Shown one piece after another: positions 1 to 64,000 of a DNA stretch of 64,000 bases. The stretch covers positions 1,488,001-1,552,000 of the forward strand of contig NZ_BSVA01000001.1 in the NCBI RefSeq assembly GCF_030161875.1. The letters run 5' to 3'. The translations under genes were made by a program, and so were the position numbers. How positions within the stretch are numbered: the stretch's first letter is position 1; every line of letters starts with the position of its first letter. This DNA comes from Homoserinibacter gongjuensis. Its GTDB lineage: Bacteria; Actinomycetota; Actinomycetes; Actinomycetales; Microbacteriaceae. A model generated the notes under the pieces. That model did no database searches and was not told where the DNA came from. It was given only the letters and a program-made list of their open reading frames with translations.

Positions 1-154
1 AATGCACACCATGGACCAGCACCTCGCCGAGCTCGTCAACGGCGGCGATGTGCCCTACGACGCCGCGATGGAGAAGGTGCAGGACCCGGAGACCTTCAAC
101 CGGCTCGTGACGCGGCGTGACCTTGCCGGGTCTGGCGCTGGAAGGAGCATCTGA
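1..154 (+). CDS. pilT: PilT twitching ATPase, C-terminal end (partial)
   Basis: Only the last 51 codons are present; the gene begins before the window. The visible tail (MHTMDQHLAELVNGG, then a segment ending in EKVQDPETFNRLVTRRD) resembles the end of PilT-family retraction ATPases, in which a MDQxLxxLV helix is followed by a conserved xxxDPxxF segment. PilT is the cytoplasmic hexameric motor that depolymerises type IV pili. The stop codon overlaps the pilC ATG by one base, so the two are translationally coupled. A PilB/GspE extension ATPase could end in a similar way, but the tail and position fit PilT better. Confidence 0.75.
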   Translation, partial: MHTMDQHLAELVNGGDVPYDAAMEKVQDPETFNRLVTRRDLAGSGAGRSI

Positions 155-1410
155 TGGCAGCGGGCAGTGCAGCGGTCGCGGCTGGTCCGCGCAACTGGGA
201 GTATCGCGGGCGCAACAACGCCGGCAAAGTCGTCAAGGGGCGGCTCGACGCACCCACAGAGAGCGCAGCGATCGACCGCATGCGCACGATGGGCCTCGCG
301 CCCATCAAGGTCACCGAGGCGGCCGCGGGCACCGGTCTCAACAAGGAGATCGAGTTCGGCATCGGGGGAGGGGTCAAGCTCAAAGATCTCGCTGTGCTGT
401 CGCGGCAGGCCGCGACGATGGTCGCGGCAGGCCTCTCGTTGCTCAAGACGCTCAACATCCTTGCCGAGCAGACCGAGAACAAGAAGCTCCGCGAAACGCT
501 CGGCATAGTTGCGCGTGACGTCGAGGTGGGGGCGGCCCTGTCTGATGCGCTCGGAAAACACCCCCGCGTCTTTCCACCGCTCATGGTGAACATGATCCGC
601 GCGGGCGAGATCGGCGGCTTCCTCGACGGCGCGCTCAACACGATCGCGGTGAACTACGAGAAGGAAGCCAAGCTCCGCGATCAGATCAAGTCCGCGATGA
701 CCTATCCCGTGATGGTGCTCATCATGTCGCTCGTCGCCGTGGTGATCATGCTGACCTTCATCGTGCCGATCTTCCAGGAGATGTTCGCCGGAATGGGGGC
801 GGACCTGCCGCTTCCCACGCAGATGCTCGTCTGGTTGAGCCAATCCATGGTGGTGGTCGTTCCCGTCGGAGTTATCGCGGGAATCGCTTTCGCTGTCTGG
901 TGGAACGGCAACAAGAACACCGAGCGGGTGCGCAAGTTCGTCGATCCCATCAAGCTCAAGCTGCCGATCTTCGGCAAACTCATCGGGAAGATCGCGATCA
1001 CGCGTTTCTGTCGCAACCTCGCCGACATGGTCAACGCCGGTGTGCCCATCCTGCAGGCGCTCAGCATCGTGGGAGAGGCGTCGGGAAACTGGGTGATCGA
1101 GAACGCCTCGCACAACATCGCCAATTCTGTGCGGGTCGGAAAGTCGCTCTCGGGCCCGCTCTCGGAAGAGCCCGTCTTCCCGCCGATGGCCGCGCAGATG
1201 ATCTCGGTCGGCGAAGACGCAGGAGCCCTCGACACCATGCTCTCCAAGGTCGCCGACTTCTACGACGACGAGGTGAAGGCCACCACCGAATCCCTCACCT
1301 CGATCATCGAGCCGCTGCTCATCGCCTTCCTCGGTGTTGTCGTCGGCGGCATGGTGATCGCGCTCTACATGCCCATCTTCAGCATGATCAGCGTCGTCAA
1401 CGGCGGCTGA
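154..1410 (+). CDS. pilC: PilC/GspF type IV pilus inner membrane platform protein
   Basis: A 418-residue polytopic membrane protein that forms the assembly platform on which PilB and PilT act. It carries two copies of the T2SSF domain (roughly residues 85-208 and 287-409). Each holds the helical signature with R-Q-x-A-T-M and FCRNLADMVNAGVPILQAL, and three hydrophobic membrane segments lie near 190-215, 240-262 and 385-415. The length is typical of PilC. The start ATG has a GAAGGAG ribosome binding site (141-147) six bases upstream and overlaps the stop of pilT. The next gene is the major pilin, separated by 121 bp that contain a strong hairpin. Confidence 0.95.
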   Translation: MAAGSAAVAAGPRNWEYRGRNNAGKVVKGRLDAPTESAAIDRMRTMGLAPIKVTEAAAGTGLNKEIEFGIGGGVKLKDLAVLSRQAATMVAAGLSLLKTLNILAEQTENKKLRETLGIVARDVEVGAALSDALGKHPRVFPPLMVNMIRAGEIGGFLDGALNTIAVNYEKEAKLRDQIKSAMTYPVMVLIMSLVAVVIMLTFIVPIFQEMFAGMGADLPLPTQMLVWLSQSMVVVVPVGVIAGIAFAVWWNGNKNTERVRKFVDPIKLKLPIFGKLIGKIAITRFCRNLADMVNAGVPILQALSIVGEASGNWVIENASHNIANSVRVGKSLSGPLSEEPVFPPMAAQMISVGEDAGALDTMLSKVADFYDDEVKATTESLTSIIEPLLIAFLGVVVGGMVIALYMPIFSMISVVNGG

Positions 1411-1420
1411 TCCGTGGCCC

Positions 1421-1444
1421 CCTCTCGCGGGATACCGCGAGAGG
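1421..1444 (+). terminator. Hairpin between pilC and the major pilin gene
   Basis: CCTCTCGCGG, loop GATA, CCGCGAGAGG is a perfect 10-bp stem with a tetraloop, starting 10 bases after the pilC stop. It is not followed by a T run, so it may act as an RNA-processing or attenuation element rather than a full terminator. The rest of the 121-bp gap ends in an A-rich stretch before the pilin ATG. Confidence 0.6.
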
Positions 1445-1531
1445 AATTCTCGGGCCAGCATCGAAACGTCGAGTCATCACCGTTGGGGGGACGGCTCGCG
1501 ACCATAACAATCAAGTGGAAACGGAAAAATA

Positions 1532-1972
1532 ATGACTCGCATCATGAAGGCCCTCGGGGCCAAGCGTGAGCAGCTCGCCAAGAAGGACGAGGGCTTCACC
1601 CTCATCGAGCTTCTCGTCGTCGTCATCATCATCGGCATCCTCGCCGCGATCGCGATCCCGGTGTACATCGGGGTGCAGAACTCCGCGAAGGACTCCGCGG
1701 TCAAGTCGGACCTGGGCAACGCCAAGACGGCTGTCGTGGCCTACTTCACGCAGAACAGCGGTGCCTACCCGACCATCCCCACCGATGACAGCGGTACCCT
1801 GGCCGACTCCGGCTACCCCGGGCCCAGCCTTGACTACGGCAGCGGCTCGGCTCCGGCCTACGACGCGGCTCCGACCGCCAACGACAGCGAGTTCTGCATC
1901 CAGGCGACGAGCCCGACCGGTGCTGAGTTCCACGTCGGCCAGTCCGGTGGCGTCGAGGACGGCCTCTGCTAA
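1532..1972 (+). CDS. Major type IV pilin (prepilin)
   Basis: A 146-residue prepilin. A positively charged leader of 21 residues ends in Gly21, followed by FTLIELLVVVIIIGILAAIA. This is the classical prepilin peptidase site, with Phe as +1 and Glu at +5, and the hydrophobic helix that packs the filament core. The globular part is small and Ser/Gly/Thr/Asp-rich, with Cys residues near 126 and at the C-terminus (GLC) that could form the D-loop disulfide. Size and position make it the structural subunit. The peptidase is encoded downstream at 6189. Hairpins lie on both sides (1421-1444 and 2000-2031), suggesting it is expressed more strongly than its neighbours. Only a weak GGAAA-type ribosome binding site is visible. 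Confidence 0.93.
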   Translation: MTRIMKALGAKREQLAKKDEGFTLIELLVVVIIIGILAAIAIPVYIGVQNSAKDSAVKSDLGNAKTAVVAYFTQNSGAYPTIPTDDSGTLADSGYPGPSLDYGSGSAPAYDAAPTANDSEFCIQATSPTGAEFHVGQSGGVEDGLC

Positions 1973-1999
1973 GTAGTACCTGCGGCCTCAGGCCGTAGC

Positions 2000-2031
2000 G
2001 GTGGGGCACCGCACGACAGCGGTGCCCCACC
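2000..2031 (+). terminator. Strong hairpin after the major pilin gene
   Basis: GGTGGGGCACCG, 8-base loop, CGGTGCCCCACC gives a perfect 12-bp GC-rich stem, 28 bases after the pilin stop. No T run follows. It probably attenuates transcription into the minor pilin genes or protects the pilin mRNA 3-prime end. It also lies upstream of the preferred start of the next gene (2061), which argues against an earlier start at 2001 inside the hairpin. Confidence 0.75.
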
Positions 2032-2060
2032 ACCACACTTTCAACCGTGGGGGCGGTTTC

Positions 2061-3569
2061 GTGAATCGACGCAGTGGGGTCTTGCGCCATCTCAGGCGCG
2101 CGCGACTTGACGACTCCGGCATCTCCATCGTCGAGGTGCTCGCCGCGACCCTCATCTTCATGCTCCTCTTCGTGGGCATCGCCCAGGGCCTCGTCACGGT
2201 TATCCGGCTGGCCGGCGATCAGAAGAACCGCATCACAGCGCTCAGTCTCGCCGCCGGCGAAATCGACCAGGTACGCGCCTACCAGAGCGTCTTCGACGTC
2301 AAGGACGACGAGCGCGACGTCACGCCCGACACCGCCGATGGCACGGTCTTCACTGTCCACCGCACGACTGCCTGGGTCGATTCGGCAGGAAATGACGTCT
2401 CGTGCAGCGGCGGGAGCGGCACAAACCTCGTGATGCTCCGCATCAACATCACCGTTACATGGCGGGGTCAGATGACGCCGCTCAAGACCGTTCAGACCGA
2501 CACCTTGCTCGCTCCCAACGGCTCCCTCAACGACCCCAATCGGGGCGTGCTCATCCTCGCCGTCAAGGGCGCTGACGGGTTCGGCGTCCAGGGTGTCTCC
2601 GTCGACCTCACGCCGTCCGGCAGCGTCGACGGCACCGTGCCCGTGCCGAGTGTGACCGATGGCAACGGTTGTTCCTTCGCGATCGGCGTGCCGGTCGGCG
2701 ATTACAAGATCACTCTTTCCAAGGACGGCACCTACGTCGACCTCGAGGGCAACCCCGAGCCGATCCTGCTGGCCGGTGAGGACACCGCCGCGCACACGTA
2801 CAAGTTCACGGCAGGCACGACGAAGTCGCTCACCGCGTTCATGGCGAAGGGCGCGCTCTACAGCGTCTGGTGGGATACCGGTGATCCCGCCCTGAGCGCC
2901 GACCTCAACTCGTCCTCGCCGACCCGGCAATGGGTGTGGCCCGGGACCAAGTCGATCACGCTCTTGCCCCTCAGCTCCACGACATCGAAGACCCGCACGT
3001 TCACCGGCAACCCGCTACGCGTGTTCCCGGATTCGGCCGGGTACTCGGTCGTCTACGGCAATTACTCGGAGCCCAACCAGGCCGGCAGCGGAGGCTGCCT
3101 GGCACCCAACCCTGCGAAGTGGCAAGCGGGGTCGGGCCTGCAGGCGGGCGTGCTGGACGCCGTGCCGGGCTCGAGTGACACCGCGTCTTCGATGCGTGTC
3201 GGCGTCGGCGTCGTGCATGTGAAGCTCGAAGCGTCGCGAAGTGGGAACGGTTCGAGCAACTCGGGTGCGCCTGCGCAGAGGGTCGGCATCAGGGCCACGA
3301 TGCTCGGCTCCGGCGGCGGTGAGAATCCCGGATGCGTCATCACGACATCGGTGACGACCGCGGATTTGGCGATGGGCGAGTTCGACCTGGTGTTGCCGTT
3401 CGGCGCTTGGGACCTGACAGTGACCGATGAGTGGAGCAGTCAGTGGACCTGCGGTGGCAACTGGTGGTCGCCGCAGTACTGCGCCTGGAAGTACTCCGCC
3501 AACTTCTCGAAGGTGACGGAGGGGTCGATGAGCGGCGCCACCGTCGTGCTCGATCCGAGGCGATCATGA
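2061..3569 (+). CDS. Large minor pilin-like protein (PilV-like N-terminus)
   Basis: 502 residues from the GTG at 2061, which follows a G-rich segment; an in-frame GTG at 2001 would place the leader inside the 2000-2031 hairpin. The leader ends at Gly20 and is followed by ISIVEVLAATLIFMLLFVGI with Glu at +5, so it is a substrate for the prepilin peptidase. After the pilin helix comes an extracellular part unlike ordinary minor pilins. It includes a carboxypeptidase-regulatory-like beta-sandwich (about residues 155-255, GVSVDLTPSGSVDG to VGDYKITLSKDG) and a Ser/Gly-rich C-terminal region with scattered Cys. It may be a tip or adhesin subunit; that role is inferred. The stop overlaps the next gene by four bases (ATGA). 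Confidence 0.8.
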   Translation: MNRRSGVLRHLRRARLDDSGISIVEVLAATLIFMLLFVGIAQGLVTVIRLAGDQKNRITALSLAAGEIDQVRAYQSVFDVKDDERDVTPDTADGTVFTVHRTTAWVDSAGNDVSCSGGSGTNLVMLRINITVTWRGQMTPLKTVQTDTLLAPNGSLNDPNRGVLILAVKGADGFGVQGVSVDLTPSGSVDGTVPVPSVTDGNGCSFAIGVPVGDYKITLSKDGTYVDLEGNPEPILLAGEDTAAHTYKFTAGTTKSLTAFMAKGALYSVWWDTGDPALSADLNSSSPTRQWVWPGTKSITLLPLSSTTSKTRTFTGNPLRVFPDSAGYSVVYGNYSEPNQAGSGGCLAPNPAKWQAGSGLQAGVLDAVPGSSDTASSMRVGVGVVHVKLEASRSGNGSSNSGAPAQRVGIRATMLGSGGGENPGCVITTSVTTADLAMGEFDLVLPFGAWDLTVTDEWSSQWTCGGNWWSPQYCAWKYSANFSKVTEGSMSGATVVLDPRRS

Positions 3570-4339
3570 GTGCCCGCCGCGTCGCTCGCGCTCTGAACGC
3601 TGAGAAAAGAGACGAGGGCGTCAGCCTCATCGAGCTCCTGGTGGTCATGCTGCTCAGCGCCCTCATCGTGAGCGTCGTGGTCACGCTTTTCGTGAATGTC
3701 GCACGCAAGACCACGGAGGGGATCGACCTGCGCAGCAGCACGGCCGATGCGAGCAACATCATGAACGCTGTGTCGACAACCGTGCGCGGCTCGATTCCCA
3801 TCGACGTGCAGCCGCAGAGCAACGGCACACCGAATCCGCCGAAACCCGCCATCAAGACGGCCGAAGCCAACACGCTCGTCGTCTACAGCTACACCGATGC
3901 CGGCCCGAGTTTCCCCGTGCCGTTGCAGGTGCGCTATCGGGTCGATTCGCAGGGACGCATGGTCGAGGATCGCTGGGCCGCTAGTGGATGCTCGTTGTCG
4001 AACCCGTCGGCCTGTGTAGCGACGTACCCGACCTATGCGGCCACCACGACGACGCCGCAGGCGAGCCGCATCCTCGGCAACATCGTGGTGAACGTCACCC
4101 AGTGTGCGAGCGGTGACACGACGTGTCAGCTGGAACCGCTCTTCCGCTACTACGACATTTGCGGCACGCAGCTCGGAAGCGATAGCGCAGGCGCGCAGAG
4201 CCGTATCGACGACATCGCCTGGATCGAGTTCAACGTCCGCGTGCGGGCGTCCGATTCGCAGGAAGACGTACGCCTGGTGAACCGCATCGGACTGGGTAAC
4301 TCGGGTGACCGCATTCCCGTAGGAGGGTGCCCCACATGA
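3566..4339 (+). CDS. Minor pilin (PilW-like prepilin)
   Basis: 257 residues from the ATG that overlaps the preceding stop as ATGA. The leader MSARRVARALNAEKRDEG ends in Gly18 and is followed by VSLIELLVVMLLSALIVSVV with Glu at +5, a clear class III signal. The ectodomain of about 210 residues contains several Cys (for example CSLSNPSACVA, and CASGDTTC) that probably form disulfides. No enzymatic motif was recognised. Position between two other pilin-like genes suggests a component of the initiating or tip complex. The name PilW-like reflects gene order and size, not a detected orthology. Confidence 0.8.
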   Translation: MSARRVARALNAEKRDEGVSLIELLVVMLLSALIVSVVVTLFVNVARKTTEGIDLRSSTADASNIMNAVSTTVRGSIPIDVQPQSNGTPNPPKPAIKTAEANTLVVYSYTDAGPSFPVPLQVRYRVDSQGRMVEDRWAASGCSLSNPSACVATYPTYAATTTTPQASRILGNIVVNVTQCASGDTTCQLEPLFRYYDICGTQLGSDSAGAQSRIDDIAWIEFNVRVRASDSQEDVRLVNRIGLGNSGDRIPVGGCPT

Positions 4340-6192
4340 AGCGGATGACGATGCGCCTTGAACGAATCCGAGAGCGTGAATCGGGCTACGCGCTGCTCGT
4401 CGTGATCGGGCTCGGCGCGGTGATGGCATTGATGATCTCGACGGCCCTCGTCTTCACAGTGAGCGGCACCCAGAAGGCGCAGACGGAGGTCGACTGGACC
4501 GGGGCGCTGGCCGCCGCGAACGCAGGGGTCGAGGACTACCGAAGCCGTATCCAGAACGACATCCGCTATGTGAAGTACGGCAACAAGAATGCCCCGTTCA
4601 CGAAGAACACGGTGCCGGCTCCCGGACGTCCTGACCTGAACGACAAGCTCGAGCTCGATCCCGCGAACCCCGCGTGGGGCATCGGCGCCGACGGCACGTG
4701 GGCAACAGTGCCGGGGTCGAACGGCACCGCCCAGTTCCGTTACGCGGTGAGCGTTCAGAACTACGGCGGCACCGGCGTTGTGCAGCTGCAGGCGACTGGC
4801 AAGGTGGGCGACGCCACCCGCTCGATCGTCGTCGAGCTCAAGCAGCAGGGTCTCACCCAGTTCGTCTACTTCTCCGACTACGAGGTCTCGGATCCGTCGA
4901 TCAATGGCGACCCGGATTGCAACTCGTACCGTTGGCAGTCGCCGCGCAGGAACCAATCGGCCAACTCCTGCGACATCACCTTCACAGGAGACCCGAGTAA
5001 TCCGACGTCGGGCGACCAGATTCTCGGGATGATCCACAGCAATGACCAGATCGTGGTCTGTGGTGCGACGTTCGGCGAGGTCGTTGAGGCCTGGGCCGAT
5101 GACACTCGGGACCCCACCGTGACGACATGCGGGACGAACGGTGTCTACAAGGGCGGGGTCGTGCACGGGCCGAAGTATGAGCTCAAGCAGTCGACCGCCG
5201 AGATGAAGGCGGAGACGACGCTCAACGACCCAGCTGCGGTGCCTTCGCCTGGCTGTCTTTACACAGGACCTACGACTGTCAAGCTTGAGAACGACGGCTG
5301 GATGCGTGTGTGGTCGCCGCTCAGCAAGGAGACGCAGGTTTACACCGACGCGGACGGCAAGGCGACGGGTGGCGCCGGCGCTGCCGACGACACTTTGTGC
5401 GGAGCCGCCGGCGACCTCCAATCATCGGCGGGCGCCCACATCAAGGTGCTCGACATGAACCTCATGTATGTGCAGGCGGTTCCGGGAAGCTCAACGGACG
5501 TCAACTACTGGTCGACCTCGGCGATTCGCACGAAGATCAATTGCAACTCGAGCGGAACGAGCTGGAGCTTCGCGACCGACCAGGTGCAGCCGAACCCGGC
5601 CGGTTGGACGACGAGTCAGAAGCGGGTCATCCAGCATCCGCTCACAACGAGCACCGAGAGCATGTCGACCGGTATGACGCCGGGCTACTCGTGCAGTCAG
5701 GGTGATGTGTTCGTGAGCGGCACCCTGTCAGGCCGCATGACGATTGCGGCCGACCGCTACTTCTGGGTGACGGGCAACATCACCTACACCAACCCCAACG
5801 CCGATCTGCTCGGCATCGTGGGACAACAGGGTGTTGTCATCTGGAATCCGATCGACCGTTACAGCAACAATCTGGTCAACACCAACACGGGTCGTGAGGT
5901 GTATGGCGCGCTCACCTCGAACCAGCACACCATCCAGGTGCAGAACTACAACAGGGGCGACAAGCTGGGCAAGCTGCACATCTACGGTTCGATGGCGATG
6001 AAGTACCGAGGGCCCGTCGCGACTGGCTCGGCGACCTCGATCTCCACCGGATACGTCAAGTACTACGAGTACGACGCGAAACTCATCGCGACCAACCCGC
6101 CGAAGTACAAGGTATCGACGGTGTCGACATTCCTGGTGACCCGTACGGCTGCGGTTCCCGCTGCCTACAACGCGGACGGTTCGCCGCGATGA
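4336..6192 (+). CDS. PilX-like pilus assembly protein with large ectodomain
   Basis: 618 residues. The ATG at 4336 has an excellent ribosome binding site (AGGAGGG, 4321-4327) and overlaps the previous stop; an in-frame GTG at 4327 lies inside that site and is unlikely. The N-terminus, ESGYALLVVIGLGAVMAL, has the Gly and hydrophobic helix of a prepilin but lacks Glu at +5, as PilX-type proteins do. The ectodomain of about 580 residues has repeated Cys and a region resembling beta-helix or filament-tip proteins in composition (many Asn, Thr, Ser). No domain was recognised with confidence. It is probably exported with the pilus and may be an adhesin. Confidence 0.7.
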   Translation: MKRMTMRLERIRERESGYALLVVIGLGAVMALMISTALVFTVSGTQKAQTEVDWTGALAAANAGVEDYRSRIQNDIRYVKYGNKNAPFTKNTVPAPGRPDLNDKLELDPANPAWGIGADGTWATVPGSNGTAQFRYAVSVQNYGGTGVVQLQATGKVGDATRSIVVELKQQGLTQFVYFSDYEVSDPSINGDPDCNSYRWQSPRRNQSANSCDITFTGDPSNPTSGDQILGMIHSNDQIVVCGATFGEVVEAWADDTRDPTVTTCGTNGVYKGGVVHGPKYELKQSTAEMKAETTLNDPAAVPSPGCLYTGPTTVKLENDGWMRVWSPLSKETQVYTDADGKATGGAGAADDTLCGAAGDLQSSAGAHIKVLDMNLMYVQAVPGSSTDVNYWSTSAIRTKINCNSSGTSWSFATDQVQPNPAGWTTSQKRVIQHPLTTSTESMSTGMTPGYSCSQGDVFVSGTLSGRMTIAADRYFWVTGNITYTNPNADLLGIVGQQGVVIWNPIDRYSNNLVNTNTGREVYGALTSNQHTIQVQNYNRGDKLGKLHIYGSMAMKYRGPVATGSATSISTGYVKYYEYDAKLIATNPPKYKVSTVSTFLVTRTAAVPAAYNADGSPR

Positions 6193-7007
6193 CAGCGCTC
6201 GTCGTCGGCTTCGCAGCGGTGCTCGGCCTCGTGATCGGCTCGTTCCTGAACGTCGTCATCTACCGAGTCCCCGCCGGGGTGTCGCTCGTCGCGCCGGCAT
6301 CCGCGTGTCCGCAGTGCGGGCACGGCATCCGCGCGCGAGACAACGTGCCGGTGCTCTCGTGGCTCCTGCTGGGGGCCCGCTGCCGCGATTGCCGCACGCG
6401 CATCCCGGTGCGGTATCCGGCGGTGGAGCTGGGCACCGCGCTGGCCTTCGCCGTGATCGCGTGGGCAGTCGCGGGGCAGATGCAGTTCGTCTCGATTGAC
6501 GCGGTACACCTGCTCGAGCTCGTGGCGTTCCTCTATCTCGCCGCGATCAGCATCGCGCTCGCGGTGATCGACCTCGACGTGCGCAGGCTTCCGAACGCGA
6601 TCGTGCTTCCCGCGTACTTCGTCGGAGCAGCGATGCTCACGCTCGCAGCGCTGTTCGCAGGTGACCCGCAGCGGCTCGTGGTGGCGGGCGTCGGAGCGGT
6701 CGCGTCGGTCGTGTTCTACGGCCTTCTGTGGTTCGCCAAGCCCGGAGGCATGGGCCTCGGCGACGTCAAGCTCGCGGGAGTGCTCGGCATGTATCTCGGC
6801 TACCTCGGGTGGGCGCAGCTCGCAGTCGGGGTCGCCGGTGCCTTCCTTCTCGGGGGAGTGTTCGGCATTGCGCTGATGCTCCTCGGGCGGGCGGGCCGCA
6901 AGACAGCTGTTCCGTTCGGGCCCTGGATGTTGACGGGCGCCTGGATCGGAATCGCGGCCGGGGCCCCCGTGGCCGCCGGCTACCTCGACATGGTCGGCCT
7001 CGGCTGA
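6189..7007 (+). CDS. pilD: Prepilin peptidase / N-methyltransferase (A24 family)
   Basis: 272 residues, polytopic. The N-terminal domain has the paired Cys motif CPQC (40-43) and CRDC (65-68) that binds zinc in bifunctional leader peptidases. The peptidase domain holds the two conserved aspartate motifs, VIDLDVRRLPN and GMGLGDVKL. The enzyme cleaves after the Gly of prepilins and N-methylates the new first residue; its substrates are the products at 1532, 2061, 3566 and possibly 4336. The start ATG overlaps the preceding stop by four bases. About seven membrane helices are expected. Confidence 0.95.
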   Translation: MTALVVGFAAVLGLVIGSFLNVVIYRVPAGVSLVAPASACPQCGHGIRARDNVPVLSWLLLGARCRDCRTRIPVRYPAVELGTALAFAVIAWAVAGQMQFVSIDAVHLLELVAFLYLAAISIALAVIDLDVRRLPNAIVLPAYFVGAAMLTLAALFAGDPQRLVVAGVGAVASVVFYGLLWFAKPGGMGLGDVKLAGVLGMYLGYLGWAQLAVGVAGAFLLGGVFGIALMLLGRAGRKTAVPFGPWMLTGAWIGIAAGAPVAAGYLDMVGLG

Positions 7008-7037
7008 TCGATCGAGGACAACGGGAGGAGATAGGAA

Positions 7038-8085
7038 ATGGCATCGACCATTGTGGGGCTCGACTTCGGTCGGGGGTGATCAGAGCCGCCGAGGTGATGG
7101 GGGCGGGAACCGCTCGGCCCACGCTCGTGCGCTACCACCAGATCGCCGTGCCCACTTCTGCGCTCGATCGCGGCGAGGTCACCGAGAAGGAGACCATCGT
7201 CGCGGCTCTCAAGCAGTTGTGGGTACAGGGCAAGTTCAAGACGAGGAAGGTGATCGTCGGCGTCGGCAACGCCCGTGTGCTCGTGCGCGAGCTGTCGGTG
7301 CCGCGGATGCCGATGAACCGCATCCGCGAGACGCTTCCGTTCCAGGTGCAGGACATTCTTCCTGTGCCGGTCAACGAGGCGCTGCTCGACTTCTATCCGG
7401 TGTCGGAGGCGGACGAGGAAGGCAAGCCGGTCGTTCAGGGTCTTCTGGTCGCCGCCATCAAGTCGGGTGTGCTGGCGACCGTGGAGGCCGTCGAGGCGGC
7501 GAAGCTCGAGCCGGTCGATGTCGACCTCGTGCCATTCGCGTTGAGCCGCGCACTTCTGTCCGGGCCGATCGCCCACGGCAACGTCGCGCTCATCCACATC
7601 GGTGCAGAGACCACCATCGTGACGATCGCCGTCGACGGGGTTCCCCGGTTCGTACGCATCGTGCAGAACGGCAGCGATGACGTCAACAAGGCTCTCACCT
7701 CGCGTCTCGGAATGGACGAGTACCAGGCCGAACAGATCAAGCGCCGCTTCGGGTTGTCGACCCAGGGTGCCGGGGCCGAGCTTCGGCCGGCGTTCGAGGT
7801 GATCTACGAAGTGACGGGAGACCTCGTGGTCGCCATCCGCAACACGCTCAGCTTCTATCTGTCGAGCCGTGGAGGCGCCGCGATCGAACGCGTGATCCTG
7901 TCGGGGGCGGAGCCGAGTTGAACGGCTTCGCGACCGCGCTCGCCGATGCGACACGGTTGCCGGTGCGCGCACCCGCGGCACTCGAGAGCGTCTCGATTGC
8001 GCGATCGGTCGAACCCGACCAGTTGGCGGCAGGCGCTTCCGGCCTCCCGGTCACGGTCGGGCTGACGCTCGGGAGCAAGGCATGA
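7038..8085 (+). CDS. pilM: PilM actin-like pilus assembly ATPase (two frameshifts in this sequence)
   Basis: Starts at ATG 7038 after a GGGAGGAG site (7023-7030) and reads MASTIVGLDFGRG before meeting TGA. Adding one G to the run at 7072-7076 restores the reading into VIRAAEVMGAGTARPTL, and a second G in 7903-7907 restores ILSGGGAELNGFATALAD, ending at 8085. The repaired protein is 349 residues with an actin/FtsA-like fold (phosphate-1 GLDFG, phosphate-2 ALIHIGAETTIVTI, adenosine motif ILSGGGAEL). PilM is cytoplasmic and binds the N-terminus of PilN. The 3-prime end overlaps pilN by four bases, as expected of an intact gene. The shifts are very probably sequencing errors. Confidence 0.88.
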
Positions 8086-8837
8086 CCGCCACGACGACGG
8101 CGCCGGCCGTGAGCAAGCGCGACGCAGCCGCAGCGCGCAAGTCGGTACCGCTCGGGGCCTCACCCCGAGTCTCTCTGCTGCCTCCCGAACTGGGTCTGCG
8201 CAACAAGGCACTGGGAACTCAGCGAGCCCTGCGCTTGCTCATGTTCGGCGTCGTACTCCTGACCGTTGCGGCGATCGGTGGCGCCTGGTACCTCGCGTTC
8301 TCCAGCCAGCTCGCACTCAGCAATGAGCAGCAGCGCACCCAGGACCTGCTCGCCGAACAGCAGCAGTACGCGGATGTGCAATTCGCCGTCAACATGGTCG
8401 ACGTCGGCGAAGCCGCCCTTCGCGTCGGAGGGTCGACGGAGATCGACTGGCAGGACTACCTCGGGCGCGTGCAGGCATCGCTTCCTGCGGGAGTGGTGCT
8501 CAACACGTTCTCTGTCGATGCGTCCACCGTGACATCGCAGTACCCGCAATCGGGCATCCCGCTGCAGGGCGCCCGCATCGCGACACTGCAGTTCACCGCG
8601 ACGAGCGCGACCCTTCCTGAGATCCCCGACTGGCTCAACCGTTTGCGCGATCTGCCCGGATTCGTCGATGCCAACCCGGGCAGCGTGTCGCTCGACGACG
8701 CCAGCGGGTACGTGGCGAGCATCACGATGCACATCGATGCGCAGGCCTACTCGAACCGATTGACCGCAGACGAGAAGGCGGCTGACGCAACTTCGGGTCA
8801 GGATGACGCCGCGGACGGCGAGGAGACGGCACAATGA
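8082..8837 (+). CDS. pilN: PilN type IV pilus alignment complex protein
   Basis: 251 residues with one transmembrane helix near 50-72 (LLMFGVVLLTVAAIGGAWYL), preceded by a cytoplasmic segment containing VSLLPPELGLR, which matches the PilM-binding INLLP-type motif of PilN. A coiled segment and a ferredoxin-like extracytoplasmic domain follow. The C-terminal tail is acidic and Ala/Asp-rich. It overlaps both pilM and pilO by four bases (ATGA), so the PilMNO unit is translationally coupled. Confidence 0.9.
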   Translation: MTATTTAPAVSKRDAAAARKSVPLGASPRVSLLPPELGLRNKALGTQRALRLLMFGVVLLTVAAIGGAWYLAFSSQLALSNEQQRTQDLLAEQQQYADVQFAVNMVDVGEAALRVGGSTEIDWQDYLGRVQASLPAGVVLNTFSVDASTVTSQYPQSGIPLQGARIATLQFTATSATLPEIPDWLNRLRDLPGFVDANPGSVSLDDASGYVASITMHIDAQAYSNRLTADEKAADATSGQDDAADGEETAQ

Positions 8838-9495
8838 AGCTCGGAACCCAGGTATGGGGCCTCATCGCATTCGTGGTGAGCGCCGCCGTTCTCGCGGCGG
8901 GATGGTTCCTCGGAGCCTCACCGCTTCTCGATGCCCGAGCGCAGGCAGACCAGCAGCTCGCGGATGCCGTCTCCCAGAACGAGGGAATCGCCGTCAAGAT
9001 CTCCACGCTCAAGCAGCAGAAGGAGAAGCTCGAGGACTATCAGAAGCGGGCCGAGGAGCTCGAGGTGATGATCCCCAGCGGCATCAAGGCGGCTGACTTC
9101 ATCCGTTCGCTCAACGACCTGGCCGGTGCGAGCGGGGTGCAGATCGAGTCGATCACGCTGAGCGACCCGCTGAAGTACGCAGCGCCGGCGGGAGAGCCCG
9201 CGGATGCAGAATTCGCACCCAACCCGCTGACCGATTCCCGCATCACTCCGGACAACTTCCTTCTGGTGCCGGTCACCGTGGGAGTCAAGGGGGCTGGAAC
9301 GAGGTGCTCGCGTTCACCCACGGGGTGCAGACCAGCGCTCGACTGATGCTCGTCACGACGGTGAACACGAGCGAGGACCAGGGCGTCTTCACCACCACGC
9401 TCGCCGGAACGATGTATGTGCTCGTCCGCCCCGAGGCGCCGGCCTCTGCCGCCGACGACACCGCATCCGACTCGGACGCGCCCGCTGAGGGCTGA
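8834..9495 (+). CDS. pilO: PilO type IV pilus alignment complex protein (frameshifted in this sequence)
   Basis: Repaired length 220 residues. A single N-terminal membrane helix (VWGLIAFVVSAAVLAAGWFL) is followed by a coiled coil rich in Gln, Lys and Glu (about 35-75, with KISTLKQQKEKLEDYQKRAE) and a ferredoxin-like domain. The frame breaks at the G run 9289-9293. One added G gives VGVKGGWNEVLAFTHGVQ and continues to the stop at 9495. PilO pairs with PilN in the membrane to couple PilM to the rest of the machine. The Ala/Asp/Ser tail resembles that of pilN. Confidence 0.88.
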
Positions 9496-9502
9496 CGAGA
9501 CC

Positions 9503-9538
9503 GCCGGCGGCCGCGTCCCTCCCGTCGCGGTCGCCGGC
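9503..9538 (+). terminator. GC-rich hairpin after pilO
   Basis: GCCGGCGGCCGCG, 10-base loop, CGCGGTCGCCGGC forms a 13-bp stem with one G-U pair, 7 bases after the pilO stop and 14 bases before the next ATG. No T run follows, so it may only attenuate reading into the downstream ligase-like gene. Confidence 0.5.
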
Positions 9539-9552
9539 CCTTCGAGGGCATC

Positions 9553-10938
9553 ATGTCTGACGTCAGCGCGCGCTCGCGCGGCCTTCAGGTGGCCGAGGTC
9601 GTCAGCGTTCTCGTCGCGTTCGTCGGAGCCGCCCTCGTCGCGCGATTCGACGCCGGGCTGTCCGGTGCCTGGGTGCTGATCGGGGTCGCCAGCGCGATCC
9701 CGCTCTATGTCGTCGCACGCGGATGGCGGCTTCCCTGGTGGCTGCATCTCGGGGCCGCGTGGCTGCCGGCCGCCGTGGTCATCGCCTCGGCGATCCACGG
9801 ATACGGCGACGGTGCATCGCGCGCGTCGCGCTACGCCTACGGAGCGATGATCCTGCTCGCGATCATCGCGTGGGCGCGCGATCCCGCGCGACGTCTGGTC
9901 GCCGCGTCCGGTGTCATCCTGCTCACCGCCGATACCTACCTCACGGCGTGGTGGCCGTGGTGGGGGTCGAACGACGCGATCAAGTCGATGTTCGGCAACT
10001 ACTACACCCAGAACGTGTTCGCGATGGCACTCGTCATCGGGGCGGCCGTCGCGATCGGCATCGTCGTGGCCGGAAGCAGGCTGTTCGTGTTCGCCGGCTT
10101 CATCGTCACCTGTCTTGCGGGCGCAGGTGTGCTCGCATCGGGCTCCCGTGCCGGGCTCATCCTGCTGGGTGTCGCCCTTCTCGCCGGCCTCGCCCTCGGC
10201 ATCATCGCGCGCGGCTGGCGCGGTGCGGTCCGCGCAGCGGTGCTCGCGATCGCCATTCCCGCGACGGCGTGGTTCATGACGAGTCCCATCTTCTTCTCCA
10301 ACAGCGGCAGCTTCTTCGGCGTCACCCGCCGCATCGAGGACGCCGGTGCATCGATCGCGGGTCGGATCAGTTTCTGGAACGACGCCATCCGTCTGGGCGC
10401 CGAGGCGCCGCTCACCGGACACGGACTCAAGTCGTTCGGCCCACTCGTGCAATGCCTCGGCTCGGCGCGATACTCCTCGAACGCGCACAACGAGACCCTG
10501 CTCGCCTGGGCGGAGACGGGGATCATCGGGGTGATCCCCTTCCTCGCACTCATCGGGGGAGTGGTGCTCGTGGTCGTCAGGTCACTCCGGCCTGCACCGG
10601 TGACAGAGCGTCGCCTCCGGTGGGTACCCTCACGGGCGGAGGTTCTGGACGACCCGGCGCGGTGGGGTGCGCTCGTCGCGCTCGTGCTCGCGCTCGTCCA
10701 CCTTCACTTCGACTTCGATTGGGCCTACCCCGCGATCATCGGCCTCACGGGGTTCGTCGCAGGCATCGCGGCGGCGCCGGTCGTGCCATCGCGGTCGGCC
10801 ACGCGTCTCCGCGCGACGCTCGCCGTGGCCCTCGGCGTCGTGCTGGTCGCCTCGGCGGTGGCCGGCTTCGCCATCGACCCGTATCCGGGCGACCCGCTCC
10901 TCCCGATCAGTCTCGAGCGTGCGGGGTGCCGCCCCTAG
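9553..10938 (+). CDS. O-antigen ligase / Wzy_C-type membrane glycosyltransferase
   Basis: 461 residues, mostly membrane helices (about 11-12), with a large periplasm-facing loop around residues 255-320. That loop contains GHGLKSFG and SSNAHNETLLAWAETGIIG, matching the H-N-x-x-L...E-x-G signature of the Wzy_C superfamily (WaaL ligases and PglL/PilO-type O-oligosaccharyltransferases). Members transfer lipid-linked glycans to a lipid or protein acceptor on the outer face of the membrane. Placement directly after the PilMNO genes suggests that pilins could be the acceptor, as for pilin glycosyltransferases encoded beside pilin genes in Proteobacteria. That substrate is inferred; polymerisation of a cell-wall glycan is the alternative. 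Confidence 0.75.
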   Translation: MSDVSARSRGLQVAEVVSVLVAFVGAALVARFDAGLSGAWVLIGVASAIPLYVVARGWRLPWWLHLGAAWLPAAVVIASAIHGYGDGASRASRYAYGAMILLAIIAWARDPARRLVAASGVILLTADTYLTAWWPWWGSNDAIKSMFGNYYTQNVFAMALVIGAAVAIGIVVAGSRLFVFAGFIVTCLAGAGVLASGSRAGLILLGVALLAGLALGIIARGWRGAVRAAVLAIAIPATAWFMTSPIFFSNSGSFFGVTRRIEDAGASIAGRISFWNDAIRLGAEAPLTGHGLKSFGPLVQCLGSARYSSNAHNETLLAWAETGIIGVIPFLALIGGVVLVVVRSLRPAPVTERRLRWVPSRAEVLDDPARWGALVALVLALVHLHFDFDWAYPAIIGLTGFVAGIAAAPVVPSRSATRLRATLAVALGVVLVASAVAGFAIDPYPGDPLLPISLERAGCRP

Positions 10939-10955
10939 CCGACCCCGCCCCGACA

Positions 10956-10984
10956 TTGCGGCGGATTACGCACTTCGCTACACT
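10956..10984 (+). promoter_or_regulatory. Probable housekeeping promoter of the str operon, with long leader to rpsL
   Basis: TTGCGG (10956-10961), 17-bp spacer, TACACT (10979-10984) is a good primary-sigma promoter. The expected start near 10991 leaves a 5-prime leader of about 225 nt before rpsL. A short hairpin (GTGTGC ATTC GCACGC) lies just downstream of the start. No open frame is convincing in the leader, and no known ribosomal leader motif was recognised. Confidence 0.6.
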
Positions 10985-11217
10985 TGGACCTCGTGTGTGC
11001 ATTCGCACGCGTCTCCCCTGCCATCGTGAGTTCCCTCTCGGGGTGCCCGCAGGCTCGAAGGCGTAGCGGATGCGGCGCTGGGCCAGGCCCCGACACCCGT
11101 CGCGGCTGACCCCCACGGCATATCCGCCGGCAGTCCTCGCGGGGATCCTCTCGAGGCGGCGGGTACCGATGGATCCACCATCACGCTGTCACCGTGCAGC
11201 ATGAGCAAGGAGCACTT

Positions 11218-11586
11218 TTGCCCACCATTCAGCAGCTGGTCCGCAAGGGCCGGCAGTCCAAGGCTGCCAAGACCAAGGCGCCGGCCCTCAAGGCCAACCC
11301 GCAGCAGCGCGGCGTGTGCACCCGTGTGTACACGACCACCCCGAAGAAGCCGAACTCGGCTCTCCGCAAGGTCGCCCGCGTGAAGCTCTCCAACGGCACC
11401 GAGGTCACCGCCTACATCCCCGGCGAGGGCCACAACCTGCAGGAGCACTCGATGGTGCTCGTGCGCGGTGGTCGTGTGAAGGACCTGCCCGGCGTGCGCT
11501 ACAAGATCGTCCGCGGCGCCCTCGACACTCAGGCCGTCAAGAACCGCAAGCAGGCCCGTAGCCGCTACGGCGCGAAGAAGGGTTGA
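11218..11586 (+). CDS. rpsL: 30S ribosomal protein S12 (TTG start)
   Basis: 122 residues from TTG at 11218, reading [18 protein letters not shown], the canonical S12 start. The site AAGGAG (11207-11212) is five bases upstream; an ATG at 11201 is out of frame. S12 lies at the decoding centre and monitors codon-anticodon pairing. The sequence keeps Lys in [16 protein letters not shown] and in [12 protein letters not shown], the positions (43 and 88) whose changes give streptomycin resistance, so the allele appears sensitive. First gene of rpsL-rpsG-fusA-tuf. Confidence 0.97.
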
Positions 11587-11591
11587 GTTAG

Positions 11592-12062
11592 ATGCCTCGC
11601 AAGGGACCCGCCGCCAAGCGGCCTGTCGTCGCCGACCCGGTCTACAGCTCGCCGGTCGTCAGCCAGCTCGTCAACAAGATCCTCCTCGACGGCAAGAAGG
11701 ACCTCGCCCAGCGCATCGTCTACGGCGCGCTCGACGGCGTGGCCACCAAGTCCGGTCAGGATGCGGTCGTCGTTCTCAAGAAGGCGCTCGACAACGTGCG
11801 CCCCACCCTCGAGGTCAAGAGCCGCCGCGTCGGTGGCTCGACCTACCAGGTGCCCGTCGAGGTCAAGCCGCACCGCGCGAACACCCTCGCGCTGCGCTGG
11901 CTCGTGAGCTACTCGAAGTCGCGTCGTGAGAAGACCATGACCGAGCGCCTGCAGAACGAGATCCTCGACGCCTCGAACGGCCTGGGTGCCGCGGTCAAGC
12001 GCCGCGAAGACACCCACAAGATGGCCGAGTCGAACAAGGCGTTCGCCCACTACCGCTGGTAA
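11592..12062 (+). CDS. rpsG: 30S ribosomal protein S7
   Basis: 156 residues, the standard bacterial length, beginning [18 protein letters not shown] and ending [13 protein letters not shown]7 nucleates assembly of the 30S head and binds the 3-prime domain of 16S rRNA; in E. coli it also autoregulates the str operon. It follows rpsL by five bases. A long hairpin (12071-12116) separates it from fusA. Confidence 0.97.
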
Positions 12063-12070
12063 GCATCCGG

Positions 12071-12116
12071 GTCGTCCGGATGTTGTACCCCCTGAGGGTC
12101 CGCATCCGGACGACCT
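12071..12116 (+). repeat. 13-bp perfect inverted repeat between rpsG and fusA (CATCCGGA family)
   Basis: GGTCGTCCGGATG (12071-12083) pairs perfectly with CATCCGGACGACC (12104-12116) across a 20-base loop. As RNA it would form a stable hairpin nine bases after the rpsG stop and 33 bases before fusA. Similar CATCCGGA hairpins occur before tuf (14348-14370) and before rpoA (45651-45693). Likely roles are attenuation or mRNA processing. Confidence 0.75.
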
Positions 12117-12149
12117 GAACTCTCCGATTCCCGAAAGAAGGAACACCCC

Positions 12150-14264
12150 GTGGCACAAGACGTGCTCACCGACCTCACGAAGGTCCGCAACATCGGCATC
12201 ATGGCGCACATCGATGCCGGCAAGACGACGACGACCGAGCGCATCCTCTTCTACACGGGCGTGAACCACAAGCTCGGCGAGACGCACGACGGCGCCTCGA
12301 CGACCGACTGGATGGAGCAGGAGAAGGAGCGTGGCATCACGATCACCTCCGCTGCCGTCACCTGTTTCTGGAACAAGAACCAGATCAACATCATCGACAC
12401 GCCCGGACACGTGGACTTCACGGTCGAGGTGGAGCGCAGCCTCCGCATCCTCGACGGCGCGGTCGCCGTCTTCGACGGCAAGGAGGGCGTCGAGCCCCAG
12501 TCCGAGACGGTGTGGCGCCAGGCCGACAAGTACAACGTGCCGCGCATCTGCTTCGTCAACAAGATGGACAAGCTCGGTGCCGACTTCTACTTCACGGTCG
12601 ACACCATCATCAACCGCCTCGGCGCCAAGCCGCTCGTGGTGCAGCTCCCGATCGGTGCCGAGTCCGACTTCGTCGGCGTCGTCGACCTCGTCGAGATGCG
12701 CGCGCTCGTCTGGGAGGGTGACTCCAAGGGCGACGTGACCATGGGCGCCAAGTACGAGGTGCAGGAGATCCCGGCCGACCTCGTCGAGAAGGCCAACGAG
12801 TATCGCGCGGCGCTGCTCGAGACCGTCGCCGAGACCGACGACGCGCTGCTCGAGAAGTACTTCGGCGGCGAGGAGCTCACGGTCGCCGAGATCAAGGGCG
12901 CGATCCGCAAGCTCACCATCGCCTCCGAGGTCTACCCCGTGCTCTGCGGCTCGGCGTTCAAGAACCGCGGCGTGCAGCCGATGCTCGACGCCGTCGTGGA
13001 CTACCTCCCCAGCCCGCTCGACGTGCCGGCCGTCCAGGGCCACGACGTCAAGGACCCCGAGGTCATCCTCGAGCGTCACGCGGATGCCACAGAGCCGTTC
13101 TCGGCGCTCGTCTCGAAGATCGCGGTGCACCCGTTCTTCGGTCGACTCACCTACATCCGCGTCTACTCGGGCTCGCTCGAGTCGGGCGCGCAGGTGATCA
13201 ACTCGACCAAGGGCAAGAAGGAGCGCATCGGGAAGATCTTCCAGATGCACGCCAACAAGGAGATCCCGGTGCCCTCGGTCACCGCCGGCCACATCTACGC
13301 CGTCATCGGCCTCAAGGACACCACGACCGGTGACACCCTGAGCGACGCGGCCAACCCGATCATCCTCGAGTCGATGACCTTCCCGGAGCCCGTCATCGAG
13401 GTCGCGATCGAGCCCAAGACCAAGGCCGACCAGGAGAAGCTCGGCACGGCGATCCAGAAGCTCGCCGAAGAGGACCCGACGTTCCGCACCGAGCAGAACA
13501 TCGAGACCGGCCAGACGGTCATCAAGGGCATGGGCGAGCTGCACCTCGACATCCTCGTCGACCGCATGAAGCGCGAGTTCAACGTCGAGGCCAACGTCGG
13601 CAAGCCCCAGGTGGCGTACCGCGAGACCATCCGCAAGACGGTCGAGAAGTACGACTACACCCACAAGAAGCAGACGGGTGGCTCCGGCCAGTTCGCCAAG
13701 GTGCAGATCACCCTCGAGCCTCTCGAGGTGACCGCCGAGGTCTCGTACGAGTTCGTGAACGCCGTCACCGGTGGTCGCGTGCCGCGCGAGTACATCCCGT
13801 CGGTCGATGCGGGCATCAAGGATGCGATGCAGGTCGGTGTGCTCGCCGGCTTCCCGACGGTGGGCGTCAAGGCGACGCTCGTCGACGGTGCTGCTCACGA
13901 CGTCGACTCCTCGGAGATGGCGTTCAAGATCGCCGGCTCGATGGCCTACAAGGAGGCCGCGCGCAAGGCGAGTCCCGTTCTGCTCGAGCCGCTCATGGCG
14001 GTCGAGGTGCGTACGCCCGAGGAGTACATGGGCGATGTCATCGGCGACCTCAACTCGCGGCGCGGTCAGATCCAGGCCATGGAGGATGCGACCGGCGTCA
14101 AGGTCGTTCGCGCCCTCGTGCCGCTGTCCGAGATGTTCGGCTACGTCGGTGACCTGCGCTCGAAGACCTCGGGTCGTGCGGTCTACTCGATGTCGTTCGA
14201 CAGCTACTCGGAGGTCCCGAAGGCTGTTGCCGAAGAGATCGTCCAGAAGAGCAAGGGCGAGTGA
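12150..14264 (+). CDS. fusA: Elongation factor G
   Basis: 704 residues, complete and uninterrupted. The G domain carries [15 protein letters not shown] (G1), [10 protein letters not shown] (G2), DTPGHVDFT (G3) and NKMD (G4). Domains II to V follow, including the domain IV stretch [11 protein letters not shown] is the translocase that moves tRNAs and mRNA after peptide bond formation and helps split ribosomes with RRF. The start follows the site GAAAGAAGGAA. It forms the str operon with rpsG upstream and tuf downstream. Confidence 0.98.
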
Positions 14265-14347
14265 GCTAGCTCACTCCTCCGCGGTCGAGAAGCGCCGAGA
14301 GGCGCGCATCGAGACCACCAACTAAAGTAAATCGAAACCACGCAATC

Positions 14348-14370
14348 GCATCCGGAATCCATCCGGATGC
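14348..14370 (+). repeat. Hairpin between fusA and tuf (CATCCGGA family)
   Basis: GCATCCGG, 7-base loop, CCGGATGC: a perfect 8-bp stem 30 bases before the tuf start. A smaller GCGCC GAGA GGCGC hairpin lies nearer fusA. The same CCGGATG core forms the hairpins at 12071 and 45651. Confidence 0.6.
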
Positions 14371-14399
14371 CTGCACACGAGTCCTGAGGAGGACACCAA

Positions 14400-15593
14400 G
14401 TGGCCAAGGCCAAGTTCGAGCGGACCAAGCCGCACGTCAACATCGGAACGATCGGTCACGTCGACCACGGCAAGACCACGCTTACCGCCGCGATCTCGAA
14501 GGTGCTCGCCGACAAGTACCCGTCGGCCACCAACGTTCAGCGCGACTTCGCGTCGATCGACTCCGCTCCCGAGGAGCGCCAGCGCGGTATCACGATCAAC
14601 ATCTCGCACGTCGAGTACGAGACGCCGAAGCGCCACTACGCGCACGTCGACGCCCCTGGTCACGCTGACTACATCAAGAACATGATCACCGGTGCCGCTC
14701 AGATGGACGGCGCGATCCTCGTGGTCGCGGCGACCGACGGCCCGATGGCGCAGACGCGTGAGCACGTGCTGCTCGCCAAGCAGGTCGGCGTGCCCTACCT
14801 GCTCGTCGCGCTCAACAAGTCCGACATGGTCGACGACGAGGAGATCCTCGAGCTCGTCGAGCTCGAGGTGCGCGAGCTGCTCTCCTCGCAGGACTTCGAT
14901 GGTGACAACGCCCCCGTCGTGCGCGTCTCGGGCCTCAAGGCTCTCGAGGGCGACGAGAAGTGGGTGCAGTCGGTTCTCGACCTCATGCAGGCCGTCGACG
15001 ACAACATCCCCGACCCGGTGCGTGACAAGGACAAGCCGTTCCTCATGCCCATCGAGGACGTCTTCACCATCACCGGTCGTGGAACGGTCGTCACCGGCCG
15101 CGCCGAGCGTGGCACCCTCGCCATCAACTCCGAGGTCGAGATCGTCGGCATCCGCCCGACGCAGAAGACCACGGTCACGGGTATCGAGATGTTCCACAAG
15201 CAGCTCGACGAGGCCTGGGCCGGCGAGAACTGTGGTCTGCTCCTCCGCGGCACCAAGCGCGAGGACGTGGAGCGCGGTCAGGTCGTCGTCAAGCCGGGTT
15301 CGGTCACGCCGCACACCCAGTTCGAGGGCACCGCGTACATCCTCTCCAAGGACGAGGGTGGGCGTCACAACCTGTTCTACGCGAACTACCGTCCGCAGTT
15401 CTACTTCCGCACCACCGACGTCACCGGCGTCATCACGCTGCCCGAGGGCACCGAGATGGTCATGCCCGGCGACACCACCGACATGACGGTCGAGCTCATC
15501 CAGCCGATCGCCATGGAGGAGGGCCTCGGCTTCGCCATCCGTGAGGGTGGCCGCACCGTGGGCGCCGGCAAGGTGACCAAGATCCTCAAGTAA
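14400..15593 (+). CDS. tuf: Elongation factor Tu
   Basis: 397 residues from GTG, with the site GAGGAGGA just upstream. It contains [14 protein letters not shown] (G1), the D-A-P-G-H motif, and [10 protein letters not shown] (G4); domains II and III are complete. EF-Tu delivers aminoacyl-tRNA to the A site as a GTP complex. Strong codon bias and a good terminator downstream fit the most abundant protein of the cell. No second tuf copy is present in this window. Confidence 0.98.
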
Positions 15594-15615
15594 CACCTCT
15601 TCCTTCGGGATCCTC

Positions 15616-15647
15616 GACGGGGTCGGGCCTTCGGGTCCGGCCCCGTC
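15616..15647 (+). terminator. Terminator of the str operon
   Basis: GACGGGGTCGGGCC, loop TTCG, GGTCCGGCCCCGTC: 14 paired positions with a few G-U pairs and a stable UUCG tetraloop, 23 bases after the tuf stop. The remainder of the gap to 15800 holds a TATAGT -10-like box at 15722-15727 that may start the next gene, without a convincing -35. Confidence 0.8.
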
Positions 15648-15800
15648 GTCGTATCTGCGCGGCCCGCGCCCGAGGGTGAATGCCGAGGGTGATATTCGAC
15701 GTCGGCGGTGACCCCGCTCGATATAGTCCGAAGTGGAGCCCTCCGCATCGCCCGATGGTGAGCGGATACGAGGGGCTGGATGTGATTCCGGGGGAGTCCT

Positions 15801-18800
15801 GTGGGCGAGTTGTCCGTTGCAGGTGGTCAGTTGTCGACGAGGGGCGTACGACGTCGGGCGGGGATGATCGCAGCAGCGATCACGGCGCTCGCGCTCGTCG
15901 TCACGGGCGTGATCATGCCGACCGGCGAGGCTCAGGCGGCGACGTTCACGCTCACCGCGACGCGCGCCAGCTCCGGCACGGTGGCCGCGGACGCGGCATC
16001 CATGTGTCCGACGCAGGGTTCGCCCGCCACCGAGCACTGCGCGGGCTACGACGTCTCGCTCGCGGCGACCGACCAGATCCTCCGCACCGGCGACACGGCC
16101 GACGTGCGCTTCGACTTCGCCTTCGACGCAGCGGACACCGGTGTCGTGTTGCGGGCGACCTTGCCCGAGGCGAACGGGGGAGCGGCGGCCATCTGGATGT
16201 CGATCCCCGCCGCGTGCGCCGCGGGCTCGACCCGAACCGATGGCAACCGCACGCTCAACTGCCTCATCGCGAACCCGCAGGGTCCCGGTGACGGCTCGGT
16301 GACGGCGACCCTGCGCCTCGAGGCCTACGCCTACGACGGCTATACCTTCACGGTGCCCGCCACGATCACCTCGGCGACGAGCGGCGACATCGCAGCGACG
16401 TCGACCGCGACGTTCACGTCCTCGAGCGCGCCGCTGTGGAACCTCCGCAAGAACGTGAGCTCCAACACGCTGCCGGGGCCCTTCTTCTACCGGTCGGCCA
16501 GCGGCGAGCCCGGATTCGCGATCCCCACCTCCACCGGCGTGGCCGCGCAGAAGGTCGGCGGCTACTCGCCGATCGTGGGCCCCGTCACCTGGACCGAGAC
16601 GATGACCTCCGCCGAGGTCGGGACGTCCGACTACCGGCTGCTCAACTGGGGAAACTACGGCGACGGCTGCGCGAGCCAGGGCCAGGCCGCGACCCCCGCG
16701 AACCCCGGCTACACGAACCTCGTCGTGGGCATCAGCAACCAGGTCGGACCGGTCGCCGCGAGCAATTATGACTGCGCCCAGCCCGGCGGACCCGGTACCC
16801 CGGTCGAGGTGACGTGGCAGAACCCGCCCATCGCGGCCGCGGGGTACGCCGCGAACATGTGGATCCTGCTCTGGGTGCCCGTCGACGACATCCCGATCGG
16901 AACCACGACGGCGCCGACCATGACGGTCTCCGACTTCGACCCGCTCGACATCAACGGCGTCAGCAACTACTTCGCCGACGTCGATCCGACGGCCGACAAC
17001 GCTCGTGCTCACGGGCGGATCATCAACGCCGACAACCGGAGCGTCGTCAAGCGGCCCATCAGCGACGTGGCGAACCCGTACGCCAGCTTCGCGCCGGGCG
17101 CCGACAACAGCACCCTCCGCGAGGAGTCGTTCGCCTCGCTGGTTACCTTCAGCAACATCGGCACGGTGTCCCAGAGCCCGGTGCAGCTGTGCGACGTGAT
17201 CGACGTCACGACGCAACGATTCACGCCGTTCACGGCCAACGCGAACGTGCCGGCGGGCAGCTACGTGGTCGCGACGACCCGGGGACCGCTCGGGGATCCG
17301 ATCCTCGCGCCGCCGTACCACCCGGCCGCGAGCTACAACAACACCAACTCCTTCGGCATCGACCCCTCGGCGTACATCGTCGAGTTCGCCGCCGGTGAGC
17401 TCGGGGGCGCCGTGCCCACCGAGGCTCCCGCTGCGGACTCCGCCTACGCGGGCCTCGGCTGCGGCGATGCCGACACGGCCACCGGCTGGCACAGCGACCC
17501 GAACGACGCCGCGTTCACGAGCTACGCCGCGAGCCTCGGGCTGTCCGACCCGTTCGACGTCATCAACCGCGTGCGGGTCACCTTCGTCGGCGGCGCCATC
17601 GAACCGGATGTCGAGGTCGCCATCAAGGTGCATGCCACGACGCGTGCCACCTACCGCGCAGCGACCTCGCAGGCCGGCCAGATGATCTACGCGACCACGC
17701 GCATCCGCGACGTCGCGGTCTACGACTACCCGCAGATCTCGATCGACCACTGGACGCAGACCGGCATCACGGGCCCGACGGTGGCCGGCCGCATCAACGT
17801 CGACACCAACGTCTCGATCGTGAGCGCCACCCCCACGACGGTGCAGGCGGGTGCCCCGGGCCAGAACCGCACGACGTTCGTGCTGCGCGGTTCCGTGGCC
17901 TTCGGTGAGAACGTCGCCACGACGCAGCCGTTGCGGGTGATCCACTACCTGCCATACGGCCTGCGCTATGTCGCGGGCTCGGCGAGCATCGAACCCGATC
18001 ATGTGCTTCCGCAGCCCGACGGCTCGACGGCGATCGTCTGGGATCTGGGTGAGATCAGCGGCACCACGAACGGCATGACGATCACGCCCGACTGGTCGTT
18101 CACCGCCGAGGCCGATCCCCTCGCTCCCACTCCGAGCGTCAACTACAGCACCGCGGTCGCAGAATCCGTCTCGCCGACGGGTGAGCAGATCGACCCCGAC
18201 CTCCCGATCGTGTCGTGCACGGTCGCGATGCAGCTCACGATCCCGCCGACGCCGAACGTGCCCGTCGAGTCGGTCTCGCTCGTGCCGCCGCCCGCCAACT
18301 ACAGCGGATGCTTCGGCCAGGGCCGCGCGCGTCGCATGGACTACCAGCCCATCACGATCGGCAACGCCTTCCTGTCGCTCGCCGCACTGAAGACGGCCCT
18401 CCAGCCGCTCGTCGAGTCGGGTGCGGATGACGGGGTCGCCGGCGCCGAGGTCGGATGGGAGCTCGTGTACCGCAACACGACGAGCAACGACTTCCCGGGC
18501 GTGGACATCGTCGACGTGCTGCCCTATCCGGGTGACGGGCGCGACCCCGAGTCCGACTTCTCGGGCACCATCCAGCTCAGCAGCATCGCGACCACGGACG
18601 CTCTCTCGGTGACTCCGAATGCACTCCCCGTCTCGGCGACCGTGCAGGGTCCCCGCACCGGCACGACCTTCTACGTGACCGATGTGCCCGCCGCCTCCGT
18701 CGAGCGCGACCCGTACGCGGCGAGCAACCTCCAGGGCGGCTCGACCACCTGGTGCCTGCTCGCCGACCTCGGCGACCCCGGCTGCCCGGTGGATCTCGCG

Positions 18801-21800
18801 GGCGTCACGGCGATCCGCGCGATCTCCGGCGAGCTGCCCACGGGCGACGAGGAGACCATCCGTATCGGACTGGCGACCGAGGGCGCCACAGCCGGTGACC
18901 TCATCACGAACTCCGCCACCGCACGCGTGATCAGCGTGCTCACCCCCGTCGAGATCGCGGGCGACAGCATCAGCTTCGCCGCCTCGAGCATCGCCGGCAC
19001 GCTCTGGCAGGACGACAGCGCGGACGGCGTGATCGACGCGGGCGAGACCGTGCGGCTGGGAGGGGTCACCCTGAACCTCACGGGCACGGCCACGACGAGC
19101 GGGGCGACCGTCAGCCGCACCGTGACGACGGAACCCGACGGCAGCTACCTGTTCGCGGGTCTCCCGGCGGGCGCTTACACCGTGACCGTCGACCAGGCCA
19201 GTGCACGCGCGATCGACGCCGCCTACGGCGTCACGTCGGATCCAGATGGGGCGGGATCCGCCGACGGCGTGTTCACCGCGACGCTCACGCTCGGAACGGA
19301 TGTGATGGGTCGCAACATCGGATTCGCGACGTCCTCGCTCGCGGGAACGGTGTTCGGTGACGACGACAACGACGGCTCGATCGACGCCACCGAGGCCGGC
19401 ATCGCGGGCGTCACCGTCACGCTCACGGGAACCGACGACCTCGGGGCGACGGTGTCGCGCACGACGACGAGCGACGGCTCGGGCGGCTACGCCTTCCCGG
19501 CCTGCGCCCGGGCGACTACGAGCTCACCGTGACACCCCCGACCGGACGGTTCGGCGGGCAGAACGTTCCCGGAAGCGCCGGGGGGACCGGTGGCGCGGTC
19601 GGCACGAACGCCACTTCCGACATCGCGCTCGTGGCCGGACGGAACGGCGTCGGCTACCTGTTCGGACTCCTCGAGCCCGAGATCATCGAAGGCGTCGTCT
19701 ACGAGGACACGAACGGCAACGGCACGCGCGACGTCGGCGAACCGGGCATCGCGGGCGTGACCATCACGCTGAGCGGTGACGCCGACCTCGTGACGCAGAC
19801 GCTGCCCGACGGGCGGTTCGTGTTCGCGGGCCTCGCACCGGGCGAGTACACGATCACCGAGACGCAGCCCTCGGGTTACGCGGATGGCGTCGTGGCGACC
19901 GGGGATCCTCCGGCGCCGTCTCCGGCGACAGCGTGACGGGCATCGTCGTCGGCGACCCCGACCCGACCGACTCCTACAGCTTCGGGGAGGTGCCGCTCGC
20001 GGCGATCGCGGGCGTCGTCTACGACGACCTCGACGGTGACGGAACGCGGGACCCCGGCGAGCCCGGCATCGCGGGAGCTCAGGTGTCGCTGTCGGGCGAC
20101 GCGACGCAGGGACCGCAGACGACGGGCGCTGACGGAGTCTTCCGCTTCGACGGCCTCGAGCCCGGCGAATACGTGCTGACCCAGTCGGAGGCCACCGGCT
20201 TCATCGACGCCAGGGAGACTCTCGGATCCGCCGGCGGCACCCTCGTGGCGCCGAACCGCATCGAGAGCATCGTCGTCGCGGCGGGCGAGCTCGCCGACGG
20301 CTACCTCTTCGGCGACGTGCGTGCGGCATCCTCTCCGGTGTCGTCTTCGTCGACACCGACGACGACGGCACCCAGGATGCGGGCGAGGCTGGAATCCCCG
20401 GCGTGACCGTGACCCTCACCGGCACCGACCTGTTCGAGCAGCCGTCTCGCTCGTCGAGACGAGCGGCCTGGACGGCGCCTACTCCTTCACCGATCTGCTC
20501 CCCGGCACCTACACGGTCACCGAGACGCAGCCGGGCGGGTATTTCGACGGCACCGACGCGGCGGGCAGCGCGGGCGGCACGGTCGCCGATGATGTCATCT
20601 CCGGCATCGTCCTCGGGTCGGGAACGTCGGCCACGGGATACCTCTTCGGCGAGCTCGCGGCGGTGTCGATCGGCGGCACGGTCTTCGCCGATCTCGACGG
20701 CGACGGCATCCAGGACGCCGGGGAGTCCGGCATCTCGGGCGTGACGATCGACGTCACCGGTCCCGGCGGGACCGTCTCGGCTGTCACGGGCGCGGACGGC
20801 TCGTGGTCGATCTCGGGGCTGGTGCCCGGCACCTACTCCGTCACCGAGACCGGCCAGCCGCTTGCGGGCTACGCCGACGGAGCCTCCATCGCCGGCACCG
20901 CCGGAGGAACGGCGGCACTCAACACCATCACGGGCATCGTGCTCGTCGGGGCGGCCGACGGCTACGACTTCGCCGAGATCCCGCTGTCGATCATCCGCGG
21001 CATCGTCTGGCATGACGCGAACGACGACGGTGTCGTCGATCCCGGTGAGACACCGCTGCCCGGCGTCGAGGTCGTACTGGGCGGCAGCGCCTCGCGCACG
21101 ACGGTGACGGATGCGACGGGTGCGTTCGTGTTCGGAGGCCTGTCGGCCGGAACGTACACGCTCACCGAGAGCGACCTCGCGAGCTGGTCCGATGGCGCGA
21201 CGCTCGTCGGACCGAACGGCGGCACGGCGGGTGTCAACACGGTCACCGACATCGTGCTGGGTGCAGGCGTCGACGCATCGGGCTACGGCTTCGGCGAGCG
21301 CGCCGCGGAGCTGCAGCTCACGGTGAGCGCGCAGACGCTCGACGCTCAGCTCGAGACCGGTCCGTACGTCGGCGTCGGCGACCCGGTGCGCTTCGTCTAC
21401 ACCGTGACCAACAACGGCGACACCTCGATCGACGGCATCGAGATCGTCGACGACGTGCTCGGTCCGGTCGTCTGTGCGAGCGACGTGCTCGCCCCGCACA
21501 GTTCGATGGACTGCGAGCTGCAGGCGCCGGCCGAGGCGGGTCAGCAGGCCCACACGGGCAGTGTGACCGCATCCGTCGTGCCGAGCACGGCGGGCGGTGC
21601 GGGCGGCTTGGCCGTGACCACGCTCAGCGCCTCGGACGTCGCGCACTACTTCGGCGCATTGACGAGTGTCGAGCTGAGCGCCGAGGTCAACGGGGATGCG
21701 TCGACGACCTCTCCGGGACCGGTGTTCCTGAGCGGCGCGTCGCTCGCGATCGTCATCACCGTCACCAACACGGGCAACGTGCCGCTCGACCTCGGCACTC

Positions 21801-22164
21801 TCGACAGCGGCGGGCTCGGGCCCATCGATTGCGGCACGACCGCGCAGCTGCTGCCGGGGGAGTCGGTGGACTGCACGGCGACCCGCGCACCGGCGGCCGG
21901 CAACTACGCGTTCCCGCTCGCCATGACCCTCACGGGTCCCGAGGCGACGGATATCGACGGCGCGCCCGCGGCGATGTCGGCGACCGCTGCGGCGACGCTC
22001 TTCTTCCAGGTGCTGGAGCCCGGCGTACAGCCCCCGAGGTGGCGCTCACGGGTGCGTCGCTCGATGCGGCGACGATCATGTTCGCGTTGCTGGCCCTGCT
22101 GCTGGGAGCGGGTCTCGTGGCCGTCATCGCGATCGTGCGCCGTCGCTCGGCCCGAGAAGGGTGA
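15801..22164 (+). CDS. Giant secreted surface protein with SdrD-B repeats and sorting signal (about five frameshifts in this sequence)
   Basis: Start GTG 15801 follows a GGGGGAG site. A signal peptide (RRRAGMIAAAITALALVVTG, cleavage near EAQA) precedes an N-terminal region of about 1,050 residues and then seven SdrD_B-type repeats of about 110-120 residues. Each repeat has the pattern G-x-V-[FWY]-x-D-x-[DN]-x-D-G-x-x-D-x-G-E...GVTVTLTG...DGxYxFxGLxPGxYTVT. Two DUF11/CARDB-like modules follow (YTVTNNGDTSIDGIEIVDD; IVITVTNTGNVPLDL). The end is VALTG, a hydrophobic helix and RRRSAREG, resembling an LAxTG-type sorting signal. One-base losses near 19500, 19901-19904, 20330, 20435 and 22031-22035 break the frame; repaired length is about 2,122 residues. 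Probable calcium-stiffened adhesin or stalk protein. No sortase lies nearby. Confidence 0.82.
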
Positions 22165-22214
22165 CGTCAGCGGAAGCACGGAAGGGACGGAGCCGCACGG
22201 CGTAGGGTCGCACC

Positions 22215-23185
22215 ATGGTGCGGCTGAAGCGCTCGAACCCCGGGAGCGGGGGCATCCGTCGGGTGCGTCGCGGGCGCGGGTTCGCGTACCTCGACGAGCG
22301 GGGACAGGCGATCACGGATGCCGCGCTGCGGGAGCGCATCGAGGCGCTCGTGATCCCTCCCGCGTGGACCGAGGTGTGGATCTGCGCGTATCCCAACGGC
22401 CACATCCAGGCGACCGGCATCGACGCGGCAGGCCGCACGCAGTACCTCTACCATCCGCAGTGGCGCGAACAGCGCGATCGGCTCAAGTTCGATCGCGCCC
22501 TCGCCCTCGCCGAGTCGCTGCCCGCCGCTCGGCGCGGCGTCACGATCGATCTGCGGCGCGAGGGGCTGCCGCGCGAACGGGTGCTCGCCGCGGCCTTCCG
22601 CATGCTCGACGCCGCCCACTTGCGCGTCGGATCCGAGCAGTACGCGCTCGAGCACGGCTCGGTCGGCCTCTCGACCCTGCTCGGCGCCCACGCCCGTGTC
22701 GAGGGCGGCACCGCGGTGCGCCTCGAGTTCCCCGGCAAGAGCGGCAAGGAGTGGGCGTCCGAGGTGACGGATGTCGACCTCGCCGCCGTCGTGGCCGCAC
22801 TGAAGCGCCGCGGGCCGCGTGCTCGCCTGCTCGCCTGGCGCGATGAGCGGGGAGCGCATCCGCTGCGTCCCGCCGAGATCAACGCCGACATCCGCGAACG
22901 CACGGGCGGCGACTTCACCGCGAAGGACTTCCGCACCCTGCACGGCACCGCGGCCGCCGCCATCGCTCTCGCGCGTTCCGGGCCGAAGCGCTCGCCGTCC
23001 GCTCAGGACCGCGCCATCGCGGCGGCCGTGCGTCACACGGCCGAACTGCTCGGCAACACGCCCGCGGTCGCACGGTCGAGCTACATCGACCCTCGGCTGC
23101 TCGACCTGTACCGCGCGGGCGTGACGATCGACCCGGCGCGCACGGCCTCGGTCGAGTCCGAGCTGCGGGGCTGTTGTTCAGCTAG
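22215..23185 (+). CDS. DNA topoisomerase IB (probable frameshift at the 3-prime end)
   Basis: Eukaryote-like type IB topoisomerase of about 323 residues. It relaxes supercoils by cutting one strand through a 3-prime phosphotyrosine. Features include the N-terminal GFAYLDERG and VIPPAWTEVWICAYPNGHIQ, the core RVGSEQYALEHGSVGLSTLL, and catalytic Tyr near residue 290 in ARSSYIDPRLLDLY. As written, the frame runs on to 23258 into the next gene. Adding one G in 23167-23170 gives ELRGLLFS and a stop at 23185, the likelier end. A TAGGGT box ends seven bases before the ATG and no ribosome binding site is seen, so the mRNA is probably leaderless. Confidence 0.88.
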
Positions 23186-23260
23186 CCCACGTACGGCGTC
23201 GGCGGCACCCGGCACGCCGTGTCAGCCACGGATGTCCGCGGTTTCCGCCAGGATGTAGCG

Positions 23261-24169
23261 GTGAGAACGCGCGGCTGGGTGCTGTTCGCGGCGATGTCGC
23301 TGCTGTGGGGTATCCCGTACCTCTTCATCAAGGAGACGGTCGAGACCTTCACGCCGTTCGCCATGGTCGCCGGCCGCACCCTCGGCGGTGCCCTCATCCT
23401 GCTGCCCTTCGCGCTGCACCGGCGGGCGCTGCGTCCCGCGCTTGCGAAGTGGCCCTGGGTGCTCGCGTTCGGGGCGATCGAGATGGCCGGCCCGTTCCTG
23501 CTGCTGGGGCACGCCGAGCAGTCGCTGCCGTCGGGCACCACGGGACTGCTCGTGGCGACCGTGCCGCTCGTGGCCGCGATCATCGCCGTGCTGCGGGGCG
23601 ATCGCACGGTGCTGAAGCCGCTGCGGATCCTCGGGCTCGTCGTCGGCTTCGGTGGCGTGGCCGTGATCGTCGGCGGGCACGGTTTCGCCGCCGACCCGGG
23701 CGACCTGCTCGCCGTCGGCGAGGTGCTCCTCGTCGCCGTGCTGTACGCGATCGCGCCGTTCATCGTCGCTACCAAGCTCGTCGACGTGCCATCCCTCGGG
23801 TCGATCACGCTCGCGCTCACCGCCGTGGGCCTCTTCTACCTGCCCTTCGCGCTGCTCGTGCCCGGCGAGCCGCCGACGCTGCGCAGCACGCTCTCACTGG
23901 CCGGGCTCGCGGTGCTGTGCACGGCACTCGCGTTCATCGTCTTCTTCGCCCTCATCGACGAGGTGGGCCCCGCGCGCGCACCGCTGTTCACCTACGTCAA
24001 CCCGGTCGTCGCCATCGCGCTCGGGGTGCTGCTGCTGGGCGAAGAGCTCAGCCTCGGACTGCTGGTGGGCTTCCCGCTCGTGATCGTGGGATGCTGGCTC
24101 GCCGCCACCGGCGGACGCCTGCGTCAGCGGCGCGACGTGGGCATCCCGGAGGCCGTTCCACCCCTGTGA
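23261..24169 (+). CDS. EamA/DMT-family transporter
   Basis: 302 residues with ten predicted membrane helices arranged as two EamA repeats. Characteristic parts are LLWGIPYLFIKETVETFTP at the N-terminus and LFTYVNPVVAIALGVLLLGE in the second repeat. Such carriers export metabolites or amino acids; the substrate cannot be told. The GTG at 23261 has AGGA at 23250-23253; an upstream in-frame GTG at 23219 would add 14 residues with no similarity to the family. The gap before it holds an ACGGCGT...ACGCCGT inverted repeat that may end the topoisomerase transcript. Confidence 0.82.
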   Translation: MRTRGWVLFAAMSLLWGIPYLFIKETVETFTPFAMVAGRTLGGALILLPFALHRRALRPALAKWPWVLAFGAIEMAGPFLLLGHAEQSLPSGTTGLLVATVPLVAAIIAVLRGDRTVLKPLRILGLVVGFGGVAVIVGGHGFAADPGDLLAVGEVLLVAVLYAIAPFIVATKLVDVPSLGSITLALTAVGLFYLPFALLVPGEPPTLRSTLSLAGLAVLCTALAFIVFFALIDEVGPARAPLFTYVNPVVAIALGVLLLGEELSLGLLVGFPLVIVGCWLAATGGRLRQRRDVGIPEAVPPL

Positions 24170-24189
24170 TCAGGCGCGACACGCCCGGG

Positions 24190-24218
24190 TTGCAGCAAAT
24201 GCCGTCGTGTGGCAGACT
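24190..24218 (+). promoter_or_regulatory. Probable promoter of the S10-spc ribosomal operon
   Basis: TTGCAG (24190-24195), 17-bp spacer, CAGACT (24213-24218). Transcription from about 24225 would give a leader of about 270 nt before rpsJ. The leader contains a CACTG...CAGTG hairpin (24255-24270) and other GC-rich inverted repeats. An S10 leader controlled by L4 is known in gamma-proteobacteria; no matching structure was recognised here. Otherwise the 327-bp gap 24170-24496 holds no gene. Confidence 0.55.
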
Positions 24219-24496
24219 TTCATGGTTCAACACGCCGCGCATTCGTGTGCGGCTCACTGTCCTGGCAGTGCACAGCCCCCGGCTGAATCCCGCAAGGGAT
24301 GGATCGGAAGCGGCTGGGCCGCGGACAGCAGGACGAAGCTTCAATCGAATCCCGAAAACCCTCCGGGGTGACGTGTGCCCTGCGCGCGTTACGCCGGGGT
24401 CCAGGTGATTGACAGAAGAACAGCGGTGCGCGTCGAAGGGCGCGCGGATGTGCGGGCCGAGACGGTGCCGTACGGGAACAAGGAAGAGAGCTGACC

Positions 24497-24805
24497 ATGG
24501 CGGGACAGAAGATCCGCATCCGGCTGAAGTCGTACGACCACGCCGGCCTCGATGCATCGGCGCGCAAGATCGTCGACACCGTGACCCGTGCGGGCGCGAC
24601 CGTCGTCGGCCCCGTGCCGCTCCCGACGGAGAAGAACGTGGTCGTCGTGATCCGTTCGCCGCACAAGTACAAGGACAGCCGCGAGCACTTCGAGAAGCGC
24701 ACCCACAAGCGCCTCATCGACATCATCGACCCGACGCCCAAGGCCGTCGACTCGCTCATGCGTCTCGACCTGCCCGCCGACGTCAACATCGAGATCAAGC
24801 TCTAG
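24497..24805 (+). CDS. rpsJ: 30S ribosomal protein S10
   Basis: 102 residues, [20 protein letters not shown] to [11 protein letters not shown], the standard length. S10 is part of the 30S head and, as NusE, joins NusB and NusG in transcription antitermination and transcription-translation coupling. It is the first gene of a long run of ribosomal genes reaching adk at 36316. A site with AAGGAAGAGA precedes the ATG. Confidence 0.98.
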
Positions 24806-24837
24806 TCCGAGCTGAACCCGGAAGCCAAAGGAAACCC

Positions 24838-25488
24838 ATGTCTGCAGTGAAGACGACCAAGGGTCTGCTGGGCACCAAGCTCGGCATGACCCAGGTCTGG
24901 GACGAGAACAACAAGCTCGTGCCCGTGACCGTGGTCCAGATCACCCCCAACGTCGTGACCCAGGTGCGCACGGCCGAGAAGGACGGCTACGAGGCCGTCC
25001 AGATCGCCTACGGCGCCATCGACCCGCGCAAGGTCAACAAGCCCGCCGCCGGTCACTTCGACAAGGCGGGCGTCACGCCTCGCCGGCACCTCACCGAGGT
25101 GCGCACCGCGGATGCCGCCGACTACACGCTCGGTCAGGAGCTCGCGGTCGACATCTTCGAGGCCGGCCAGCTCGTCGACGTCGTCGGCACCAGCAAGGGC
25201 AAGGGCTTCGCGGGTGTCATGAAGCGCCACAACTTCGCCGGCGTCTCCGCCTCGCACGGTGCCCACCGCAACCACCGCAAGCCCGGCTCGATCGGTGCCT
25301 CCTCGACCCCCAGCCGCGTGTTCAAGGGCATGCGCATGGCGGGCCGCATGGGTGGCGAGCGCGTCACCGTGCAGGGCCTCAAGGTCCACTCGGTCGACGT
25401 CGAGAAGGGCCTCCTGCTGGTCAAGGGCGCCGTCCCCGGCGCGCGTGGCCGCATCGTCTTCGTCCGCAACGCCGTGAAGGGTGCCTGA
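24838..25488 (+). CDS. rplC: 50S ribosomal protein L3
   Basis: 216 residues from ATG 24838 (site AAAGGAAA just upstream), beginning [21 protein letters not shown]3 binds the 3-prime end of 23S rRNA and starts 50S assembly; its extended loop, rich in Gly, His, Arg and Lys ([20 protein letters not shown]), reaches the peptidyl transferase centre. Upstream in-frame sequence is leader and not part of the protein. Confidence 0.98.
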
Positions 25489-25490
25489 TC

Positions 25491-26162
25491 ATGGCCGCTA
25501 CCACTCTCGACGTCGTCGACACCACGGGTAAGAAGGCCGGTTCGGTCGAGCTGCCCGGTGCGATCTTCGACGTGCAGACCAACGTCCCGCTCATCCACCA
25601 GGTCGTGACAGCCCAGCTCGCTGCGGCGCGTCAGGGAACCCACTCGACCAAGGGTCGCGGTGAGGTCTCCGGCTCCGGTGCCAAGCCGTTCAAGCAGAAG
25701 GGCACCGGCCGCGCCCGTCAGGGTTCGGTGCGGATGCCGCAGCACACCGGCGGTGGCATCGTGCACGGGCCGACCCCGCGCGACTACGGCCAGCGCACCC
25801 CGAAGAAGATGATCGCCGCAGCCCTGCTCGGCGTGCTCTCCGACCGGGCCCGCGGCGAGCGCATCCACGTCGTGGAGTCGTTCGGCGTCGACGCCCCGTC
25901 GACGAAGGCCGCCTCCGAGGTGCTCTCCGCTCTCGGCGCCACCAAGAACGTGCTCGTCGTGCTCGACCGCGCCGACGAGAACGGCGCGCTGAGCGTCCGC
26001 AACCTCGAGCACGTGCACGTGATCTACGCCGACCAGCTCAACGCGTACGACGTCGTCGTCTCCGACGACATCGTCTTCACCAAGGCCGCGTTCGAGGCCT
26101 TCGTGTCGAGCAAGGCCTCGGTCGACTCGACCACCGCTTCTGATGAGGAGGCTGCCAAGTGA
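25491..26162 (+). CDS. rplD: 50S ribosomal protein L4
   Basis: 223 residues. The long internal loop that lines the exit tunnel is visible as [20 protein letters not shown]. It ends in an Asp/Ser/Glu-rich tail. In enterobacteria L4 represses the S10 operon; whether that holds here is not shown. It follows rplC by two bases and overlaps rplW by four. Confidence 0.97.
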
Positions 26163-26458
26163 GCGGCTACAGCAAGGACCCCCGCGACATCATCATCGCG
26201 CCGGTCGTGAGCGAGAAGAGCTACGGGCTCATCGATGAGGGCAAGTACACCTTCGTCGTCGACCCGCGCGCCAACAAGACCGAGATCAAGCTGGCCGTCG
26301 AGAAGATCTTCGGCGTCAAGGTCGCCTCGGTGAACACGATCAACCGCGTCGGCAAGACCCGCCGCACCCGGTTCGGCATCGGCAAGCGCAAGGACACCAA
26401 GCGCGCCATCGTCACGCTCAAGTCCGGCTCGATCGACATCTTCACGGCTGTCGGCTAA
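26159..26458 (+). CDS. rplW: 50S ribosomal protein L23
   Basis: 99 residues (GTG start overlapping the rplD stop), with the conserved [18 protein letters not shown] and the Arg/Lys loop [17 protein letters not shown]23 sits at the tunnel exit and is the docking site for trigger factor and signal recognition particle. The frame is intact and tightly spaced to rplB. Confidence 0.97.
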
Positions 26459-26473
26459 GGACCAGGGAGAAAC

Positions 26474-27313
26474 ATGTCCATTCGCAAGTACAAGCCGACG
26501 ACCCCGGGTCGTCGCGGCTCGTCGGTCGCCGACTTCGCGGAGATCACGCGCTCGACGCCCGAGAAGTCGCTCGTCAAGCCGCTTCCGAAGTCCGGCGGAC
26601 GCAACAACACCGGTCGCATCACGACCCGCCACATCGGTGGTGGGCACAAGCGCCAGTACCGCGTCATCGACTTCCGTCGCAACGACAAGGACGGCGTCAA
26701 CGCCAAGGTCGCGCACATCGAGTACGACCCCAACCGCACCGCGCGCATCGCGCTCCTGCACTACATCGACGGCACGAAGCGCTACATCCTCGCGCCGGAG
26801 AAGCTCAAGCAGGGCGACATCGTCGAGAACGGCGCAGGCGCCGACATCAAGGTGGGCAACAACCTGCCGCTGAAGAACATCCCGGTCGGTACCGTCGTGC
26901 ACGCGATCGAGCTCAAGCCCGGTGGAGGCGCCAAGCTCGCCCGCTCGGCCGGCTCATCCGTGCGCCTCGTCGCCAAGGACGGCCCCTACGCCCAGCTGCG
27001 ACTGCCCTCGGGCGAGATCCGCAACGTCGATCTGCGCTGCCGCGCCACGATCGGCGAGGTCGGCAACGCCGAGCAGTCGAACATCAACTGGGGCAAGGCC
27101 GGCCGCAAGCGTTGGAAGGGCGTCCGCCCGACCGTCCGCGGTGTCGCGATGAACCCCATCGACCACCCGCACGGTGGTGGTGAGGGCAAGACCTCCGGTG
27201 GTCGCCACCCGGTCAGCCCGTGGGGTCAGCCCGAGGGCCGTACCCGTCGCCCCAACAAGGAAAGCGACAAGCTCATCGTCCGTCGTCGCACCGTCGGCAA
27301 GAAGCGCAAGTAG
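26474..27313 (+). CDS. rplB: 50S ribosomal protein L2
   Basis: 279 residues with the near-universal stretch [20 protein letters not shown] close to the C-terminus, containing the His implicated in peptidyl transferase function. L2 links the subunits and supports the catalytic centre. The site AGGGAGAAAC precedes the ATG, and 12 bases separate it from rpsS. Confidence 0.98.
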
Positions 27314-27325
27314 AGGTAGTAGAAG

Positions 27326-27607
27326 ATGCCGCGCAGTCTCAAGAAGGGGCCCTTCGTCGACGAGCACCTGTTCCGCAAGGTTCAGGCTCAGAACGAGGCG
27401 GGTTCGAAGAACGTCATCAAGACGTGGTCACGTCGCTCGATGATCGTGCCCGCCATGCTGGGTCACACGATCGCCGTGCACGACGGCCGCAAGCACATCC
27501 CGGTCTTCGTGACCGAGACCATGGTGGGTCACAAGCTCGGCGAGTTCGCGCCGACGCGCACCTTCCGTGGACACGAGAAGGACGACAAGAAGGGTCGTCG
27601 CCGCTGA
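27326..27607 (+). CDS. rpsS: 30S ribosomal protein S19
   Basis: 93 residues, [18 protein letters not shown] to the basic end [10 protein letters not shown], standard for the family. S19 pairs with S13 in the 30S head and contacts the A-site tRNA and 23S helix 38. The gene order rplB-rpsS-rplV is canonical. Confidence 0.98.
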
Positions 27608-27632
27608 CGCGGTGACGCGAGGAGGAAGAGAA

Positions 27633-28061
27633 ATGGTGGAGTCGATCGCCCGCGTGCGACACATCCGCGTGACGCCTCAGAAGGCCCGTCGTGTCGTGGA
27701 CCTCATCCGCGGCAAGCAGGCCCAGGAGGCGCTTGCCATCCTGAAGTTCGCGCCGCAGGGTGCGAGCGAGCCGGTGTACAAGCTCGTGGCGGCCGCAATC
27801 GCGAACGCCCGCGTGAAGGCGGATGCCTCGAACACGTTCCTCGACGAGTCGGACCTCGTCGTCGCCCGCGCGTTCGTCGATGAGGGCACCACGCTCAAGC
27901 GGTTCCAGCCGCGTGCCCAGGGCCGCGCGTTCCGCATCAACAAGCGCACGAGCCACATCACCGTCGTGCTCGCTACGCCCGACGAGCTCACGGCAGCGGC
28001 TCCGGCCGCCAAGCCGGCGAAGGTTTCGTCAAGCTCAACCCAGCGGAAGGCAGGTAAGTAA
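27633..28061 (+). CDS. rplV: 50S ribosomal protein L22
   Basis: 142 residues from ATG 27633, chosen because GAGGAGGA lies just upstream and the protein then begins [19 protein letters not shown]. The beta-hairpin that constricts the exit tunnel is present ([20 protein letters not shown]). An Ala/Pro/Lys/Ser-rich C-terminal tail of about 25 residues goes beyond the usual 110-115 residue core. The stop overlaps rpsC by one base. Confidence 0.97.
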
Positions 28062-28807
28062 TGGGCCAGAAGGTCAACCCGTACGGCTTCCGTCTGGGCA
28101 TCACCACCGACCACACGTCGCGGTGGTTCTCGGACTCGACCAAGGCCGGTCAGCGTTACGCCGACTTCGTGGCCGAGGACGTCAAGATCCGCGAGATGCT
28201 GAAGACGAAGCTCGACCGCGCCGGTGTGGCGAAGATCGAGATCGAGCGCACCCGTGACCGCGTCCGCGTGGACATCCACACGGCACGCCCCGGCATCGTC
28301 ATCGGCCGCCGTGGTGCCGAGGCCGAGCGCATCCGCTCCGACCTCGAGAAGCTCACCGGCAAGCAGATCCAGCTCAACATCCTCGAGGTGAAGAACCCCG
28401 AGGCCGAGGCCCAGCTCGTCGCGCAGGGCATCGCGGAGCAGCTCAGCGCCCGTGTCGCGTTCCGTCGCGCCATGCGCAAGGGCCTCCAGGGTGCCCAGCG
28501 CGCCGGCGCCAAGGGCGTCCGGATCCAGGTCTCGGGCCGCCTCGGCGGCGCGGAGATGAGCCGCTCGGAGTTCTACCGTGAGGGTCGCGTGCCGCTGCAC
28601 ACGCTCCGCGCGAACATCGACTACGGCTTCTACGAGGCCAAGACCACCTTCGGTCGCATCGGCGTGAAGGTCTGGATCTACAAGGGCGACATCACCAACA
28701 AGGAACTCGCTCGCGAGCAGGCGGCTCAGAAGTCGTCGCGCCCCGAGCGTCGTGACGGCGCGCGTCGTGGCCCCCGGGCCGAGGCCGCCGCAGGAGTTGA
28801 GGCGTAA
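28061..28807 (+). CDS. rpsC: 30S ribosomal protein S3
   Basis: 248 residues, [20 protein letters not shown]. It contains the type II KH domain with the GxxG loop ([12 protein letters not shown]) and the C-terminal S3 domain, then a basic tail ([16 protein letters not shown]). S3 lines the mRNA entry channel and contributes to helicase activity. It follows rplV with a one-base overlap. Confidence 0.98.
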
Positions 28808-28809
28808 CC

Positions 28810-29229
28810 ATGCTCATCCCCCGTAAGGTCAAGCACCGCAAGCAGCACCACCCGGGTCGTTCCGGGCAGGCCACCGGCGGCACGAAGGTCACCTTCGGCG
28901 AGTGGGGCATCCAGGCCCTCACCCCCGCCTACGTGACCAACCGCCAGATCGAGTCGGCGCGTATCGCGATGACCCGTCACATCAAGCGTGGCGGAAAGGT
29001 GTGGATCAACATCTACCCCGACCGTCCGCTCACCAAGAAGCCCGCCGAAACCCGCATGGGTTCGGGTAAGGGCTCGCCGGAGTGGTGGGTCGCGAACGTC
29101 AAGCCCGGCCGGGTCCTCTTCGAGGTCTCCGGCGTCAGCGAGGAGCTCGCCCGCGGCGCGCTCACCCGGGCGATCCACAAGCTGCCGCTCAAGGCACGCA
29201 TCATCAAGCGCGAGGAGGGCGACGCATAA
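28810..29229 (+). CDS. rplP: 50S ribosomal protein L16
   Basis: 139 residues, [19 protein letters not shown] onward, with [19 protein letters not shown] intact. L16 organises the A-site region of 23S rRNA. The stop TAA shares one base with the start of rpmC. Confidence 0.98.
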
Positions 29230-29555
29230 TGGCCGTCGGATCCAAGGAGCTCGCCCCGGCGGAGCTCGACACCTTCGAGGACGACCGTCTGATCGACGAG
29301 CTGAAGAAGGCCAAGGAGGAGCTGTTCAACCTGCGCTTCCAGGCCGCGACCGGTCAGCTCGAGAGCCACGGCCGCCTGCGTGCCGTGAAGCGCGACATCG
29401 CGCGCATCTACACCGTCATCCGTGAGCGCGAGCTCGGCATCCGAGCCACCCCGGCTCCGGTCGAGGTGCCCGCGAAGACAACCAAGAAGTCCACCAAGAA
29501 GACGGATGCCGCTGAGGCTCCCGCCGAAGACACCGCTGAGGAGGCGAACAAGTAA
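29229..29555 (+). CDS. rpmC: 50S ribosomal protein L29 with C-terminal tail
   Basis: 108 residues from the ATG overlapping the rplP stop. The L29 coiled-coil core (about 10-72) shows [20 protein letters not shown] and [16 protein letters not shown]. It is followed by about 35 extra Lys, Thr, Ala and Glu residues ([20 protein letters not shown]), longer than the usual 65-75 residue protein. L29 is beside L23 at the tunnel exit. Confidence 0.95.
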
Positions 29556-29887
29556 TGGCCGAGACCAAGAAGGCCGCCGCGAAGCCGGCGAAGGCGGGTC
29601 ATGAGTCCGCCGCTCACGACGTCAAGGACGCCGGCGCCCGCGGGTACCGCAAGGTGCGTCGCGGTTATGTGACGAGCGACAAGATGGACAAGACCATCGT
29701 CGTCGAGGTCGAGGACCGCGTGAAGCACCCGCTGTACGGCAAGGTCATCCGCACGAGCTCGAAGGTCAAGGCACACGACGAGAACAACTCCGCCGGCATC
29801 GGCGACCTCGTCACGATCACGGAGACTCGCCCGCTGAGCGCCACCAAGCGCTGGCGCCTGGTCGAGATCAACGAGAAGGCGAAGTAA
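29555..29887 (+). CDS. rpsQ: 30S ribosomal protein S17 with N-terminal extension
   Basis: 110 residues; the OB-fold core starts near residue 29 ([20 protein letters not shown]) and includes [11 protein letters not shown]. About 28 residues rich in Ala and Lys precede it. The start is fixed by a one-base overlap with the rpmC stop. S17 is a primary 16S rRNA binder. Confidence 0.95.
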
Positions 29888-29890
29888 GCC

Positions 29891-30259
29891 ATGCTGCAGC
29901 AGGAATCCCGCCTCAAGGTCGCCGACAACACCGGCGCCAAGGAGCTGCTCACGATCCGCGTGCTCGGGGGCTCCGGTCGTCGTTACGCCGGACTCGGCGA
30001 CGTCATCGTGGCCACCGTCAAGGACGCGATCCCCGGCGGCAACGTCAAGAAGGGCGACGTCGTCAAGGCGGTCATCGTCCGCACCAAGAAGCAGACGCGC
30101 CGCCCCGACGGCTCGTACATCAAGTTCGACGAGAACGCCGCCGTCATCCTGAAGAACGACGGGGACCCCCGTGGCACCCGCATCTTCGGACCGGTCGGCC
30201 GTGAGCTTCGTGACAAGAAGTTCATGAAGATCATCTCGCTGGCCCCGGAGGTCATTTAG
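29891..30259 (+). CDS. rplN: 50S ribosomal protein L14
   Basis: 122 residues, [20 protein letters not shown] to the end, standard length, with [14 protein letters not shown] and [14 protein letters not shown]14 forms an inter-subunit bridge and is the docking site of the silencing factor RsfS. It lies three bases after rpsQ. Confidence 0.98.
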
Positions 30260-30261
30260 TC

Positions 30262-30621
30262 ATGGCAAAGATCAAGAAGGGCGACCTGGTCCAGGTGATC
30301 AGCGGTCCCTCGCAGGCGCGCGGTGGAGACCGCGGCAAGCAGGGTCGCGTCATCGAGGTGCTCGTCGACCAGAACCGCGTCGTGGTGGAGGGCGTCAACT
30401 ACGTCACCAAGCACGTGCGCGTGGGTCAGACGCAGCGCGGCACCAAGACCGGCGGCATCGAGACCCACGAGGCCCCGATCCACGTGTCGAACGTGGCGGT
30501 CGTCGACCCCAAGACCAAGAAGCCGACCCGCGTCGGTCACCGCGAGGAGACCGTCGAGAAGGACGGCGTGAAGAAGACCGTTCGCGTGCGTTACGCGAAG
30601 AAGTCCGGAGAGAAGCTGTAA
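30262..30621 (+). CDS. rplX: 50S ribosomal protein L24
   Basis: 119 residues with the KOW motif in [13 protein letters not shown]...[20 protein letters not shown] and the conserved [16 protein letters not shown]24 starts 50S assembly and lies near the tunnel exit. The last base of its stop is the first base of the rplE ATG. Confidence 0.97.
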
Positions 30622-31199
30622 TGGCGAACGCGACTGCCGCGCAGACTGGTCGGAACCAGCCGCGCCTCAAGCAGAAGTACCGCGAGGAGATCACGAAGAC
30701 CCTCACCGAGCAGTTCGGGTACACCAACCCGATGCAGGTGCCGGGGCTCGTGAAGATCGTCGTCAACACCGGTGTCGGCGAGGCCGCCCGTGATTCGAAG
30801 GTCATCGACGGTGCCATCAAGGACCTGACCCTCATCACCGGTCAGAAGCCGCAGGTCACCAAGGCCCGCAAGTCGATCGCGCAGTTCAAGCTGCGTGAGG
30901 GCATGCCGATCGGCGCGCACGTCACCCTCCGTGGTGACCGTGCCTGGGAGTTCCTCGACCGCCTGCTGTCGCTCGCGCTCCCGCGCATCCGCGACTTCCG
31001 CGGCCTCAACCCGAACCAGTTCGACGGCAACGGCAACTACACCTTCGGTGTGCAGGAGCAGTCGATCTTCCACGAGATCAACCAGGACCAGATCGACCGC
31101 GTCCGCGGCTTCGACATCACGGTCGTGACCACCGCCAAGACGGATGACGAGGGCCGGGCGCTGCTCCGCGCCTTCGGCTTCCCGTTCAAGGCGGAGTAA
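30621..31199 (+). CDS. rplE: 50S ribosomal protein L5
   Basis: 192 residues. Conserved elements include [37 protein letters not shown] and [20 protein letters not shown]5 binds 5S rRNA in the central protuberance. The gene is followed by a 98-bp gap instead of the rpsN/rpsZ gene that often separates rplE from rpsH. Confidence 0.98.
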
Positions 31200-31262
31200 G
31201 CCCGCAACCGCGGGGACATCAACCAGGTCGACATCCGGTCCGTGCTCTTGAGGAGCTAGCGG

Positions 31263-31301
31263 ATGCCGAAACCGATTGAGATAAGGAAAACCAAGAAATG
31301 A
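31263..31301 (+). CDS. Possible 12-codon leader peptide upstream of rpsH
   Basis: ATG at 31263 has a well-placed site GAGGAG (31250-31255) and reads [12 protein letters not shown] before TGA. That stop overlaps the rpsH start as ATGA. Strong initiation signal, basic composition and four-base coupling suggest it is translated and helps load ribosomes on rpsH. It occupies the place where rpsZ lies in many relatives, but no zinc-binding Cys or other S14 feature is present. It could be fortuitous. Confidence 0.4.
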
Positions 31302-31696
31302 CGATGACAGATCCGGTCGCAGACATGCTGACCCGTCTGCGCAACGCGAACCGGGCGTACCACGACTCGGTCTCGCTCCCGAGCAGCAAGCTCAAGACCC
31401 ACATCGCCGAGATCCTCAAGCGCGAGGGCTACATCGCCTCGTGGAAGGTCGAGGACGCGCGCGTCGGTCAGACGCTCACGATCGACCTCAAGTACGGGCC
31501 GAACCGCGAGCGCTCGATCGCCGGCATCAAGCGCGTCTCGAAGCCGGGTCTGCGCGTCTACGCACGCTCGACCGAGATCCCCACGGTTCTCGGCGGACTG
31601 GGCGTGGCGATCCTGTCCACCTCCTCGGGCCTCCTCACGGACCGCGAGGCGAGCAAGAAGGGCGTCGGCGGGGAAGTCCTCGCCTACGTGTGGTGA
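31298..31696 (+). CDS. rpsH: 30S ribosomal protein S8
   Basis: 132 residues, [20 protein letters not shown] to [12 protein letters not shown], the usual length and ending. S8 binds the central domain of 16S rRNA and in E. coli is the translational repressor of the spc operon. It has an AAGGA site (31283-31287) inside the short upstream frame whose stop overlaps its start. Confidence 0.98.
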
Positions 31697-31702
31697 CCTG
31701 AG

Positions 31703-32239
31703 ATGTCTCGTATCGGACGCCTTCCCATCGACGTTCCCGCGAACGTCACCGTGACGATCGACGGACAGAACGTCGCCGTCAAGGGCCCCAAGGGCGAGCT
31801 CGCGCTCACCGTGGCGAGCCCCATCGAGGTCAAGCTCGAGGACGCCCAGGTGCTCGTCACCCGTCCCGACGACGAGCGCGAGTCGCGCTCGCTGCACGGC
31901 CTCACCCGCACCCTGATCGCGAACCAGATCATCGGCGTGACCGAGGGCTACTCCAAGAGCCTCGAGGTCGTCGGCACCGGTTACCGCGTGGCAGCGAAGG
32001 GCAGCTCGGTCGAGTTCGCCCTCGGCTTCTCCCACTCCATCACCGTCGACCCGCCCGCCGGCATCACCTTCGAGGTCGAGGGCAACAACAAGCTCCACGT
32101 CCGCGGCATCGACAAGCAGGCCGTGGGCGAGGTGGCCGCCAACATCCGCAAGCTGCGCAAGCCCGAGCCCTACAAGGGCAAGGGTGTGCGGTACGCGGGC
32201 GAGGTCGTCCGCCGCAAGGCCGGAAAGGCTGGTAAGTGA
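31703..32239 (+). CDS. rplF: 50S ribosomal protein L6
   Basis: 178 residues with the two tandem L6 folds, from [19 protein letters not shown] to the signature [16 protein letters not shown] near the end. L6 lies near the sarcin-ricin loop and the factor-binding site. The frame is intact. Confidence 0.98.
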
Positions 32240-32241
32240 TC

Positions 32242-32600
32242 ATGGCTGGCATCAGCAAGTCGGCGCAGCGCAACCGTCGTCACGCGCGCCTGCGCAAGCG
32301 CATCGTCGGCACCGCCGAGCGTCCGCGTCTCGTCGTCACCCGTTCGGCCCGCCACGTCTTCGTGCAGGTCGTCGACGACGCCAAGGGCCACACCGTGGCA
32401 TCCGCGTCGACGCTCGAGGTGGACCTGCGCACCTTCGACGGTGACAAGACCGCCAAGGCGAAGAAGGTCGGCGAGCTCGTCGCCGAGCGCGCCAAGAAGG
32501 CGGGCATCGACGCGGTCGTGTTCGACCGCGGCGGCAACAAGTACGCCGGGCGCGTCGCGGCTATCGCCGAAGGCGCCCGCGAGGAGGGCTGGAGCTGTGA
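32242..32600 (+). CDS. rplR: 50S ribosomal protein L18 (frameshifted near the end in this sequence)
   Basis: From ATG 32242, [21 protein letters not shown]18 reads normally through [20 protein letters not shown]. The frame is lost in GGG at 32586-32588. Adding one G yields EEGLEL and a stop at 32600 overlapping the rpsE GTG, the expected 119-residue end. L18 attaches 5S rRNA to the large subunit. Because the gene is essential and single copy, the shift is very likely an error. Confidence 0.92.
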
Positions 32601-33328
32601 GCGACGCCACCGAAGCGCCTACGGGCGCCGAGAACAAGGAGAACCAGGACGTGCAGTCCGAGGAGATCGCCGAGGGGCAGGTCGTGGAGACCGCCGCGGG
32701 CACCCAGCAGGCTCAGGAGCCTCGCGAGGCCCGTCGCGGCAGCCGCGAGCGCAACCCGCGCAACGACCGCGGTTCGCGTAACCGCGAGGAGAGCCAGTTC
32801 CTCGAGCGCGTCGTGACCATCAACCGCGTGTCGAAGGTCGTCAAGGGCGGCCGTCGCTTCAGCTTCACGGCGCTCGTCGTCGTGGGCGATGGCAACGGCA
32901 TGGTCGGCGTCGGCTACGGCAAGGCCCGCGAGGTGCCGCTGGCGATCTCGAAGGGCGTCGAGGAGGCGAAGAAGAACTTCTTCCGCGTGCCCCGCGTCGC
33001 TGCCACCATCCCGCACCCCGTGCAGGGTGAGGCCGCCGCCGGTGTCGTGCTGCTTCGCCCGGCCGCTGCCGGTACCGGTGTCATCGCCGGTGGTCCGGTG
33101 CGTGCCGTGCTCGAGTGCGCCGGTATCCACGACGTGCTGTCGAAGTCGCTCGGCTCGTCGAACACGATCAACATCGTCCACGCGACGGTCGAGGCCCTCA
33201 AGCAGCTCGAGGAGCCCCGTGCCGTCGCCGCCCGCCGCGGCCTCGAGTTCGAGGACGTCGCCCCGGAGCGCCTGATCCGCGCCGAGGAAGAGGCACGGCA
33301 GGCCGCTACCGCGAAGGTTGGTGCCTGA
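32597..33328 (+). CDS. rpsE: 30S ribosomal protein S5 with long N-terminal extension
   Basis: 243 residues from the GTG overlapping the repaired rplR stop (GTGA). The S5 core begins near residue 68 ([20 protein letters not shown]) and includes the double-stranded RNA binding fold and [17 protein letters not shown]. The first 65 or so residues are a Glu/Gln-rich then Arg/Asn-rich low-complexity tail. S5 controls decoding fidelity and mRNA unwinding at the entry channel. Confidence 0.95.
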
Positions 33329-33513
33329 TGGCCGCCCGTCTCAAGGTGACCCAGATCAAGTCCGTTATCAGCGAGAAGCAGAACCAGCGCGACACCCTGC
33401 GCAGCCTGGGCCTCAAGCGCATCGGCGATGTCGTCGTGCGCGAGGACACCCCGGCGAACCGCGGGTACGTGCGCACGGTTGCTCACCTCGTGAAGGTCGA
33501 GGAGATTGACTAA
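33328..33513 (+). CDS. rpmD: 50S ribosomal protein L30
   Basis: 61 residues, [20 protein letters not shown] to HLVKVEEID, the short bacterial form. It overlaps the rpsE stop by one base (TGATG) and its own stop overlaps the rplO start by one base (TAATG). L30 binds 23S rRNA near domain II. Confidence 0.97.
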
Positions 33514-34303
33514 TGGCTGACGAGAAGAAGCCGGCCGAGAAGGCCGCCGAGAAGAAGGCTCCTGCCAAGGCTGCCGCCCCGAAGGCTGCTGCCGAGAAGA
33601 AGCCGGCCGCTGAGAAGAAGCCCGCGACTTCGAAGGCTGCCGCCGAGAAGAAGCCCGCCGCCGAGAAGGCCGCCCCCAAGGCGACCGCTTCGAAGGCCGC
33701 TGCCGACAAGCCGGCCGCCGAGAAGAAGGCGCCCGCCAAGGCTGCAGCCCCCAAGGCTGCTGCTGCGGCGAAGGCGGATGACGCGGTCGCCGAGAAGAAG
33801 CCGGCTGCCAAGAAGTCGGCCGCCAAGAAGTCGGCCGCCAAGAAGTCGGCCGACGTCGCAGCGCGCCCGCAGGTGCTCAAGGCCCACCACCTCCGCCCCG
33901 CCGAGGGTGCGAAGAAGGCCAAGACCCGCGTCGGACGCGGTGAGGGCTCCAAGGGCAAGACCGCCGGCCGCGGCACCAAGGGCACCAAGGCCCGCTACCA
34001 GGTGCGCGTCGGGCTCGAGGGCGGCAACCTGAACCAGGTCATGCGCGCTCCCAAGCTCCGCGGATTCAAGAACCCGTTCCGGGTCGAATACCAGGTCGTG
34101 AACCTGGATCGCCTCGCCGAGCTCTACCCCAAGGGGGCGACGTCACCATCGGTGATCTGGTCGCCAAGGGCGCCGTTCGCAAGAACGAAAAGGTCAAGGT
34201 TCTCGGCACAGGCGAGATTGCGGTTAAGCTGAACGTCGCGGTCGACAAGGTCTCGAGCTCTGCGGAGCAGAAGATCGTCGCCGCCGGCGGCTCCGTCAAG
34301 TAG
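33513..34303 (+). CDS. rplO: 50S ribosomal protein L15 with a Lys/Ala-rich extension of about 116 residues (frameshifted in this sequence)
   Basis: The start is fixed by a one-base overlap with the rpmD stop. Residues 1 to about 116 are almost only Ala, Lys, Pro and Glu in repeats such as [11 protein letters not shown] and [14 protein letters not shown], resembling histone H1-like tails. The true L15 fold begins at [20 protein letters not shown], with [17 protein letters not shown]. The frame is lost at the G run 34133-34137; one added G gives [20 protein letters not shown] and a stop at 34303. Repaired length is 263 residues against about 145-150 for ordinary L15. L15 joins several 23S domains late in 50S assembly. 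Confidence 0.9.
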
Positions 34304-34391
34304 CCATCGGGAAGGTGGCCCCACCCGGGGCCACCTCCTCGCCGCACCGACCCGTGTGCGGCTTGCGTCACAATCTCACCCGGGAGGCGTC

Positions 34392-35720
34392 GTGTTCAGA
34401 GCCGTCGCGCGGATCTTCCGCACGCCGGACCTCCGCCGCAAGATCGCGTTCACGCTGGGCATCATCGCCCTGTTCCGGCTCGGGTCGTTCGTACCCGCGC
34501 CCTTCGTCGATTTCGGCAACGTCCAGCTGTGTCTCGCGGGTAACGCGAACGCCGGAGGTCTCTACGACCTCGTCAACCTGTTCTCCGGCGGCGCCCTGCT
34601 GCAGCTCTCGATCTTCGCGCTCGGCATCATGCCGTACATCACCGCGTCGATCATCGTGCAGCTGCTGCGTGTGGTCATCCCCCACTTCGACACCCTCTAC
34701 AAGGAGGGTCAGGCGGGTCAGGCCAAGCTCACGCAGTACACGCGCTATCTGACGATCGCGCTCGGCGTGCTGCAGTCGACCACGCTCATCACCGTCGCCC
34801 GCTCCGGCGCGCTCTTCGGCACGAGCGGCGTCGCGGAGTGCTCGCAGCTCATCGTCGAAGGCGGCGACACCTGGTACGGCATCCTGCTCATGGTCGTCAC
34901 CATGACGGCCGGCACCGGCGTCATCATGTGGATGGGCGAGCTCATCACCGAGCGCGGCGTCGGCAACGGCATGTCGCTGCTGATCTTCACCTCGATCACC
35001 GCGACCTTCCCCAACGCGCTCGGCCAGATCGCCGCCCAGCACAGCATCGAGACGCTGTTGATGGTGATCGTCATCGGGATCGGCATCGTGTTCGCCGTGG
35101 TCTTCGTCGAGCAATCGCAGAGACGCGTGCCCGTGCAGTACGCCAAACGCATGGTCGGGCGGCGTACCTACGGCGGCAACAGCACCTACATCCCGATCAA
35201 GGTCAACATGGCCGGCGTCATCCCGATCATCTTCGCGTCGTCGCTGCTGTACCTGCCCGCGCTCATCGCGCAGTTCAACCAGCCGCGGCAGGGCGAGACG
35301 ATGCAGCCGTGGGTGCAGTGGATCTCGACCTACCTCACGCGTGGCGATCACCCGATCTACATGGTGCTGTACTTCCTGCTCATCATCGGGTTCACGTACT
35401 TCTACGTGGCGATCACCTTCAACCCGGATGAGGTGGCCGACAACATGAAGAAGTACGGCGGCTTCATCCCCGGCATCCGTGCCGGGCGACCGACGGCCGA
35501 GTACCTCGACTACGTGCTCACGCGCGTGACCCTCCCCGGGTCGCTCTACCTGGGCATCATCTCGCTCATCCCGCTCATCGCCCTCGTGCTCGTCGGAGCG
35601 AACCAGAACTTCCCGTTCGGCGGCGCGTCGCTGCTCATCATGGTGGGGGTCGGCCTCGAGACGGTGAAGCAGATCGACTCGCAGTTGCAGCAGCGCCACT
35701 ACGAGGGCCTGCTGCGATGA
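34392..35720 (+). CDS. secY: SecY preprotein translocase channel subunit
   Basis: 442 residues from GTG 34392 ([20 protein letters not shown]), with GGAGG at 34383-34387. Ten membrane helices, the pore-lining helix 2 with [20 protein letters not shown], and the cytosolic loops that bind SecA and the ribosome (for example [20 protein letters not shown]) are present. It forms the SecYEG channel for export and membrane insertion, including of the pilus and surface proteins here. Overlap with adk is four bases. Confidence 0.97.
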
Positions 35721-36316
35721 CCGTCCGGTTGCTCATCGTCGGCCCTCCGGGGGCGGGCAAGGGAACTCAGGCGGCACGGATCGCCGAGCGCTTCGGCATC
35801 CCCACGATCTCGACCGGTGACATCTTCCGCGCGAACATCGCGAACGAGACCGAGCTGGGCAAGCGCGTCAAGGAGATCGTCGACGCGGGAGACTACGTGC
35901 CCGACTCGCTCACCAACGAGCTCGTGAGCGATCGTCTCTCGGAGGCGGACGCCACGACCGGCTTCCTGCTCGACGGGTACCCGCGCACACCCGACCAGGT
36001 GCGGTTCCTCGACGAACTGCTCGCCTCTCGGGGGCACTCGCTCGACGCCGTGCTCCGGTTGAAGGCCGACCAGGACGAGATCGTGCGGCGGCTCACCAAG
36101 CGCGCCGTCGAGCAGGGCCGTGCGGATGACTCGGAGGACGCCATCCGGCACCGCCAGGAGGTCTACCGTCGTGAGACGGCCCCCGTGCTCGAGATGTTCC
36201 GAGACAAGGGCCTGCTCATCGAGGTCGACGGTCTCGGCACGGTCGACGAGGTGACCGAGCGCATCTGGAACGCCTTCGACGACGCCGGCATCGGCGCCGT
36301 GGAGACCTCGGCCTGA
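35717..36316 (+). CDS. adk: Adenylate kinase (short-lid form)
   Basis: 199 residues; P-loop [23 protein letters not shown]-binding STGD, and the [10 protein letters not shown] motif. The lid is short ([19 protein letters not shown]), without the zinc-binding insertion, as is usual in actinobacteria. It interconverts ATP, AMP and two ADP. It is the last gene of the secY end of the cluster; the methionine aminopeptidase gene often found next is absent here. Confidence 0.97.
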
Positions 36317-36334
36317 GGCACGTCCCCGACGGCG

Positions 36335-38232
36335 TCAGTCGTCGATCAGGCGCGTGAGCTCGGCGACGAGCGACGGCACGTCGGTCGCGCGGGCGACCAG
36401 ACTGCGCACGTTCTCGCGATCGGAGAACACCTCCACGAGCTGGTCGAAGACCTCCTGGAACGAGGCCCGACCGGATTCGCTGAAGGCGATGAACGCGACG
36501 ACCTCGACCCGCGCATCCCCCACGGCATCGAGGTGGAGTTGAGCACGAGCGCGATCGTCGTACGCTCGGCCGTCATCTCCATCGCGTGCGGCATCGCGAG
36601 CCCCTCGGTGAAGGCGGTCGACGACAGCCGCTCGCGCTCGATCGCGCCGGTGACGTAGGCCTCGTCGATCACACCGGCCTCGACCATCCGGGCGCCGAGG
36701 GTGCGGATCATCGACTCCTCGTCGGGCGCGTAGACCTCGCGGAGGAAGAGTCGCTCGTCGAAGTACGACGCGAGCCGCTCCGCGAGCCGCGTGCGGCGGC
36801 GCTGACGTCGTACGCGGGCGATGGCCGCGTGCACGGTCTGCGCATCCGCCTCACCGAGGAACGGGTGCACCACGATGACACGCTCGCTCGGCGTCGGCGG
36901 ATCGATGACCGAGATGACGAGGTCACCCGGCAGGGCGTCCCAATCCACGTCCGAGCGCGTGTCGAGCTGCTCGATCCGCAGCTCTGCCCCCACGGACGCC
37001 TCCACCCGTCGCAGCAGCTCGAGGTGCAGGCGGTGGTAGGCGGGGGCGACGATCGTGGCGGTCACGGCCTGGTCGGCCTGCCGCTGCTCCTCGAGCCGCG
37101 CGCCGAGGTGCATCGCCAGGTAGGCGATCTCGTCTTCGGGCACCGCGATACCGGAGTCGAGTTGCAGCTCACGCGCGAGGTACACGGCGAGCTCGTAGAT
37201 CATCGGATACCCCGACTTGATCGATCGGGTCAGCGGGTTGCGCGAGAACGACCCCTCCTGCGCGCGCCGTTGCAGCTGCCGGATGTGCATCGCCAGCCGC
37301 AGCAGGAAGTCGCCATCGCCCTCGAGATCGACGAGGTACTCGCGGGCGGCCTTGTCGACGATCGTGCGCACCCGGGCGAGCTCGTCGTCGTCGAGCGGCG
37401 GGGGCATCGTGTCGACGGGGGCGACCGCGACGCGGGTGCCGAGCAGGAAGCCGAGATAGTCGAGGTCACCGGGCGCGAGTCGCACGTCGAAGTGCAGGGC
37501 GACGAGTTCGTCGAGCAGGGCCGCGAACACCCGCTCGTCGCCGCTCGTGCGGTCCGGCAGCGTGTGCCGCGCCTGGGTGCGGTCGACCGCGATCGCGAGA
37601 TGCAACAGCACGGTGCCGAGGCCGTAGTCGTTGATCTCGTAGCCGTCGGCCACGAGTCGCGCGATGAGCGCCGTCTTGAACGCCGTGAGGTCGCCCGCCG
37701 CGAACCAGCTCTCGATCCGATCCACCTCGCGCATGCCACGCGTGGCCTCGTCGCGGAACAGCGCCCCGATGAGTCGACGCCGCGAGCTCTCGGCACCCTC
37801 GAGCTGCACGTGCTCGCGGGTGCGTACGATCGTGAGCCCCACGGCCCCGGCGCGCGAGCGTGCCCGCGCGAGATCCGACTCGAGCGTCGAGTCGCTCACG
37901 TGCAGCCGCTCCGCGAGCGCGTAGACGTCGACCCCGTCGGAATCGGGGGCCGCATCGAGCAAGGCGCGCAGGATCGCCGAGACGCGGGCCGCAGGCGTCG
38001 CGACCTCGTCATCCGGCTCCGCCCGCATCCGGCGCCCCCACTCGGAGCGGTCGAGGCGATACCCCGATGGGCCCGAGTCGATGAGCGGCGCGATGCCTGC
38101 GGCGTTGAGCGCGGCCACGTAGCCGCGGATGCTGCGGTCGGTGACCCCGAGGCGCGCCGCGAGGTCGGCCGCGGTCACCCAGCCGCCGTGCTGGGCGAGC
38201 GCATCCGTGAGCTGCTCGTGCCGATCGACCAC
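36335..38232 (-). CDS. mtlR: MtlR-type PTS-regulated transcriptional activator (frameshifted near the end)
   Basis: About 632 residues from GTG 38232 (site AAGGGAG). Domains in order: N-terminal winged helix (GGWVTAADLAARLGVTDRSIR), second HTH-like segment (ALAERLHVSDSTLESDLARA), two PRD domains with regulatory His, an EIIB-like domain, and an EIIA-like domain with GLAMPHAMEM. It is typical of activators of mannitol operons that are phosphorylated by HPr and EII proteins. The frame is lost in the C run 36517-36521; adding one base gives SMPWGDARVEVVAFIAFSES to the stop at 36335. It is divergent from the PTS operon it probably controls. Confidence 0.88.
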
Positions 38233-38313
38233 GCGACTCTCCCTTGACGCCGTAGGGGCGCTCCTTCGAAGCCGAACCCACCCAGTCAAGCAAAGTCCCG
38301 GATGCCGTGGGCC

Positions 38314-38345
38314 GCTTCCGCGGTAATTTCCGGGGGTGCGGAAGC
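38314..38345. promoter_or_regulatory. Palindrome in the mtlR-PTS divergent control region
   Basis: GCTTCCGC (38314-38321) and GCGGAAGC (38338-38345) form a perfect inverted repeat with 16 bases between. A second palindrome, CCGGGGG/CCCCCGG, overlaps it. They lie in the 247-bp intergenic region between the divergent mtlR and PTS genes and are candidate binding sites for MtlR or another regulator. No convincing -10/-35 pair was identified. Confidence 0.45.
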
Positions 38346-38479
38346 CCCCGGGCTGGCACCCCGTGCCCGCGCGAGGCACACTGGCCTCGCCCGCCGGGAG
38401 AGGGAACCGGCGGGCCCCGAACGGGAGTCCGGGGAGGCAGCGTGGCCGTGGATGCCGCGGCGGGAGAGACGGAGAGGTC

Positions 38480-38796
38480 GTGCGGGTGCTGATCGTCTGC
38501 GGCGCGGGTGCGTCGAGCACGTTCCTCGCCCAGCGCCTCCGTCGCGCCGCCATCGCGCGTGGGGTCGATCTGACGCCCGTGCCGACATCGTCCGCTGCCG
38601 CCCCGGAACTCGTGCCCGCATCCGATGTGGTGATCGCGGGCGCCCACCTGGGCGCCGCGATCGCCGCACTCGGTTCTGCCGCGGCCGCCGCCGACGTGCC
38701 CTTCGTGGTGATCGCCGACGCGGCGCGGGAGGATGGCGACACGCTCCTCGATACGACCCTGGCGGCCTTCGCCGTCGATCACGGAAGGACCCCTGA
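38480..38796 (+). CDS. PTS EIIB-like protein, lactose/cellobiose type (frameshift at last codons)
   Basis: About 105 residues from GTG 38480 (GGAGAGG upstream; GTG 38486 is an alternative start). It begins MRVLIVCGAGASSTFLAQRL, the phosphocysteine loop of the cellobiose-type EIIB fold with Cys7 as acceptor. In the written sequence the frame runs on through ptsH. One extra C in 38790-38793 gives HGRTP and a stop at 38796 overlapping the next ATG, which is more plausible. No matching EIIC is encoded nearby, so its partner is unknown; it may act in sensing or in phosphorylating MtlR. Confidence 0.75.
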
Positions 38797-39067
38797 TGGA
38801 ACGCACGGTCACGATCGCCTCCGGACACGGCTTGCACGCCCGCCCCGCCAAGCTCTTCACGCAGGCTGTGGCGGCATCCGGGCACCAGGTGACGATCGCG
38901 CGACCGGGGGCAAGGCGGTCAACGCGGCGAGCATCCTGGGCATCATCGCCGCCGGCTTCGAGAACGGCGACGAGGTGGTGCTGAGTGTTGAGGGCGACGA
39001 GGCCGAGCGTGTGCTCGACGAGCTCGCCGCGTTCCTCACGACCGACCACGACGAGGCCGCCGGATGA
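38796..39067 (+). CDS. ptsH: HPr phosphocarrier protein (frameshifted in this sequence)
   Basis: Repaired length 90 residues: MERTVTIASGHGLHARPAKL with the phosphorylated His14, then KAVNAASILGI with Ser46, the HPr-kinase site position in Firmicutes. The frame is lost in the G run 38906-38910 and is restored by one G. HPr accepts phosphate from enzyme I and passes it to EIIA proteins. It overlaps ptsI by four bases (ATGA). Confidence 0.92.
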
Positions 39068-40746
39068 TCGAGGTGCACGAGCTGCGCGGCGTCGGCATCG
39101 GCACGGGTGTCGTCGTGGGTCCCGTGCTGCACGTCGCCCGGCAGACGGCTGCCGCGCCCAGCGATGTCGCGAGCACGATCGGCGCGGATGCCGAGCTCGG
39201 GCGCGCCCGTGAGGCTCTCGCCTCGGTGTCGGAGCAGTTGCGCGAACGGGCGGCGCAGGCGGATGAGGCCACGCGCGACGTGCTCGAGGCGCAGGCGCTC
39301 ATGACCGACGACCCCGCCCTGCTCGACAGCGTCACCGCGAAGCTCGAGGGCGGCATCACCGCCGAGAAGGCCGTCACCGACGCCTTCGCCGAGTTCGCCG
39401 CGATGCTCGCCGAGGCGGGGAGTACTTCGCCGAACGCGCCGCCGACCTGCACGATCTGGCCGACCGTACCGTCGCCGTGCTCCAGGGGCGGTCGACGGAA
39501 CTCGTCGTCGACCCCGGTCATCCCTACGTGCTCGTGGCGCGCGATCTCGCGCCCGCCGACACCGCCGTGCTCGATCTCGAGCGGGTGCTCGCCTTCGTCA
39601 CGAGCGAGGGCGGCCCCACCTCGCACACGGCGATCCTCGCCCGCCAGCGCGGCATCGTGGCGATCGTCGGGGCGGCGGGCGTGGAGTCGTTGCCCGACGG
39701 CACCCAGGTGGTGGTCGACGCGGAACGGGGTCGCGTGTACGCCGATCCGGATGCCGCCGAGCTCGCCGACGCCGAGGCGCGGATCGCCGCACGCGTCGCC
39801 GCAGCCGATGCGCCGGCCGGCCCCGGAGCGCTCGCCGACGGAACCTCCATCAAGTTGCTCGCGAACCTCGGCAAGCCGGGGAGGCGGCGGAGGCCGTCGA
39901 ACTCGGCGCCGAGGGTGTCGGTCTGTTCCGCACCGAGTTCCTCTTCCTCGACGACGACGCCACGGCTCCCACCGTGGAGAGCCAGCAGGAGAGCTACCGC
40001 GAGGTGCTCGCCGCGTTCCCGGGCAAGCGCGTCGTCGTGCGGCTGCTGGATGCGGGAGCCGACAAGCCGCTCGCCTTCCTCTCGCTGGGCGAAGAGGAGA
40101 ACCCCGCTCTCGGTCGACGCGGGCTGCGCGCCCTGCGGGCGTCCGAGTCCGTGCTGCGCGACCAGCTCACCGCTCTCGCACGGGCCCAGGCCGACACCGA
40201 CGCCGAGCTGTGGGTCATGGCACCCATGGTCGCCACCGTCGAGGAGACGGCGTTCATCACGCGCGCCATCCACGACGCGGGGATCCGCACGGCGGGCGTC
40301 ATGGTCGAGATCCCCTCCGTCGCGCTCATCGCCGACCGGGTGCTGGCACGCACGGACTTCGCTTCCATCGGCACCAACGACCTCACGCAGTACACGATGG
40401 CCGCGGACCGCCAGCTCGGCTCCGTGGCGGCGCTGCAGGACCCCTGGCATCCGGCGGTGCTGCAGCTCGTCAAGTCGGTCGGTGCCGCGGGTGCCTCCTC
40501 CGGCAAGCCGGTCGGCGTGTGCGGCGAGGCCGCAGCCGACCCCTTCTCGCCGTGGTGTTGGCCGGGCTCGGTGTCACGAGCCTGTCGATGTCGCCCACGG
40601 CGCTCGCAGATGTCCGCGTATCCCTCGCGCGGTACAGCCTCGACGACGCAACCGCGATCGCCGAGGCAGCCCTGGCGGCCGACGAGGCCGCCGATGCCCG
40701 AGAGGCGGCCCGCGCGGCCGCCGACACCATCACCGCCGGGCGCTAG
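39064..40746 (+). CDS. ptsI: PTS enzyme I (three frameshifts in this sequence)
   Basis: Repaired length 561 residues. N-terminal HPr-binding and swivel domain with GGPTSHTAILARQRGI, whose His188 takes phosphate from phosphoenolpyruvate, then the C-terminal TIM barrel with GVGLFRTEFLFLD, DLTQYTMAADR and the GKPVGVCGE catalytic Cys loop. Shifts lie in G runs 39417-39420 and 39878-39881 and in the C run 40540-40543; each is repaired by one base. It is the general energy-coupling enzyme of the PTS, encoded here beside its carrier HPr and a mannitol-type permease. Confidence 0.93.
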   Translation: MIEVHELRGVGIGTGVVVGPVLHVARQTAAAPSDVASTIGADAELGRAREALASVSEQLRERAAQADEATRDVLEAQALMTDDPALLDSVTAKLEGGITAEKAVTDAFAEFAAMLAEAGSTSPNAPPTCTIWPTVPSPCSRGGRRNSSSTPVIPTCSWRAISRPPTPPCSISSGCSPSSRARAAPPRTRRSSPASAASWRSSGRRAWSRCPTAPRWWSTRNGVACTPIRMPPSSPTPRRGSPHASPQPMRRPAPERSPTEPPSSCSRTSASRGGGGGRRTRRRGCRSVPHRVPLPRRRRHGSHRGEPAGELPRGARRVPGQARRRAAAGCGSRQAARLPLAGRRGEPRSRSTRAARPAGVRVRAARPAHRSRTGPGRHRRRAVGHGTHGRHRRGDGVHHARHPRRGDPHGGRHGRDPLRRAHRRPGAGTHGLRFHRHQRPHAVHDGRGPPARLRGGAAGPLASGGAAARQVGRCRGCLLRQAGRRVRRGRSRPLLAVVLAGLGVTSLSMSPTALADVRVSLARYSLDDATAIAEAALAADEAADAREAARAAADTITAGR

Positions 40747-40774
40747 TCCGGCATCCGAGCCAGGAGGCACAACC

Positions 40775-42290
40775 ATGACGACGACGTCACAAGCGACGAC
40801 TTCGCGGGGCGGGGAGCCCGCGTCGCCGTCCAGAGATTCGGCACCTTCCTTTCCGGCATGATCATGCCCAACATCGCGGCGTTCATCGCCTGGGGCATCA
40901 TCACGGCGCTCTTCATCCAGACCGGCTGGGTGCCATTCGCGCCGCTCGGCGGCTTCGAAGACGCCGACGGCGTCTCGTGGCCGGGCCTGGTCGGCCCGAT
41001 GATCACCTACCTGCTGCCGCTGCTCATCGCCTACACGGGTGGCCGGATGGTCTACAACGTGCGAGGCGGTGTCATCGGTGCCGTGGTGACCATGGGTGTC
41101 ATCATCGGCGCTGCCGGCACCGTCATGTTCCTCGGTGCGATGATCTGCGGCCCGCTCGCCGCGTGGATTCTGAAGCAGGTCGACAAGATCTGGGCCGGCC
41201 GGATCCGCCCCGGATTCGAGATGCTGGTCGACAACTTCTCGTCCGGCATCCTGGGCTTCCTGCTCGCGCTGGGTGCGTTCTTCGGTCTCGCACCGGTGAT
41301 CAAGTGGTTCAGCGACGTACTGGGCGGCGCGGTCGGATGGCTTGTCGACACGGGGCTGATCCCGCTGGCGTCGATCATCGTCGAGCCGGCGAAGGTGCTG
41401 TTCCTCAACAACGCGATCAACCACGGCGTCTTCACCCTCTCGGGACGGAGCAGTCGCTCGAGCAGGGCAAGAGCCTGCTGTTCCTGGTGGAGGCCAACCC
41501 CGGACCGGGCGCGGGCCTGCTCATCGCCCTCACGCTGTTCGGCGTGGGTGCTGCGCGCGCCACGGCGCCGGGCGCGTTCATCATCCAGTTCCTCGGCGGC
41601 ATTCACGAGGTGTACTTCCCGTATGTGCTCGCGAAGCCGCTGCTCATCGTCGCGATGATCGGTGGTGGCGCCACGGGCGTGCTCACCAACGTGATCTTCC
41701 GATCGGGGCTCGTCGCCCCGGCCGCCCCGGGCTCGATCTTCGCGGTGCTCGCGCAGACGGAGCGCAACAGCTACATCGGTGTGATCCTGTCGGTCGTGCT
41801 CGCGGGCGCGGTGACCTTCCTCATCGCGATGCCGATCCTGCTGGCGAGCCGCAAGCGAGACCTGCTGGCAGAGTCCGAGGCCGACGCGCGGCTCGCGGCA
41901 TCCGTCGCGCAGACCACCGCGAACAAGGGCAAGCAGAGCTCGGTGCTCTCCGGCCTGGCAGCGAGCGTCGGCTCCGGGGACGTCGCGACGAAGACGATCG
42001 AGAAGGTCGTATTCGCGTGCGACGCCGGCATGGGCTCGAGCGCGATGGGCGCCTCGGTGCTGCGCAACAAGTTCAAGAAGGCGGGGGTCGAGGCGGATGT
42101 CTCCAACGCCGCGATCGCGAACCTGACGGGCGACGAGGATCTCGTCATCACCCAGGCGGAGCTGACCGAGCGCGCGCGGCAGAAGTCGCCCAACGCGGTG
42201 CACGTGTCGGTCGACAACTTCATGAACTCGCCGAAGTACGACGAGGTCGTGGAGCTCGTGAAGAACCAGAAGAACGGGGCCGCCGAATAG
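40775..42290 (+). CDS. mtlA: Mannitol PTS permease EIICB (two frameshifts in this sequence)
   Basis: Repaired length 505 residues, starting at ATG 40775 after AGGAGG (40762-40767). The EIIC domain (about 1-345) has membrane helices and the sugar-channel motif GGIHEVYFPYVL. A linker leads to the EIIB domain with FACDAGMGSSAMGASVLRNK and acceptor Cys416. Shifts lie at 40811-40814 and 41435-41437. It imports and phosphorylates mannitol or a related hexitol. EIIA is on the separate mtlF gene. No mannitol-1-phosphate dehydrogenase gene is present in this operon. Confidence 0.92.
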
Positions 42291-42325
42291 GCCCGTGGGG
42301 TCCGGCGGCGAGAGAGGAGCACACC

Positions 42326-42766
42326 ATGAGCGACGACATCCTGACAGCGGAGCGCGTGGTGCTCGCCGACCGGACCCCGACCCGCGAGGAGGCGATCCGC
42401 GACGTCGGACGCCTCCTCGTGGACGCCGGCGCGGTGCAGCCGGGCTACGTCGACTCGATGCTCGCCCGGGAGGCGACCGTGTCGACCTCGATGGGCAACT
42501 ATCTCGCGATCCCGCACGGCACCAACGAGGGGCGCGAGTTCATCGACCGGACGGCGCTCGCCGTCATCCGCTACCCCTCCGCCATCGACTGGGGCGGAGA
42601 CGAGGTGCGCTTCGTGGTCGGCATCGCGGGCCGAGAGAACGAGCACCTCGAGATCCTCGGCCGGATCGCCGTGCTGTTCTCCGATGACGACGACGTGCAA
42701 GCCTTGCTGGCGGCGCCGGATGCCACGGCCCTGTTCGAGATCATCTCCGCCGTCAACGAGGCCTAG
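42326..42766 (+). CDS. mtlF: Mannitol-type PTS EIIA component
   Basis: 146 residues from ATG 42326 (site AGAGGAG). PTS_EIIA_2 domain with the active His64 in GNYLAIPHGTNEG. It takes phosphate from HPr and passes it to the EIIB domain of MtlA. It is the last gene of the operon; the stop is followed by the repeat region at 42777-42853. Confidence 0.94.
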   Translation: MSDDILTAERVVLADRTPTREEAIRDVGRLLVDAGAVQPGYVDSMLAREATVSTSMGNYLAIPHGTNEGREFIDRTALAVIRYPSAIDWGGDEVRFVVGIAGRENEHLEILGRIAVLFSDDDDVQALLAAPDATALFEIISAVNEA

Positions 42767-42776
42767 GGCGCCAGAC

Positions 42777-42853
42777 CGCGATATCGCGTAAGTGCGATAT
42801 CCGAATCAACGTAATAATGATATCGAAATTAACGTAATACTGATATCGTTGAC
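42777..42853. repeat. Three 23-bp direct repeats (iterons) upstream of the DUF4143-type ATPase gene
   Basis: Units at 42785-42807, 42808-42830 and 42831-42853 repeat at an exact 23-bp period. The last two share 17 of their first 18 bases (AACGTAATANTGATATCG), and the first shares CGTAA and GATATC in register. A palindrome CGCGATATCGCG (42777-42788) precedes them. The array is much richer in A and T than its surroundings and ends two bases before the GTG start of the next gene, so it covers its promoter. It looks like an operator array, probably for autoregulation, though the binder is unknown. Confidence 0.8.
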
Positions 42854-42855
42854 TG

Positions 42856-44109
42856 GTGGCCGAGTATCGAAAACGACTGGCGGATCGGGCGATCGATAGC
42901 GCCCTCGCGACCTTCGGGGCCGTGATCATTGAGGGGCCACGCGCTGTGGGGAAGACCACGACCGCGCTACAGCACGTGGCGAGCGCGGTCAGGCTCGACT
43001 CAGGACCCGAACTTGCAAATCTCGCCGAGGTATCGCCATCTCTCGTGCTTGCCGGCGACGTCCCGCGCCTTGTCGATGAATGGCAGCTCGCACCGAGCAT
43101 ATGGAACGCAGTTCGGCATGCCGTCGACGAGCGGGGGCGGCCCGGGCAGTTCATCATGACCGGATCGGCTGCTCCGACAGACGATGTCACGCGCCACAGC
43201 GGTGCGGGGCGCTTCCGGCGTGTGATCATCCGCCCGATGTCGCTCATGGAGAGCGGAGACTCGACGGGAACTGTCGACTTTGTCGATCTGTTCGCAGACG
43301 GTCCAGTTGCGGGACTCGGCGGCCCGACTGTAGCGGACTATGCGCGGCTGATAGTTCGCGGTGGATGGCCTGCCCTGGTGGCCCAGCGCGGGCGGTCGCC
43401 CGGGGACTACCTCGGCTCGTATCTTGACGACGTGGCGCGGGTCGACATTCCGGCGCTCGGTTCGCGCGTCGACCCGATGCGAATGAAGGCGTTGATTCGC
43501 TCGCTCGCACGCAACTCAGCGACCGAGGCGCCGGCCACGCGCCTCGCCGCCGAGGCGGAGGTCGATGACGGAGGAGTGTCCCCGCAGAGCGTCCGAAAGT
43601 ACCTTGATGCGCTGGCGCGGGTCTACGTGTTGGAAGAACAGCCCGCCTGGCTTCCTCACCTTCGCTCTGCCGTGCGACAGCGAGTGCGCCCGAAGTGGCA
43701 CCTCATCGACCCGTCCCTCGCCGCGGCGGCGCTTGCCGCATCGGAGACGGTGCTGCTTGGTGAACCGAAGACGCTCGGCTTCCTTTTCGAGTCGCTCTCC
43801 ATCCGCGACCTTCGCATCTATGCAGACGTAGTGGGCGGGACGGTGTCGCACTATCGCGATGAGCAAGGGCTCGAGGTTGATGCGGTCGTTGAACTCCCTG
43901 ACGGACGGTGGAGCGCATTCGAGATCAAGCTCGGCGGACAGGCGAGCATCGACGCCGCCGCGACCAACCTGAAGAAGCTCGTCGCCCGCGTGACCGAGTC
44001 GCGCGCCGCCGCATTGGCGCGGCTCGTCGTGCTCACCGCTGGCGCCACGAGTTACGTGCGCGACGACGGGGTGGCAGTGGTGGCGTTGGGGCACCTCGCG
44101 ATTCGCTGA
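42856..44109 (+). CDS. AAA_14/DUF4143 family ATPase with nuclease-like C-terminal motif
   Basis: 417 residues. Walker A is GPRAVGKTTTA (residues 27-37) and the Walker B-like element is VPRLVDEWQ. A winged-helix-like segment follows (VSPQSVRKYLDALARVYVLE). The C-terminal DUF4143 region contains GLEVDAVVELPDGRWSAFEI followed by KLG, that is a D...E-x-K arrangement as in restriction-endonuclease-like folds. The molecular role of this family is not established; members are patchily distributed and often mobile. Codon use is less GC-biased than its neighbours (several ATA, AAT and TTG codons), suggesting transfer. The GTG start follows three 23-bp iterons. It stands alone between the PTS operon and infA. 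Confidence 0.8.
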   Translation: MAEYRKRLADRAIDSALATFGAVIIEGPRAVGKTTTALQHVASAVRLDSGPELANLAEVSPSLVLAGDVPRLVDEWQLAPSIWNAVRHAVDERGRPGQFIMTGSAAPTDDVTRHSGAGRFRRVIIRPMSLMESGDSTGTVDFVDLFADGPVAGLGGPTVADYARLIVRGGWPALVAQRGRSPGDYLGSYLDDVARVDIPALGSRVDPMRMKALIRSLARNSATEAPATRLAAEAEVDDGGVSPQSVRKYLDALARVYVLEEQPAWLPHLRSAVRQRVRPKWHLIDPSLAAAALAASETVLLGEPKTLGFLFESLSIRDLRIYADVVGGTVSHYRDEQGLEVDAVVELPDGRWSAFEIKLGGQASIDAAATNLKKLVARVTESRAAALARLVVLTAGATSYVRDDGVAVVALGHLAIR

Positions 44110-44259
44110 CCCGCGATCGCTGCGGAGATGCACGCTGGCGATTAATCAGCTAGGATCGATCTTTGGTGCCTTGTGCCCACTGGCTTTCGGCCGGTCGGGC
44201 CGTCCGCACCACATCAATCACCCGCATGACCGAGCGTCATTGATAGCGACTACGAGGGT

Positions 44260-44481
44260 ATGGCCAAGAAAGACGGCGTCATCGAGATCGAGGGATCTGT
44301 GATCGAGGCTCTGCCGAACGCGATGTTCCGCGTCGAGCTGAGCAACGGGCACAAGGTTCTCGCCCACATTTCGGGCAAGATGCGACAGCACTACATCCGG
44401 ATCCTCCCCGAGGACCGCGTGATCGTGGAGCTGAGCCCCTACGACCTGACCCGCGGCCGTATCGTCTACCGCTACAAGTAA
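44260..44481 (+). CDS. infA: Translation initiation factor IF-1
   Basis: 73 residues, [20 protein letters not shown] to GRIVYRYK, the near-invariant S1/OB-fold protein that occupies the A site during initiation. The ATG follows a GAGG site. The 150-bp gap upstream contains a TAGGAT -10-like box at 44151-44156 but no clear -35, and nothing else recognised. It restarts the conserved ribosomal gene run interrupted after adk. Confidence 0.98.
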
Positions 44482-44543
44482 CGCTCGGAAAGTAACGGCC
44501 GACGCCCCGCGGGGTGCCGGTACGAGGACAGCGAGAAGGAAAC

Positions 44544-44660
44544 ATGAAGGTCAACCCGAGCGTCAAGCCCATCTGCGACCACTGCAAGGTCATCCGTCGC
44601 AACGGCCGCGTGATGGTCATCTGCAAGTCGAACCCGCGCCACAAGCAGCGTCAAGGATAA
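44544..44660 (+). CDS. rpmJ: 50S ribosomal protein L36
   Basis: 38 residues: [20 protein letters not shown] and an end in [10 protein letters not shown]. The zinc-binding set Cys11, Cys14, Cys27 and His33 of the C-plus form is present. The site GAGAAGGAAAC precedes the ATG. It is the smallest ribosomal protein, binding near the sarcin-ricin region of 23S rRNA. A classic terminator begins directly after its stop. Confidence 0.97.
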
Positions 44661-44686
44661 GAAAAAGGTCCTTTCGGACCTTTTTC
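44661..44686 (+). terminator. Rho-independent terminator after rpmJ
   Basis: GAAAAAGGTCC, loop TTTC, GGACCTTTTTC: an 11-bp perfect stem with A and T tracts, one base after the rpmJ stop. This is the clearest intrinsic terminator in the window and separates infA-rpmJ from rpsM onward. Confidence 0.92.
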
Positions 44687-44693
44687 CTTGACG

Positions 44694-44714
44694 CCGAGGC
44701 CCTCTGGGCCTCGG
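44694..44714. promoter_or_regulatory. Second palindrome between rpmJ and rpsM
   Basis: CCGAGGCCC TCT GGGCCTCGG is a perfect 9-bp stem right after the terminator. It lies between TTGACG (44688-44693) and CATACT (44716-44721), whose 22-bp spacing is too long for a normal promoter. It may be a second termination hairpin or an operator for the rpsM transcript. No other candidate promoter was found in the 44715-44866 gap. Confidence 0.45.
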
Positions 44715-44866
44715 ACATACTGCCAACCGCGGTAGACCACAACTCAATAGACAAGAAGCACCGCCAAGAACCTCCCGCTCCCGGCGAGAGGCGACACCTC
44801 GGGTCGGAGGCCCGGGCACCGGCGGATGCTCCACACCTCCGAACGACTCCTGAAGGAGAAGCCGCC

Positions 44867-45247
44867 ATGGCACGTATCGCCGGCGTCGACATCCCACGCG
44901 ACAAGCGCGTGGAAGTCGCCCTGACGTACATCTACGGCGTGGGACGCACTCGTGCGCTCGCGACCCTCAAGGACACCGGGATCTCCGGCGACGTCCGCGT
45001 GAAGGATCTGACCGACGACCAGCTCGTCGCCCTTCGCGACTACATCGAAGGCAACTACAAGGTGGAGGGTGACCTGCGCCGCGAAGTGCAGGCCGACATC
45101 CGCCGCAAGGTCGAGATCGGCTCGTACGAGGGTCTCCGCCACCGTCGCGGCCTGCCCGTCCGCGGTCAGCGCACCAAGACCAACGCACGCACTCGCAAGG
45201 GCCCGAAGCGCACCGTGGCCGGCAAGAAGAAGGCAGGTAAGAAGTAA
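44867..45247 (+). CDS. rpsM: 30S ribosomal protein S13
   Basis: 126 residues, [20 protein letters not shown] with the helix-two-turns-helix fold and the basic end GKKKAGKK. S13 contacts P-site tRNA and forms inter-subunit bridges. The site GAAGGAGAA precedes it, and its stop overlaps the rpsK ATG by one base. Confidence 0.98.
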
Positions 45248-45644
45248 TGGCTGCTCCGAAGGCCGCCGCGCGCAAGCCGCGCCGCAAGGAGAAGAAGAAC
45301 ATCGCGGTGGGCCAGGCCCACATCAAGTCGACGTTCAACAACACGATCGTCTCCATCACCGACCCCGCGGGCGCTGTCATCAGCTGGGCCTCGTCGGGCG
45401 CCGTGGGCTTCAAGGGCTCGCGCAAGTCGACCCCTACGCCGCGCAGCTCGCCGCCGAGTCGGCCGCGCGCCAGGCGCAGGAGCACGGCATGAAGAAGGTC
45501 GACGTCTTCGTCAAGGGACCGGGCTCCGGTCGCGAGACGGCTATCCGTTCGCTCCAGGCCGCGGGCCTCGAGGTCGGCACGATCAACGATGTGACGCCGC
45601 AGGCGCACAATGGCTGCCGGCCCCCGAAGCGTCGCCGGGTCTGA
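45247..45644 (+). CDS. rpsK: 30S ribosomal protein S11 (frameshifted in this sequence)
   Basis: Reads [20 protein letters not shown] through [14 protein letters not shown], then shifts in the C run 45431-45434. One added C gives [20 protein letters not shown] and the normal end [15 protein letters not shown] at 45644, 132 residues in all. S11 lies on the 30S platform and is essential, so the break must be an error or a sequenced mutant. The usual order rpsM-rpsK-rpoA is kept; rpsD is not in between. Confidence 0.95.
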
Positions 45645-45650
45645 TCTCGT

Positions 45651-45693
45651 CATCCGGATGACCGGGAGCCCCTGCGCTCCGGTCGTCCGGATG
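45651..45693 (+). repeat. Long imperfect hairpin between rpsK and rpoA (CATCCGGA family)
   Basis: CATCCGGATGACCGGGAGC (45651-45669) pairs with GCTCCGGTCGTCCGGATG (45676-45693), with one mismatch and one bulge across a 6-base loop. The arm CGTCCGGATG is also part of the hairpin before fusA. It could attenuate or process the transcript ahead of rpoA. Confidence 0.65.
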
Positions 45694-45793
45694 CGTCGCG
45701 TTTTCCCATAACTCAACAAGAACGGCGGCCCAGCCACCCGCCGCATCTGTCGTGGGCGTCATATGGCGGACGCCCTCGCCGAAAGGAAACCAC

Positions 45794-46783
45794 GTGCTCA
45801 TTGCACAGCGTCCCACCCTCTCCGAAGAGGTCATCTCGGAGTTCCGCTCCGCGTTCGTCATCGAGCCCCTCGAGCCCGGCTTCGGCTACACGCTCGGCAA
45901 CTCGCTGCGTCGCACGCTGCTGTCGTCCATCCCGGGCGCTGCGGTCACGAGCATCCGTCTCGACGGCATCCAGCACGAGTTCGACACCATCCCCGGTGTC
46001 AAGGAGGACGTCGTCGAGATCGTCCTCAACATCAAGAACCTGGTCGTCTCGAGCGAGCACGACGAGCCCATCACCGCCTACCTGCGCAAGACCGGCGCGG
46101 GCGAGGTGACCGCCGCCGACATCTCGGCGCCGGCGGGTGTGGAGATCCACAACCCCGAGCTCGTCATCGCGACCCTCAACGACAAGGCGAAGTTCGACCT
46201 CGAGCTCACCATCGAGCGCGGTCGCGGCTACGTCTCGGCCACCCAGAACCGCAGCGAGTTCAGCGAGGCCGGCCAGATCCCGGTCGACTCGATCTACTCG
46301 CCCGTGCTGAAGGTCACCTACCGCGTCGAGGCCACCCGTGCCGGTGAGCGCACCGACTTCGACCGCCTCGTGGTCGACGTCGAGACCAAGCCGGCCATCT
46401 CGCCGCGTGACGCGATCGCATCCGCGGGTCGCACGCTCGTCGAGCTGTTCGGTCTCGCCCGCGAGCTCAACACCGCGGCCGAGGGCATCGAGATCGGGCC
46501 CGCCCCGGTCGACGCCGTGCTCTCGACCGAGCTGTCGATGCCGATCGAGGACCTCGACCTGTCGGTGCGTTCCTACAACTGCCTCAAGCGCGAGGGCATC
46601 AACACCGTCAGCGAGCTCGTCGCCCTCTCGGAGACGCAGCTCATGAACATCCGCAACTTCGGACAGAAGTCGGTGGATGAGGTGAAGGACAAGCTCGTCG
46701 AGCTCGGCCTCTCGCTCAAGGACAGCGTGCCCGGCTTCGACGGTGCGCACTTCTACGGCGGATACGACGACGAGACCGTCTGA
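45794..46783 (+). CDS. rpoA: RNA polymerase alpha subunit
   Basis: 329 residues from GTG 45794 (site GAAAGGAAA), beginning [20 protein letters not shown]. The assembly domain includes [19 protein letters not shown] and the C-terminal DNA-binding domain includes [20 protein letters not shown]. Two copies scaffold beta and beta-prime and contact UP elements and activators. The frame is intact. It is followed by rplQ, as is standard. Confidence 0.98.
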
Positions 46784-46826
46784 ACCCCGCCACTGACCTG
46801 ATTCATTTTCTGGAGAACGACTGATC

Positions 46827-47372
46827 ATGCCCCAGCCCACCAAGGGTCCCCGTCTCGGCGGCGGTCCGGCGCACGAGCGCCTGCTGCTCGCGAACCTCGC
46901 CGCGGCCCTCTTCACCCACAAGAGCATCACGACCACCGAGACGAAGGCCAAGCGCCTGCGTCCCCTGGCTGAGCGCCTCATCACCTTCGCCAAGCGTGGC
47001 GACCTGCACGCGCGTCGTCGCGTGCTGTCGGTCATCCACGACAAGTCGGTCGTGCACGAGCTCTTCACCGAGATCGCGCCGCTCGTCGCCGAGCGTGAGG
47101 GTGGCTACACCCGCATCACGAAGACCGGTTACCGCAAGGGCGACAACGCGCCGATGGCCGTCATCGAGCTCGTGCTCGAGCCGGTCGTGAAGAAGCCTGC
47201 GTCGTCGAAGAAGTCGGCGGCGCGCGTGGAGACCCCGAAGGCTGCTCCGGTCGAGGAGACCGAGACGCCCGCCGAGGAGTCGACGGAGGAGACCGCGGAG
47301 GTCGAGGCTAAGGCCGACGAGACCCCCGCCGAGGAGTCGAGCGACGCCGCCGAGGAGTCCGAGGAGAAGTAA
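46827..47372 (+). CDS. rplQ: 50S ribosomal protein L17 with acidic C-terminal tail
   Basis: 181 residues. The L17 core (1 to about 118) has [20 protein letters not shown] and the [20 protein letters not shown] element. About 60 additional residues are Glu, Ala and Thr rich ([20 protein letters not shown]). L17 is near the tunnel exit. The gene ends the alpha operon and is followed by a strong terminator shared with a convergent gene. Confidence 0.97.
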
Positions 47373-47393
47373 CTCCCCGCATCCGCTGTGCGC

Positions 47394-47427
47394 CGAGAGG
47401 CCCCGCTCACCCGAGCGGGGCCTCTCG
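47394..47427. terminator. Bidirectional terminator between rplQ and the convergent acyltransferase gene
   Basis: CGAGAGGCCCCGCTC, loop ACCC, GAGCGGGGCCTCTCG: a perfect 15-bp stem 21 bases after the rplQ stop, between converging genes, so it can serve both. Confidence 0.85.
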
Positions 47428-47501
47428 CGTTGGAACCAGCCCCAGCTCCCGCCGGCCCCTCACACTCAAGCGCCACGAAACGCGAGCACGAGCGGGTCCG
47501 A

Positions 47502-49390
47502 TCACACCGGGCGGGGAGGGACTCGTTCGCGACCTCGTCACGGAGCGGCGGCAGCGCCGCAAGGCGCTGCAGCGCCTCGGTGATGGTGGCGGTGAAGATC
47601 GTGGCGCCCACGTGCCCGAAGTGCACCTGGTCTCGGGCCAGCTCGCCGAGATGCGGCTGGATCGCCGTGTACCAGTCCGCCAGCTCGACATTGCGGTACT
47701 GCCACGCGAAGGCGGCGAGCTTCTGGTTGACGCCCGGGATCCATCCGCGGGGCGCCTGCGCCGTCACGAGCACGAGCTCACGCTGCGGACCGATGATGTC
47801 GCGGATCGCGCCGAGCGTCTCATCGCCCACCGAGCCGTTGGTGCCGAGCGCGACGATCACGACGGGTCGCAGCGCCCCCGCGTCGCGCAAGCCGCGCAGG
47901 ATGTCGGGAGCCGTCGACATCTGCCGAGAGACTGTCGCATCGATCTGGATGCCGGGGTAGGCCGCCTGCAACTCGGGCACCGCGGCGAGCATGACCGAGT
48001 CGCCGACCGCCGTGATCTGGTCGCCGCTCAGCTGCGCGGGGGCGCGGAGGGATCGGATGTCGCATCCGGCGTCGGCGTCGGGCTCGGCGTGGGCGTCTCG
48101 CGGATCGCCTGCTGTCCGGCTTGCACGCGCTGCTCGACCTCGCTCGAGTCCGGCTGCAGCACGAGCGCCGCCGCGGTGCCCGCGATCCCGCCGGCCACCA
48201 GCACGAGCACGACGGCGCTTGCGACCGCCGCGAGCCGCGACCGACGCCATCCGCCCGCCCAGCGCTGCCAGCTCGCGCGGAAGCCGTCGCGCCGGATCGG
48301 CGTCTCGACGAAACGGAAGCTCAGTGCCGCCGCGCCGAAGGTGATCACCGCGGCGACTCCGCCGAGTGCCCAGGCGAGCCCCGCATCCCGAGTCCAGGTC
48401 GGGAACGCGGCTGCCAACAGGACGAACACGGGCCAGTGCCACAGGTAGATGCCGTAGCTGCGCTCACCGACCCACCGCATCGGGGCGACGTCGATCGCGC
48501 GCGCGAGCGGCGACGCGGGCACCAGGAAGGCGGCGATGAGCACCGCGGTGAGTACGGCGACCGCGAACAGTCCACCGCGATAGCTCACGTCGGCTTCGCC
48601 CGGCATGACGACCGTGAGCGCGAGCAGGCCGGCGAGCGCCACGATCCCCGCGATGCCCAGGCCGCGCCGGGCCGCGCGCGGCCACTCCAGCGCGCGCGTC
48701 GGCCACCAGCGGCTCACGACCGCGAGCAGCGCGCCGAGCGTCAGTCCGAAGGCGTGCGTTCCCGTGCCGTAGTACACCGAGGTCGGCGAGCCGGGCACGA
48801 GCAAGAGCCCCATGGCGACCGCGGACGCCGCCGTCACCACCGCGAGCAACGCGATCCGCGCGCTTCGCGAGACCCGCAGCACGATGAAGAGCAGCACGAG
48901 GGGCCAGAGCAGATAGAACTGCTCCTCGACCGCGAGCGACCACAGGTTGCGGAAGAGCTCGGGGCGGAGCCCGCGAAGTAGTCCGAGCCGGTCACGATGA
49001 AGTACCAGTTGCTCGAGAAGGTGAGCGACGAGGCCAGCTGGCCCCCAGATCCACGAGCACGTCGCCGCCCACGGCGAGGGCGGCCGTGCAGCACACCAGC
49101 AGCAGCAGCACGAGCGCCGGCAGCAGACGGCGGGCCCGCCGCACCCAGAACGCACCCAGTCGGATGCCACCCGTCGAGACATGCTCGATGAGCAGCAGCC
49201 GCGTGATGATGAAGCCGGAGACGACGAAGAAGATGTCGACGCCGAGGTAGCCGCCGATCGCGAAGCCGGGCGTCAGGTGAAACAGCAGCACGACGATGAC
49301 CGCGATCGCGCGCAGACCGTCGAGTCCCGCCACGCGGGCGAGCGGGCGGGTCGCGGGCGCGTCGTCGGGAGCGGTCGGTGCAGCGGTCAT
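47502..49390 (-). CDS. Acyltransferase 3 with fused SGNH hydrolase domain, OafA-like (four frameshifts in this sequence)
   Basis: Repaired length about 630 residues. The N-terminal acyltransferase_3 domain has about ten helices and the motif [17 protein letters not shown], plus [17 protein letters not shown] Pro/Thr-rich linker (TPSPTPTP) leads to an extracytoplasmic SGNH hydrolase with VGDSVML (block I Ser), GTNGSVGD and DQVHFGHVG (Asp/His). Such proteins O-acetylate cell-surface polysaccharides. Shifts lie at 49042-49046, 48970-48972, 48038-48042 and probably 47509-47511; without the last one the frame would run antisense through rplQ. It sits between rplQ and truA and its ATG is 29 bp from the truA start. 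Confidence 0.85.
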
Positions 49391-49419
49391 GGCAACGCAT
49401 CCCAGCCTAAACTCGCTTC

Positions 49420-50325
49420 GTGACCAGCCCGGAAGCCACCACCCGCATCCGGCTCGATCTCGCCTACGACGGCACCGACTTCACGGGCTGGGCGCGTCAG
49501 CCGGGGTTGCGCACAGTGCAGGGGTGCTCGAGGAGGCGCTCGCGACCCTGTTCGGTCGGGCCGGTGTCGAGCCGCCGCGGCTCACGGTCGCCGGGCGTAC
49601 GGATGTCGGGGTGCACGCGATCGGTCAGGTCGCCCACCTCGACCTGGCAGCCGAGCAGCTCGAGCAGCTCGCTCGGCGGCCCAGGGGCGCGGTGCGGGTG
49701 CTGCCGGGGCCGAGTCGCTCGCCCGCCGCATCAACGGCATCGTCGGGCAGGCGGCCGATGTGCAGGTGCTGCGCGCGAGCGAGGCGCCGCCGGGGTTCGA
49801 CGCCCGCTTCTCGGCGGTCTGGCGCCGCTATGAGTACCGCATCGCGGATGCCGTGGCGCTGCGCGACCCGCGCACGCGCGCCTTCACGCTGTGGCATCCC
49901 GCGGCCCTCGACCTCGACGCGATGGATGCCGCGGCCCGGGGTTGCTGGGACTGCACGACTTCGCGGCGTACTGCCGTCCGCGGGAGGGGGCGACCACCAT
50001 CCGCACCTTGCAGGATTTCGGCTGGCGGCGCGACCCCGACGGCGTGCTCGTGGCCGCGGTGCGCGCCGACGCGTTCTGCCATTCGATGGTGCGCGCCCTC
50101 GTCGGCGCGTGCGTCGCGGCAGGCGAGGGGCGCTTCGCTCCCGAACGTGCGGCGGGCATCCGCGACGAGGCGCGACGGGGCAGCGAGTTCATCGTCATGC
50201 CGTCGCGCGGCCTGACGCTCGTCGAGGTCGGCTACCCGCCGGATGCCGAACTCGCGGCGCGCGCGGAGCAGACGCGGGCCAAGCGGGTGGCCGGCGGTTT
50301 GCCGGATGAGGCACCCATCGACTAG
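49420..50325 (+). CDS. truA: tRNA pseudouridine(38-40) synthase TruA (three frameshifts in this sequence)
   Basis: Repaired length 302 residues from GTG 49420. It contains [19 protein letters not shown] and the catalytic motif [16 protein letters not shown], whose Asp forms the covalent adduct, and later [14 protein letters not shown]. It modifies uridines in the anticodon arm. Shifts lie in G runs 49521-49524, 49706-49709 and 49938-49941. A TAAACT box ends six bases before the start and no ribosome binding site is seen, so the mRNA may be leaderless. The order rplQ-truA-rplM is common in actinobacteria. Confidence 0.92.
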
Positions 50326-50356
50326 TCTGTTGAGGTTGTCTGCGCGCCGCGCGGAC
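50299..50356 (+). promoter_or_regulatory. Promoter and leader hairpin for rplM-rpsI
   Basis: TTGCCG (50299-50304), 18-bp spacer, TAGTCT (50323-50328) lies across the truA stop. Just downstream GTCTGCGC, loop GCC, GCGCGGAC (50338-50356) forms a hairpin at the expected mRNA start. The leader to rplM is about 125 nt. Confidence 0.5.
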
Positions 50357-50458
50357 GACCAGTTGGGCCCTCCACCGTCGGGTTCCGCATCCCTCGGATC
50401 ACGGAACGCACACCGGAGCGGGATTCACGAACATCACCGACCAGAATTGAGTCATTTC

Positions 50459-50905
50459 ATGACGCGTACGTTCAGCCCCACGCCGGCGGATGTGAAGCGC
50501 GAGTGGGTCGTCATCGACGCGACCGACATCGTGCTCGGCCGCCTCGCGAGCCACGCCGCCGCCATCCTCCGCGGCAAGCACAAGTCGACCTTCGCTCCCC
50601 ACATGGACATGGGCGACTTCGTGATCATCGTCAACGCCGAGAAGGTGGCCCTCACGGGCCAGAAGCTCGAGAAGAAGAAGGCGTACCGCCACTCGGGCTA
50701 CCCGGGCGGCCTCACCGCGACCACCTACGTCGAGATGCTCGAGAAGCACCCGACGCGCGCGGTCGAGAAGGCCATCCGCGGCATGCTGCCGAAGAACTCG
50801 CTGGGTCGTGCCCAGATCAAGAAGCTGAAGGTGTACGCCGGCGCCGAGCACCCGCACGCCGCGCAGCAGCCCAAGCCCTACACCCTCACCCAGGTCGCGC
50901 AGTAA
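50459..50905 (+). CDS. rplM: 50S ribosomal protein L13
   Basis: 148 residues from ATG 50459 ([20 protein letters not shown]). Conserved [20 protein letters not shown] and the signature of the L13 family near [15 protein letters not shown] are present. It is an early 50S assembly protein. Upstream in-frame codons belong to the leader. It forms a pair with rpsI. Confidence 0.98.
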
Positions 50906-50934
50906 GCGCCGAGAGACTTCCAAGGACATCACTG

Positions 50935-51423
50935 ATGGCGAAGATCGAAGACACCGTGTCGGACGAGGTTCTCACCTCCTTCTCGACCGAAACCCCGGCT
51001 GACGAGGCGCCCCGCGCCCCGCGCGCCGTGCTCAACGTGCCCGGCGCTGCCGTGGGCCGCCGCAAGGAGGCCATCGCGCAGGTGCGTCTCGTTCCCGGCG
51101 GCGGCGAGTTCGTCGTGAACGGCCGCTCGCTCGAGGAGTACTTCCCGAACAAGCTGCACCAGCAGCTCATCAACGACCCGTTCAAGGTGCTCGACCTGCT
51201 CGGCTCCTACGACGTCAAGGCCAAGATCACCGGTGGCGGCCCCTCGGGTCAGGCGGGCGCCCTGCGCCTCGCGATCGCCCGCGCGCTCAACGAGATCGAC
51301 CGCGAGAACAACCGCCCCGCGCTCAAGAAGGCCGGCTTCCTCTCGCGCGACGCCCGCGTCATCGAGCGCAAGAAGGCCGGTCTCAAGAAGGCCCGCAAGG
51401 CGTCGCAGTTCTCGAAGCGCTAA
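50935..51423 (+). CDS. rpsI: 30S ribosomal protein S9 with N-terminal extension
   Basis: 162 residues from ATG 50935 (site CAAGGACAT). The S9 core starts near residue 35 ([20 protein letters not shown]) and ends in [12 protein letters not shown], whose final basic tail reaches the P-site tRNA anticodon. About 34 Glu, Ala and Thr-rich residues precede the core. It lies 29 bases after rplM. Confidence 0.97.
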
Positions 51424-51444
51424 GCGCGCACACGGGTTTCGCGC

Positions 51445-52812
51445 ATGCCGCGTCTCTTCGGTACTGACGGGGTGCGGGGGCTGGCGAACGGTGAGGTGAT
51501 CACCGCCGACCTGGCCCTCGGCCTCGCTCAGGCCGCCGCTGTGGTGTTGACGCAGGGTCGTCACGCCGAGTCCGTGCGTGGCGAGGGGCGTCACCCCCGC
51601 GCCGTGGTCGCTCGCGACCCGCGCGTGTCGGGCGAGTTCATCGCCGCCGCCGTCTCGGCGGGTCTCGCGAGTTCGGGCATCGACGTGCTCGACGCCGGGG
51701 TCATCCCGACGCCGGCCGCCGCGTTCCTCGTGGCCGACGCCGACGCCGACTTCGGCGTCATGGTGTCTGCGTCGCACAACCCGGCACCCGACAACGGCAT
51801 CAAGTTCTTCGCGCTCGGCGGCGTCAAGCTGCCCGACGAGGTCGAAGACCGCATCGAGTTCGCCCTCACCCAGCCCAAGCTCGCGCCGACCGGGGCGGGC
51901 GTGGGCCGCATCCGACGCTTCGCCGACGCCGAAGATCGCTACCTGCTGCACCTGCTCGGCACGCTCGACGTGCGCCTCGACGGGCTCAAGGTCGTGATCG
52001 ACGCGGCCCACGGTGCCGCGGCGGGGGTCTCGCCGCAGGTGTTCGCGGATGCGGGCGCGCAGGTCACCGTGATCGGTGCCGACCCCGACGGCCTCAACAT
52101 CAACGACGGCGTCGGCTCGACCCACCTCGAGCGGCTGTGCGAGACGGTGCGCCTCACGGGTGCCGACCTCGGTATCGCGCACGACGGTGACGCCGATCGC
52201 TGCCTCGCGGTGGATGGAGCGGGCAACGTCATCGACGGCGACCAGATCATGGCGATCCTCGCCGTCTCGTTGCAGCGTCGCGGGCGCCTCGCCCACGACA
52301 CCCTCGCGGTGACCACGATGAGCAACCTCGGGCTGCGCGTCGCGATGGAGGAGCACGGCATCCGGATCGTGCAGACGGCGGTCGGCGACCGCTACGTGCT
52401 CGAGGCGATGACGCAGCACGGGCTCTCACTCGGTGGCGAGCAGTCGGGGCACATCATCTTCAGCGAGCACGCGACGACCGGCGATGGCGTGCTCACGGGC
52501 CTGCAGATCGCAGCCGAGATGGCGCGCACCGGCAAGACCCTCGCCGAGCTCGCGTCGGTCATGACGGTCTACCCGCAGGTGCTCGTGAACGTGCGCGGCG
52601 TCGATCACCACGCCCTCGCATCCGACGAGACGATCGCGGATGCCGTGCGCGGTCACGAGGCGGAGCTCGGCGACACCGGTCGGGTGCTGCTGCGTCCCTC
52701 GGGAACCGAACCGCTCGTGCGGGTCATGGTCGAGGCGGTCGACGCCGTCGAGGCTCAGCGCATCGCGGACGATCTCGCGGGAATCGTGCGCGAGCGTCTC
52801 GCGTTGTCGTAA
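51445..52812 (+). CDS. glmM: Phosphoglucosamine mutase
   Basis: 455 residues, [20 protein letters not shown]. It contains the catalytic phosphoserine loop [18 protein letters not shown], the metal-binding DGDADRC, the sugar-binding GEQSGHIIF and the phosphate-binding [14 protein letters not shown]. It converts glucosamine-6-phosphate to glucosamine-1-phosphate for UDP-GlcNAc and peptidoglycan. It supplies the next step after GlmS, which is encoded at 54523. Confidence 0.97.
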
Positions 52813-52855
52813 CCGGGTCGTCGCGCCGCGTCACCGCCTCTGCTCCTACCGACGT

Positions 52856-52948
52856 CATGTCGAAAATGCAGGAGAACTCGGGCGTGTCGTGCGTGAGGGG
52901 CCCGGATGCACGGGACATGACCGTCGGGACTCCTGCATTTTCGACATG
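52856..52948. repeat. 93-bp palindromic element with perfect 19-bp terminal inverted repeats
   Basis: CATGTCGAAAATGCAGGAG (52856-52874) and its exact reverse complement (52930-52948) flank a 55-bp spacer that itself contains GTGC...GCAC and GGGGCCC. It lies between glmM and the nitroreductase gene. Arm length and lack of any mismatch exceed what a terminator needs; it resembles a MITE-like or extragenic palindromic element. Confidence 0.75.
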
Positions 52949-52994
52949 GGATGCGGGCGTCAGCGCGGCAGAACGAGACACAGGGAGCAGCAGG

Positions 52995-53435
52995 ATGCCG
53001 TTGACAGGGGAGTACGCACCGAGCACCTCGGAGTGGGCACGCACACAGGCGGAGACCTTCGAGGCCTCGGCCGGCGCCGAGGCGAACGAGTTGCGGGGCA
53101 AGCCCATCATCGTGCTCACCTCGGTGGGCGCCCGAAGCGGCAAGCTGCGCAAGAACGCACTCATGCGCGTCGAGCACGACGGGGCGTACGCGGTCGTGGC
53201 GTCGAAGGGCGGCGCACCGCAGCATCCGTCCTGGTACTTCAACCTCGTCGCGAACCCGGATGTCGAGCTCCAGGACGGCGCGGTCAAGCGCGACTACCGC
53301 GCACGGCTCGTGAGCGGTGAGGAGCGCGCCGTGTGGTGGGCACGCGCAAACGAGGTGTGGCCCGATTACGACGGGTATCAGGCGAAGACCGAGCGTGAGA
53401 TCCCCGTGTTCGTGCTGGAGCCGGTGGCGGGCTGA
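52995..53435 (+). CDS. Deazaflavin (F420)-dependent nitroreductase family protein
   Basis: 146 residues from ATG 52995 (site GGGAG at 52983-52987), [20 protein letters not shown]. It has the Ddn-family features [20 protein letters not shown] and [20 protein letters not shown]. Members use F420 or a similar flavin for quinone or nitro-compound reduction; the natural substrate is unknown here. An in-frame upstream ATG at 52857 would put the protein inside the palindromic element and is rejected. No F420 biosynthesis gene is in the window. Confidence 0.88.
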
Positions 53436-53460
53436 GACTCGCCGGGGGCGCCGCGGGCGG

Positions 53461-53495
53461 GATCTCGATACGCCCCGCTAGGGCTGGGCTACTCG
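53461..53495. repeat. REP-like palindrome
   Basis: GATCTCGATACGCCCC ... GGGCTACTCGATC is an imperfect palindrome whose ends (TCTCGATACG / CTACTCGA) resemble short palindromes that I recall as abundant between genes of actinobacteria. It sits between converging genes. Confidence 0.5.
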
Positions 53496-53498
53496 ATC

Positions 53499-53521
53499 TT
53501 GACGCGCTGGGAGCGCGTCAA
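53499..53521. terminator. Hairpin overlapping the coaA stop
   Basis: TTGACGCGCT, loop GGG, AGCGCGTCAA: a perfect 10-bp stem located between the convergent nitroreductase and coaA genes and including the coaA stop codon. It probably ends both transcripts. Confidence 0.65.
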
Positions 53522-54464
53522 ATCTTGCGGATGAGCACGTTCGAGACCGTGTGGTCCGCCGCCTTGCGCAGCACGAGCGAGGCACGCGCCCGCGTCGGCG
53601 CGATGTTCTGCTCGAGGTTCGGACCGTTGATGCTCTGCCATATCGAATGGGCGAGCGCGATGGCGTCGTCCTCGTCGAGGGCCGCGAAGCGGTGGAAATA
53701 GGAGCGGGGATCCGCGAACGCTCCGCGCTGTAGGCGGAGGAAGCGCTCGACGTACCAGCGCTCGATGTCGACCGTGCGTGCGTCGACGTACACGGTGAAG
53801 TCGAAGAGGTCGCTCACCGCGAGGCGTGCGCCGGGGGCGGGTGGCTGCAGCACGTTGAGGCCCTCGACGATGAGGATGTCGGGCCGCCGCACGACGATCT
53901 CGGCATCCCGGACGATGTCGTAGTGCAGGTGCGAGTAGACCGGCGCACGCACCTCTTCGACGCCGCTCTTCACGCGGCTCACGAAGCGCAGCAGGGCGCG
54001 CCGGTCGTAGCTCTCGGGGAAGCCTTTGCGCTCCATGAGGCCGCGGCGCTCCAACTCGGCGTTCGGCAGCAGGAAGCCGTCGGTCGTGACGAGCTCGACG
54101 CGCGGGGTGTCCTCCCATCGCGCGAGCAGCTCGCGCAGCAGTCGGGCGGTCGTCGACTTGCCCACCGCGACCGATCCGGCCACCCCGATCACGAACGGCG
54201 TGGGCTCGTCGTTCTGCCCGAGGAACCCCGGGTCGAGCGGTGCAGTTCGCGGGCGCCCACCGCGTAGAGGTTGAGCAGGCGGCTGAGCGGAACATAGACA
54301 TCGGCCACCTCGCGCAGGTCGAGCGTGTCGCCGAGACCCCGCAGCCGAACGAGCTCCTGCTCGCTGAGCGGATGCGCGGCCGTGGGGGCGAGGGCCGCCC
54401 AGGCCGCGCGGTCCATCTCGAGGAACGGGGTCGCGTGTGCATACCGCTCGCCGTTCTCAGCCAC
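53518..54464 (-). CDS. coaA: Type I pantothenate kinase (frameshifted in this sequence)
   Basis: Repaired length 315 residues from GTG 54464. N-terminal part ([17 protein letters not shown]) and, after the shift, the P-loop [24 protein letters not shown] and EGLNVLQP. CoaA performs the first, regulated step of coenzyme A synthesis. The shift is in the C run 54226-54229; one base restores [19 protein letters not shown]. It is transcribed divergently from glmS with 58 bp between starts, and its stop lies in a hairpin. Confidence 0.93.
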
Positions 54465-54522
54465 CCCCGAGCGTAGTCCGCCGCAGGCATCTGTCAGGTC
54501 GCGCTCATCTAGGATCGAGTGC

Positions 54523-56373
54523 ATGTGCGGAATCGTGGGATACGTCGGCCCGGGCAGCAGCCTCGAGGTGCTCGTCGGGGGTCTGAAGCGGCTGGAATAC
54601 CGCGGTTACGACTCCGCAGGCGTGGCCGTGCTGTCGCGCGACGGCGAGCTCGGCGCCCGCAAGCGCTCCGGCAAGCTCGGCATGCTCGTCGACGAGCTCG
54701 CCGAGAACCCCATCCACGACGGCGGCACCGGCATCGGCCACACCCGCTGGGCGACGCACGGCGGCCCCACCGACGTCAATGCGCATCCGCACTTCGGCGA
54801 CGGGGGCAAGCTCGCCCTCATCCACAACGGCATCATCGAGAACTTCTCCGAGCTCAAGGCCGAGCTCGCGGATGCCGGTGAGGTGTTCGAGAGCGAGACC
54901 GATTCCGAGGTGGCCGCGCTGCTCGTCGGCCGCGCCTACCGGGAGACGGGCGACCTGACCGAGGCCATGAGGCGCAGCGTCGCCCGGCTCGACGGCGCCT
55001 TCACCCTGCTCGCGGTGCACCAGGACGCCCCCGGCGTCGTGGTCGGCGCCCGCCGCAGCTCCCCGCTCGTGATCGGTCTGGGCGAGGGCGAGAACTTCCT
55101 CGGTTCGGATGTCGCCGCGTTCGTCGAGCACACCCGCCGCGCCATGGAGATCGGCGAGGACCAGATCGTGACGATCCGGCCCGACAGCGTCGAGGTGATC
55201 GACTTCGCCGGCGCGCCCGCCGACTCGAAGGAGTTCGAGGTCGCCTGGGACGCATCCGCTGCCGAGAAGGGCGGCTGGCCGAGCTTCATGAAGAAGGAGA
55301 TCTCGGAGGAGCCCGAGGCGGTCGCCAACACGCTGCTCGGTCGCGTGCACGACGGCGCCGTGACGCTCACCGAGCTCGACGGCGTCGCGGAGGCGCTCGC
55401 AGGCGTCACCCGCGTCGTGATCCTGGGCTGCGGCACGGCGTCGTATGCCGGCATGGTCGGCAAGTACGCGATCGAGGCGTGGGCACGGATCCCCGTCGAC
55501 GTGGAGCTCTCGCACGAGTTCCGATATCGCGACCCGGTGATCGACGAGAAGACGCTCGTGGTGTCGGTGAGTCAGTCGGGCGAGACCATGGACACCCTGA
55601 TGGCGGTGCGGTACGCGCGCCAGGCGGGTGCCCGCACGCTCTCGATCTGCAACACGCAGGGCGCCACGATCCCGCGCGAGTCGGATGCCGTGCTCTACAC
55701 GCACGCCGGCCCGGAGGTCGCGGTGGCCTCGACGAAGGCCTTCGTGGCTCAGGTCACGGCGCTCTACCTGCTCGGTCTGCACCTCGCGACCCTGCGCGGC
55801 ACGCTCACCGAGGCCGAGATCGCCGGGCAGCTGACGGAACTCGAGGCGGTGCCCGCCAAGATCGGCCAGATCGTCGAGTCGGCGTCGGGTCGCATCGCCG
55901 AGCTCGCCCACTGGATGAGCGACACCCAGTCGGTGCTGTTCCTCGGCCGGCACGTGGGTTACCCGGTGGCCCTCGAAGGGGCGCTCAAGCTCAAGGAGCT
56001 CGCCTACATCCACGCCGAGGGCTTCGCGGCGGGCGAGCTCAAGCACGGACCGATCGCGCTCATCGAGCCCGGTCAGATCGTGTTCGTCGTGGTGCCGAGC
56101 CCGCGCGACCCGAAGTCGCTGCACAAGAAGGTCGTCTCGAACATCCAGGAGATCCGCGCGCGCGGCGCACGCGTGATCGCGATCGCCGAGTTGGGCGATG
56201 TCGCGGTGGTGCCGTTCGCCGACGAGGTCGTGCGGGTGCCGCTCGCCGAGCCGTTCTTCGAGCCGCTGCTCTCGGTCGTGCCGCTGCACATCTTCGGCAT
56301 GGAGCTCGCGACCGCGAAGGGCCTCGACGTCGACCAGCCGCGCAACCTCGCGAAGTCCGTCACGGTGGAGTGA
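54523..56373 (+). CDS. glmS: Glutamine-fructose-6-phosphate aminotransferase (isomerizing)
   Basis: 616 residues, MCGIVGYVGPGSSLEVLVGG. Cys2 is the glutaminase nucleophile after Met removal; the GATase domain is followed by two SIS domains (GCGTASYAGMVGKY, VSVSQSGETMDTL, and AEGFAAGELKHGPIAL), ending KSVTVE. It makes glucosamine-6-phosphate, the entry to cell-wall amino sugars, upstream of GlmM. TAGGAT (54510-54515) ends seven bases before the ATG and no ribosome binding site exists, so translation is probably from a leaderless mRNA. Confidence 0.97.
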   Translation: MCGIVGYVGPGSSLEVLVGGLKRLEYRGYDSAGVAVLSRDGELGARKRSGKLGMLVDELAENPIHDGGTGIGHTRWATHGGPTDVNAHPHFGDGGKLALIHNGIIENFSELKAELADAGEVFESETDSEVAALLVGRAYRETGDLTEAMRRSVARLDGAFTLLAVHQDAPGVVVGARRSSPLVIGLGEGENFLGSDVAAFVEHTRRAMEIGEDQIVTIRPDSVEVIDFAGAPADSKEFEVAWDASAAEKGGWPSFMKKEISEEPEAVANTLLGRVHDGAVTLTELDGVAEALAGVTRVVILGCGTASYAGMVGKYAIEAWARIPVDVELSHEFRYRDPVIDEKTLVVSVSQSGETMDTLMAVRYARQAGARTLSICNTQGATIPRESDAVLYTHAGPEVAVASTKAFVAQVTALYLLGLHLATLRGTLTEAEIAGQLTELEAVPAKIGQIVESASGRIAELAHWMSDTQSVLFLGRHVGYPVALEGALKLKELAYIHAEGFAAGELKHGPIALIEPGQIVFVVVPSPRDPKSLHKKVVSNIQEIRARGARVIAIAELGDVAVVPFADEVVRVPLAEPFFEPLLSVVPLHIFGMELATAKGLDVDQPRNLAKSVTVE

Positions 56374-56375
56374 CC

Positions 56376-56732
56376 GTGATCGTCGGACTGGGCGTCGACG
56401 TGGTCGACCTGGCCCGGTTCGAGCGCGCCGTCTCGCGCACACCCCGATTGCGCGACAGGCTGTTCGCTGAGAGCGAACGCTCGCTGTCGTTGCGCTCGCT
56501 CGCAGCGCGGTTCGCGGCGAAGGAGGCCCTCGTGAAGGCACTCGGCGATGCAGAAGACGTGCACTGGGTCGACATGGTGATCGCCTCCGACCACACGGGC
56601 AACCCCTCCTTCGTGGTGAGCGGCCCGCTCGGCGGGCTGCTCGAGCGTCGCGGCATCGCGGCCCTGCACGTGTCGATGAGCCACGATGCGGGTGTGGCGG
56701 TGGCCACCGTCGTGGCGGAGGCCCGCGGATGA
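56376..56732 (+). CDS. acpS: Holo-[acyl-carrier-protein] synthase
   Basis: 118 residues from GTG 56376 (MIVGLGVDVVDLARFERAVS), with GGTGGAG at 56364-56370; an in-frame GTG at 56370 overlapping the glmS stop is an alternative start. Conserved metal-binding Asp in GLGVDVVD and Glu in RFAAKEALVKALG are present, as is LHVSMSHDAGVAVATV. It transfers phosphopantetheine from CoA to the acyl carrier protein. The stop overlaps alr by four bases. Confidence 0.94.
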   Translation: MIVGLGVDVVDLARFERAVSRTPRLRDRLFAESERSLSLRSLAARFAAKEALVKALGDAEDVHWVDMVIASDHTGNPSFVVSGPLGGLLERRGIAALHVSMSHDAGVAVATVVAEARG

Positions 56733-57814
56733 CGTCCCCGCGACGCGAGGCCCGCATCCGTCTCGAGGCGCTCGCCGGCAACGTCGAGACACTGCGTCGC
56801 ACCGTGGCGCCCGCGCAGCTCATGGCCGTCGTCAAGGCCGACGCCTACGGGCACGGGGCGCTGCCCATCGCGCGCGCGGCCGTCGATGCGGGGGCGGACT
56901 GGCTCGGGGTCGCCGACCTGGATGAGGCGCTCGCCTTGCGTGCGGCGGGCATCACGGCGCCGCTGCTGGCTTGGCTGCACGGGGCCGAGCCCGACTTCGG
57001 CGCGGCCGTCGATGCGGGCATCGAGGTGGGGGTGTCGACCCCGGCCCAGCTCGAGGCGGCGGCGACGGCCAGCGCCACCGTGCACCTCAAGTTCGACACG
57101 GGGCTCAGCCGCAACGGCATCGCGTCCGCCGACGTCGCGGGGGTGCTCGGCCGGGCCGCCGAACTCGAGCGCGCCGGTCGCCTCCGGGTGCGCGGGCTCA
57201 TGAGCCACCTCTCCGGCGCCTCCGAGGCCGACGACGACGCTCAGCGGGCGGTCTTCGAGGGCATCGTGGACGCCGCACGAGCCGCGGGTCTCGAACCCGA
57301 ACTGCGGCATCTCGGCTCGAGCCTCGCCGCGCTCACGCGTCCGACGTCGCGCTTCGAGCTCGTGCGCGTGGGCATCGCCCTCTACGGCGTCTCGCCCGAC
57401 CCCACGATCGACCCGCCGGCCTGGGGCCTGCGGCCCGTCATGCAGCTCGCGACCGAGGTCGTCGCCGTCCGGCGGGTGCCGTCCGGCACGGGCGTCTCCT
57501 ACGGGTACACCCACCGCGCGGGCGCCGAGACGACGCTCGCCCTGATTCCCCTCGGCTACGCCGACGGCATCCCGCGACAGGCCTCCAGCCGCGCGCACGT
57601 CGCGATCGGCGGCGCGCGGTTCCCGGTCGTCGGCCGCATCGCCATGGATCAGTTCATCATCGACGTGGGCGATGCTCCCGTGCGCATCGGCGACGAGGTG
57701 ATCGTGTGGGGCGAGGGCGGGCCGAGCGCCGACGAGTGGGGCGCGGCCGCCGACACGATCGGCTACGAGATCGTCACGCGCGTCGGGCCGCGGGTCACGC
57801 GGGTGCCGGTGTGA
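56729..57814 (+). CDS. alr: Alanine racemase
   Basis: 361 residues, PLP-dependent. The PLP Lys lies in LMAVVKADAYGHGALP and the second catalytic base Tyr in GVSYGYTHRAG; the C-terminal beta domain includes IAMDQFIIDVGD. It supplies D-alanine for peptidoglycan. It overlaps acpS by four bases (ATGA) and tsaE by four (GTGA), forming one operon acpS-alr-tsaE. Confidence 0.96.
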   Translation: MTSPRREARIRLEALAGNVETLRRTVAPAQLMAVVKADAYGHGALPIARAAVDAGADWLGVADLDEALALRAAGITAPLLAWLHGAEPDFGAAVDAGIEVGVSTPAQLEAAATASATVHLKFDTGLSRNGIASADVAGVLGRAAELERAGRLRVRGLMSHLSGASEADDDAQRAVFEGIVDAARAAGLEPELRHLGSSLAALTRPTSRFELVRVGIALYGVSPDPTIDPPAWGLRPVMQLATEVVAVRRVPSGTGVSYGYTHRAGAETTLALIPLGYADGIPRQASSRAHVAIGGARFPVVGRIAMDQFIIDVGDAPVRIGDEVIVWGEGGPSADEWGAAADTIGYEIVTRVGPRVTRVPV

Positions 57815-58298
57815 GTCTCGAGCTGACGCCCGGTGCCGTGGTCGAACTCGTGGTGCCGGATGCGGATGCGATGGAGGCGCTCGGCGCGCGGCTCGCTGCC
57901 GCGCTGCGGGCCGGCGACCTCGTGCTGCTGAACGGCGAGCTCGGCGCGGGCAAGACCACCCTCACGCGCGGACTGGGCGCCGCGCTGGGCGCCCGCGGTG
58001 CCGTGACGAGCCCGACGTTCGTGCTCGCTCGCACGCATCCCACCGCATCCGGGGTCCCGCTCGTGCACGTCGACGCCTACCGGCTCGCCTCGGCTGCAGA
58101 GGTCGAGGACCTCGACCTCGATCTCGCGGGTTCGATCACTGTCGTCGAATGGGGGCGGGCAAGCTCGACGGAGCGGTCGAGGCGTGGCTCGAACTCGACA
58201 TCGAGCGCCCCGTCGGCGGCGACCCGGAGGCGGACGACGCACCCCGCCACGTGCGGCTGACGTCCCACGGTGAGCGGTGGGCGGGCGTCACCCTCTGA
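57811..58298 (+). CDS. tsaE: tRNA threonylcarbamoyladenosine biosynthesis ATPase TsaE (frameshifted in this sequence)
   Basis: Repaired length 162 residues. P-loop GELGAGKTTLTRGLGAALG, VTSPTFVLA and VHVDAYRLAS are typical, as is VVEWG near the break. The shift lies in the G run 58151-58155; one G gives VEWGAGKLDGAVEAWLELDI and the stop at 58298. TsaE works with TsaB and TsaD to add t6A at position 37 of ANN-decoding tRNAs. The start overlaps the alr stop (GTGA). Confidence 0.93.
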
Positions 58299-58384
58299 GG
58301 CCATGCGAGGCGAGGGTGTGTCGTCTGCGGCCCAGCAGTGCGCTCGTCCGGCTCGGTCACCCGCGCGCGCCGTAGGCTGGTGCG

Positions 58385-58992
58385 GTGCTGCTCGCGATCG
58401 ACACCTCGACGGGAACGAGCGTCGCCGTCGTCGGCCGCACCGGCACCCTCGCCGAGCGCACGAGCGCCGACACCCGGGGGCACGCGGAGGTGATCGGCAC
58501 GTTCATCACCGAGGTGCTCGCCGAGGCGGATGTGGCGCCTCCCGCCCTCGAGGGCGTCGCGGTGGGCATGGGGCCGGGCCCGTTCACGGGCCTGCGCGTC
58601 GGCATCGCGGCCGCCCGGGTGTTCGCGCTCGGCATCGACCGCCCGGTGCTGCCCGTCGTGTCGCATGACGCTGTCGCCTACGGCCGCAGCGAGCGGGTGC
58701 TCGTGGTGACGGATGCGCGCCGCCGCGAGCTCGCCTGGTCGCGGTACGCCGCCCCGGGCGCCGATGGTCTGCCCGTGCGGGTCGAGGGGCCGGCGCTCAC
58801 GCCTGTCGCGGAGTTCGACACGGTGACCTCCGTCGCCGGTTACGTGCGCATCGACGCCGCCACGATCGACGCGGGGCTCCTGGGCATCCTCGCCCTGGCC
58901 CGCCGCGACGCGGGGCTCCCGCCCGGCCCGAGCGCGCCCGTGTATCTCAGGGCGCCCGACGTGACGCTCGCCGCGCCGAAGAAGGTCACCCC

Positions 58993-58996
<4 letters not shown>
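58385..58996 (+). CDS. tsaB: TsaB, t6A complex dimerization subunit
   Basis: 203 residues from GTG 58385: [20 protein letters not shown], with the actin-like fold and [20 protein letters not shown]. It is an inactive paralogue of TsaD that scaffolds the complex. A TAGGCT box ends six bases before the start, and there is no ribosome binding site, so a leaderless transcript starting here is likely even though tsaE lies just upstream. The stop overlaps the next start by four bases. Confidence 0.94.
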
Positions 58997-60555
<1,559 letters not shown>

Positions 60556-60590
60556 GCGTTCGCGGATGCCGCCCTCCCCGAACGGGCGGG

Positions 60591-60620
60591 TTGCCGCCCG
60601 TCGGTCGCGGCTGCCAGCAT
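60591..60620 (+). promoter_or_regulatory. Probable promoter for the first DUF4190-like gene
   Basis: TTGCCG (60591-60596), 18-bp spacer, CAGCAT (60615-60620). The -35 lies in the arm of an ACGGCGG-type hairpin (60582-60601: ACGGGCGG, GTTG, CCGCCCGT) that may end the tsaD transcript. Confidence 0.5.
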
Positions 60621-60642
60621 GGCGGAGACACCGAGGAGAAAC

Positions 60643-61500
60643 ATGCCCGACACCGGGAACCAGCACGGCGACGCGCCCGAGCCCACCGCATCCGACGACG
60701 CCGGCCCCGCGGCACCCTCTGCCGACGCGCCCTCTGCCGACGCGCCCTCTGCCGACGCGCCCTCTGCCGACGCGCCGGTCGCGGATGCGTCGGTCGTCGA
60801 TGCACCCGTCGCCGTCGACGAGAACTACGTCGCCCCGAACGAGTACACACCGGTCGCGCCCTACGTGGCGAGCGACCCCTACGCCGGGCAGAACGCCTAC
60901 GCGGTGCAGAACCCCTACGCAGCGCCGAACCCGTACGCGACTCAGAACCCCTACGCCGCGCCGAACCCGTACGCGGCGCAGCCCGAGTACGTGCAGCAGG
61001 CGCCCTATGCGCAACAGGCGCCCTATGCGCAGCAGGCGCCCTATGCGCAGCAGGCGCCCTACGCGGAGCAGGCGCCCTACGCGGAGCAGGCGCCGTATGC
61101 GCAGCAGGCCCCGTATGTGCAACAGGCGCCGTACGTCGCGCAGGGCGGTTCGCCCGCGAACACGCCCGCCTACCAGGCCGTGCCCACGACACCGCCGCCG
61201 CAGCTGCTCACGCCGTACACGACCGCGGGTCAGGCGTACGTCTACACCGCGCGCACCAACTCCCTCGCAATCGCGTCGCTCATCGTGTCGCTCGGATCGC
61301 TGCTCGTCGGCGTGCTCGCCGCCGTGGTCGGAGTCGTGCTCGGCCACATCGCCCTCAAGCAGATCGCTCAGCGCGGCGAGGCGGGCCGGGGTCTCGCGCT
61401 CGGGGGACTCATCACCGGATATGTCCTGGGCGGCATCCTGTTGCTCTTTACGATCGCCTATTTCGGGCTCCTCCTCTCGTTCTTCACTGCCTGGAGCTAG
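60643..61500 (+). CDS. DUF4190-like membrane protein with Tyr/Gln/Pro repeat tail
   Basis: 285 residues from ATG 60643 (site GAGGAGAA). A 15-bp unit is repeated four times exactly (60715-60774, Ser-Ala-Asp-Ala-Pro). A long stretch with a six-residue period (NPYAAP, then QQAPYA units, about residues 80-168) follows, and then two membrane helices (SLAIASLIVSLGSLLVGVLA and LALGGLITGYVLGGILLLF) with GHIALKQI between them, as in DUF4190. The repeated Pro/Tyr/Gln region is cytoplasmic or extracellular and disordered; its function is unknown. The repeats make copy-number variation likely. Confidence 0.8.
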   Translation: MPDTGNQHGDAPEPTASDDAGPAAPSADAPSADAPSADAPSADAPVADASVVDAPVAVDENYVAPNEYTPVAPYVASDPYAGQNAYAVQNPYAAPNPYATQNPYAAPNPYAAQPEYVQQAPYAQQAPYAQQAPYAQQAPYAEQAPYAEQAPYAQQAPYVQQAPYVAQGGSPANTPAYQAVPTTPPPQLLTPYTTAGQAYVYTARTNSLAIASLIVSLGSLLVGVLAAVVGVVLGHIALKQIAQRGEAGRGLALGGLITGYVLGGILLLFTIAYFGLLLSFFTAWS

Positions 61501-61520
61501 CGAATCCCTTCCCGGATGCG

Positions 61521-61549
61521 TTGACACTCCCCGGAGGCGCTGCGAGCAT
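61521..61549 (+). promoter_or_regulatory. Promoter for the second DUF4190-like gene
   Basis: TTGACA (61521-61526), 17-bp spacer, GAGCAT (61544-61549). The -35 is perfect and the arrangement mirrors that of the preceding paralogue, suggesting the pair arose by duplication with its promoter. Confidence 0.65.
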
Positions 61550-61579
61550 GGGCGAGTCCGAACGTTGAAGGAGCTCCTC

Positions 61580-62140
61580 ATGTCCGATCCCACGACTCCC
61601 GCCACGCCTGAGGAACCCGCACCCCAGACCTCCGCCCCCGAGACCCCCGCCCCGGAGACGCCCATCGTGCCCGAGCCGGCCGCCGCCGAGCCCGCGTCGC
61701 CTGCCGTCGCATCCGACCCGCTGCACGTGGCGCAGACCGAGGCCCCGAGCGCGACGCCCTACGTCGCCCCGGTCGCGCCGGAAGCCCCGGCCGCGCCCGC
61801 CGCGCCTGCGGCGAACCCCTACGCGGCTCCCGCCGCTGCCGCGGCACCCGCGGCGAGCACCGGCGGCAAGAGCCCCGTGTTGAGCATCATCTCGCTCGTC
61901 GCCGGCATCATCGGCATCGTCGGCTTCGCGATCGTGTTCATCCCCTTCATCGGCGGGGTGCTGCAGCTGTTCATTCCGGCGGCGGCGGTCGTGCTCGGTT
62001 TCCTCGGCAAGGCCAAGGAGCCGTTCGCCCCGAAGGGTCTGTGGCTCACCGGCGTCATCCTGGGCTTCGTCGGCATCGGCATCGCCCTGCTGTCGCTGCT
62101 GCTGTGGACGCTCGCCTTCTCGAGCTACACCTACTACTGA
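61580..62140 (+). CDS. Small membrane protein with Pro/Ala-rich N-terminus, DUF4190-like
   Basis: 186 residues from ATG 61580 (site AAGGAG at 61568-61573). The first 90 residues are Pro, Ala, Thr and Glu rich; then two or three hydrophobic segments (VLSIISLVAGIIGIVGFAIV; LFIPAAAVVLGFLGK; LTGVILGFVGIGIALLSLLL). The arrangement parallels the previous gene and it may be a paralogue. Function unknown. Its stop is 7 bp from the stop of the converging methyltransferase gene. Confidence 0.8.
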   Translation: MSDPTTPATPEEPAPQTSAPETPAPETPIVPEPAAAEPASPAVASDPLHVAQTEAPSATPYVAPVAPEAPAAPAAPAANPYAAPAAAAAPAASTGGKSPVLSIISLVAGIIGIVGFAIVFIPFIGGVLQLFIPAAAVVLGFLGKAKEPFAPKGLWLTGVILGFVGIGIALLSLLLWTLAFSSYTYY

Positions 62141-62146
62141 GCCGGC

Positions 62147-63323
62147 TCAGCCCACGCGGTCGACGAGCAGGGCGGTGCGTCGGCCCGCGAGGCGGGTCAA
62201 TACGAGGGTCGCGACATCGGAGCCGCGGAGCGAGAGCCGTGTGCGCAGCTTCGCGGGGTCGACGTCCACGCCTCGCTTCTTGATCTCGAGCGTGCCGATG
62301 CCGCGCTCGCGCAGCGCCGACTTCAGACGTCGCTCATCGAACGGCAGTTCCTCGCGCACGCGGAAGACCTGACCGAAAGGTGTCTGGGGCGGCGCGTCGC
62401 AGGTGATCCAGGCGATCGTGGGGTCGAGCATGCGTCCGTCGACGCGCCGCGCGAGTTCCCCGATGAGGCGGGCACGGATGACGGCGCCGTCGGGTTCGAG
62501 CAGGTACTCGCCCAGCGCGCCGACCGGGGCATCCGGCGCGGCCTCGGCTCCCGTCAGCTCCGTCGCTCCCGCGCCCGTGAGCAGCAGTGCTGCGCGGCCC
62601 ACGCCGGCGCGCGCGAGCGCCCCCGTCCACACCACGAGCTCGACGACCTCGCGGTCCACCGAGACCCACTGCGCCTCGACCCCTCGGGCAGCAGCGCGTG
62701 GTCGAGCGCAGGGCCGAGCTTGACGCCCGTGGGGCGCTCGGCGGCCCGCGCGAACACGGCATCCAGCGGTGGCGACCAGTCGGCGGGGTCCGCGTGGCGG
62801 CGACCCCCTGCGCGCCGGGCGGGATCGAACCAGAGCGCGTCGACATCCGCGGGTTCCGCCTCGAGTGCGTCGCCGTTCACCACCCGCGCCTCCGGGAAGG
62901 GTGCGAGGTTGTAGGCCGCGATCGCCGCCGTCACCTCGTCGCGTTCGACGGCGACGACGCGCAGGCCGAGGCTCGCGAAGGCGAGCGCATCCGCTCCGAT
63001 ACCGCAACCCAGGTCGGCGACGGATGTCATGCCGGCCCGCGCGAAGCGGCCCGCGTGCTGCGCGGCGACCTGCAGGCGCGTCGCCTGCTCGAGTCCGTCG
63101 GGGGTGAACAGCATGCGGTCGGCGAACTCGTGGAACCGCGATCGCGCTCGGGTGCGCAGGCGTGCCTGAGTGAGCACCGCAGCGACGAGGGCGGGGAGTG
63201 GCCCGCCGCCCGCAACCGCGACACGATGCGCACGACATCCGCATCGGCCGTCACCGCACCCACCTCGTCGAGCAGCCGCAGACCCTCCGGGGTCAACAGG
63301 GCGCGCAACTCCTCGGGCGTCAT
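62147..63323 (-). CDS. Class I SAM-dependent methyltransferase with THUMP-like domain (two frameshifts in this sequence)
   Basis: Repaired length about 392 residues, MTPEELRALLTPEGLRLLDE. The Rossmann methyltransferase core has VADLGCGIGADALAFASLGL (motif I) and VDALWFDPARRAGGRRHADP. The C-terminal part (RGIGTLEIKKRGVDVDPAKL) matches the THUMP-like domain of a family found next to methyltransferases, suggesting an RNA substrate; the exact target is unknown. Shifts lie at 63193-63196 and 62680-62683. TAGCGT on this strand ends six bases before the ATG, so it is probably leaderless. Confidence 0.85.
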
Positions 63324-63338
63324 GCCCTCACGCTAGTT

Positions 63339-63408
63339 GCCAAACGCTGTAGCGTCGTGCCCCGCGCGCCCGTCATCACTGGCGCGGGAGGCCAACCGCT
63401 GCAGCGTT
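63339..63408. repeat. 70-bp palindromic element upstream of groES
   Basis: CAAACGCTGTAGCG (63339-63352) and CGCTGCAGCGTTTG (63395-63408) match at 13 of 14 positions in inverted orientation. The 42-bp spacer contains a nested CCCGCGC...GCGCGGG palindrome. It fills the gap between the divergent methyltransferase and groES genes. Its architecture resembles that of the elements at 52856 and 59433, although the arm sequences differ. Confidence 0.65.
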
Positions 63409-63431
63409 TGCCGTCACATCCGGGCGGGTAA

Positions 63432-63502
63432 CTGGCAGTCGGATTGAATGAGTGCTAACTCACGCCCTATAGTTGTTCTGGCACTCTCGAAGTGAGTGTG
63501 CC
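63432..63502 (+). promoter_or_regulatory. groES promoter with CIRCE-type HrcA operators
   Basis: CTGGCAGTC, nine bases, GAGTGCTAA (63432-63458) is a degenerate CIRCE with a perfect right half. TTGAAT (63444-63449), 18-bp spacer, TATAGT (63468-63473) forms the promoter, its -35 inside the CIRCE. A second inverted repeat, CTGGCACTC, seven bases, GAGTGTGCC (63478-63502), lies downstream of the -10. This implies heat-shock control by HrcA. Confidence 0.8.
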
Positions 63503-63532
63503 AAACCCTGAGTCTTCAGAAAGAGGTCACAC

Positions 63533-63829
63533 GTGTCGGTCTCCATCAAGCCGCTCGAGGATCGCATCGTCATCAAGCAGGTCGAAGCCGAGCAGGTCAC
63601 CGCGTCGGGTCTGGTCATTCCGGACACCGCCAAGGAGAAGCCGCAGGAGGGCGAGGTCATCGCCGTGGGTCCCGGCCGCATCGACGACAACGGCAACCGC
63701 GTTCCGCTCGATGTCGCCGTGGGCGACAAGGTGCTCTACTCCAAGTACGGCGGCACCGAGGTCAAGTTCGGTGGCGACGAGTTCCTCGTGCTCTCCGCTC
63801 GCGACGTGCTGGCGGTCGTCGTCCGCTGA
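63533..63829 (+). CDS. groS: Co-chaperonin GroES
   Basis: 98 residues from GTG 63533 (site AGAAAGAGG upstream), [20 protein letters not shown]. The mobile loop ([20 protein letters not shown]) that binds GroEL and the roof loop are present. It caps the GroEL chamber during folding. A terminator follows directly and no groEL is in the remaining 170 bp, so it is monocistronic here. Confidence 0.97.
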
Positions 63830-63893
63830 GTCGTCTCGCGCTGTGGTCACCGCAGCGCAGGGCGTCCGGATGCCGCCTCCGCGACATCCTGCC

Positions 63894-63927
63894 GAAAGGC
63901 CCCATGGCTCTGCCATCGGGGCCTTTC
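63894..63927 (+). terminator. Terminator after groES
   Basis: GAAAGGCCCCATGGC, loop TCT, GCCAT C GGGGCCTTTC: 15 pairs with one bulge, A and T ends, about 65 bases after the groES stop. Confidence 0.85.
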
Positions 63928-63966
63928 TCGTCTTCTCGGTGCATTCGCGCCCACTAGCCTCGAGTG

Positions 63967-64000
63967 ATGAGTGCCGAGCCGACCCGACGACGCGGCGGCG
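63967..64000 (+). CDS. Start of an unidentified gene (partial)
   Basis: ATG 63967 reads MSAEPTRRRGG to the window edge. A TAGCCT box (63954-63959) ends seven bases upstream with no ribosome binding site, the same arrangement as other probable leaderless starts here. Too short to identify. Confidence 0.4.
   Translation, partial: MSAEPTRRRGG

Follow-up and report, generated by a model that had tools for sequence, protein, structure and literature searches.

A Perfect 19-bp Inverted Repeat of Homoserinibacter gongjuensis as a Candidate Target Site of a Dispersed AbiEi–DUF559 Nuclease System

The inverted-repeat element at positions 52856–52948 of a 64,000-nucleotide stretch of Homoserinibacter gongjuensis DNA, the whole of which is called the window below, may well belong, with a probability of roughly 0.57, to the target sites of a dispersed nuclease/site system whose protein component carries an AbiEi-like helix-turn-helix (HTH) and a DUF559 domain. 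The comparisons described here establish a family of such sites, their conserved spacing, their gain and loss among relatives, arms that lie in place within coding sequence, and a gene flanked by the elements in nine genomes.

Results

Structure and position of the window element

The element and its surroundings consist of the following features.

52856–52948, no strand assigned: the whole inverted-repeat element as first reported, 93 bp with perfect 19-bp arms
52858–52946, no strand assigned: the family unit TGTCGAAAATGCAGGA-N57-TCCTGCATTTTCGACA, 89 bp, from comparison with the 36 other copies in the own genome
52856–52874, plus strand: left arm, to which one AbiEi-like HTH is proposed to bind
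52930–52948, minus strand: right arm, a perfect inverted copy of the left arm
52874–52889, plus strand: genome-specific inner box, 15 of 16 letters of GAACCCGGGCGTGTCG
52900–52914, no strand assigned: off-center GC dyad GCCCGGATGCACGGG, the putative cleavage center
51445–52812, plus strand: upstream gene from the ORF list, which we take to be glmM, matched in 8/8 congeners
52995–53435, plus strand: downstream gene from the ORF list, its ATG at 52995 conserved in congeners

The first-pass annotation had described perfect 19-bp arms around a 55-bp spacer between two genes on the same strand, and this description was confirmed: the arms are complementary over the full 19 bp (52856–52874 versus 52930–52948) with 55 nt between them, and the repeat begins 43 bp beyond the glmM stop codon, with the next gene on the same strand. 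Even with up to three mismatches allowed, the arm occurs in the window at just these two places, compared with none in 100 shuffles, and a search for perfect inverted repeats of at least 11 bp spanning 60–400 found no other with arms longer than 15 bp. The shuffles and the lack of comparable repeats in the window rule out a chance origin. The downstream gene probably does not begin at the ATG within the left arm, since its ATG at 52995 is the one that congeners conserve. As a single strand, the element folds with a z-score of about −5, which is attributed mainly to the arms since, as shown below, the family's interiors show no excess of structure over shuffled sequences.

Copies in the own genome

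When the own genome (G000, 3.29 Mb) was searched with the 16-bp arm at up to two mismatches, 75 arms were found, constituting 37 inverted pairs and one extra tandem arm, and this search detected no lone arm besides the latter. The pairs span 89 bp in 33/37 cases, 88 bp in three and 87 bp in one. Among the 33 oriented 89-bp copies, unit positions 1–16 are identical in all 33, and the 57-bp interiors are mostly unalike, with little information at most positions. An inner box beside one arm retains at least 12 of its 16 letters in 25 of the 37 copies. The further symmetry suggested for the spacer does exist as a CCCG...CGGG dyad in the family (z 5.4 versus shuffles, 33 copies), placed 5.5 bp from the middle rather than at it. 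Folding of the interiors (mean z −0.29 versus −0.16 for flank controls, n = 100 each) does not exceed that of shuffles, which rules out a structured interior; what the family keeps in the interior is therefore length rather than fold. Outside the arms, C at −3 (27/37) and G at +3 (30/37) are favored, so recognition may extend beyond 16 bp per half-site. The copies are not preferentially oriented along the replication arms (Fisher p 1.0).

At L147 (1501–1589 and 1652–1740), an element and its flank form a 151-bp tandem duplication, which looks recent because the two interiors differ at few positions only. A second arm class, TGTTGTGCAGGA, was seen at L138 (1641–1761) and L145 (1729–1851) of the same genome as tandem arms about 19–22 bp apart that directly adjoin two main-class elements.

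A transcribed RNA hairpin acting as a terminator, stabilizer or regulator would agree with the strong predicted hairpin and with the many copies that lie just downstream of genes in rough gene calls. Such a role is nevertheless very improbable: no T-run follows the arm, which rules out an intrinsic terminator; Rfam gave no match at E values up to 1 across 52600–53200, which rules out an Rfam structured RNA; the interiors show no more structure than shuffles; copies also lie between divergent genes, again by rough gene calls, and within coding genes; and the sequence of the arms is itself conserved beyond their pairing.

Distribution and dialects among relatives

Had the element been a single copy conserved at one place in all relatives, a structured RNA or regulator site would have been indicated; searches of the genome and its relatives instead found, in addition to the 37 own copies and a variable window locus, the core pair AAATGCAGGA-N46..74-TCCTGCATTT in 33/398 genomes of the family, representing 16/85 genera, with no match for a reversed-pattern control. 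The arm of the own dialect, with one mismatch allowed, is present in 7/99 genomes, including the own. The core-to-core length is nearly constant within a genome and differs slightly between genomes, being mostly 75–77. Arm dialects can be distinguished: TGTCGAAAATGCAGGA is that of the own genome and, among the matches listed, mostly (C/G)AGAAATGCAGGA occurs in G003 and G008, and G005 and G006 carry both. CCCCG-N6-CGGG, comparable to the own dyad, appears in the consensus of G003 (built from 31/36 copies) and of G056, which belongs to another genus (17/20 copies). The 14 copies of G045 have an interior, ACGTGTGACTCG, that departs from those of the other genera examined and is conserved much more strongly (L328, L329, L348–L350, L352–L357). 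A single 17-bp arm matched at least 94 stretches across genome contigs; among the matches listed, 92 have one arm and two have two arms at other spacings, all of which are taken as chance. Eight stretches with spans of 67–94 were found in viral contigs.

Arms of a third class, ATCTCAAGGA, were noticed at L240, L279 and L296 (G006 and G003), arranged in tandem in 22-bp steps at L240 and L296. At the places corresponding to the main-class sites L139 and L153 of the own genome, G008 (L253) has GCAGAAGCAGG arms and G006 (L235) has AACTCAGGA arms at similar spacing.

A gene flanked by the elements

Two copies in the own genome, G000:C1:1975055 and 1976130, bracket a 288-aa gene between gltA and dapE.

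L151:1624–2487, minus strand: partner gene in the own genome

In all nine genomes where the partner gene was found, covering four genera, elements lie on both sides of it, as counted at up to two mismatches per core: G000, G003, G004, G005, G006 and G008, together with G056, G122 and G153 from three other genera. Identity to the own protein is 61–63% in G003, G006 and G008, 77% in G005, 42% in G056, 47% in G122 and 40% in G153. Three places with neighboring elements were fetched from G056, one of which held the gene and two of which, with elements about 110–130 bp apart, did not; G122 and G153, fetched only for elements 1.10 and 1.15 kb apart, gave the gene in 2/2. Across the 277 fetched loci (1.34 Mb, overlaps included), a protein profile matched these nine genes alone; nearly all of the loci had been chosen for holding elements or orthologues, so that the proximity of gene and element is partly built in and the flanking on both sides less so.

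The gene was not found beside the sampled sites of G045 (13/14), G001 (10/14), G017 (7/7), G002 (2/2) and G049 (2/11), where the gltA locus was not located in G001 and G002. The partner gene is missing between gltA and dapE of the element-free G007, and G004 has the gene, yet its tlyA site is degraded and its exact-core copies number only four. The gltA–dapE gap of G007 (L333) is about 7 kb, and a translated stretch of it resembles, by eye, ribosomal RNA operon sequence.

The first-pass annotation had proposed looking for a linked transposase with the same ends, and a linked gene with the same elements indeed exists, but its product appears to be an AbiEi-HTH + DUF559/Vsr-like protein. The own protein matched DUF559 with an E value of 1e-11, and matches to MTES_1575 REase and AbiEi_4 fell below Pfam's cut-offs; at E values up to 0.1, DUF559 and MTES_1575 were detected in 8/8 proteins and AbiEi_4 in 7/8. 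AbiEi models of PADLOC matched 8/8 proteins and its homing-endonuclease model 7/8. A profile search of the PDB gave 3hrl (“Endonuclease-Like Protein”, E 2e-6) and 3r3p (“Mobile intron protein”, E 3e-5), the latter of which we take to be I-Bth0305I. E194, D220, E229, D231, H236 and D249 are invariant in 8/8 partner proteins, and the invariant E, D, H and D residues presumably constitute a Vsr-like catalytic motif. The neighbors of the gene are gltA and dapE in G000, G005, G122 and G153, and no toxin gene adjoins it where neighbors were seen.

The N-terminal halves fall into two groups, {G000, G005} with 72% identity and {G003, G006, G008} with 73–80%, with 54–59% between the groups, and the elements beside the gene are GTCGAAAATG in the former and CAGAAATG in the latter. 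This hints that the dialect might follow the N-terminal group of the nuclease, which is suggestive only for so few genomes; the fit is also unclean, because G005 and G006 hold both dialects away from the gene.

More distant relatives were also inspected. Two encoded on Tsukamurella plasmids are annotated as AbiEi-family antitoxin domain proteins, and at 29% identity these plasmid relatives have no such elements flanking both sides of the gene; they and one fetched match from a phage collection have at most a single unrelated inverted repeat on one side. No viral relative of the nuclease was found in the related-locus search, and the phage collection gave two weak matches.

Gain and loss of sites, and arms within coding sequence

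The window locus is occupied by an element of another dialect in two of eight congeners, G003 (about 115 bp) and G008 (about 117 bp), and the empty sites anticipated in relatives were found in the other six, where the element-free intergenic gap downstream of glmM is about 22–27 bp in five and 64 bp in G002. From these alignments, the window site is evidently gained or lost between species, with differing arms where it is present. An orthologous anchor in one or more of G003, G006 and G008 exists for 36 own sites (L128 has no orthologous locus). For 25 of them, at least one of these species carries an element at the corresponding position, often with different arms, which speaks against a simple recent MITE; with anchors on both sides, the count is 21/28. 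Eight sites (L126, L133, L138, L142, L146, L152, L154 and L155) have an anchor on a single side; of these, L154 and L155 share the same element of G006. Interiors of orthologous pairs look unalike by appearance, without scoring, though the flanking query stretches are mostly 80–95% identical. At some orthologous places, the relatives have just 0–36 bp between the alignment anchors.

The copy in tlyA is informative because its arms lie within conserved coding sequence. The proteins of the genus align without gaps through the element, the interior of which encodes ordinary TlyA residues, and judging from this alignment, insertion of an 89-bp unit is not how this site, at least, arose. In five of nine species (G000, G001, G003, G006 and G008), both 10-bp cores are exact; there is one mismatch in G005, and the cores are degraded in the three genomes with the fewest copies, G002, G004 and G007 (2, 4 and 0). 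The arms in tlyA are of the main dialect in G000 and G003, of the less common one in G006 and mixed in G008. A derivation of interiors from tlyA was ruled out, since variable positions match at chance level (6.6/24). In a yeiH-like gene, which is present without arms in G001 and G007, the left arm occupies a linker whose length varies, and the right arm lies within native sequence; this copy has no inner box. A three-gene tree, several nodes of which are weak, joins G002 with G004 (support 100) beside G008 (83) and G007 with G001 (86), and this grouping suggests that absence of elements may reflect repeated loss rather than primitive absence.

One alternative is that the element is a REPIN- or MITE-like palindrome moved by an unrelated enzyme and that the nuclease gene is a bystander caught between two old copies. 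The 37 copies, the empty locus in 6/8 congeners, the relatives with 0–36 bp between anchors, the tandem duplication at L147 and the sampled sites without the nuclease gene in G045, G001 and G017 are in line with it, and REPINs are described as inverted doublets whose spacers are diverse but similar in length (PMC3116915, PMC8049555). To this extent, the earlier suggestion of a MITE or of a substrate for a REP-associated transposase stands. What makes the alternative rather unlikely is that the expected traces of transposition are missing: 0/37 own copies have a target-site duplication of at least 4 bp, which rules out a MITE with such duplications, and those of 2–3 bp occur at chance level; Y1_Tnp (PF01797) has no match in the own genome (completeness 89.77), which rules out a Y1 transposase substrate, while the same search gave matches in 5/14 genomes as a control; and the three arm sequences tested fold at 0 kcal/mol with no stem. 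Moreover, the tlyA copy shows no insertion, the linked gene does not encode a transposase, and its flanking on both sides in 9/9 genomes of four genera speaks against a bystander.

Position on the chromosome

With dnaA at 1.06 Mb in the own genome and the terminus set as the point opposite dnaA (with a rounded length for G056), the terminus-proximal third contains 3/37 own sites, 6/36 in G003 and 2 of the 18 listed (of 20) in G056, and the Kolmogorov–Smirnov p values for depletion, which are uncorrected for gene content near the terminus, are 0.005, 0.02 and 0.003, respectively, where the own genome and G003 are non-independent as congeners. G017 shows no such depletion, having 2/7 sites in that third.

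The sites might accordingly serve a chromosome-organizing or nucleoid-occlusion protein, being selected as such and avoided near the terminus, where the binder could be a restrained DUF559 protein or an unrelated factor. The depletion in three genomes and the positions common to species at 25/36 sites would fit this, but the assumed terminus, the relatedness of two of the three genomes and the lack of depletion in G017 detract from it, as do the six invariant nuclease residues in 8/8 proteins and the patchy presence of the core in 33/398 genomes. We consider this explanation quite improbable.

Discussion

If the window element is one target site of the nuclease/site system, the partner protein, with its AbiEi-like winged HTH and C-terminal Vsr-like DUF559 domain, would bind it as a dimer, in which each of the inverted arms would accommodate one HTH and the paired nuclease domains would meet over the inner GC dyad. 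Copies might then arise and stay alike through nicking or breaking of DNA followed by repair copying, in which the drive might be homing-like or REPIN-like, with or without benefit to the host. Such a dimer would explain the invariant arms, the near-fixed spacing and the mostly free interior. That the protein binds, dimerizes on and cuts these sites is what we infer from sequence comparisons, and assigning the arms to HTHs and the dyad to the nuclease draws on the domain matches and on literature on I-Bth0305I, AbiEi and a Caulobacter DUF559 protein. According to these reports, AbiEi and Rv2827c are winged-HTH antitoxins, and AbiEi monomers bind 23-bp inverted repeats (PMC7319586); I-Bth0305I, an EDxHD enzyme, has multiple domains and dimerizes on a target almost 60 bp long (PMC3943268); and the Caulobacter DUF559 protein is regarded as Vsr-like and, when cells have no methyltransferase, drives an SOS response (PMC12907096).

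Several points weigh against the nuclease/site reading. The position of the dyad, 5.5 bp off-center, is awkward for a symmetric dimer; cutting at 37 chromosomal places would make an unrestrained nuclease toxic; and other arm classes of similar architecture (TGTTGTGCAGGA, ATCTCAAGGA and AACTCAGGA) exist with no known partner. Also against it are the sampled sites of five genomes that have no such gene beside them, the MTES_1575 and AbiEi_4 matches of the own protein below Pfam's cut-offs, the missing inner box of the yeiH-like copy and the plasmid relatives with no such elements on either flank together. The dual dialects in G005 and G006, the few copies in G004 and the bias of the fetched loci toward elements led us to lower the probability from 0.60 to 0.57. 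A more far-reaching proposal, which is tentative and perhaps doubtful, is that the family constitutes a new genome-resident replicator: an AbiEi–DUF559 endonuclease of the Vsr type would maintain tens of its own long palindromic targets, rewriting arms in place, even in coding genes, with drifting dialects, through repair copying primed by cuts or nicks and not through transposition, and the host might use the sites for the layout of its chromosome.

Among the matches listed from a search of open-licence papers, their titles and the beginnings of their abstracts contain no description of a pairing between an AbiEi/DUF559 nuclease and a palindrome, which suggests that the nuclease-and-target-site system is so far undescribed. 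If the proposed relationship is true, a poorly characterized protein class gains a concrete candidate for its DNA target, and the in-place arms of tlyA raise the question of how a family of sites stays alike without transposition.

The family shares features with several known systems. The nucleoid-occlusion factors Noc and SlmA have dispersed, terminus-avoiding sites, and the present family likewise comprises tens of sites with fewer near the presumed terminus; it differs in that the sites are paired and long, their phylogenetic distribution is patchy and the partner is nuclease-like. MITEs are also short inverted-repeat elements that are present or absent between relatives, whereas the present family has neither target-site duplications nor a parent transposon that was seen, and its interiors are mostly unalike with a near-fixed length. 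The AbiE type IV toxin–antitoxin system probably shares an AbiEi-like winged HTH with the partner protein, and AbiEi binds inverted repeats beside its own gene, but the protein studied here has a nuclease-like C-terminal part and no adjoining toxin gene where neighbors were seen, and its candidate sites lie across the genome. EDxHD (Vsr-fold) homing endonucleases such as I-Bth0305I probably resemble the partner protein in combining a Vsr-like nuclease domain with a DNA-binding part and in the long target, which would be bound by a dimer here as well; in contrast, the present gene is free-standing between gltA and dapE with no intron, and it is flanked by sites of which each genome has tens.

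The arrangement of REPINs and RAYTs has inverted, conserved arms of about 16 nucleotides, diverse spacers of near-constant length, a mostly intergenic location, some tandem clusters and a nuclease-type gene flanked by copies, all of which are found here. The present arms are, however, not palindromic REPs, the own genome has no Y1 match, the partner is an AbiEi-HTH + DUF559 protein, and a tlyA copy apparently arose without insertion. If the nuclease/site reading is true, therefore, the family would represent a second, independently evolved arrangement of the REPIN/RAYT type, built around a protein of the Vsr/homing type.
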